From positions 1 through 37,894 of the forward strand of contig JAUILT010000021.1 in the NCBI GenBank assembly GCA_030432925.1: a stretch of 37,894 bases of DNA. Reading direction: 5' to 3'. Of this stretch, positions 1 to 37,894 are shown one piece after another; the first letter of the stretch is position 1, and each line of letters starts with the position of its first letter. This DNA is from Bdellovibrionia bacterium. GTDB taxonomy: Bacteria; Bdellovibrionota; Bdellovibrionia; Bdellovibrionales; UBA1609. Below the pieces are notes generated by a model. The model worked only from the letters and a program-made list of their open reading frames with translations. It was not told the DNA's origin and did not search any database. The translations under genes and the position numbers were made by a program.

Positions 1-171
1 TGAATAGCCAAGCCCTCGGACTAAGTAGTCAAACAAACTTCCATGTCCCAACTTTAAATAAAGTCGAGAGTCTTCCATTTGTTGCAACTTTTCAATAATA
101 AGATGACCGATTTCTTTTTCACGTTTTCTCAAAACAAGAAGTTCTTCATGTAGTTGCAAATGGACCTCCAC
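1..171 (-). CDS. Partial CDS (runs off window start): N-terminus resembling Bdellovibrio-type HNH endonuclease / DUF222-like proteins
   Basis: Not in the supplied ORF track. Manual translation of the minus strand from GTG at 171: VEVHLQLHEELLVLRKREKEIGHLIIEKLQQMEDSRLYLKLGHGSLFDYLVRGLGYS, open to the window edge. The pattern 'E..i...il..L......RLY..lG..SLFdY.vr.LGYS' is typical of the N-terminal region of HNH-endonuclease family proteins. Confidence 0.5.
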   Translation of the reverse strand, partial: MEVHLQLHEELLVLRKREKEIGHLIIEKLQQMEDSRLYLKLGHGSLFDYLVRGLGYS

Positions 172-249
172 TTTCGATGCCAGCAAAAACTATTGAGTGC
201 GAGTGGAAATATATCATGGCTTTTCAAATTTGGAATTTTACTCCGAGGT

Positions 250-280
250 GGGCTTTTTTGGGCTACTAACAAAAAAGCCC
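250..280. repeat. Inverted repeat / hairpin (GGGCTTTTTTG - 9 nt - CAAAAAAGCCC)
   Basis: Perfect 11-bp inverted repeat 250-260 / 270-280, upstream of the partial HNH-like ORF. Confidence 0.6.
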
Positions 281-873
281 AGCTCGACCTCTCCGAGAAA
301 AAAAGATCACTCCTATGGGGATCTATGAGTCTAACAACGGGAATGGAGCAATGGTTTTGTGGTGGCGAGGCAAAGTGAATTTTTAAGAAAAACCATCGTC
401 AAAAGGTTTTTATTTTTTCTTTGTTTAATAACGCAAACTTTTCTATGCATGGAAATGAGAAATTATTCTTTCTAGGAATGGCCAATCCAACACTTCAATA
501 GGACTGTAGTTATTTGCAAGAGAGGTATTTAAAGACTCATGCTGAATTCAAAGCTACGATAGCCTCACGTATAATCCGTTTAAGGCGAATTTAAATCGGC
601 ACAAAAATGGGCCCATAGCCTCAAGGTTTCAAGGGTTGGACAGCTTCTTATTTACAAAGGCTGATCCGGATAGATCACTGTTTTGCATCCTAACAGAACC
701 TTTCTCACGGCCTTCCTGGCCGCGAGACCTATAGAAAAACAGACTCTTTGGTTTCCTGAAAGCTAGCCCCGAAGGGGGCCGAGCTGGATGCGAGGACTTT
801 CAGAAAAAAACAACCAGGAGGGGCGGTAGTTTTACTCACCAACCTCAAAAATGGAGAGCCTCTGCCGGGGGCC

Positions 874-1119
874 TTGGTATCTTGGTACCATTTAATTGCT
901 CGACTTTTACACATAGAGGGTGAGAGATACTGGGGTGTCCTGATGCCTGATTTTGGTATCGCCACTCAAGGCAAGACCAAAAAAGAAGCCTATCTTATGG
1001 CTAAAGACGCTCTTGAATGCCTTATTGATGAAAAGGGCTTCAAAGTGGATATCTCCGAGGCTCCCGACCGCAAATTCTATATCTCAGCCAGTTTTGGTGA
1101 CCATCAAGCATTTTCTTAG
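874..1119 (+). pseudogene. Orphan, probably truncated HicB-like antitoxin (type II TA antitoxin fold)
   Basis: 'GERYWGVLMPDFGIATQGKTKKEAYLMAKDALECLIDEKGF' matches the HicB pattern (yw..~Pd....tqGdT.eEAl.mAkdALe.~l). Only a TTG start is available, there is no C-terminal HTH/RHH domain, and no adjacent HicA ORF. The same frame is open upstream to 760. Confidence 0.55.
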
Positions 1120-1214
1120 TTACTGCTATGTCTCCGGATTTTTTAGCGTCAGCCATGCATTTTCCCTTCCTCTTTAGGAAAGGTTGTTTGAGGTCACTCA
1201 AACTTTACATACCT

Positions 1215-1241
1215 TTTTGGCGAAAAAAACTTTCGCCAAAA
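1215..1241. repeat. Inverted repeat downstream of recA (TTTTGGCGAAA - AAAAC - TTTCGCCAAAA)
   Basis: Perfect 11-bp stem 1215-1225 / 1231-1241, immediately 3' of the recA stop on the minus strand. Lacks a clean downstream U-tract. Confidence 0.5.
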
Positions 1242-1262
1242 TAGGCCTGAAGGATACAAAAC

Positions 1263-2381
1263 CTAATGCTTTGTTGCTTTCTTACTCTTTGTTGGTCGAG
1301 CGGCGGAGGCCACTTTCTGCTGTTCTTGAGCCTTTTCAGCCAGAGTTTCCGTCGCTTCTGCTTTGGCTGCTTTTTCAATACCGTAGGCTTGAAGAATCTG
1401 AGAACGCAACTGGGTCTTGAGCTCTGTATTTTCCTTCAAAAAGGTTTTAGCGGCGTCACGCCCCTGTCCCATTCTTTCGCCATTGATACTGTACCAGGCA
1501 CCAGACTTTTCAATCAGATCCTTTTTCACACCCAAGTCCAGAATATCCCCTTCTGCAGAAATTCCTTCCCCGTACATTAGGTCAAACTCCACTTTAGCAA
1601 AAGGAGGAGCCATTTTGTTCTTTACAACTTTCACAGCCGTGCGGTTACCCACAATCTCATCTCCATTTTTGATGGCACCAATTCTTCGCACATCCAAACG
1701 GACAGAAGAGTAAAATTTCAAAGCGTTTCCACCAGTAGTGGTCTCAGGGTTTCCAAACATCACACCGATCTTCATGCGAATCTGGTTAATAAAAATCACA
1801 AGCGTATTGCTGCGGTTAATAGCGGCTGTCAACTTTCTCAAGGCTTGAGACATCAGCCGTGCCTGAAGACCCATATGGGAGTCCCCCATATCACCTTCAA
1901 TTTCAGCTCTTGGAGTCAGTGCTGCTACTGAGTCCACAACAAGTACATCCACAGCTCCAGAACGAACCAGAGTCTCCGTGATTTCTAAAGCCTGTTCACC
2001 AGTATCGGGCTGAGAAACCAGCATATCATCAATATTACAGCCCAGCTTGCGAGCATACTGAATATCCAAGGCATGCTCAGCATCAACAAATGCCACCGTG
2101 GCACCTGCTTTTTGTGCCTGGGCAATTGTAGAGAGGGCCAAGGTTGTTTTACCTGAACTTTCAGGACCGTAAATCTCTACAATCCTCCCCTTAGGAAGAC
2201 CGCCAATTCCCAAAGCAATATCCAGACTGAGTGCTCCCGTACTATAAACCGGAATATTGTCTTGGATATTCTCTTTGGACCCCATCTTCATAATAGATCC
2301 CTTACCGAACTGCTTTTCGATATTAGAAATGGCTAGATCCAAAGCCTTTGCTTTATCGCTATTTTGAATAGTTGTTGCCAT
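1263..2381 (-). CDS. recA: Recombinase RecA
   Basis: Full-length ORF with Walker [12 protein letters not shown], '[39 protein letters not shown]'. Likely start [14 protein letters not shown] at 2381; the track ORF extends to 2411. Confidence 0.98.
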
Positions 2382-2553
2382 GTTGCTCCTTCTTTCTACC
2401 AACAATCCCAATGAAGAGTCGGCTCCTCTTTCCGTCTCATCACCTATTTTTTGCCCCAGAGTTCACAGTAGCTCTCGTTTTTTGTTGGCTCCACTTTTCT
2501 CACCTTAAGTTTTGCCGCCTTGAACTTAAAACTGCTGTAGGCCCTCTTGCTTT

Positions 2554-3039
2554 CTATTTCATCGCATTTATTAGCAGCTCCAAAGCAAAATCCACCGATT
2601 GCTGCTGGATGTCCTGTCTTTTTGGGCCTGAAAACTGCTGCCTCTTAGCAGCTTCAAACCCCGGACCACTCACAGCAAAAAATACCGTCCCTACAGGCTT
2701 TTGCGGTGATCCGCCTCCCGGACCTGCAACTCCGGTGATACTGACTGACCAGTCACAATTCAAATGCTTTCTTGCCCCTCGAGCCATATAACGCGCCACA
2801 GGTTCACTGACCTCACCATAGGATTGCAAAGCTGTTTTGGGCACTCCAAGAATGCCTGTTTTCACGGCACTTGCATAGGACGTTACACTGCCCATGAAAA
2901 TAGCAGAAACACCGGGAACAGACGTCACCTGGGCTGATAAAAGCCCCCCTGTACAACTCTCGGCAAAGCCCAATGTCCAGTTTCGTTGCTGACAGATTTG
3001 AATCAGTAGGTTCACTTTTTCTAAAACTTGTTTATTCAT
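2554..3039 (-). CDS. CinA C-terminal domain family protein (nicotinamide-nucleotide amidohydrolase, PncC-like)
   Basis: 'LGFAESCTGGLLSAQVTSVPGVSAIFMGSVTSYASAVKTGILGV' and 'SITGVAGPGGGSPQKPVGTVFFA' are CinA-C signatures. Confidence 0.93.
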   Translation of the reverse strand: MNKQVLEKVNLLIQICQQRNWTLGFAESCTGGLLSAQVTSVPGVSAIFMGSVTSYASAVKTGILGVPKTALQSYGEVSEPVARYMARGARKHLNCDWSVSITGVAGPGGGSPQKPVGTVFFAVSGPGFEAAKRQQFSGPKRQDIQQQSVDFALELLINAMK

Positions 3040-3051
3040 CTGTAGAGCCTA

Positions 3052-3519
3052 TCAAAAGTATTCGAACCATTGTGTCTGCTGAGTGAGAGTCTGCATGATC
3101 AGGCTGGCTAGAATCCCTGCCAAAATATCATCGGCCACAACACCCAGACCTCCTTCCAGCTTTTCATCCGCCCACCCCACAGGAAAGGGCTTAAGAATAT
3201 CAAATAAACGAAACAGCACAAAAGCGGACAATAGCGCTGACCAAGTAGAAAGCATTGTGAAGGCAATTAATACACCCACGACTTCATCAATCACGACCTC
3301 TTTGGGGTCATGAGTCTGAGATCGAGATTCATAAGCCTGAGCCACCCAAATGGCCACTGCCGCCAACAAGAGGGTGGAAACCATATAAAAAACATCCCCT
3401 CCCATCCGTAACAAAAGTGCTAAAGGAATTGCCGCCAAAGAACCAAATGTTCCAGGAGCCTTGGGAATACGCCCCACATACGCAAATGTTGCTGTGAACT
3501 CCACCCATTGATTTTTCAC
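3052..3519 (-). CDS. pgpA: Phosphatidylglycerophosphatase A
   Basis: 'GRIPKAPGTFGSLAAIPLALLL', 'DPKEVVIDEVVGVLIA', 'LFDILKPFPVGWADEKLEGGLGVVADDILAG'. Likely GTG start near 3519; the track ORF extends to 3552. Confidence 0.93.
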   Translation of the reverse strand: MKNQWVEFTATFAYVGRIPKAPGTFGSLAAIPLALLLRMGGDVFYMVSTLLLAAVAIWVAQAYESRSQTHDPKEVVIDEVVGVLIAFTMLSTWSALLSAFVLFRLFDILKPFPVGWADEKLEGGLGVVADDILAGILASLIMQTLTQQTQWFEYF

Positions 3520-3670
3520 TGATGTTTCTCCCCCGCCAAAAGTCAGGCACACTCAGCCAACTGCGCTTTGGGTATAACTCAACTTTTCAGCTATATCCAT
3601 TATATATCCGGCTTTTTTACCGATAAGACAGAAGGGGCCTCATAAAGCCATAAACAACACAGGAGACAGC

Positions 3671-4882
3671 TTGGAACTGAACATCCGAAATATTCTGGAG
3701 TTGGCCATGCAGAAAAACGCCAGTGACGTGCACCTCAAGGCCGGAATTATGCCTGTCATCCGCAGGCACGGAACTCTTCGTCCACTGGCCTCTAATCTAC
3801 CCGTTCTTTCTGGAGAGGATATCGACCGGATGGCAGCATCTGTGATGGATGACAAACAAAAAGATATTTTTGAAAAAGATCGCGAAGTTGATGTGGGCTA
3901 CGGAATTTCGGGGTTGGGGCGCTTTCGTTTCAGCATTTTCAAACAACGTGGCACAACACGTATGGTGATTCGAAATATTCCACACACTGTACCCAACTTT
4001 CGTGATTTGCACCTCCCCAATAAAGTCGCTGACCTAGCTTTACTCGAGCGAGGCTTAGTCATTGTCACAGGGATCACCGGGTCTGGAAAGTCTTCAACTC
4101 TTGCCGCTATGATTGATCACATCAATCGCAACAAAAATAAACACATTCTAACCATTGAGGACCCCATTGAGTTTCTTATCCGCGACCGCAAATCCATTAT
4201 CACCCAAAGGGAACTAGGAGAAGATACGCGCAATCATACAAAAGCACTACGAGCCGCCCTTCGACAAGATCCGGATGTCATTCTCATTGGTGAAATGAGA
4301 GACCGGGAAACTATTGAAATCGCATTGCTGGCTGCTGAAACAGGTCATCTTGTCTTATCAACGCTGCACACATTAGATGCCACTGAGACCATCAATCGTG
4401 TGGTGGCCTCTTTTGATCCCTATCAACAGCAGCAGATTCGGATTCAACTTGCCAGTGTTCTTTCAGGAGTGATCAGTCAACGTCTTGCTCGAAAGAAAGA
4501 CAAATCTGGTTTTGTACCTGCTGTAGAAATTCTGGTGGGCAATGAACGAGTGAAAGACCTGATCATGGACCCACAAAAAACTCGTGAAATACGCGCCACC
4601 ATTGAAGAAGGTCAAGAGGCCTGGGGTATGCAGTCCTTTGATCAAAGCATTATGGAACTCGTTGCTCAAAATATTATCTCTTTTGACGAAGCTCTAAAAA
4701 CCTGCTCAAATCCAGAAGATTTTAAAGTTCGATTTAGCGGAATCACAGCTTTAGATGGCCGTAAATGGGCGGATTCCAGCAAGCACCGAAAAAAAGTCCA
4801 TGAAGCCTGGAGCCAGTTACCAGAAGTAGAACTCGATCTACCCGTAGATATTTCCCACAAGGCGAAAAAAAAGAAAAAGTAG
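3671..4882 (+). CDS. pilT: Type IV pilus retraction ATPase PilT
   Basis: 'ASDVHLKAGIMPVIRRHGTL', Walker A GITGSGKSSTLA, 'EDPIEFLIRDRKSIITQRELG', 'LRQDPDVILIGEMRDRETIEIALLAAETGHLVLSTLHT'. TTG start; Lys-rich C-terminal tail. Confidence 0.93.
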   Translation: MELNIRNILELAMQKNASDVHLKAGIMPVIRRHGTLRPLASNLPVLSGEDIDRMAASVMDDKQKDIFEKDREVDVGYGISGLGRFRFSIFKQRGTTRMVIRNIPHTVPNFRDLHLPNKVADLALLERGLVIVTGITGSGKSSTLAAMIDHINRNKNKHILTIEDPIEFLIRDRKSIITQRELGEDTRNHTKALRAALRQDPDVILIGEMRDRETIEIALLAAETGHLVLSTLHTLDATETINRVVASFDPYQQQQIRIQLASVLSGVISQRLARKKDKSGFVPAVEILVGNERVKDLIMDPQKTREIRATIEEGQEAWGMQSFDQSIMELVAQNIISFDEALKTCSNPEDFKVRFSGITALDGRKWADSSKHRKKVHEAWSQLPEVELDLPVDISHKAKKKKK

Positions 4883-4949
4883 AAACACATCGTTGATCGC
4901 CATTTACAAGTGCTTTCCCCAGCCTCTCGTTTATGCTACTTTGCCCACC

Positions 4950-5420
4950 ATGGGCTTAGATTCACAAAATCCAACAGAAAATTCTGAAGAAAAATCACCA
5001 CTCTGGATAAAGGCTTACAACAGCCTCATCCGCTATCTGGGAGCTCGAGACCATTCGGAAAAAGAGCTACGCATTAAGCTCAGCCAAAAGTACCCCGAAA
5101 ATATTGCAGAGGAGATGGTGGCCCTGGCCTACGAGAACAACTGGATGGCTAACCCCCAGGAGCTGGCCCAAAGAACCGCCGAACGCCTCATGGAGAAGGG
5201 CAAAGGCCCGCGCTATATTACCAACTACCTGTCTGAGAGGGGACTGCCAGAGGTGAGCATAGACCGCGAAGAGGCCCTAAAACTGGCCCGTGAAGTGGCA
5301 GAAATGAAGTTTGGCGATTTGAAGGAACTGAATTATGATGAACGACCCAAGGTGCAACGTTTTTTACAAGGCCGTGGATTCAGCCACGGGGTTATCAGCA
5401 CCGTGATTTTTGAAAATTGA
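4950..5420 (+). CDS. recX: Regulatory protein RecX
   Basis: 'SLIRYLGARDHSEKELRIKLSQKYPENIAEEMVALAYENNWM' tri-helical repeat; located directly 5' of alaS. Likely ATG at 4950; the track ORF starts at 4893. Confidence 0.85.
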   Translation: MGLDSQNPTENSEEKSPLWIKAYNSLIRYLGARDHSEKELRIKLSQKYPENIAEEMVALAYENNWMANPQELAQRTAERLMEKGKGPRYITNYLSERGLPEVSIDREEALKLAREVAEMKFGDLKELNYDERPKVQRFLQGRGFSHGVISTVIFEN

Positions 5421-5435
5421 GGTAGGTTCGCATAA

Positions 5436-8150
5436 ATGAATAGCAATGATCTTCGCAACAACTTTATCAAGTACTTCGAGAAAAACTCTCACCAACCAGT
5501 GACCAGCTCCAGTCTTGTTCCAAGCAACGACCCGACCCTGTTATTCAATAATGCCGGAATGAACCAATTCAAAAACACATTTCTTGGAATTGAGCAAAGA
5601 GACTACAATAGAGCTGTCAGCTCGCAAAAATGTGTACGAGCCGGTGGAAAACACAATGACCTAGAAAACGTCGGCCAGACAGCCCGTCATCACACTTTTT
5701 TTGAAATGCTAGGGAACTTTTCATTTGGTGATTACTTTAAAAAAGAGGCCATTCATTTTGCCTGGGAGTTTCTTACCAAAGAACTACAGATAGATAAAAA
5801 CCGTCTCTATGTTTCTGTTTTTGACAATGATGATGAGGCTGCTGATATCTGGCACAAACAGGAAAGTATTCCCAGAGACCGCATTTACCAGTTTGGTGAA
5901 AAGGACAACTTCTGGCGCATGGGTGATACGGGCCCCTGCGGCCCCTGTTCCGAGATTTTTTATGATCTAGGCCCTGAAGTGAGCGGCAATCCCAAAGACA
6001 ATGTTATGGGTGGTGAGGGTGATCGCTACATGGAGATCTGGAACCTAGTATTCATGCAGTTCAATGAAACTGAGAACGGTCAACAAAGCCCACTTCCCAA
6101 GCCCTCTGTAGATACGGGGATGGGTCTTGAACGTCTGTCTGCTGTTATGCAGGGTGAAATCAGTAACTATCACTCAGACCTATTTATGGACCTGATTGAA
6201 AAAGCCTGCAGTATCAGTAACTCTAAATATCAGAAATCCACCAAAGGGCTTAAGGGTAAAGTTCTCACTGAGGTGGAAACATCCAATATGGCCCTAAGGG
6301 TTCTGGCAGATCACGCCCGTGCAGCCGCCTTTTTGATTGGTGACGGGGTTCTTCCTTCCAACGATGGTCGTGGGTATGTTCTTCGAAGAATTATGAGACG
6401 AGGCATTCGCTATGGTCGACAGCTCAGCGAAAAAAGCCTGCTTCCCGCCGTGGTGGAGAGCGTGATCGGAAAAATGTCAGATTTTTACCCGGAACTGAGC
6501 ACCCAGAAAAACCTTATTATAAAAACCGTTTCCGACGAAGAACAACGGTTCCTTCAAACACTTGACCAGGGCACCAATATTTTAGATGACTCCTTACGTA
6601 AGCTGAAGGAGCAAGGGCAGTCCACTGTTGATGGGGCTCTAGTATTCAAGCTTTACGACACCTATGGTTTCCCAGTAGACCTCACTCAAGTGATGGCCCG
6701 GGAGCAAGGGTTTGAGGTGGATGAAGCTGGTTTTGAGTCCCACATGGAAGAGGCCCGCAATAAGGCCAAGGCCAGCTGGAAGGGGAAAACCATTTCTGGA
6801 GATGCCGCCCACCTGGTGACATTCTCTCAAGAAGCCTTTAAAAAACAGGGGGCCACTGAATTCACTGGATACACCACAACTTCCACCAACGATGCCACTC
6901 TTGTCGATATGTCCAATGGCTCCAAAAGAATCACCCGCCTGAGCCGCGGTGACACAGGCATCATTGTCACTAACAAAACCTGTTTTTATGCTGAAGGTGG
7001 CGGGCAAGTGGGTGACTCAGGTGTCATCACCACCTCTAGGGGTTCTGCCAGGGTCATTGACTGCACTCGACAAAACGATGTATTTCTTCATCACGTGGAA
7101 GTCACCGACGGCAGTATCCAAACAGAAGACTCCTGCCAGCTAAAAGTCACCAACCTCGCTCGCAGAAACACTGCCAATAATCACTCAGCCACGCACTTGA
7201 TGCACGCAGCATTAAGACAGGTTCTGGGTGATCATGTTCAACAGGCCGGCTCTCTCGTAGATCCAGAGCGACTCCGCTTTGACTTCACCCATAACAAACC
7301 CCTCTCTACTATTGAAATTCAGGACATTGAAACCCGGGTCAATCAGGCCATTGGCCGAGCAACAGAAGTCACCTCAAAAGTCACCTCTCCGGAAAAAGCC
7401 ATCAAGGAAGGCGCTCTTGCCCTATTTGGAGAGAAGTACGGAGACCAGGTCCGTGTGATCAAAATGGGGGATGACTCCATGGAGTTATGTGGAGGCACTC
7501 ATGTTCCCAACACCTCAGTGATTCGCGCCTTTAAAGTTGTTTCTGAATCTGGAGTCAGCTCCGGAGTGCGTCGGATCGAAGCCATCACTGGAGACCGGGC
7601 CATCAACTACCTGATGAAAAACACCCGAGAAAACCTGACGGCTCGCACTGAATCCGGTATCAACGAACCCTGGAGCCAGTACATTGAAGGGCAGCAACAG
7701 TCTGTCGATGTCCATATTCAGAATCTAAAAACCCATATCCGCAATCTGCAAAAAGAGGTTCAGTCCCTGAAAGGTGGACAGATCTCTGTGGAGAGTCTCA
7801 TTGGCAATGCCAAAAGCTTCTCCCACAATGGCTCAGAGGGACGCCTGGTGCTTGGAGACCTCCCCATTGATGACCGCAAGGTTCTCAGCGACCTATCAGA
7901 TAAACTTCGTGATAAAATCCAATCCGGTGTGATCGTTTTAATTGGGCAGGGAGACAAGAACCACCCTCTGCTAGTGACTGTCTCTAAAGATCTGTCTAAG
8001 GATCTACCCGCTGGAAAACTTTTAAAGGAGGTCGCCGAAGCATTGGGCGGGAAAGGGGGCGGACGGCCGGATTTTGCCCAAGGGGCTGCCCCCGATCGCA
8101 GCCAGATTGCCAAGGCCTTTGAAAAAGCCACCCGCTTTGTAGGAGTGTAG
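5436..8150 (+). CDS. alaS: Alanine--tRNA ligase
   Basis: 904 aa; 'NNAGMNQFKNTFLG', 'FWRMGDTGPCGPCSEIFYDLG', editing motifs 'HSATHLMHAAL' and 'CGGTHV', C-terminal 'GGKGGGRPDFAQGAA'. Confidence 0.98.
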   Translation: MNSNDLRNNFIKYFEKNSHQPVTSSSLVPSNDPTLLFNNAGMNQFKNTFLGIEQRDYNRAVSSQKCVRAGGKHNDLENVGQTARHHTFFEMLGNFSFGDYFKKEAIHFAWEFLTKELQIDKNRLYVSVFDNDDEAADIWHKQESIPRDRIYQFGEKDNFWRMGDTGPCGPCSEIFYDLGPEVSGNPKDNVMGGEGDRYMEIWNLVFMQFNETENGQQSPLPKPSVDTGMGLERLSAVMQGEISNYHSDLFMDLIEKACSISNSKYQKSTKGLKGKVLTEVETSNMALRVLADHARAAAFLIGDGVLPSNDGRGYVLRRIMRRGIRYGRQLSEKSLLPAVVESVIGKMSDFYPELSTQKNLIIKTVSDEEQRFLQTLDQGTNILDDSLRKLKEQGQSTVDGALVFKLYDTYGFPVDLTQVMAREQGFEVDEAGFESHMEEARNKAKASWKGKTISGDAAHLVTFSQEAFKKQGATEFTGYTTTSTNDATLVDMSNGSKRITRLSRGDTGIIVTNKTCFYAEGGGQVGDSGVITTSRGSARVIDCTRQNDVFLHHVEVTDGSIQTEDSCQLKVTNLARRNTANNHSATHLMHAALRQVLGDHVQQAGSLVDPERLRFDFTHNKPLSTIEIQDIETRVNQAIGRATEVTSKVTSPEKAIKEGALALFGEKYGDQVRVIKMGDDSMELCGGTHVPNTSVIRAFKVVSESGVSSGVRRIEAITGDRAINYLMKNTRENLTARTESGINEPWSQYIEGQQQSVDVHIQNLKTHIRNLQKEVQSLKGGQISVESLIGNAKSFSHNGSEGRLVLGDLPIDDRKVLSDLSDKLRDKIQSGVIVLIGQGDKNHPLLVTVSKDLSKDLPAGKLLKEVAEALGGKGGGRPDFAQGAAPDRSQIAKAFEKATRFVGV

Positions 8151-8160
8151 GGACAAAACC

Positions 8161-9174
8161 CTAAAGTTCTGACTCACCAGACCTTTCCGAAGACTTCAAT
8201 TTGAAAAGAGGAGGTGATTTGGGCTGTGACACCTGGGGAGCATCATCCCGAGACTCCAGGTGGGGCACATAGATTTTTTTATTGGAGATTTTCTTTTGTA
8301 GGTCCCATCGATGCCTTAGAGCCGCTGTCAAACGACGTCTGGTAAAGGCCGAATAGACTTTTAACCTCAAAAAATACACTTTGCCCAGTTGCCACCCTAG
8401 ACGTGAGTACTTAAAAACAAGCACCATAAGGTCCTGCGCCCACCAGCGCAGTTGAATACTCAACTTATGAATTCTTTCAGAATGATAAATTCTTAATAAT
8501 TGCTGCTGAAGCCTTTGCAACGCCGACACCTGATATACTTTCTGCCATAAGGCTAACAACCACTCCTGTGAGTGCAAAACCCCAACCATGAAAAATGGAA
8601 CACTTTTTTTGTGATGCACCTGCAACCACTTGAGCTTATCCACAGTAAAGCCCATGCTTTGAATCTCTCCGATAGCATTATCTGCAAATAAATACCGATG
8701 AAAAGAAAAGCCAGACTCAATCACTCTGCGACGAAAACAAATATTCGTGTGTCCGTTCATCTCAAGAACTGTGGACTTCATAACACGTGCCGAGGCCTTC
8801 TTTGGCTCGTATATATGGTGCTCAATATTGTAACCCGCACAAACATCCACTCCCGGATGATCCAAAAGAAATCCATAGAGCTTTAGTAAGTCATTGGGGT
8901 TATCAAAAATAGTTTCTTCATCAAGAACATAAATAAAATCACCGCTGCATTGACGAATCGCAACATCCACCATGGCCGACATGTATTTTTTATCCTTAAT
9001 CATGACTGTACGAAGGTCATAGTTGACCTCCGGCAAGTTCTTAAAGGCATCTGCTCTGTTAGAAACAAGGACCACCTGTAAGGCCTGAGCAGGAAAGTCC
9101 TGCTGAGCAATATCCTGTAAAAGAGCCTCTCTCTTTTGTTGTGATTTTCCGATTGCAACGACCAACGAAACCAT
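8161..9174 (-). CDS. GT2-like (GT-A fold) glycosyltransferase-family protein with atypical DXD
   Basis: 'MVSLVVAIGKSQQKREALLQDIAQQDFPAQALQVVLVSN', 'CSGDFIYVLDEETIF' (DEE at the DXD position), 'NGHTNICFRRRVIESGF'. Confidence 0.7.
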   Translation of the reverse strand: MVSLVVAIGKSQQKREALLQDIAQQDFPAQALQVVLVSNRADAFKNLPEVNYDLRTVMIKDKKYMSAMVDVAIRQCSGDFIYVLDEETIFDNPNDLLKLYGFLLDHPGVDVCAGYNIEHHIYEPKKASARVMKSTVLEMNGHTNICFRRRVIESGFSFHRYLFADNAIGEIQSMGFTVDKLKWLQVHHKKSVPFFMVGVLHSQEWLLALWQKVYQVSALQRLQQQLLRIYHSERIHKLSIQLRWWAQDLMVLVFKYSRLGWQLGKVYFLRLKVYSAFTRRRLTAALRHRWDLQKKISNKKIYVPHLESRDDAPQVSQPKSPPLFKLKSSERSGESEL

Positions 9175-9183
9175 ATTTATACC

Positions 9184-9201
9184 AATCCGGTTTGAACTTT
9201 T
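9184..9201 (-). promoter_or_regulatory. Putative promoter/operator element, minus-strand copy: AAAAGTTCAAACCGGATTGGTATAAATA
   Basis: Reverse complement of 9173-9201. Matches the + strand copy at 9293-9320 at about 25 of 28 positions. Confidence 0.5.
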
Positions 9202-9292
9202 CCGTTTTTTGAAACTGATTTGCAGCCACCTCAGAGCCTATTTTTAAATAAACAGCCGTGAGATCTGTCTCCAACTCAATCCCAAAAATCCA

Positions 9293-9320
9293 AAAAGTTC
9301 AAACCGGATCGGCATAAAAA
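9293..9320 (+). promoter_or_regulatory. Putative promoter/operator element, plus-strand copy: AAAAGTTCAAACCGGATCGGCATAAAAA
   Basis: Perfect 17-bp inverted repeat (AAAAGTTCAAACCGGAT) with the minus-strand copy in the same divergent intergenic region, followed by conserved GG[CT]ATAAA. Confidence 0.5.
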
Positions 9321-9360
9321 CTAAAAAACACTGTGGCTTGCGTCAAGCTCACAAAAACAC

Positions 9361-11058
9361 ATGGAGCTTTTTCATCAGAATCCATTTTCCAGGAGTAGAA
9401 AAACAAATTTGCAATTTTTGGGGTTTATAATACAGTCAATGAAGGTCCAGTGTCATCAGGGGGAACTGGTGGAAACAGAATTCGCTAACAAAAGATATTA
9501 TCAGCTTCAACTAAGACCCACCTGTAGCCTGAGGTGCTCTTATTGCCCGGGCTTAGGTCTAGTTTCTGAAAGTCCACGTGTTCACCATGACCTGATTCAA
9601 AGCTTAAAAAAAGCCCGCTCTGGAAACTATTCCGCAGCCCTGATTCCATGCAATGCGTTGGAGATGGAGGATCTTCAGATCATTGTAGAGACTATTCACA
9701 GTTTTTCTCTACTTCCCATAATTCAGATCAACTCCCGACAACTGCAAACCCAAAAACATCGTATTGAGCAGATCCTACAGTGGAAAGTGGGGGTGCAAAT
9801 TGTCTGGGGCAACAATGTTTCTATTCCTGACAGCGTTTTGAACCTTATTAATGATTTGGCCGAAGACTTTCACATCACTATTGTGGCGCACAAGCGCATA
9901 CATGCCCTGGAGACCTTTCGCTCTCTCCCCGATACCATCAAAAATAAAGCCTATTTTTATTTCCCACTGAATCAGGGAGGCTCTGAAGAGTTTTTTACTG
10001 CAGACGCCATTTATGAGTTCTTAAAAAGATTTCGAGTTCAGTTTCCCGGATATAAGGCCTTACCATCTCCTGGAATAGACCTTTTTGATCCTCAAAAGAA
10101 AAAATGGCAAGAGTTGGAGCCACAACTTCGACCCATTTATACATCTCCAGGTTGTGAAACTCCAGACACTTCACGAAAGTACTCAATTATTATACCCACA
10201 AAAAATGCAGAGCATTTTATTGAAGATACATTAAGAGTTCTCTCACAACAAACTATGGATAGCGACCAATACGAAGTGATTGTTGTTGACGAAGGCAGTA
10301 CTGATAAGACCATTACCCGATGTATTGACTTTGCTCGCAGTGGTGACCCAAACTTTCAACTGAAGGTTTTGAGACAACAGGCTTTTGAAGTTCCATCCAA
10401 TGACAGAGGTGAATACACCACAGCCGTTTCTCTCAACCTGGGTGTGAAAAACTCTCAAGGAGATCATTTACTATTTCTTAATGCCCGTTCACTTATGCCA
10501 AGAACTCTATTGCTAGACTTGATTCTTCACCATAAAAGCTGGGACTTAGTTCAGCCACGAAGACTCGTGCTTCCTGAGGATGTGGATTCTGTGATGTTAA
10601 AAGCCATGAACCCCAAAGAGCTTGAACCCCTCTCTGAGCCAGAAAATCTATTTTGGGAACAGTTCTACCAAAACTCTGAGAATTGGAATCAAATGATGGA
10701 TGGCTGGAAGTACATTTCTTCAAAAAACTTATCCATGAGAAGAGATGTTTTTGAATTTATCGGTTGGTATCGAAAAACATTTTTGCACCATGGGTTTGAA
10801 GATAGTGACCTCGGCTATCGAGCCCACAAAAAAGGCTTTCAATTTTTTCTCAGTCCTGAAGCCGTTTTTGAGGTCAGTACTACTAAAGAAGCCACTTCAT
10901 TTTTTCGAAAGAGGCTGGAGAGGCAGGCCCCTCTCTCTAATATGGCCAAGTCATTTTTTCAAAATAACCTTGATACTGATATCTATGACCGATATGCCGC
11001 AAAGCTCTCATCTTATAGCACCGGGCCAAGTTTTTCTCCAAAGAGAACAAGTACCTGA
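9361..11058 (+). CDS. Radical SAM N-terminal domain fused to GT2-family glycosyltransferase
   Basis: N-terminal 'LQLRPTCSLRCSYCPGLG' (CxxxCxxC 4Fe-4S/SAM motif). C-terminal 'KYSIIIPTKNAEHFIEDTLRVLSQQTMDSDQYEVIVVDEGSTDKT' (GT2 start) and 'SSKNLSMRRDVFEFIGWYRKTFLHHGFEDSDLGYRAHKKGF' (GT2 C-terminal ED motif). An alternative start is ATG 9439. Confidence 0.8.
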   Translation: MELFHQNPFSRSRKTNLQFLGFIIQSMKVQCHQGELVETEFANKRYYQLQLRPTCSLRCSYCPGLGLVSESPRVHHDLIQSLKKARSGNYSAALIPCNALEMEDLQIIVETIHSFSLLPIIQINSRQLQTQKHRIEQILQWKVGVQIVWGNNVSIPDSVLNLINDLAEDFHITIVAHKRIHALETFRSLPDTIKNKAYFYFPLNQGGSEEFFTADAIYEFLKRFRVQFPGYKALPSPGIDLFDPQKKKWQELEPQLRPIYTSPGCETPDTSRKYSIIIPTKNAEHFIEDTLRVLSQQTMDSDQYEVIVVDEGSTDKTITRCIDFARSGDPNFQLKVLRQQAFEVPSNDRGEYTTAVSLNLGVKNSQGDHLLFLNARSLMPRTLLLDLILHHKSWDLVQPRRLVLPEDVDSVMLKAMNPKELEPLSEPENLFWEQFYQNSENWNQMMDGWKYISSKNLSMRRDVFEFIGWYRKTFLHHGFEDSDLGYRAHKKGFQFFLSPEAVFEVSTTKEATSFFRKRLERQAPLSNMAKSFFQNNLDTDIYDRYAAKLSSYSTGPSFSPKRTST

Positions 11059-11340
11059 TGGATGGCTCTACACTCTTAGAGCCTCTTCAACTCTTTCGTT
11101 TGGACTTAAAAAAAGACCCTATCTCAACTCGATACACATCCCCAAAAAAGAGAGGTGTTGAACACTTGTACATTTGTAAATAAAAAAAATCGTATTTGCT
11201 TAAAAAATGTCTCAGACCAACCTTAAATACCCTTCACGCTCACAATGTTGGCACCAATATTGATGTACACACACTTATGCCAATCCAATTTAGTTTTTTA
11301 AAAATTGACACCACAAGACAACAAGCCAGAGGGGTGAAAT

Positions 11341-11946
11341 ATGTGCATGATGACTTCAATAAAGACATTGCTTTTCATTGTATCAGTCAGTTTAGGGTCT
11401 CCCTTTTTATGGGCAAAGGATCTCGTATCCCATACAATCACCGACCCATCATATAGCCTCTCTCAGGTAGAGGATTCCATATCAGAAATACAAGTGAATC
11501 TGATATCTATGGATATCTATAGGAATAGATATGTCATCCACTACGAGGACTATTGTGAAGGCAAAGAGGCTCTCAATTATCAGTGTAATAATCAGGGTCA
11601 GCCAGTCATTACTCTTTCACCAACGGATGTTTATACGTGCACACGTCAAAAGCCTTCCATAAGCTCTTTTGAAGTCACTAAAAAATCTTTAAAAGAGTCC
11701 CTTCCTGAACCCTGTAAGATATCTCAAAAGGTTACTATTCAAGAAATTAAAAAAAGGCCCTCTAAAAAAAGAAACAACACCTCTGATAATTTTAGATATG
11801 GGCCCACAATTACAGGCGTTCCAGGGAAGACAGTCGATCTTGAATTCCCAACAAGAAATTTTATTCAGTCTGAGCACAGAAGACGGCAAATAAATGGCAG
11901 AGGAAACCAGCAGTCAACAGCAGAGCAACGAGGACAGCTGCGCTGA
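11341..11946 (+). CDS. Hypothetical secreted protein, basic C-terminus
   Basis: N-terminal signal peptide-like MCMMTSIKTLLFIVSVSLGSPFLWAKD; Cys-containing; no family recognised. Confidence 0.65.
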   Translation: MCMMTSIKTLLFIVSVSLGSPFLWAKDLVSHTITDPSYSLSQVEDSISEIQVNLISMDIYRNRYVIHYEDYCEGKEALNYQCNNQGQPVITLSPTDVYTCTRQKPSISSFEVTKKSLKESLPEPCKISQKVTIQEIKKRPSKKRNNTSDNFRYGPTITGVPGKTVDLEFPTRNFIQSEHRRRQINGRGNQQSTAEQRGQLR

Positions 11947-11949
11947 GAA

Positions 11950-11972
11950 AATTCAAACCAGATCAGTATAAT
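11950..11972 (+). promoter_or_regulatory. Third copy of the AAACC-RGAT-YRG-YATAA element: AAAATTCAAACCAGATCAGTATAAT
   Basis: Sequence 'gagaaaattcaaaccagatcagtataatctcac' lies between the convergent stops at 11946 and 11974 and matches the 9293-9320 element over TTCAAACCRGATYRGYATAAW. Confidence 0.35.
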
Positions 11973-11973
11973 C

Positions 11974-12909
11974 TCACTGCCCCTCACTCATAAGGCAGAG
12001 CAGCTCAAAGAGCGTATCCACAGCAGCCAACGCCGTAATGTCACTGCTATCATAGGGGGGTGACACTTCTACAATATCTGCCGCCAATAGAGTTTTTATT
12101 TTTAACCCACGAAGGATTCTTTGGGTTTCGTAGGTGGTCAGCCCTCCGACAACGGGAGTTCCTGTTCCTGGGGCAAAGGCGGGATCTAAACAATCAATAT
12201 CAAAACTAATATAAGTCACTCCACTTTCAAAAAGAGGAAGTTCAGAAACAAATTTTTCCAATCCTTTGCAGCGAATATCGTCTACTGTCATCACTTGAAT
12301 CCCATGCTGTCGGACAAAGTCCAGATCTTCCCCCCCAGTTAAAGGGCCACGAATTCCTAACTGCAAAGTGTTTTTTGGGTGAATCAGCCCCTCATTAACA
12401 GCATGTCGAACGAAGGCCCCATGATGGTATTCACATCCCCAGGCAGCGGGATAGGTATCTATATGGGCATCAAAATGGATCAAATTTAAAGGTTCACCCA
12501 CCTTTTTACGAGCGGCCCTCAAAAGAGGCAGTGTTGTGGAGTGGTCTCCACCAATAGCCACAAAGCGCTTGCCACGAATCAGCACGTCAGAAAAGAAGGA
12601 CTCAATTTTTTCATAGGTTTGACTTTGATCAATAGGAACTGTTGGACAATCACCTATGTCAGCCACTTTCATTTTTTCCAAAACATTATAGGCACGACTC
12701 CAGTGAAACCCCCGTCCCAACGAAGACGCTTCACGAATCTTCGAGGGAGCAAATCGGGCTCCGGGTCGATAGGAAACAGCTCCATCATAAGGAACACCAG
12801 CAATTCCTACCTCGTAGTCGGCATCTTTTGTCACGTGAGGCATACGAAAAAAAGTCTTAATCGCAGAAAATCTTGGGAACTCCCTTCCACTTATTTGCTT
12901 GTAATCCAT
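11974..12909 (-). CDS. speB: Agmatinase/arginase family ureohydrolase
   Basis: 'VAIGGDHSTTLPLLRAARK', 'NLIHFDAHIDTYP', 'YISFDIDCLDPAFAPGTGTPVVGGLTTYE' are manganese-ligand motifs. Likely start MDYKQISGREFP at 12909; the track ORF extends to 12945. Confidence 0.88.
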   Translation of the reverse strand: MDYKQISGREFPRFSAIKTFFRMPHVTKDADYEVGIAGVPYDGAVSYRPGARFAPSKIREASSLGRGFHWSRAYNVLEKMKVADIGDCPTVPIDQSQTYEKIESFFSDVLIRGKRFVAIGGDHSTTLPLLRAARKKVGEPLNLIHFDAHIDTYPAAWGCEYHHGAFVRHAVNEGLIHPKNTLQLGIRGPLTGGEDLDFVRQHGIQVMTVDDIRCKGLEKFVSELPLFESGVTYISFDIDCLDPAFAPGTGTPVVGGLTTYETQRILRGLKIKTLLAADIVEVSPPYDSSDITALAAVDTLFELLCLMSEGQ

Positions 12910-12911
12910 AT

Positions 12912-13412
12912 TCAAAACTCTCCCTTTAGGTGACCGACAGTCCAATGAATTTTTTTTCCGCGAACGTTTAAAGTGTGTTTTTCCATCTTATCCATAAGTT
13001 CTGTTTTTTTCTCTTCTAAAAAAGAGCGCCGTTTTTGAATCACCTGATTCAAACGCAGCTCTGTCTTTGTACCTACCAACTCTACAATCACCCATCGCAA
13101 AGTCTGAAGACTCACTCCTTCGTCAGGAGGCATCCAGATTTTCAATTCATAAAATTTTCGATGAGCACGCTCTATGAGCCTCAATGAGGCCCACTCTGTT
13201 CCCTTTTCTTCTAAGGGAACTTTAACAACCTCTTTCCAAACACCATCATTTATACTTAAGTTGCCTCTTAAAAACTGATAGCTACCGCCATCTTTTTGCA
13301 AAAGACAGTTCTTTTGCCTAAGCTGCTCTTTTGTACAAGAAACATCTCTGGCATAAGCTCCCCCTCCGCTCATTAAAAACAAAAAAATCGCTACTCCCAC
13401 TCCACTTTGCAT
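12912..13412 (-). CDS. Hypothetical secreted protein
   Basis: Signal peptide-like MQSGVGVAIFLFLMSGGGAYARD; stop abuts the speB-like start, so probably the same operon. Confidence 0.65.
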   Translation of the reverse strand: MQSGVGVAIFLFLMSGGGAYARDVSCTKEQLRQKNCLLQKDGGSYQFLRGNLSINDGVWKEVVKVPLEEKGTEWASLRLIERAHRKFYELKIWMPPDEGVSLQTLRWVIVELVGTKTELRLNQVIQKRRSFLEEKKTELMDKMEKHTLNVRGKKIHWTVGHLKGEF

Positions 13413-13464
13413 GACGTCAACCTTATCTCATCTTGATTCTTCACTCAATCACCGATAGATAACA

Positions 13465-14454
13465 TTGATGATTCTTAAAGCCACAGTTGGTCATTTAACC
13501 CATTGGTACAGGGATAATAAAAGAGACCTCCCTTGGAGGGAGGGTAAGAATCCTTATCAAATATGGATTTCTGAAACCATGCTGCAACAGACCACCTCTC
13601 GAGCCGTCATCCCATTTTATCAGCGGTTTCTCAAATCCTTTCCAACGATTCAGGATTTAGCTCAAGCCAGTGAAGGACAGGTTTTAGAAAATTGGGCGGG
13701 ACTCGGCTACTACTCCAGAGCCAGAAACCTCCACAAGGCCGCCCAAATAATTACAGAACAAGGTCACTTTCCGAAAGATGTGAAAGAGTTATTAGAACTT
13801 CCAGGGGTTGGCCCCTATACGGCGAGAGCCATCGCCAGCATTGCCTTTGAAAAGCCCGTCGGTGTTGTTGATGGTAATACTATTCGTGTGCTGTCTCGCT
13901 TTTACGGCTGGAATGGAGAGTGGTGGAAAACCTCCGGTCGACAATGGGTTCAAGAAACCATGGATGAATGGGTCTCTTGGGGAAAGTCCTCTGAGGTCAA
14001 CCAGGCTGTCATGGAGCTAGGAGCTTCTCACTGCTCCCCAAGCAACCCCAGTTGCCTACTGTGCCCTATTAAAAAAAACTGCCAGGCAAAAAATAAAAAC
14101 CTAAATAAAGACTCTTATCCTAAAAAGAAACCCAAGCGCAGCTTTGAAATCTGGATATGGCAACCTGAAGTTTGTCAACATCAAGGTCAAATAGCACTCA
14201 TGAAAAATGCCACTCTTCCCTTTCTTAAGGGCCAATGGATTCTTCCTGGAACCGGAACTCTAAAAAAGCAAAAACCAAAAAGCTATGACTACACTCACAG
14301 TATCACTCACCATAAAATTTATGTGCAGGTCAAAAAAAATCAAAACTTGAGAGCTCAAAAGGGACTCAAGTGGGTGCCCATCAAGGAGGTTCCTCGTTGG
14401 TGCCCAGTTTCACTCGTTCAGAAGGCTCTTAGACAGGGGGGACTGTCGTGCTAA
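13465..14454 (+). CDS. mutY: A/G-specific adenine glycosylase MutY
   Basis: 'LPWREGKNPYQIWISETMLQQTTSRAVIPFYQRFL', HhH 'LPGVGPYTARAIASIAF', 'VDGNTIRVLSRF', 4Fe-4S motif 'CSPSNPSCLLCPIKKNC'. Confidence 0.95.
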   Translation: MMILKATVGHLTHWYRDNKRDLPWREGKNPYQIWISETMLQQTTSRAVIPFYQRFLKSFPTIQDLAQASEGQVLENWAGLGYYSRARNLHKAAQIITEQGHFPKDVKELLELPGVGPYTARAIASIAFEKPVGVVDGNTIRVLSRFYGWNGEWWKTSGRQWVQETMDEWVSWGKSSEVNQAVMELGASHCSPSNPSCLLCPIKKNCQAKNKNLNKDSYPKKKPKRSFEIWIWQPEVCQHQGQIALMKNATLPFLKGQWILPGTGTLKKQKPKSYDYTHSITHHKIYVQVKKNQNLRAQKGLKWVPIKEVPRWCPVSLVQKALRQGGLSC

Positions 14455-15500
14455 AAATAGAAGCGGTCTCAAAACTATCACTACTACTCATCTTGGGGCT
14501 GGCTGGTTGCTCTGGAAAAAACACCAAAAATACTCTAGATGCGAGCGACTTAAAAGCTCCTCCCGGAGTCACGCTCCCACTCATCACTCAACTCACTGGA
14601 GCAGGCATTAATTACCAACCGGCCTGGTCTCCAGACGGCTTGCACATTGTTTACATCAGCTCGGATCGCCCCAATCATGACAACCCACAGGTTTACACAA
14701 TGAAACTGGCTGACAGATCAGAAAAACGCATCACCTGGCAACACGGAAAAGCGGCACATCCCCTATTCTCTCCCAATGGACGAAGGGTGATTTACGCCAG
14801 TACAACCGACGAAGCCAAGGAGGACACCAACTTTATTAAAGACTCTCTAAAGAGAATTGCTGGAAAGGGAGAAAAAAAAGTTGAGACCGAATCTTTCTGG
14901 CAGAACCAACCTTTTGAAATTTATTCTAGTCTGATCAATGGATCTCGGATCGAACGCCTTACAAAAAGTCAAAGATATGACTCGGAAGTAAGCATTGAAG
15001 CGAAAGATAAACGCATGGTGTACGTCTCTTCACGAGATGGGTTCCTGAACCTGCATCTCTCATCGACAACGGGAACCTACATAAAGGCATTGACTCAGTC
15101 TAAAAATGTTAAATCAGGGCCCACCTACTCTCCCAATGGGCTATTTATTGCTTGGGTCGAGTATGCAGAGGGAATGACCAGCAGTGATATATTTATTGGT
15201 GACAGCCTATTAAAAGAAAAAAAAGCCATTACTGACAGCAAGGCCATTCACTTTCAACCCTCATGGAGTCCCGATGGCAAGACTCTCATCTTTTCATCCA
15301 ATCGGGACAACGCAAATAATTATGAGCTGTATGCTATTGCTTCCAACGGAAGATGTCTACAGAGGCTGACATGGCATTCAAGCAATGATACCGAACCCGC
15401 CTTCTCGCCCGACGGAAAATCTTATGTCTTTACCAGTGATCGCTCTGGGGAAAAACAAATCTATAGATCAGACTTTGTCCCAACAAAAACCTGTCCATAG
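14448..15500 (+). CDS. TolB-like beta-propeller lipoprotein (WD40-like PD40 repeats)
   Basis: Lipobox LLLILGLAGC; repeats 'QPAWSPDGLHIVYISSDR', 'HPLFSPNGRRVIYAS', 'QPSWSPDGKTLIFSSNRD', 'EPAFSPDGKSYVFTSDRSG'. GTG start overlaps the mutY stop. Confidence 0.88.
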   Translation: MLKIEAVSKLSLLLILGLAGCSGKNTKNTLDASDLKAPPGVTLPLITQLTGAGINYQPAWSPDGLHIVYISSDRPNHDNPQVYTMKLADRSEKRITWQHGKAAHPLFSPNGRRVIYASTTDEAKEDTNFIKDSLKRIAGKGEKKVETESFWQNQPFEIYSSLINGSRIERLTKSQRYDSEVSIEAKDKRMVYVSSRDGFLNLHLSSTTGTYIKALTQSKNVKSGPTYSPNGLFIAWVEYAEGMTSSDIFIGDSLLKEKKAITDSKAIHFQPSWSPDGKTLIFSSNRDNANNYELYAIASNGRCLQRLTWHSSNDTEPAFSPDGKSYVFTSDRSGEKQIYRSDFVPTKTCP

Positions 15501-16544
15501 CTATTGCCAGTTCAAATCATCACGATAGTACCGGTTGTGTTGACCAGGCACAACAATTCGCTCAGGAAGCGCACGGTGATCTAAGACCTCTCCCGATAAC
15601 AGATATCCTTGGACAAAAATATTTCCGTTGCTGTGAACCTTCACCACAGCAAACCCTGTTTTTGACCGCCCTGTCTGCCCTGACAGATAACGGGCTCCAG
15701 AACCCATACAGGGCATAGACAAAATTCTTAAAACCCTGTCTTGCCGCCCTTCTCGACGGTGAATCACTTTGCCTGGAAAGAACGCATGGGAGTGACCAAA
15801 TATGGCGAGGTCGACACCTTCATCTAAAAAAAGCTTTTCCAATCCATTTGGATTTTCCTCCCATTGCTCTTTATTAAGAACCTCGTAGTATTTACCACGG
15901 CCATTATGGGAGTGTTTTCCTTTATTTAGCAACGGATACAGAGGGACATGTCCATAAACAATTCTTGCTGTGGCCCGCTGAGCCTGTGGACTTTGCAATT
16001 GCTGACGAATCCAGTCTCTTTGAAGATCTCCATGGTGAATACGAAAGGGCGTCACGCTGTCCATGCTAATAAAAAAAACATTGTTGACTACGTAAGAGTA
16101 ATAAAATGGATAAAACCTTTGGTCTATCAACTGCACTCGCGGCGCCTTTTGGTTCCAAAAACTCTGATAAAGATCTCGTTCCCGCTGCATCACTGCATAT
16201 CCAGAGGCATCGTGGTTACCGGGACTCGGAGCAAACTCCACACCTGCCGTGAAAAATCTCTGCAGAATATTTCTTTCAAAAGAGTCCCACATAGCTTCTA
16301 GCCGACTCAGTGGATATTTATGACTGATGTCTTCCCCGGCCACGTAGTCACCAGTACCAATCACCAGGTCAGGTTTTTTTTCTAAAACCCGATCCATGCC
16401 CCTCAAAACAGACTCTCTATAGTCCGTGCTCCCTAAACGGCCATTGAGATCAGAGATCACCACCAGCTTCAGGCTGTCTCCAAAAGCACTACAATGCAGC
16501 GCAGCAAATATGAGGCATTTCCAAAAAAAGGGATAGAACTTCAT
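15501..16544 (-). CDS. Secreted calcineurin-like metallophosphoesterase
   Basis: 'LKLVVISDLNGRLG', 'DLVIGTGDYVAGED', 'SPGNHDASGY', 'RIVYGHVPLYP', 'LAIFGHSHAFFPG'; N-terminal signal peptide-like segment. Confidence 0.88.
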   Translation of the reverse strand: MKFYPFFWKCLIFAALHCSAFGDSLKLVVISDLNGRLGSTDYRESVLRGMDRVLEKKPDLVIGTGDYVAGEDISHKYPLSRLEAMWDSFERNILQRFFTAGVEFAPSPGNHDASGYAVMQRERDLYQSFWNQKAPRVQLIDQRFYPFYYSYVVNNVFFISMDSVTPFRIHHGDLQRDWIRQQLQSPQAQRATARIVYGHVPLYPLLNKGKHSHNGRGKYYEVLNKEQWEENPNGLEKLFLDEGVDLAIFGHSHAFFPGKVIHRREGRQDRVLRILSMPCMGSGARYLSGQTGRSKTGFAVVKVHSNGNIFVQGYLLSGEVLDHRALPERIVVPGQHNRYYRDDLNWQ

Positions 16545-16732
16545 TCAGCTTCCATGCTGCCAGCCAGAGCCTTATTGCTCTCACACCTTTGATTTTACTA
16601 GAAATATTTTGAAAGCGACAAGTCCAGCTCTTGAACAGTGCCGGTATATTTCCAACATTTCACCCTCACCTTTTTTCCACGTACCTTTTCTGGAGCAGAA
16701 AGTCATGGCACATTCACGCAAGGAATACACAG

Positions 16733-18223
16733 ATGATGAAATCACTTATTCAATTACTTTTTATTATGGGCTCTGTCACAGTTCGAGCAGAAGTCGCTGG
16801 GCATCAAATCCTCGTGACCACTTCTCCCAATGGCGTTCAGGAAAAGTGCATACGGCACCGACTCCCTGGCGCTGACTACCGCGAGAAAGACTCAAAAAAA
16901 GAAGCCGAGTTTTGCTCCATCGATCTTTATAACGGTCACTATGCTATATGTGCCAAAACCTGGAGCACAAGCCCTGGTTCCGTCATTTATAATATCTCCT
17001 CCACAGGTCTCACTGTTTCAAGAGCAGAAGATCAATGCCAACAATTAAACAATGGTCGTGTAGAGGGAGCTCATAAAGTTGCCAAGTTTAAAAATACCAT
17101 GAATGCCCGCGGCACTAGTGGCACCTATTCTCAATCCTCATTGATCTACTATCATATCTCCCGCTACTTTGGGATGCTGACTGACATTCCTGTCTCTGTT
17201 TACAGAAGTATCGACCGGGAGCAACACCTCAACCGAGTGGCCCTAAGAGCCTCTCGTCAAGGGCGTATGGGCAAGCAGATGAAAGCCGGGTGGCGAACAC
17301 TCATTGCAGCAGAGCAGAGCCCAAGCTCTTACTCACCTACTGATGAGCTTTTTACTGATAATCAAAGACAGATTTACGGGATTCTGATCCGCGGACGAGG
17401 TGAACGCTATGGAGCAGAAGTCAATGGCATAAGATCCAAGTGGGGACTCAAACAAAATATTGAATTCACACAAACAGCCCCTTTTATGGCCCTACAATCA
17501 GAAAAAAACTTAAACGCAGCCATTCAAGATGGACTGGTCTCTGCTAGAAAAAACCGTAAACTCAGAGAGGCTCTCGGTGGCTTTGTTTCCAATGAACAAA
17601 TGATCTTTTGGATGACAGAATTGGCCGAAGTGACTCTCATGGATTATATCTTTAGCCAACAAGACCGCATTGGTAACATCGATTACCGCTGGTACTGGGT
17701 GTACGTAAAAAATGATGTCCTCAGTAACAAACGAGAAAAGAGTCTCGAAGACTCCAATGGAGACGAGCTACCCAGAAAAGCCGTAGACTTTTCTAACATC
17801 CAACCCCCAAGCGAAATTGCCGAATATCAACCGGTTCTGATCCAAAAAACCCAACTCAATGACAATGATGCTGGAACACGCAAGCTCAATACCAATGCCA
17901 AAAGCCCTTACGTCAACTACACGAAAAGAGCAAAGATGTTGGAGAAAATCAAACACTACCCAGCTCGCCTTTACTCAAAACTCGTAAAATTTAACGATGA
18001 TCTGCAAACAGCTGGCGTGATCTGGCAATTCATGTCTACACAATTTGATATAAACCCCAAATATCTCGAAAGTGCCCGTTTCTTTGCGAATGAAGCATTA
18101 GAGGTTCTACGTAAAAAATGTGAAAACAAAGAACTGATTTTTGATCTAAACCCAAAAGAGTATCTAATAACAGGAGCTACTCAACCCAAACGAATGGATT
18201 GTCAAACAGGAGATTACCAATGA
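16733..18223 (+). CDS. Exported protein with PI4KII/HipA/FAM20-like atypical kinase motifs (candidate)
   Basis: Likely start MMKSLIQLLFIMGSVTVRA (signal peptide); the track ORF starts at 16631. N-lobe-like 'HKVAKFKNT...SSLIYYHISRYFGMLTDIPVSVYRSID', catalytic-loop-like 'LMDYIFSQQDRIGNIDYRWYWVYVKND', metal-binding-like 'IQKTQLNDNDAG'. Confidence 0.6.
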   Translation: MMKSLIQLLFIMGSVTVRAEVAGHQILVTTSPNGVQEKCIRHRLPGADYREKDSKKEAEFCSIDLYNGHYAICAKTWSTSPGSVIYNISSTGLTVSRAEDQCQQLNNGRVEGAHKVAKFKNTMNARGTSGTYSQSSLIYYHISRYFGMLTDIPVSVYRSIDREQHLNRVALRASRQGRMGKQMKAGWRTLIAAEQSPSSYSPTDELFTDNQRQIYGILIRGRGERYGAEVNGIRSKWGLKQNIEFTQTAPFMALQSEKNLNAAIQDGLVSARKNRKLREALGGFVSNEQMIFWMTELAEVTLMDYIFSQQDRIGNIDYRWYWVYVKNDVLSNKREKSLEDSNGDELPRKAVDFSNIQPPSEIAEYQPVLIQKTQLNDNDAGTRKLNTNAKSPYVNYTKRAKMLEKIKHYPARLYSKLVKFNDDLQTAGVIWQFMSTQFDINPKYLESARFFANEALEVLRKKCENKELIFDLNPKEYLITGATQPKRMDCQTGDYQ

Positions 18224-18894
18224 AAACAGTACTAATGACATTTATTTTTACAACATTTTCCACAATGGCTCATGCTCGACTACAAACCATGGTAGCAGAC
18301 TACACCCAATTTCTTGGCAAGACTTCCAGTTCCACACGAATCATGAAAAACTCCCCACTGAATCGAGGCAAAGACATGCGCCCAAAAACTGTTTTGAAAG
18401 GTGTTCTCTACTTTGGAGGAAGTGACCGCAAAAGGGCTTTACTCTCTTCGAGCACTCAGCAGTTTTTATGTGAAAGTGGGTTTTCAACCATCTACTCTGT
18501 CTACGACACTCCTAATAGATCCCAAATCAACTGTAACGGAAATACCACCCGTTACCGCAAGATCGGTGAAGCGAAATCCTCTGACAACGCTGGCTCTCGA
18601 GTACGCACGTTTCTAGAAGATATTTATGATATCATTCAATCCAACGGCACCCTTGGACCTATCTATTTACATTGTTGGTATGGTGTTCACGCCTCTAATA
18701 CAATTGCCCAAATTGCATTAAAACAATTTTGTGGCGTCAGTGACTCTGAGCTTGCCCGCAACTGGGACACCGTGGATATTTATGATAGTCTGGGAAGCAA
18801 GGGGATGCGTAAGAATATAAAAAAAATACAAAATTTTTCTCCCTACCAGGACTTAATGATCAGTGCAAAACAAAGGCAACACATTTGCCATTAA
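18220..18894 (+). CDS. Exported dual-specificity phosphatase-like protein with degenerate P-loop
   Basis: Start MKTVLMTFIFTTFSTMAHA overlaps the upstream stop as ATGA (18220-18223). 'VLYFGGSDRKRALLSSSTQQFLCESGFSTIYSVYDT...VRTFLEDIYDIIQSNGTLGPIYLHCWYGVHASNTIAQIAL' resembles DSP topology, with HCWYGVHAS in place of HCX5R. Confidence 0.6.
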   Translation: MKTVLMTFIFTTFSTMAHARLQTMVADYTQFLGKTSSSTRIMKNSPLNRGKDMRPKTVLKGVLYFGGSDRKRALLSSSTQQFLCESGFSTIYSVYDTPNRSQINCNGNTTRYRKIGEAKSSDNAGSRVRTFLEDIYDIIQSNGTLGPIYLHCWYGVHASNTIAQIALKQFCGVSDSELARNWDTVDIYDSLGSKGMRKNIKKIQNFSPYQDLMISAKQRQHICH

Positions 18895-18928
18895 AAAGTA
18901 TGGTTATGGTTTTTGAGGAGAGATCGAA

Positions 18929-20044
18929 ATGTTAAAAAAATGGATATTTGCTGTTTTAATAGGATTGGTTACAATAACTGTTCCTGTACGAGCAGCAGTA
19001 CCTGAGGGGAATACCTGCCACCGTTTAATGGAGGACCTCACCTATGCCAATACAGATATTCAACTCCACCTGGATTTAAAAGAAGGCAAGGCCAACTTCA
19101 ATATTGAAAAAACCTCCTCCGCAGAAACCCTCACCCCTTCCATAGAGGACACCTTTGCACAGGGGCTTTACTTTTGGATGATTAAGGGAGCCTCTCGCCT
19201 TCCCCACCCTCCAAAGAAAAAAAATATTTTGGAAAATGGTTTTTATGATGTTGCCGTTCCTCTTGATCCCCAAGACCGACAATCTCATCAAGTGATTTTT
19301 CACTATCGCGCTCTGAACCACCAGAACGGAGCTCGATCTGCTATTTTAAAATCTTGCTCAGTCGTGGATGCTCGAGGACGACAACTGGGTAGGTATTCAT
19401 TAAAAAGTCTTCTCCGCGAGCTGGAGTCGACAACTACGCCCCCTCCGTTTTTACAACTTAAATACAATGACCATCTGATTCCATTTCCCACGATCATTTC
19501 TGAGGAGGTCTATTTAAAATACCATCACTTCTTTGTCACATTTTACTACAATCCCTCACAAAGAGGTGGGCACCTAAGAGAACTGGAAGACCTACACGAT
19601 ATTGAAACCCTTTCTCAGCTAGAGTGGCGCCGCCGCAAATACCATCGACAGAACATGCGTCGCTGGATTATGGAGCGATTTGCTAGATACGCCGTGGTTC
19701 ACCTAGCTCTCATTGCCTCAACCCCTTTATGGATTGAAAAAATGCCCGGTAGTGGCATATTCTTTCGAAGTCCTCAGCCAGTAGTGACAGAGGCTGTGCC
19801 TCCCGCTCTTGCTCAAATAACAGGTCCCACATCATTGAACTACTTTTTTGATGGCCAGCCTGTTGAAATCTTTCTTTTAAAAAATGCTGATGACCAGTAC
19901 AGCTTGCTCTTATCACCGGCTCATTGGGACAAAGTGAATGCCTCCAATCAGATCAAACTCACAGACTCAGAGGGGCAAACCCACTCATTCTTTGTGGTGA
20001 CCCTCTCAGATGGAAACAAAGCCTTGATTCGCCTCACCGAGTAA
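18929..20044 (+). CDS. Hypothetical exported protein
   Basis: Signal peptide MLKKWIFAVLIGLVTITVPVRAA; no recognised domain; follows the kinase/phosphatase-like pair on the same strand. Confidence 0.65.
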   Translation: MLKKWIFAVLIGLVTITVPVRAAVPEGNTCHRLMEDLTYANTDIQLHLDLKEGKANFNIEKTSSAETLTPSIEDTFAQGLYFWMIKGASRLPHPPKKKNILENGFYDVAVPLDPQDRQSHQVIFHYRALNHQNGARSAILKSCSVVDARGRQLGRYSLKSLLRELESTTTPPPFLQLKYNDHLIPFPTIISEEVYLKYHHFFVTFYYNPSQRGGHLRELEDLHDIETLSQLEWRRRKYHRQNMRRWIMERFARYAVVHLALIASTPLWIEKMPGSGIFFRSPQPVVTEAVPPALAQITGPTSLNYFFDGQPVEIFLLKNADDQYSLLLSPAHWDKVNASNQIKLTDSEGQTHSFFVVTLSDGNKALIRLTE

Positions 20045-20170
20045 AAGTGCTCGTCAATACTTTCCTCTTTCTTCTTGTTATTTGCTTTTAGGCTCTCTTT
20101 TTCGTAGAGTTTTACACAGATCCCCGGTTTAGATTTTCCGGATTGGTGTACGTATCTCAAGGAGAAAGAG

Positions 20171-20728
20171 ATGAAAGCCTTACCCCTCATTCTAGCTCTA
20201 TTCCTAACTCTGTCAGCTTGGTCAGCTCCGCATCCCGGCACCTCCAGCTCTTTTCTCATTGGACAAGACAACGGTCGGTTTATTTCACAGCATGGATTTT
20301 TACTGAATGCTGCTGGAACTCATTGGCAACACCAACACACTCCAAAAAATATTAAAAATATTGAAACCATGTATTTATCACAAAACTCCATCGGTGGAAT
20401 GAAAGCCTCTCTCACAGTGCGTGTGGATGATCTTTCTCGCACCACCTCATTGGGAGCTTATATGCAAAAATGGGCTCGCGATTACCATCGCTTTGGCTTT
20501 GATATTTTGAATTCCCAAAAAGTGAAGGTCGGCTCTTACAAAGCTCACATGATTGACCTCATTCACAAGCCCTCCTCCAAACAACTGCGCCAAGTCGTGT
20601 TCTTTCGAAACCAAAAAGCTGTGGTCTTCACCTGTCGGGATAACCGACAGACTTTTTTAAAATCACTGAAGTCCTGTAATGAAATTATTCGCAGCTTTCG
20701 CTGGGCTCGGGCGAGTCTCTCTAACTGA
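20171..20728 (+). CDS. Hypothetical exported protein, possibly PsbP/DcrB-like
   Basis: Signal peptide MKALPLILALFLTLSAWSA, good RBS (aaggagaaagagatg); 'GFLLNAAGTHWQH...TCRDNRQTFLKSLKSCNEIIRSFRW' is weakly reminiscent of PsbP/DcrB folds. Confidence 0.6.
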   Translation: MKALPLILALFLTLSAWSAPHPGTSSSFLIGQDNGRFISQHGFLLNAAGTHWQHQHTPKNIKNIETMYLSQNSIGGMKASLTVRVDDLSRTTSLGAYMQKWARDYHRFGFDILNSQKVKVGSYKAHMIDLIHKPSSKQLRQVVFFRNQKAVVFTCRDNRQTFLKSLKSCNEIIRSFRWARASLSN

Positions 20729-22502
20729 ACAGTTTCTTTATAAATCCGCCAATTTTTTTACCAATACCCTCTGACTGTTTCTTTACCTGGGCTGAAGCGT
20801 TACTTGGACGCTGAGAGCGACGTCTTTGAGAGCTTCCCCCCTTGCGCTTGCGTTGATTATTCCCCTTACCACTGCTGCTGGCATTGCGTCTTCTAGAAGA
20901 CTCATTACGATGACCATCTCCGGACTTGGGTTTATGTCTACCGGTCTGTCGATCTCTGTGAGCCCCATTGATTGAAGTGCTCTTTTGATTTCGATCAGAG
21001 TCATCAGACCTGACGCCATCCCGCCCCCGGTCTTTGTCTCCATCACGCTGAAGTTTTTTAGAATATCTCTTGCTCTTGGCACCACCATCACTTTTACGGT
21101 GACTACCGCGCCCTCTTCTTTGATCACGATCTCTAGAACCACTTACCTTTCTATCACGACCACCGGAACGCCCCCCTTTAGAGCCTCCCCCACTTTTTGA
21201 AGAATACTCTAGCTCGTTGTCCCTAGGAAATGGCTCATACTCTTTCACCAAAAACTCATCTTCAATCCAACCTGTTTCTACTTTTTTTCGAGTATAGTCT
21301 TCAATACGAGCCAAGGCCTCTACATCACGATCACTGACCAGTGAAAAAGCACGCCCCTTAGCGCTGGCACGACCTGTTCGGCCAATCCGGTGAATATAGT
21401 TTTCGGGGTCATCGGGCAATTCATAATTGATGACCATATCTACGCCCACAACATCTAAACCCCGAGCGGCCACATCTGTAGCCACGAGAATATTGCGATC
21501 TCCTTTTTCTGATTTGAATTGAGCCATTACACGGTTGCGCTGACCTTGAGTCAAAAGACTGGAGATCCCCAAGGCAGGATACCCATTTTTATTCAAGAAA
21601 AGGGCAATACGCTCCACATTGCGTTTGAAGTTACTAAAAATAATCACCTGCTTCGGCTGATGCTGCTTTAAAAGCGACAGCAAGGCCCCTGGTTTGTCAT
21701 TGTGACCTAGGTGAAAAAGCTCATCATCCACATTGTCTGCCGTAGCCTGATCTTTACTGATATTGATTTCCACGGGGTCCGCACCAAACTCATAGGCCGT
21801 GTTCATGACATCAAAATTCAAGGTGGCACTGTAAACCAAAAACTGTCGGTCTTTTGGCATACGCTTCAGAAGATACTTCATGTCATCTTTAAAGCCCATG
21901 TCAAACATACGATCAGCCTCATCAAATACAACAGCACGAATTTGGTTTAAATCCACAACATGCTCTTTATAGAGATCAATCAATCGCCCTGGAGTGGCCA
22001 CAACAATGTCCACACCCTTTTTCACACGCTCGATTTGTTTTTCGTAAGAGGTACCCCCAAAAATCGCCACAGTTTTGATTTCACCACCAGGACACAGCTC
22101 CTGTACGTTACTGCAAACTTGATCCGCCAGTTCTCTCGTAGGAGTTAGAACCAAAAGGTAGTTTTTTTGTTTCCAATTAAAGAAGAGCCTTTGCTTTTCC
22201 TGTTCATCTTTAGGCTGAGCATTGTCCGTCAGTTGTTTTAAATCTTCGCCAGAGACTTCTTCATCGCTTCCATCTCCAGAGGAGAATTCTCTGGCATACT
22301 CACGAGACTTTAAAACTCTATCCATCAGTGGCAATAAAAATGCTGCTGTTTTTCCAGTTCCGGTTTGAGCCAAGCCGGCCACGTCTTTTCCTGCAAGTAT
22401 GTAAGGTATAGATGCTTCCTGGATATCGGTGCACTTTTCAAACCCCTGCTGTTTTATTCCAGCAACAAGTGCAGGGTGGAGATCAAATTCAGAAAATTTC
22501 AC
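20721..22502 (-). CDS. DEAD-box ATP-dependent RNA helicase with acidic insert and long basic low-complexity C-terminal tail
   Basis: 'GLAQTGTGKTAAFLLPL', 'PTRELADQ', 'ATPGRLIDL', 'VFDEADRMFDMGF', 'YSATL', 'VATDVAARGLDV', 'HRIGRTGRA'; Arg/Lys/Gly/Ser-rich tail. Confidence 0.95.
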   Translation of the reverse strand: MKFSEFDLHPALVAGIKQQGFEKCTDIQEASIPYILAGKDVAGLAQTGTGKTAAFLLPLMDRVLKSREYAREFSSGDGSDEEVSGEDLKQLTDNAQPKDEQEKQRLFFNWKQKNYLLVLTPTRELADQVCSNVQELCPGGEIKTVAIFGGTSYEKQIERVKKGVDIVVATPGRLIDLYKEHVVDLNQIRAVVFDEADRMFDMGFKDDMKYLLKRMPKDRQFLVYSATLNFDVMNTAYEFGADPVEINISKDQATADNVDDELFHLGHNDKPGALLSLLKQHQPKQVIIFSNFKRNVERIALFLNKNGYPALGISSLLTQGQRNRVMAQFKSEKGDRNILVATDVAARGLDVVGVDMVINYELPDDPENYIHRIGRTGRASAKGRAFSLVSDRDVEALARIEDYTRKKVETGWIEDEFLVKEYEPFPRDNELEYSSKSGGGSKGGRSGGRDRKVSGSRDRDQRRGRGSHRKSDGGAKSKRYSKKLQRDGDKDRGRDGVRSDDSDRNQKSTSINGAHRDRQTGRHKPKSGDGHRNESSRRRNASSSGKGNNQRKRKGGSSQRRRSQRPSNASAQVKKQSEGIGKKIGGFIKKLFS

Positions 22503-22618
22503 AGACGCCTCTCATTGATGACATGATACGTCATTTGTTCGTGGGATAGGTTCTAGACTCTGGAAAATATCACTCCGAACAAAAAAATGTCAAAGCTGGA
22601 AATAACAGACTATCGACC

Positions 22619-23449
22619 TCAGAAAGCCCGGCCATTTGCTTCTGAGAGAAAATTCTTTAGAATTCGAGTAAATTCTTCAACTTGATCAAAATGCACCCAG
22701 TGCCCAGAGTCCTTCACCTCCATACCTTGAACCTCAGGATTCGTTTGCAACACTTGCTCAAATACGTCCCGCGGCAAGTCCTCGGAGTGCTCGCCGCGGA
22801 CCCAAAGGGTGGGGCACTTCAAAGCCTTGACCTGGTCCCATCGGTCTCTGGTTCGCCCTTCGGTGAGGCTTTGTAAAACACCGCTCAATGAAAATCGCCA
22901 AGAAAAGGTCCCATCTGGCTGCTCAGCAATATTGGTGTAAAAATAATTGGCCAGAGTGACAGCTTTCTTCCCCCCCATCAAGCGGCGAGGAAACTCATTC
23001 TCAAAAAAACTCTTGGCCTGATGACGATCTAAAAAGGGAACTGGCACCAATGCCAATAACCGTTCAATTTTGTCCACACTGTCCTGGCCCGAAGTCGGCC
23101 CAATGTCTTCAATGACCAGTGAAATGAGCTTTTCCGGATAGAGACTCGCAAAAGCCAGAGCATTTCTCCCTCCCATACTATGCCCCACCAAATTGATAGA
23201 TGTCCATTGCAGGTCATTAAGAATCCGATGCAAGTCCTCTGCATAATCCTCCGGAGCGTAGCCAGATTCTGGTTGAAAAGAGCGCCCATGGCCCCTTTGA
23301 TCAAAAATCAAAATCCGATAGTGATCTTTCAGGCTGGATGTGACCTTTCTCCAGTTATTTCCAGCCCCCAACAATCCATGGAGAAATACAAGCTTGGGCC
23401 CACCTTCCAAACCCAGAACCTGATAGTGGAAATTCTCCAAATAAGACAT
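22619..23449 (-). CDS. Alpha/beta hydrolase (YbfF-like esterase)
   Basis: 'LVFLHGLLGAGNNWRKV', 'IFDQRGHGRS', nucleophile elbow 'LVGHSMGGRNALAFA', 'DSGHWVHFDQVEEF'. Confidence 0.9.
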   Translation of the reverse strand: MSYLENFHYQVLGLEGGPKLVFLHGLLGAGNNWRKVTSSLKDHYRILIFDQRGHGRSFQPESGYAPEDYAEDLHRILNDLQWTSINLVGHSMGGRNALAFASLYPEKLISLVIEDIGPTSGQDSVDKIERLLALVPVPFLDRHQAKSFFENEFPRRLMGGKKAVTLANYFYTNIAEQPDGTFSWRFSLSGVLQSLTEGRTRDRWDQVKALKCPTLWVRGEHSEDLPRDVFEQVLQTNPEVQGMEVKDSGHWVHFDQVEEFTRILKNFLSEANGRAF

Positions 23450-23504
23450 TTCAACCCCTTCTCAATGTTGACCCGAAGACCGGCTAAAGACATATTTACA
23501 CTCT

Positions 23505-24788
23505 ATGCCACACAACAAGCAACCTCGACTGCATCCGAGTTGGATCGACACCCACGCGCTGGGCATCGTCAAAGCTCTCCAAAAAAATGATTTTGAGACC
23601 TACCTGGTGGGCGGGTGTGTGCGTGACCTACTTTTAGGTATTGAGCCCAAGGATTTTGATATTGCCACCACAGCTCATCCCGAAGAGGTCAAAAAAATCA
23701 TTCATAAATCCTACGTGATCGGAAAACGCTTTCGCCTGGTCCTGGTCAAACGAGATGACCAACAGTTTGAAGTGGCCACGTTTCGAAAAGACATCAAAGA
23801 TTTTGAAGGCAATGACCAAGAGTTACCTTCTGGAGATAACCTATTTGGAACCGCAGAAGAAGATGCCAACCGCAGAGACTTCACAATCAATGCCCTATTT
23901 TACGACCCTGTGGGCAATCAACTTTTAGACTACCCGGGAGGGCTACCAGATTTAGAAAGCGGTGTGATTCGCATGATTGGCGAACCTACAGAAAGGCTCA
24001 TTGAAGATCCAATTCGAATTTTGCGAGCCCTACGATTGGCCCATAAAATTGAGTTCACTATTGATCCCAACCTTAAGACTGCCATGAAAGCCCAATCTAA
24101 AACTCTTTTAGAGGCAGCTCTCCCTAGAAAACGCGAAGAGTTTTTGAAACTTCTGCGTCTGAAGGACCCCGCACTACCATTTATAGAAGCTCATGATCTG
24201 GATATTCTTAAGTTTGCAGCTCCCACCCTTGATAAAGTGTACGAGTCTGATGAGTCCCTTGAAATTTTTACTCGTTATCTTCAAGCCACTCACGACAAAG
24301 CCCTTGATCGCAATAGCCCAGTGGAACTCTTTGGAATCTTGGTATTAGCTTATATTCGTGCCCGCATTTCCAAAAACCCTGAAAAGCCGTTGAAGTCAAA
24401 AGACCTCCTGGAACACCCAGAACTATCCCTATTGATGAAAGATGAGCTGGGTATGTTTAAATACGAACAAAGTCTGGTGACCAAAGCCATTCAGCTACAA
24501 GCCACACTGGCCCGGCGGCCTGAGTTTGAAAGAAAAGGCGAGCGTAGACAAATGGCCGTGTTAAAAAATGAATCTCTCCCCCTAGCCATGAAAATCGCTG
24601 GGCGAGACTTCACTCTGTCTACGGGAGACTGGCATTTTTGGCTGAATCGCTACTGGGAGGCCTTGCCAAAAATACAGTCCTTACGAGAAGATGAAAAGGC
24701 TCAACGGCGCAGCAGCCGTCGGCGACGACCCCGACGACCTCGCGACCCAAAAAGCAAGCCTGGACACGTGGAGAAAGTCGAGGGATAA
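23505..24788 (+). CDS. pcnB: Poly(A) polymerase / CCA-adding family nucleotidyltransferase
   Basis: 'YLVGGCVRDLLLGIEPKDFDIATTAHPEEVKKI', 'RRDFTINALFYDPVGNQLLDYPGGLPDLESGVIRMIGEP', 'EDPIRILRALRLAHKI'; Arg-rich C-terminus RRSSRRRRPRRPRDPKSK typical of PcnB. Confidence 0.9.
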   Translation: MPHNKQPRLHPSWIDTHALGIVKALQKNDFETYLVGGCVRDLLLGIEPKDFDIATTAHPEEVKKIIHKSYVIGKRFRLVLVKRDDQQFEVATFRKDIKDFEGNDQELPSGDNLFGTAEEDANRRDFTINALFYDPVGNQLLDYPGGLPDLESGVIRMIGEPTERLIEDPIRILRALRLAHKIEFTIDPNLKTAMKAQSKTLLEAALPRKREEFLKLLRLKDPALPFIEAHDLDILKFAAPTLDKVYESDESLEIFTRYLQATHDKALDRNSPVELFGILVLAYIRARISKNPEKPLKSKDLLEHPELSLLMKDELGMFKYEQSLVTKAIQLQATLARRPEFERKGERRQMAVLKNESLPLAMKIAGRDFTLSTGDWHFWLNRYWEALPKIQSLREDEKAQRRSSRRRRPRRPRDPKSKPGHVEKVEG

Positions 24789-24833
24789 TACACTAGGTCA
24801 GTATATACACTAATGAAAAACCGGAGGTCATCC

Positions 24834-25070
24834 ATGAGTCCATCAATCTGGCAGATTCTGATCGTCGTCGCAATTTTTGCCATCCTATTTATGGGGCCCA
24901 GTCGAATACCTGGAATTGGCAAGTCCTTGGGTGAAGCCATTCGCGGCTTCAAAAAGGGCCTAGATGACAACGAAATTGATGTCACTGATTCGGTCAAGAG
25001 AGAGCAAGTGGCTGAGGGCGGTGATGATGAAAAGATTAAAAATAAAGAGGCCAAAAAAGAAACCACCTAA
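24834..25070 (+). CDS. tatA: Sec-independent protein translocase TatA/TatE family
   Basis: 'IWQILIVVAIFAILFMGPSRIPGIGKSLGEAIRGFKKGL'. Likely start MSPSIWQ at 24834; the track ORF starts at 24813. Confidence 0.92.
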   Translation: MSPSIWQILIVVAIFAILFMGPSRIPGIGKSLGEAIRGFKKGLDDNEIDVTDSVKREQVAEGGDDEKIKNKEAKKETT

Positions 25071-25094
25071 GGTATTACACCTCTGGTGTTGTGC

Positions 25095-27125
25095 TCATTC
25101 ATCCACCAAAGATTGAGCCGCTCTAACGATCGCGTGAGCATCCATTCCATGCAGCTTGTAGAGTTCATTTGCAAGATAGGCGCTTCGCCCGAACGCCTCT
25201 TTCACTCCAAGACTTCGAACCTTTAACTCCACCCCTTGAAGGGCTAAGGCATGAACCAGTTGAGCCCCCATTCCGTTTTTTATCTGATGATCCTCAACGG
25301 TGACAAGACGGCCTCCTGTCTGACTGAGGCAACTCTTAAACGTGTCCATATCAGGGTGATTAATGCAGGAGGGGTTAACCACAATCGCACCCTGGCCACC
25401 ATCTTTGAGGGTTTGTGCCGCCTTTAAAGCCTGATGTAACAATGGCCCTGCGGCGGCAAGAGTCACAGCATTATCAAAATCTGAGGCGTTATTAAATATC
25501 ACCTGCGCCTTACCCAACTCATATTTTAATGATGCGCCCACTGTAGGTACAAAGTTCTCACGTCCAAGAAAAAAGACTGAGGAATTGGGAGTCTCACCGC
25601 TCTTGCGCTTGCGGTAAAATTCATCGAGTGCCTGGCCGACCAAAACGTCTGCCTCATCACTCGTGGTGAGACAGTACACATCTACGTAAGGAATGGAGCT
25701 CGTCATAGAAAAATAGGTCAATGCCTGATGAGAGGCCCCATCCGCCGCATCCTGAAATCCCGCATGAGAAAAAATGGCAATCATGGGAGCCTCTGAAAGT
25801 GCTGCCATGGTTAATGGTAAAGCCCCTTTGGTGACTCCAAACTGAGAGAAAGTATCGACCACAGGGATAAAACCCTGCTTTGAAAGCCCTGCAGCCATGG
25901 AAAGCATGTTACTCTCTGCCACACCCACATCTTGAGAGCTTTCTGGATAAACTTTTTGAAAGCTCGCTACACCTGTAGAACCTGGCAGATCTGAGGATAC
26001 AGACACTATAGGAAGCCCTTCTTTTTTCTTGCGAATCAAGGCCTCCGCCACACCCACTTGCACTTTCTGGCGCTTCACTCCATCACCGGGAGCTTTTCGA
26101 CGCTCCAGCTCCTTTAACTCTCCAGTCCATGCTCTGAACTCCTTAGGAACTTCATTACCGTCGTAGATCTCATTGAGAAAGTCTTCTAGTTCCTCAGCTT
26201 TTTTGAGTGGAAAGCCATGCCCTCCCGATGCTGAAGTTTCAGTGCTTTTTACACCATAGCCCTTAACCGTTTTGGCGTGAATGGCCATCGGTTGATTGGG
26301 GTTATTTCGAACCTCAGTGACAGCACTTTCTAGGGTCTGATAACAGGCCTGTAGATCATGAGCCTCATTGAGGGCTAAAACCTTCCAGCCCAAAGCGGCT
26401 AGAGACTCAAACGTCCTTGCCATGGAAAACGAATCATTATCTATCCTCCCACTCAGCTTGGTATTGTTGTCGCTTACGATCAATACAAACGGTGCCATCT
26501 TTCCGTGAGCGGCCAAACCAGGAATAGCCGCCAGACTCTCTTTGGCCTCCCCTTCCATACAGGCCCCATCTGAAATTGCCGTAATAGTGACTCTTTTTTT
26601 ATTACCGGCAAGAGCATCTGCAAAAGCCAAACCCTGGGATTGAGGAAGACTTGAACCCAAGGGCCCATTAGATAAATACACTCCTTCGGGAAAAAGGTGA
26701 GACTCCCCATGCCCCGTTAGCACAGAATCAATAGAACGAAAGCCTTTGAGTTTTTCCAAAGTTAGGTCTGCATAGTTATAAATAGACTTCAGAGCATACA
26801 AGCCATTTTCACAGTGACCGGCGTCATTGACACAATGAAACTGCTCAGTCCAAGTTCGGCCTGTTTTCTGAGAGTCCAAAAACATCAGGCCATAAGTTGC
26901 AGACATCAGCTCAGCAAAAGCCGAAGGACCTCCCCAGTGAGAGGCTGCCCCTCCAATAACCGCCGCCATGTCCATAAGAGCCACTAGAGCCCGAGTGGCT
27001 CTTGGGTCCGCCAAAACCACATCCTCATTGGAGGAACTCTTTACAGTCACAGAATATTTGGGTGGCTGTGTAGGGGTTCCAGCCAAAGTATTTTTCAAAC
27101 TCATGGGTTCCACAGCTGGGGACAT
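25095..27125 (-). CDS. tkt: Transketolase
   Basis: 676 aa; 'LTGHGESHLFPEGVYLSNGPLGSSLPQSQGLAFADAL', 'AISDGACMEGEAKESLAAI', 'PFVLIVSDNNTKLSGRI', 'RKKKEGLPIVSVSSDLPGSTG', 'VGVAESNMLSMAAGLSKQGFIPVVDTFSQFG'. Confidence 0.85.
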   Translation of the reverse strand: MSPAVEPMSLKNTLAGTPTQPPKYSVTVKSSSNEDVVLADPRATRALVALMDMAAVIGGAASHWGGPSAFAELMSATYGLMFLDSQKTGRTWTEQFHCVNDAGHCENGLYALKSIYNYADLTLEKLKGFRSIDSVLTGHGESHLFPEGVYLSNGPLGSSLPQSQGLAFADALAGNKKRVTITAISDGACMEGEAKESLAAIPGLAAHGKMAPFVLIVSDNNTKLSGRIDNDSFSMARTFESLAALGWKVLALNEAHDLQACYQTLESAVTEVRNNPNQPMAIHAKTVKGYGVKSTETSASGGHGFPLKKAEELEDFLNEIYDGNEVPKEFRAWTGELKELERRKAPGDGVKRQKVQVGVAEALIRKKKEGLPIVSVSSDLPGSTGVASFQKVYPESSQDVGVAESNMLSMAAGLSKQGFIPVVDTFSQFGVTKGALPLTMAALSEAPMIAIFSHAGFQDAADGASHQALTYFSMTSSIPYVDVYCLTTSDEADVLVGQALDEFYRKRKSGETPNSSVFFLGRENFVPTVGASLKYELGKAQVIFNNASDFDNAVTLAAAGPLLHQALKAAQTLKDGGQGAIVVNPSCINHPDMDTFKSCLSQTGGRLVTVEDHQIKNGMGAQLVHALALQGVELKVRSLGVKEAFGRSAYLANELYKLHGMDAHAIVRAAQSLVDE

Positions 27126-27228
27126 ACTCGCACTCCTGTCTCGTTTCGGTATATTTACGGACTTTGAGACTTTGCGTCAAGAACTTCCGGCCGTGACGTT
27201 TAACAAGAGATTTTCTATCTTGGAACCC

Positions 27229-28239
27229 ATGAAGATTTCTGAAGAGATTGCCCAAATACCTAAAGCTGAAATTCACTCTCATCTGGAACTATGTCTCAGA
27301 GCCTCTACCATTATGGAGTTAGCTCCTCAATTTGGCATTGAAGTTCCTGACGAAAAAACCTACCGCGAGCGGTTTGTCATCTCTGAGCCCATGAAAGACC
27401 TGGGCTCCGTTCTGAATAAGTTTCTCGACACCCAAAAACTTCTGGCCTCAGAAGAGATTCTCGAACGCATCACTTATGAGGCTTGCGAGGACGCCTACAA
27501 AACTTCTAATGTGCGTATTCTTGAACTTCGCTACGCTCCTACGTTTGTACAGCAGGGTCATGACCACTTAAACTTTGAAGGCATCCACAACGCTATTGTC
27601 AAAGGAATGAAGAAGGCTGAGGCTGAGTTTGATATGGCCGTGGGACTCATTTGTATTATTCAACGAATTCTCCCTGTCAATGAAGCCGAGGCCGTCACTC
27701 AGTTTGCCATTGACCACAAAGACACATTTGTAGGGCTGGACCTTGCCGACAACGAAGTAGGATTTGACTCCAAACCATTTGCCCCTTTCTTCAACAAAGC
27801 CAAACAAGCTGGTTTAGGAATTACAGTTCATAGCGGTGAAGCCAATGTTCCCAAAGCTCCTCGCTATGTAAAGGATGCCATTGAGTTTTTAGGTGCAGAC
27901 CGTATTGGCCACGGCGTCCAGATTTATCGAGATGAAGACATGATGAATTACGTAAAAGAACGAGGCATTCCCTTAGAACTTTGTCCCACCTCTAACTGGC
28001 TTACCAGTGCTATCTCGTCCAAAGAGGAGCATCCCTTCAAAACTCTATTTGATTTTGGCTTGAAGACGAGCATCAATACTGACGACGGTGGAATTTTTGA
28101 TGTTACCCTCAACCAAGAGTACCAAATGCTACATGACTTACATGGCCTAAGCATAGAGCAACTCCAGCAGTGTGCCCAATACGGCGCTGAGGAGAGTTTC
28201 ATTGATCCCGTAAAGAGACAAAAAGTCTGGCCGAGTTAG
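27229..28239 (+). CDS. add: Adenosine deaminase family protein
   Basis: 'IPKAEIHSHLELCLRAS' (HxH), 'GITVHSGEA', 'DRIGHGVQIYRD', 'IPLELCPTSNW', 'SINTDDGGIF'. Likely start ATG 27229; the track ORF from 26968 overlaps tkt and is probably over-extended. Confidence 0.88.
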   Translation: MKISEEIAQIPKAEIHSHLELCLRASTIMELAPQFGIEVPDEKTYRERFVISEPMKDLGSVLNKFLDTQKLLASEEILERITYEACEDAYKTSNVRILELRYAPTFVQQGHDHLNFEGIHNAIVKGMKKAEAEFDMAVGLICIIQRILPVNEAEAVTQFAIDHKDTFVGLDLADNEVGFDSKPFAPFFNKAKQAGLGITVHSGEANVPKAPRYVKDAIEFLGADRIGHGVQIYRDEDMMNYVKERGIPLELCPTSNWLTSAISSKEEHPFKTLFDFGLKTSINTDDGGIFDVTLNQEYQMLHDLHGLSIEQLQQCAQYGAEESFIDPVKRQKVWPS

Positions 28240-28877
28240 ACGCTACCGACCAACCTTCCGTTTTCAATTTTCATAACCACTTGAGCCAATGCCTTCAGGT
28301 CTCCCTTGTCGTGGGTGATGAGCAAAGTAGGTACTTTATGTTTTTCAATCACCTGCTTCACCAACTGCCTTGCCGAGGCTCTCAGGTTTTGGTCTAAATG
28401 GGAAAACGGCTCATCCAAAAGTAAAAATCGCGGACTCCCAATCAAGGCTCGAGCCAAGGCAGTCCTTTGCTTTTCTCCACCCGAAAGTAGAGCCCCCTGT
28501 GTACTCAAACAACTTTCTAACTGTAGAATGGCCGCCAATTCTCTCAGATGCTTTCCTGCTCTCTCAGAGTCAATCTTTCGAACTTCAGCAGCAAATAAAA
28601 TATTTTGTTGAGCTGTGAAGGGAGGGAATATCTCATAGCTTTGAAACACAATACCCAACCGACGCTCCTGCATGGGCAGTGCTGCCAGGTCTTGCCCTTG
28701 AAACTCCCACTTTAAACCTGGACAGGGCTCTAACCCAATCAGCAATTGAAATACGCTGGTCTTACCCGCTCCAGAAGGACCCCAAAGAGCTGTCACGCCC
28801 TCATCCGAAAGTTCCCACTCCAAAATATCTACTTTAAAATCACCGTAATCACGGTAAAGGTTTTGAACCAAGGACAC
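28236..28877 (-). CDS. thiQ: ABC transporter ATP-binding protein (ThiQ/FbpC-like)
   Basis: Walker A 'GPSGAGKTSVFQLL', signature 'LLSGGEKQRTALARALI', Walker B 'FLLLDEPFSHLD', 'LLITHDKGD'. Confidence 0.85.
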   Translation of the reverse strand: MSLVQNLYRDYGDFKVDILEWELSDEGVTALWGPSGAGKTSVFQLLIGLEPCPGLKWEFQGQDLAALPMQERRLGIVFQSYEIFPPFTAQQNILFAAEVRKIDSERAGKHLRELAAILQLESCLSTQGALLSGGEKQRTALARALIGSPRFLLLDEPFSHLDQNLRASARQLVKQVIEKHKVPTLLITHDKGDLKALAQVVMKIENGRLVGSV

Positions 28878-30309
28878 GCCCCAAGCCTCCCAATACAGCT
28901 AAACAACTCCCTCCCAATACAAAAATAATCAATGAAATCAGTGCCGCTAATTCCCATTGATAAGAAGCCAGAAGGCTCTCTACCAATATCCCCAAAGTAC
29001 TGTGACCAAACCCCAAGATGGTCGCTAAAACAAAATCACCACTGGCCCAAAACGCTGCCACACCAGCCAGCCAAGATGTGGCTGAAACTGTCTGAGGAAA
29101 GGTGATCCAGCGAAAAATCTGTAAAGCTCCCGCCCCCATAGAACGTGCGGCTTGCACCTGCCCTTTCAGAGATAAAATCACCGAAGCGGCTCTCCAACGG
29201 TAAAGGGCCGGCAAAAATACCAATGCCAAGCCCAAAGATATTTTAATCTCTGAAAGCCAAAACGTATTCGATGAAAGCGACCACAACGAAAAACCCACAA
29301 TCACCGGACTGGGGGCCAAATAACCAGAAAGCAGTTTATGCAACCAACCAGTCTCCATATCTATCACCGCTATATTGAGAAATAAAAAAACAAATAGAGA
29401 AGTCATCGAAGTAATTCTTAGTGTGCCTTCAAGGGCCTTAAAGAATTCTGGTGTGAATTCCTCAGCCACTGAAACCCACATAGAAAGCCCCCCTTGCACC
29501 CCCCAGAATAAACCCAAGCTACAAAGCGCCGCACAAATAGCAAGAAGAAATACTCCTGGCAACCAACCATAACCAGAAACAATCTCTTTATCAGAGGCCC
29601 GATGTACTTTTGATTTTTGCAAAGGATAGAATAACAAAAAGATCACCAAAATTTGAACTAAAGTCATAGTCAGGGCTTGATTCCAATCCTTACCAATCTT
29701 CATATTTTCGTAAATTAATACCTCGAGGCTGATATCTGCACTGCCCACCATCAATGGAATAGAAAAGCTAGTCACACATAGAGCCAGTACCATAGTAAAA
29801 ATATAAAGAAGGTCCCACTTTAAAAGAGGGAGCGCTACCCACCGATAATAGTGCCAATGCCCCGCTCCTAAAACCTTTGTCACATTGGTGAAAGTTCCCA
29901 ATTTATCTGTAATGAGATCTGTAATAGCAACACTACAAATTCCACCATTGATAAGAACATGAAAAAATATGACGGCCCCCAACCCTCGCGGCTCCCAACC
30001 CAAATGATCCGCCCAAAGAAAAACAGAAGACAACACAAGAAGAGGCGGTAAAAAACCTGGGAACAAAGCCACTGAGCGGAAAATACGCTCCCAACGAGAT
30101 GATGAAACACCCAGTAGCCCTAAGGCTCCAATTCCCCCCAGCAATAAAGAAAGCATGGCACTAAAAAAAGCCTGTAACAACGTATTGCCAAGAACCGGTA
30201 ACCATAGGGCGCTTTTTTGAATTTCAATTTGGTCTGTTTGAAAAAGTAAAACTCCCAAGGGCATTAACAACAGGACCGCTAAGATCACAGAAAAGCTTCG
30301 CAGTATCAT
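28849..30309 (-). CDS. thiP: ABC transporter permease, tandem-domain (ThiP/FbpB-like)
   Basis: 486 aa, many hydrophobic segments, two permease halves with EAA-like loops ('VTKVLGAGHWHYYRWVALPLLKWDL'; 'AARSMGAGALQIFRWITFPQTV'). Overlaps both neighbours. Confidence 0.83.
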   Translation of the reverse strand: MILRSFSVILAVLLLMPLGVLLFQTDQIEIQKSALWLPVLGNTLLQAFFSAMLSLLLGGIGALGLLGVSSSRWERIFRSVALFPGFLPPLLVLSSVFLWADHLGWEPRGLGAVIFFHVLINGGICSVAITDLITDKLGTFTNVTKVLGAGHWHYYRWVALPLLKWDLLYIFTMVLALCVTSFSIPLMVGSADISLEVLIYENMKIGKDWNQALTMTLVQILVIFLLFYPLQKSKVHRASDKEIVSGYGWLPGVFLLAICAALCSLGLFWGVQGGLSMWVSVAEEFTPEFFKALEGTLRITSMTSLFVFLFLNIAVIDMETGWLHKLLSGYLAPSPVIVGFSLWSLSSNTFWLSEIKISLGLALVFLPALYRWRAASVILSLKGQVQAARSMGAGALQIFRWITFPQTVSATSWLAGVAAFWASGDFVLATILGFGHSTLGILVESLLASYQWELAALISLIIFVLGGSCLAVLGGLGRVLGSKPLP

Positions 30310-31328
30310 TGAAATGTCTCAAAAAAGACCTTCTCTAGATCAGGTTTCCCCTCCAAAAAGATCTCCATCTGGTCATAACTTAATAACTTTACATCAGGAA
30401 GCGCAGCAAAGGCTCCGACCCTCTGCACCCCACTGACTGCAGGGAACATATAGTTTTTTTCCATCATCAGAGTTTGGCTCTCAGGTTCGAGCAAAAATCT
30501 GATAAACTTTTCGGCGTCTGTACAACGGCGACAGCGATCTGAAATTCCTGCTAGTTCAACCTGCCAGGGGTGCCCTTCTTCTGTAAGAAAAAAATCAAAG
30601 TCAGAATCCTTTTCTACCTCCCAATGAAAAATAATGGACGTCATGTACGTAAATACCATTTGTGCGGCATCTCTTTTAAAAAGCCCATAGGACTGACTCC
30701 ACGAAGGAGAAATTCGAAACTGAGAGCTATCAATATTTTTCTCTCCAGGCCTCTTTAACTGATGCCACCAAAATAAAAATTGAGTCCCAGGTGTACTTAA
30801 ACGAGGGTCCTGAAGACTCACAATCTCATCACGGGTCTCAAGAAGTTGTTGCAATCGAGTGGGACGATGGGCTATCTCTGATTTTCTGAACAAAAAAGTC
30901 ATTGGAGCCCATGTCACTGGTACAAAGAGTTCCGTAACTGTGGACTGGATACTTTTTTGGATCAACGGCTTCCAAGCCCTCGGCAAAGGCTTCCAGCCAA
31001 GCACCTCTCCAGCCTCTTTTAAATGCAAACGATCTAACCCAAGAATCACATCAGCATAGATACTGTCATCCTCAACAAGCTTCTGAATAATCAGACCAGA
31101 GTCACCAATATTCACTAGTTCTACATCCACACCTGTCAGTTGCTTGAACCTTCTTGCCAGTTCAGGCCCTGGCCCAAAGGAACTCACAAAGGTACTGTAA
31201 GAAAGCACACGAAGCTTATCACGACCAAACTCCGTACGATCAATGGATCGGCCTTCCAAAGCTGCCTTACCAAAAACGACAGCCCCTACAATAACAGTCA
31301 GAAGTGACGCTATAATAATAGCTTTCAT
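30306..31328 (-). CDS. thiB: ABC transporter substrate-binding protein (thiamine TbpA/ThiB-like)
   Basis: 'LRVLSYSTFVSSFGPGPELARRFKQLTGVDVELVNIGDSGLIIQKLVEDDSIYADVILGLDRLHL' resembles ThiB 'YTYDSFAADWGPGP...ADVVLGLDNN'; C-terminal 'QTLMMEKNYMFPAVSGV'. Likely start near 31328; the track ORF extends to 31424. Confidence 0.75.
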   Translation of the reverse strand: MKAIIIASLLTVIVGAVVFGKAALEGRSIDRTEFGRDKLRVLSYSTFVSSFGPGPELARRFKQLTGVDVELVNIGDSGLIIQKLVEDDSIYADVILGLDRLHLKEAGEVLGWKPLPRAWKPLIQKSIQSTVTELFVPVTWAPMTFLFRKSEIAHRPTRLQQLLETRDEIVSLQDPRLSTPGTQFLFWWHQLKRPGEKNIDSSQFRISPSWSQSYGLFKRDAAQMVFTYMTSIIFHWEVEKDSDFDFFLTEEGHPWQVELAGISDRCRRCTDAEKFIRFLLEPESQTLMMEKNYMFPAVSGVQRVGAFAALPDVKLLSYDQMEIFLEGKPDLEKVFFETFQ

Positions 31329-31338
31329 TTTCACAGAA

Positions 31339-31821
31339 TCACCACCAAATACCTCTTTGTCTCTTAAAGAAAAAATAATCGATTCCAAGACATCGCCCAG
31401 CTCCCAGCCATGCCATCGTAGCAAACATAGCCAAATAGGTCTTGTAAAGCAGACTCACATCTGGAGAGGATAAATAAACAAAATTCAGTGAAATCAGAAA
31501 TCCCAAAAATGCCAGAGGACGTACCAAAAACCCAATCAAAAAACTCACTCCAATCAAGAATTCGCAGTAGGTAATAGTGTAGGCAAAAATCTGCCAATTG
31601 GGGACAACAACAGCTTCAACCACAGACTTGTACCAATCCGGAGCTGATGACAATGGCAAATAGCTATTAATAGTGGCCGCCAGCCTTGGAGAGTATAAGT
31701 AATCTCCGTTATACTTTTCATAGCCACTGCCCAAAAAAAACAGTCCCATGAAAATTCTCAACAATGCCATCGGAAACATATGGCCAACATACTTAAAGCT
31801 CTCAAAAAATGCCACGATCAT
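31339..31821 (-). CDS. DoxX family membrane protein
   Basis: 'LLRIFMGLFFLGSGYEKYNGDY', 'CEFLIGVSFLIGFLVRPLAFLGFLISLNF', C-terminal 'GAGRCLGIDYFF'. Confidence 0.8.
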   Translation of the reverse strand: MIVAFFESFKYVGHMFPMALLRIFMGLFFLGSGYEKYNGDYLYSPRLAATINSYLPLSSAPDWYKSVVEAVVVPNWQIFAYTITYCEFLIGVSFLIGFLVRPLAFLGFLISLNFVYLSSPDVSLLYKTYLAMFATMAWLGAGRCLGIDYFFFKRQRGIWW

Positions 31822-31877
31822 AGTGGACTCCTCCGTGGTTTGAAAAGCGATGGATTCAGGTATAACTCAATTCAACA

Positions 31878-32558
31878 TCACTGAACACCTTTTTTGGGAC
31901 ACTCCTCATATAAAAAACAGATGTCGCACTGAGGTTTTCGTGCCTTACACACTCTGCGTCCATGCTCAATCAACCAGTGAGAAAACATCACCCAATGCTT
32001 TGAGGGAACGAGCTCCTTCAACTCTCTCTCAATAATTTCCGGGTTTTGGTGTTTGACAAATCCAAGACGATGACTCAATCGACGAACATGGGTATCTACA
32101 ACCACTCCTGAGGCAATATTAAAGGCATTTCCAAGCACAACATTGGCCGTTTTCCTACCCACTCCTGCCAGAGTTGTCATTTCCTCTATTGTTCTTGGCA
32201 TGTCACCCCTATATTTGTCAGTCAAATCCCTGGCTGCAGCAATCAGGTTTCTGGCCTTATTTCTAAAAAAGCCCGTAGACTTGATGATATCCTCCACTTC
32301 TTTAACATCGGCTTTTGCCAGATCTAATGTGGACGGATAGGCTTTAAAAAGGTGAGGAGTCACCTTATTCACTCTCTCGTCTGTGCACTGAGCAGAAAGA
32401 ATCGTCGCAAATAAAAGCTGATCTGGAGTCTCATGATTGAGAGCACAGTGGGCCTCTGGATAATACCTCTGAAAAAGCCGAATGGCTCGCTTCACTCTTT
32501 TGACTTTACTGTCCTTAGATTCACGTGGCACGAACACCCCTCCTGTGGCTACAATCAC
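31878..32558 (-). CDS. nth: Endonuclease III
   Basis: 'LLFATILSAQCTDERVNKVTPHLF', HhH 'LAGVGRKTANVVLGNAF', 'VDTHVRRLSHRLGF', 4Fe-4S 'CKARKPQCDICFLYEEC'. Confidence 0.95.
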   Translation of the reverse strand: MIVATGGVFVPRESKDSKVKRVKRAIRLFQRYYPEAHCALNHETPDQLLFATILSAQCTDERVNKVTPHLFKAYPSTLDLAKADVKEVEDIIKSTGFFRNKARNLIAAARDLTDKYRGDMPRTIEEMTTLAGVGRKTANVVLGNAFNIASGVVVDTHVRRLSHRLGFVKHQNPEIIERELKELVPSKHWVMFSHWLIEHGRRVCKARKPQCDICFLYEECPKKGVQ

Positions 32559-32682
32559 CTGACACTACTGGTGTTTTTATAACATGACAAAAATTGTTGT
32601 CCACAACTGAAAAGGTTTCAGTCTTATGGAAAAAATCGAATCTTAATGTATTATCAGCAGCTCAAGTTGAAAGGTGTTACAG

Positions 32683-33915
32683 ATGAATTTATGGAAACTC
32701 GTGGTTGCCATGCTTATGGCAACAGCTCTGTTAAGCAGTTGCGCTAAGGACGATGAACCCCAAGTTTCACTCACCTTAAGAGCTGTCAACGGAGACCCTT
32801 GGGTTTATGTAAAATCCACCTCCAATAATGGAGACAGCGCCTCATTCCCGGCTCAATTATTTGAGAATAACCCCAATGAAAGCTGGTATTTAACGTACTA
32901 TGGTTTCCGAGAACAAAAGTTGAATGGGGATAAGGCCTCTAGAAGGAGTTTTAAAAGTGGATCCCGCCAACTCCCGAGAACAGTTAAACAGATCAAAACC
33001 GAGTCCTATGTCTCCTTTAATCACAATAACCGAATATTTATAAAATTTAAAAAAAATGACGATGAGAAATTCACCATAGATACCAGTCAGGACATACTTT
33101 TTTACGGGGAAAAGCAAAAAGTTGTTCATTACAGCTATACGCCTGATATGAATACTTTTTCTGTACTGTTTTATATAACTTCAAACTCTGGCCTAAAGGC
33201 CCTCATTGCTATTGCGGGAACTAAAGCCCTAAGCAATACGAAAGCAAGTGAAAATAAAAGTGAATATTTTAATCTCATTGGAGACATTCGTAGTCATGAA
33301 GATGACGACAAGCTCATTCAAGGTTACAAGGTCAGCTGGGATCCGTCCAAAAGACTCAATTTTGACAAATGTTTTTTGCCCTATGATGGGCTCAACGAAA
33401 TTGTGGACAACTCCTATAAAGCATGGACAGCAGCCCTTAAAGGTCGTCTCAACACTTCTTTAAACTCAAAATCTGACTGCCCCCCATTTTCAGACCTCAA
33501 TACACATACCGTCCAATACATTGACGATTGGATAGAGGTTAATGGGCCCAGCGGTGTAATGGGTCTCGTTTGGCCCACTTTCTTTCGTAGAACAGGATTC
33601 ATTGAAGATGCCGATATGTTTATCTATAAATCTGAGCTCGCAGAGTTCCTCAGCCAAGTCAAACCTGGTATTAACATCGATGATCCAGCCACTTATAAAA
33701 AATACGGCGTTCAGATGTATATGAGCTGGGTAATCACTCACGAATTCGGACACATGCTGGGGTTGGGCCATAAAATGAAAGGTCCCAACTCAGTCATGTC
33801 TTACAATAGTACCTACTTCTCTGGAAGCATTTTTAAATATGACTCCGATGCCATTGCTTATCTTTACCCAAAAGAGGCTCGACGTTTGTCGACAATAGAG
33901 ACCAAACAGGACTGA
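32683..33915 (+). CDS. Matrixin-like (metzincin) zinc metalloprotease lipoprotein
   Basis: Lipobox 'MATALLSSC' and zinc site 'VITHEFGHMLGLGHKMKGPNSVMSYNS' (HEFGHxxGxxH followed by the S-V-M-S-Y Met-turn). The track ORF starts at 32674. Confidence 0.85.
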   Translation: MNLWKLVVAMLMATALLSSCAKDDEPQVSLTLRAVNGDPWVYVKSTSNNGDSASFPAQLFENNPNESWYLTYYGFREQKLNGDKASRRSFKSGSRQLPRTVKQIKTESYVSFNHNNRIFIKFKKNDDEKFTIDTSQDILFYGEKQKVVHYSYTPDMNTFSVLFYITSNSGLKALIAIAGTKALSNTKASENKSEYFNLIGDIRSHEDDDKLIQGYKVSWDPSKRLNFDKCFLPYDGLNEIVDNSYKAWTAALKGRLNTSLNSKSDCPPFSDLNTHTVQYIDDWIEVNGPSGVMGLVWPTFFRRTGFIEDADMFIYKSELAEFLSQVKPGINIDDPATYKKYGVQMYMSWVITHEFGHMLGLGHKMKGPNSVMSYNSTYFSGSIFKYDSDAIAYLYPKEARRLSTIETKQD

Positions 33916-33995
33916 GGCAGAGTCTTGATTTTCTATCCATGACTGTGGGAATACTCTGAAAGCCCTTATAATAAAGGTCCATCAGGAGGCAGGCC

Positions 33996-35087
33996 ATGGA
34001 CGGACCGAGAAGACCTTTACCCACCGAGTGGAATCAGGTGGTTGATTTTTTCAATGATAATCTTAGATTTGATCAAAGCTGGAAAATTGACCAAGAATAC
34101 CCTCTTGCTATTCATTCAAAAAATCTCAACAACATACGAGTTTTAAGCATTAATAACGAGCTAATGTCTGGCGCTGTCATGAAAATGCATATTATGAAAT
34201 GCTCCATGGGGCTTTTCAAGGTAGCAGCCATTGGCAGTGTTGTTACCGCTCCCGAACACAGAAACAAAGGCTACAGTCACGAGGTTCTCAAAGATTGCCT
34301 ACAGGCCGCTGAAGAACAAGTCTGTGACTTTGCCTTGCTGTGGTCCAACCTTTATGATTTCTATCGCAAAGTAGGGTTTGAACTTGCTGGCAGTGAGGTG
34401 TCTCTTGTCATTGATAAAGAAATGAACGCTGAAAATCCTGAAGTTAAAATTCTGGAGACCAATAAAATTGCACCAGAAGCCTTGCTCAAACTCTACAACT
34501 TTCACACAACCGGGACAATCCGCACAGTTGAAGATATTAAAGCTTATCTAAAAATTCCCAATACCCGCTTTTACACAGCTTGGGATAAAGGGAACCAACT
34601 GCTCGCTTATGCTGTTGAAGGTAAAGGTGCAGATCTCAACGGTTATATCCATGAGTGGGGGGGCATGGTCTCTCACCTAGTGCCATTATTTTCACATATT
34701 CGCAAAGCTCAAGGGCGAACAATCACTGTCATTGCTCCCAATAACTCTAGCAACTTGATCCGCAGTATGAAGCCCTATTGCTCGACCGTAAACCATGGGT
34801 TCTTGGGAATGATCAAGCTCTTAAATTATGATAACTTTTTTCAAAAGGCCATTCGTTATTCTCGCAACCTCGGAGTGGATGGATTCATTGTTCATAAAGA
34901 TGGCGATACTTTTCTTATAGGCTGTAAAGACAAGATTTACCAAACTACAGATGAAAAGGATATTGTCCGTATCATCTTTGGCCCCATGAATGAGGTTGAT
35001 TACAAAAATTTCGACCAAGAAACCCAGACCGTTCTCAAACAGTTGTTTCCCATTCCCTTTTGGGCCTGGGGGTGGGACTCCGTATGA
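33996..35087 (+). CDS. GNAT family N-acetyltransferase (two-domain)
   Basis: 'FKVAAIGSVVTAPEHRNKGYSHEVLKDCLQAAEEQVCDFALLWSNLYDFYRKVGFELAGSEVSLVID' is GNAT motif A/B. Confidence 0.85.
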   Translation: MDGPRRPLPTEWNQVVDFFNDNLRFDQSWKIDQEYPLAIHSKNLNNIRVLSINNELMSGAVMKMHIMKCSMGLFKVAAIGSVVTAPEHRNKGYSHEVLKDCLQAAEEQVCDFALLWSNLYDFYRKVGFELAGSEVSLVIDKEMNAENPEVKILETNKIAPEALLKLYNFHTTGTIRTVEDIKAYLKIPNTRFYTAWDKGNQLLAYAVEGKGADLNGYIHEWGGMVSHLVPLFSHIRKAQGRTITVIAPNNSSNLIRSMKPYCSTVNHGFLGMIKLLNYDNFFQKAIRYSRNLGVDGFIVHKDGDTFLIGCKDKIYQTTDEKDIVRIIFGPMNEVDYKNFDQETQTVLKQLFPIPFWAWGWDSV

Positions 35088-35935
35088 AGGAGGCCCCAAA
35101 GTTCTTGCTTGATTTAAAAATGTGGACGAGCCTGCACGTTATTGTTGGCGTTGGCCTTCCTATAATTCTTGTTTTCTTTTTTGGATGTAAGGAAATCACC
35201 GAAGAAAAAGCACCCATTGGCGTACCTGTGGAAGCAGCCGTTATTGAGCAAGAGCTGCAAAAAGCCCTTGAAGGCACAAGTGTTCATTCTATCCAAAAAA
35301 ATCAGCAAGTGGTTTTTGAACTCAATCAAACTCTAGAAAACCGCCCCCCCTCTCCCTACCTTTATGTCAAACAGCATGTCATAGAACTGCATGATACCGA
35401 AGAGTACTTCGCTTATACTTATAATGAAATTACTGAAGACCCTAATGCAGAGCCGGGCACCAAGCCTAAAGTGGTAGAAAAAGACTCTCCTCTTTATATT
35501 CCACGCCCCTCGGGTAATGCCATGACTTTACAAGAAAAAGGACTGGAGGCGCTGAGGGGCTTGACTCTTTTTTCTCAGAGTCGGGAAGAAACCCTAGCAA
35601 ACGAACGTCCGGTGGTTCGAGTGACTTATCACGATCTTCATGTAGAAAAAGAAATACAATCTCCTCCACCTCTGGTACGTAATGAACCCGATTGCCGAGG
35701 TCTTCCTAACTGTCAGATTCAAGTGACTAAAATCTATTTTGATCAAGTCAATTGGTACTCCAGCGAAGACTACGATAAGCTCCGCTACACTCTAGAAATC
35801 TCTCCAGATGTCCCCTACTTGGGCAAGGTGATTTCTGATTGTATTGCCACACAGATACCTTATGAGCAAAGAACCGTCTATATCAAAGAGTGTCAAGTTC
35901 TTCTAGATTTCGCCTATGGTGAGACTTCTCAATAA
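35084..35935 (+). CDS. Hypothetical lipoprotein
   Basis: 'VIVGVGLPIILVFFFGC' lipobox; ATGA overlap with the GNAT stop at 35084-35087. No family recognised. Confidence 0.6.
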   Translation: MKEAPKFLLDLKMWTSLHVIVGVGLPIILVFFFGCKEITEEKAPIGVPVEAAVIEQELQKALEGTSVHSIQKNQQVVFELNQTLENRPPSPYLYVKQHVIELHDTEEYFAYTYNEITEDPNAEPGTKPKVVEKDSPLYIPRPSGNAMTLQEKGLEALRGLTLFSQSREETLANERPVVRVTYHDLHVEKEIQSPPPLVRNEPDCRGLPNCQIQVTKIYFDQVNWYSSEDYDKLRYTLEISPDVPYLGKVISDCIATQIPYEQRTVYIKECQVLLDFAYGETSQ

Positions 35936-36033
35936 AGCTATTTTTCGACGCATTCGCCCTTTTCCCAATGAGCTGAACAAAGCTACTATGATCCGGTTTA
36001 AGTTTTAGTAAAGGCCTGTAACAAAGGTGAGAT

Positions 36034-36684
36034 ATGAAAAAAATTGCAGTTGTTTTAGCCGGATGTGGATTTCAAGATGGAGCAGAAATCACTGAAGCTG
36101 TCTGCACGTTGATTGCGCTTTCTGAACTGAAGACTGAATATAAGGTATTTGCTCCAAACCAAGAGTTTACCTCTAAAGATCACTTCAATGGCCATGAAAC
36201 TGGTACCAGAAATATCATGCATGAAGCGGCTCGTATTGCCCGAGGAAAGATTAAACCCTTAGACGAACTGCAGGAACCCAACTTTGATGCCTTGGTGTTC
36301 CCCGGTGGTTTTGGTGCGGCCCTTCACCTCTGCAATTGGGCTCAAAAGGGCTCTAACTGCGACGTCAACCCCAGAGTTCAACACTTAATTGAAGCCTTTC
36401 ACAAAAACAGTAAACCTATTGGCGCCATTTGTATTGCTCCGGCTCTAATCGCCAAGGTTTTAGGTTCTCACGGTGTTACGATCACTGTAGGTGAAGATGC
36501 GGAAACTGCTGCTGAAATCAAAAAGACAGGGGCCCAACATGAAAACTGCCCGGTAGATGACTTTATTACTGATCGTGAAAACAAAGTTATTAGTACACCG
36601 GCTTACATGTTTGGGGAGGCTGCTCCCCATAAAGTTTTTGTAGGCATTAGTGGTGCCTTAAAAGAACTCGTGGAAATGGCTTAA
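36034..36684 (+). CDS. elbB: Isoprenoid biosynthesis glyoxalase ElbB (DJ-1/PfpI superfamily)
   Basis: 'KKIAVVLAGCGFQDGAEITEAVCTLIALS', 'EAARIARGKIKPLDEL', 'DALVFPGGFGAALHLCNWA', 'KPIGAICIAPALIAKVLG'. Confidence 0.95.
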   Translation: MKKIAVVLAGCGFQDGAEITEAVCTLIALSELKTEYKVFAPNQEFTSKDHFNGHETGTRNIMHEAARIARGKIKPLDELQEPNFDALVFPGGFGAALHLCNWAQKGSNCDVNPRVQHLIEAFHKNSKPIGAICIAPALIAKVLGSHGVTITVGEDAETAAEIKKTGAQHENCPVDDFITDRENKVISTPAYMFGEAAPHKVFVGISGALKELVEMA

Positions 36685-37367
36685 AGCTTTTCAAGAAGTT
36701 GCTTGTAAATCTCTTCATTCCGAACAAACTTAACCCCCACTCCATAGCCTCCGGAGTAGGAACCTTTTTTTGTAGTCCACACTATTCGGGCACTCATCAT
36801 GTGGCTCTTCTCCACATCATTCAGATTAACCTGCATTTTCAATAAGTCTCCCACACTTGCCACGGGCTTTTTTTCTGTTTCAAAATAAGCTCCGCCCACC
36901 GACAAATTGAACATGCTGGACTCAATCTGCTCTCCAGTAGAATAGGTCTCAACATTCAAAGGTTGATTGGTTTTAAATCTCTTATACATTTGCTGAGGTA
37001 AATTACGTGATTGGATCAGCTTTACAGCCAAACCTTTTAAAGCTTTAAATTCATAGGGCCTTTGTAAAAAATGAACCTTGTCACTTTTTACTGAGCCCTT
37101 CATCACGTTCTTGTCTGCCGTACTTGCAAGGATCAAAATGGGATGTATAAAGCCCAATCCTCGGAGTTCCTTCACCCAAGAAGAGGCTTCCACTCCATAA
37201 TAAGCGGTTTCCCAAACAAATAAATGAACAGGAAAAGAGTTAAGATACTCCTCAGTTTCTCTTTTACTCCCAGAAATATCAGCAGCATAAGGAAGGCGTG
37301 ATTCAAAAAAATCTCTCATCTTGATGACATCTTCTAAGCTATCAGACTGGAGCAATATCTTTTGCAT
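36681..37367 (-). CDS. PilZ domain protein with N-terminal receiver-like domain
   Basis: C-terminal 'KRFKTNQPLNVETYSTGEQIESSMFNLSVGGAYFETEKK...IVWTTKKGSYSGGYGVGVKF' matches PilZ. Likely start MQKILLQSDSL at 37367 with RBS aggaga; the track ORF extends to 37556. Confidence 0.8.
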   Translation of the reverse strand: MQKILLQSDSLEDVIKMRDFFESRLPYAADISGSKRETEEYLNSFPVHLFVWETAYYGVEASSWVKELRGLGFIHPILILASTADKNVMKGSVKSDKVHFLQRPYEFKALKGLAVKLIQSRNLPQQMYKRFKTNQPLNVETYSTGEQIESSMFNLSVGGAYFETEKKPVASVGDLLKMQVNLNDVEKSHMMSARIVWTTKKGSYSGGYGVGVKFVRNEEIYKQLLEKL

Positions 37368-37667
37368 GATGTTCTCCTCTACATACTTTATATCGGGCCT
37401 TATGTCTGGGGAATTAATGGGAAAAAGAATAAATCTTACAGCTCGTTGAGTCGTTTTTGAATAAGTTTTATCCACTGTCTCATTTTGATCATAACAACAA
37501 TTACACATCGTCAAAAAGTTTTTCAAAATGAGTGTACGCCCTAACCCATTGTCCAATTTAAAATTTTGACACTCTCAAAATGCACTGCTCACAGAATCAG
37601 GACTTTAAAACTTGTGGGCAAATCCGAGGAAACCCGCAGCAATAGACCCTTTCAAGGAGATGATACC

Positions 37668-37894
37668 GTGAGAAATCACAAAAAAATTTTATTGGGACTG
37701 TCAGTCCTTCTTATAACAAGCTGTGGGGAAAATATGGAAACTGTTTCTCCCGGAATCAATAACCCCGCTGAACTGGAAGAAGATTATGCCCCTGGATTCT
37801 TTGACAGTGACGAGGACCTCACCGAGGAAGACGCCCTTGGTGGTGAAAACCATGGCGACCTTGAGGAGTATGAAGAAACCCTCATAGAAAAACC
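37668..37894 (+). CDS. Partial CDS (runs off window end): acidic lipoprotein
   Basis: GTG start with upstream aaggag: VRNHKKILLGLSVLLITSCGENMETVSPGINNPAELEEDYAPGFFDSDEDLTEEDALGGENHGDLEEYEETLIEK. Lipobox LLITSC; highly Asp/Glu-rich mature region. Confidence 0.65.
   Translation, partial: MRNHKKILLGLSVLLITSCGENMETVSPGINNPAELEEDYAPGFFDSDEDLTEEDALGGENHGDLEEYEETLIEK

Follow-up and report, generated by a model that had tools for sequence, protein, structure and literature searches.

In animals, extracytoplasmic phosphorylation is well documented: FAM20 kinases such as FAM20C phosphorylate secreted proteins. It is little charted in Gram-negative bacteria, in which the periplasm is normally without ATP. 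Kinases of this kind may have nonprotein substrates: FAM20B phosphorylates xylose. HipA and the PI4K-type kinases combine a general kinase-like fold with a D-R-x-x-(x)-N loop, HipA being cytoplasmic, and among phosphatase relatives the pseudophosphatase STYX has lost the Cys. In FAM20C, the catalytic Asp is D458 and the metal Asp D478, the ion pair involves Glu311, and Glu306 is FAM20-specific; the pseudokinase Fam20A, an inactive relative, activates Fam20C (PMC4421793). One survey calls the FAM20 group specific to eukaryotes or Metazoa (PMC9758233). CotH kinases have been described in a gene group with a polyphosphate polymerase and DUF4956 (PMC7112168).

Here we analyze a locus in the window, by which we mean the whole 37,894-nucleotide stretch of DNA from a Bdellovibrionia bacterium. 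It encodes a kinase-like protein (K), a phosphatase-like partner (P), and a metallophosphoesterase (M). The best explanation of the three, to which we assign a probability of about 0.62, is an exported three-protein phosphorylation module.

Locus Organization

K, an exported FAM20-fold kinase-like protein of 496 aa, is encoded on the forward strand at 16733–18223 (ATG at 16733, TGA at 18221–18223). Its signal peptide, read from the sequence, occupies 16733–16789 of the same strand: the N terminus is MMKSLIQLLFIMGSVTVRA followed by Glu, with the boundary at VRA/E. A Shine–Dalgarno-like AAGGAA lies ~10 bases upstream of ATG 16733; a longer alternative start at TTG 16631 is possible and would bury the signal peptide. 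P, an exported DSP-fold protein of 224 aa without the P-loop Arg, follows on the forward strand at 18220–18894 (ATG at 18220, TAA ending at 18894), and it too bears a signal peptide, MKTVLMTFIFTTFSTMAHA followed by Arg. The two frames overlap by ATGA at 18220–18223. The original prediction, drawn from this DNA alone, had described two signal-peptide ORFs overlapping in this way, and both the coordinates and the N termini were confirmed.

A conserved third gene, which that prediction had not linked to the pair, encodes M, an exported calcineurin-like metallophosphoesterase of 347 aa (Pfam Metallophos), on the reverse strand at 15501–16544, divergent from K. In the 188-bp intergenic region between M and K (16545–16732), the reverse strand has a single weak sigma-70-like match; promoter-scan matches were not above those in shuffled sequence. 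Terminator-like sites numbered 8, vs. 2.3 in shuffles, and a plasmid search gave no match. Overlapping or abutting starts of these genes were seen again at other loci.

Four other genes of the window—MutY-like, TolB-like, 18929–20044, and 20171–20728—had no homolog among the fetched loci and are therefore excluded from the module. The ORF at 18929–20044 (371 aa, with a signal peptide and no Pfam match) begins 34 bases past P.

Predicted Fold of K

The AlphaFold model of K (mean pLDDT 92.7, pTM 0.91) places a Lys on strand 114–121, then helix 134–146, a long helix at 287–307 leading into DRIGN, and a strand at 368–374 leading into DND, an order of elements that fits a kinase. In a Foldseek search of this model against the PDB, the best 16 matches were all Fam20 (probability 0.97–1.00), with E-values of 2.5e-3 to 5e-2 and TM-scores of 0.34–0.39 by query and 0.37–0.48 by target, all below 0.5; these modest E-values and TM-scores indicate that the relation to Fam20 is distant. 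The kinase-like fold on which the original prediction depended is thus present in the model and in its structural matches. That prediction had compared the catalytic loop with PI4KII, HipA, and FAM20 alike: The FAM20 part of the comparison held, whereas HipA and PI4K gave neither a Pfam match nor a fold match of meaningful probability.

Sequence-level searches returned none of this likeness. Compared by sequence with Pfam, NCBIfam, and the PDB, K gave nothing significant; the PF06702 (Fam20C) model found 0 of 46 K members at E 0.1, and CotH models matched none of the same 46. An hhalign comparison of K with a shallow Fam20 C-lobe profile, built from PDB-derived sequences and using an approximate query, gave a probability of 0.2%. 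A PDB-profile match to phosphorylase kinase gamma (E 0.005) was rejected, as it aligned the C-terminal helices of K to the wrong part of the kinase. Across 142 genomes of the phylum, PF06702 gave no match above cut-off. The one weak match to this model, L104 (G179:C1:3103363-3103524), carries DRHGFNYLQ and AIDHGLSFGG; it is a different bacterial kinase-like protein, unrelated to K by profile.

The predicted structure supports K as kinase-like in fold, with FAM20 proteins as its nearest solved relatives. Besides this fold, K resembles FAM20A, FAM20B, and FAM20C (PF06702) in its secretion and conserved cysteines, and also in having a Lys, a catalytic DR motif, and, farther along the chain, a DN metal motif; its invariant D311 and D377 appear in an order along the chain that matches D458 and D478 of FAM20C. 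A catalytically odd partner may be a further parallel, with P standing to K somewhat as Fam20A stands to Fam20C (PMC4421793). There are also differences: K has no Pfam match or profile similarity to the group, no equivalents of Glu306 and Glu311 were found in its alignment, its conserved Asn lies at D+4, and it is bacterial and has phosphatase-type neighbors. These searches gave no sequence-level relation and the ion-pair Glu was not identified, and we do not file K as a FAM20 member; it plausibly functions like a FAM20 kinase.

Conservation and Distribution of K

From 85,462 species genomes, a pattern scan recovered 117 stretches encoding relatives of K, and 80 of these were kept. Because the pattern was Q[QAD]DR[IV]GNI[HD], only residues outside it are unbiased there, and since these 80 make up most of our 98-homolog set, conservation of DRxGN among them is partly by construction. 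We therefore relied for this motif on 14 homologs gathered without a motif filter. In these 14, K120, D304, Q309, D311, R312, G314, N315, I316, and D377-N378-D379 are invariant.

The residues fall into three stretches of the forward strand. KVAKFK (residues 115–120; 17075–17092) contains the candidate nucleotide-binding Lys, K120 (17090–17092), picked out by its conservation and its place on strand 114–121; it is present in 97 of 98 homologs, the remaining one having a gap. DRIGNI (residues 311–316; 17663–17680), the candidate catalytic loop, lies within DYIFSQQDRIGNIDYRW (residues 304–320). DND (residues 377–379; 17861–17869), within LNDNDAG (residues 375–381), supplies the candidate metal-binding Asp directly after strand 368–374; D377, N378, and D379 are each found in 98 of 98 homologs, which span five phyla. 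The atypical-kinase residues first picked by eye have accordingly stood up in homologs, both in the filter-free set and, for DND, in the full one. The homolog alignment shows no conserved Glu in the candidate αC helix (134–146); E37 and E57, conserved in the 14-homolog alignment, lie outside it.

That no such Glu was identified bears on whether K transfers phosphate at all. K could instead be a pseudokinase scaffold or carry out other chemistry such as AMPylation or glutamylation, both known for kinase-fold proteins, a reading that also fits the expectation of no ATP in the periplasm and the published cases of kinase-fold proteins with other chemistry. We consider it unlikely, given that the Lys, Asp-Arg, Asn, and Asp-Asn-Asp show essentially no variation among homologs from five phyla, that the same residues persist in a clade whose members have no signal peptide, and that the most widely linked neighbor of K is a phosphoesterase. 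We retain phosphotransfer by K, with moderate confidence in its catalysis.

Carriers of K are mostly non-predatory Rhodobacteraceae, gammaproteobacteria, Desulfobulbaceae, and others, with Ruegeria, Shimia, and Gemmobacter among them, and within the window's own order only 11 of 59 related genomes have a homolog, leaving 48 without K. Such a distribution makes it very unlikely that predatory Bdellovibrionota use the module as a weapon against prey, a prey-directed role having been raised in the original prediction and being suggested by the presence, by record title, of Bdellovibrionales among the window's relatives. Three loci (L014, L015, and L013) hold a second, divergent K-like protein, in open frames of 567–583 aa; each of their genomes has another K as well, and only one copy of P was found per genome.

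Predicted Export of K and a Clade without Signal Peptides

Every untruncated K homolog outside a Thiotrichaceae-like clade has a hydrophobic N terminus and both Cys39 and Cys61. The eight homologs without a signal peptide (L029, L032, L057, L074, L080, L094, L095, and L100) comprise seven labeled Thiothrix or Thiotrichaceae and one from a MAG labeled Aquificaceae; the start of L074 is ambiguous. Six of the eight are in the tree, where they form one supported clade. The kinase residues are intact in all eight, and each is missing Cys39, Cys61, or both. Neither P nor M adjoins K in any of them, including L057, L080, L094, and L095, for which >5 kb of flanking sequence is available on either side. 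In two Thiotrichaceae-like genomes, P is absent genome-wide. The Aquificaceae-MAG protein (L057; QOAQ01000117.1) is nested within the Thiotrichaceae clade and possibly sits on a mis-binned contig.

The joint loss of the signal peptide, the Cys pair, and both neighbors argues that P and M are tied to exported K. On the simplest reading of these sequence patterns, K is normally exported with a Cys39–Cys61 disulfide, the exported form is the one that P and M serve, and one lineage would have returned K to the cytoplasm with its active site retained. Export, proposed originally from the signal peptides of K and P, is the part of the scheme in which our confidence is strong.

P, a DSP-Fold Protein without the P-Loop Arg

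The P of the window had no significant match by sequence in Pfam, NCBIfam, or the PDB; across the family, weak Pfam matches to Y_phosphatase (23/28 members) and DSPc (20/28) were seen. Its AlphaFold model (pLDDT 81) was more informative: Foldseek returned DUSP5, MKP-4, DUSP22, and VHZ at E 2e-5 to 4e-5 and probability 1.00, in agreement with the dual-specificity-phosphatase-like layout first proposed for this ORF. There were 94 PDB matches at E < 1e-3, the best 50 of which are mainly DUSP/PTP-superfamily phosphatases; Pseudomonas aeruginosa TpbA and STYX are also among the fold matches.

The P-loop equivalent, H151-C-W-Y-G-V-H-A-S159 (18670–18696, forward strand), lies within IYLHCWYGVHAS (residues 148–159). 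In an alignment of 64 homologs, it reads H-C-x-x-G-x-H-[AS]-S, with the His, Cys, Gly, His, and Ser invariant (Cys152, His157, and Ser159 each 64/64). Position 158, the C+6 position occupied by the Arg of HC-x5-R, is Ala in the window and Ala or Ser in all 64 (Arg 0/64). The alignments show no invariant general-acid Asp. With the P-loop Arg absent in 64 of 64, P is probably no classical phosphatase, and a classical PTP mechanism appears unlikely from these alignments. P thus shares the DSP fold and the signature loop with STYX and other DSPs, but differs from STYX in retaining the Cys, losing the Arg, and being exported.

P may nonetheless be an active Cys-dependent phosphatase in which His157 replaces the lost Arg, so that K and P form a simple writer–eraser pair. 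The invariance of Cys152, His157, and Ser159, the DSP fold, and the perfect co-occurrence with K all fit such an enzyme; we find it doubtful because the residue replaced by Ala or Ser throughout is the phosphate-binding Arg of the PTP superfamily, no invariant general-acid Asp was found, and M already provides a phosphoesterase. A pure adaptor, for its part, would not need a Cys, and the invariant Cys counts against that role. The invariant Cys and His may instead reflect modified chemistry or a phosphate-binding role, in keeping with P as a nonclassical partner.

M, the Candidate Phosphoesterase

M matches Metallophos (PF00149) at E 4.5e-17, and the M of the window matches a profile of K-linked M proteins at E 1.4e-85. 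Like the calcineurin-like metallophosphoesterases of this family, it has the GD, GNHD, and GHxH motifs; GD, GNHD, H, and GHxH are retained in nearly all of 64 members. It differs from them in the first metal motif, where D-x-N replaces D-x-H in nearly all linked members. M is likely the best candidate for removal of phosphate added by K and, rather than P, the likelier antagonist of K. Of the roles once offered for P—antagonist, sensor, or pseudoenzyme—the latter two fit best, given the absence of the Arg.

Gene Linkage and Co-Occurrence

Among the 80 loci, M adjoins K in 60 and P adjoins K in 52. The arrangement varies: P, K, and M run in the same direction in Rhodobacteraceae (P>K>M>), whereas the window and a sister MAG (62% identity) have M<K>P>, three genomes from a different family within the window's order have P and K divergent, and in G017 P lies 5.5 kb from K on the same strand. 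Neighbors that stay together while their order changes point to a functional link and not to synteny kept by descent.

Co-occurrence at the genome level shows the same association. Among 59 genomes of the window's order, 8 have P, and all 8 have K. In the Ruegeria family (121 genomes), ten genomes have an intact K, and P occurs in those ten and in no others, a pattern with a chance probability of 8e-15 if genomes are independent, a figure weakened by shared ancestry. Over 57 loci, the pairwise distances of K correlate with those of P at 0.93, uncorrected for the species tree. The gene pairing anticipated for homologs is therefore borne out at the level of both loci and genomes. An eleventh K in the Ruegeria family (G197:C1:2740436-2740870) is a decayed remnant interrupted by in-frame stops; its genome has no P.

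Other neighbors are confined to particular groups. Rhodobacteraceae loci also have an SdiA-regulated/phytase-like propeller and a DUF4956-like membrane protein. In three genomes of group g38, a VTC polyphosphate-polymerase domain (E 9e-51) lies directly beside K; it is convergent with K at 8213–8998 of L105 and at the equivalent positions in G053 and G056, in a row that includes an unclassified gene, TolC-like by eye, an HlyD-like/DUF3616 protein, and DUF4956. This cluster recalls the CotH gene group, and K, like CotH, is a bacterial atypical kinase-like protein. K nevertheless matches no CotH model, and the published description of CotH includes no partner of the P or M type (PMC7112168). The genome from which the window comes contains neither VTC nor DUF4956, so the module does not require them.

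These neighbors bear on the substrate. K may phosphorylate an envelope glycan, lipid, or small molecule rather than a protein, an alternative that overlaps the best explanation and that we hold as a tentative but real possibility: FAM20B belongs to the same fold family (by PDB names), the propeller and the DUF4956-like protein are linked to K in Rhodobacteraceae, and the VTC domain adjoins K in one group, yet among the neighbors of K no recognizable glycan or lipid gene is shared by most of the 80 loci.

Discussion

In the exported three-protein module that we favor, K would be a secreted atypical FAM20-like kinase that phosphorylates an envelope or surface substrate, either protein or glycan. 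K120 and D377 to D379 would hold the nucleotide and metal, and D311 would act as the catalytic base. P would be co-translated with K, its Cys pocket kept and its catalytic Arg lost, and would most likely be a nonclassical partner, either binding the product once it is phosphorylated or regulating K. M, with its metal motifs largely intact, would likely remove the phosphate. Our confidence in these roles of P and M is moderate to weak.

ATP is scarce outside the cytoplasm, which makes the phosphate donor the main difficulty for the proposed mechanism of K. The VTC polyphosphate-polymerase domain beside K in one group hints at another phosphate donor. A scheme in which K uses a non-ATP donor such as polyphosphate, with P as reader and M as eraser, draws on the VTC and DUF4956 neighbors of that one group, and we judge it very unlikely. 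If true, K with such a donor, together with P and M, would make up a complete extracytoplasmic write–read–erase system in Gram-negative bacteria.

A search of open full text found no description of the K family, and K falls under none of the Pfam or NCBIfam models. The family looks like one of exported kinases, distant but FAM20-like in fold, whose partners are an Arg-less DSP-like protein and a phosphoesterase; it is apparently undescribed. By predicted fold, K would be a bacterial relative of a group that has been called specific to eukaryotes or Metazoa (PMC9758233). A widespread exported kinase-fold family with two phosphatase-type partners would offer a concrete, cultivable system for extracytoplasmic phosphorylation, for example in marine Ruegeria and Shimia, in which Ruegeria arenilitoris and Shimia haliotis are among the carriers of the set. 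Found in very different bacteria, the set of K, P, and M looks like a means of adding and removing phosphates beyond the cytoplasm.
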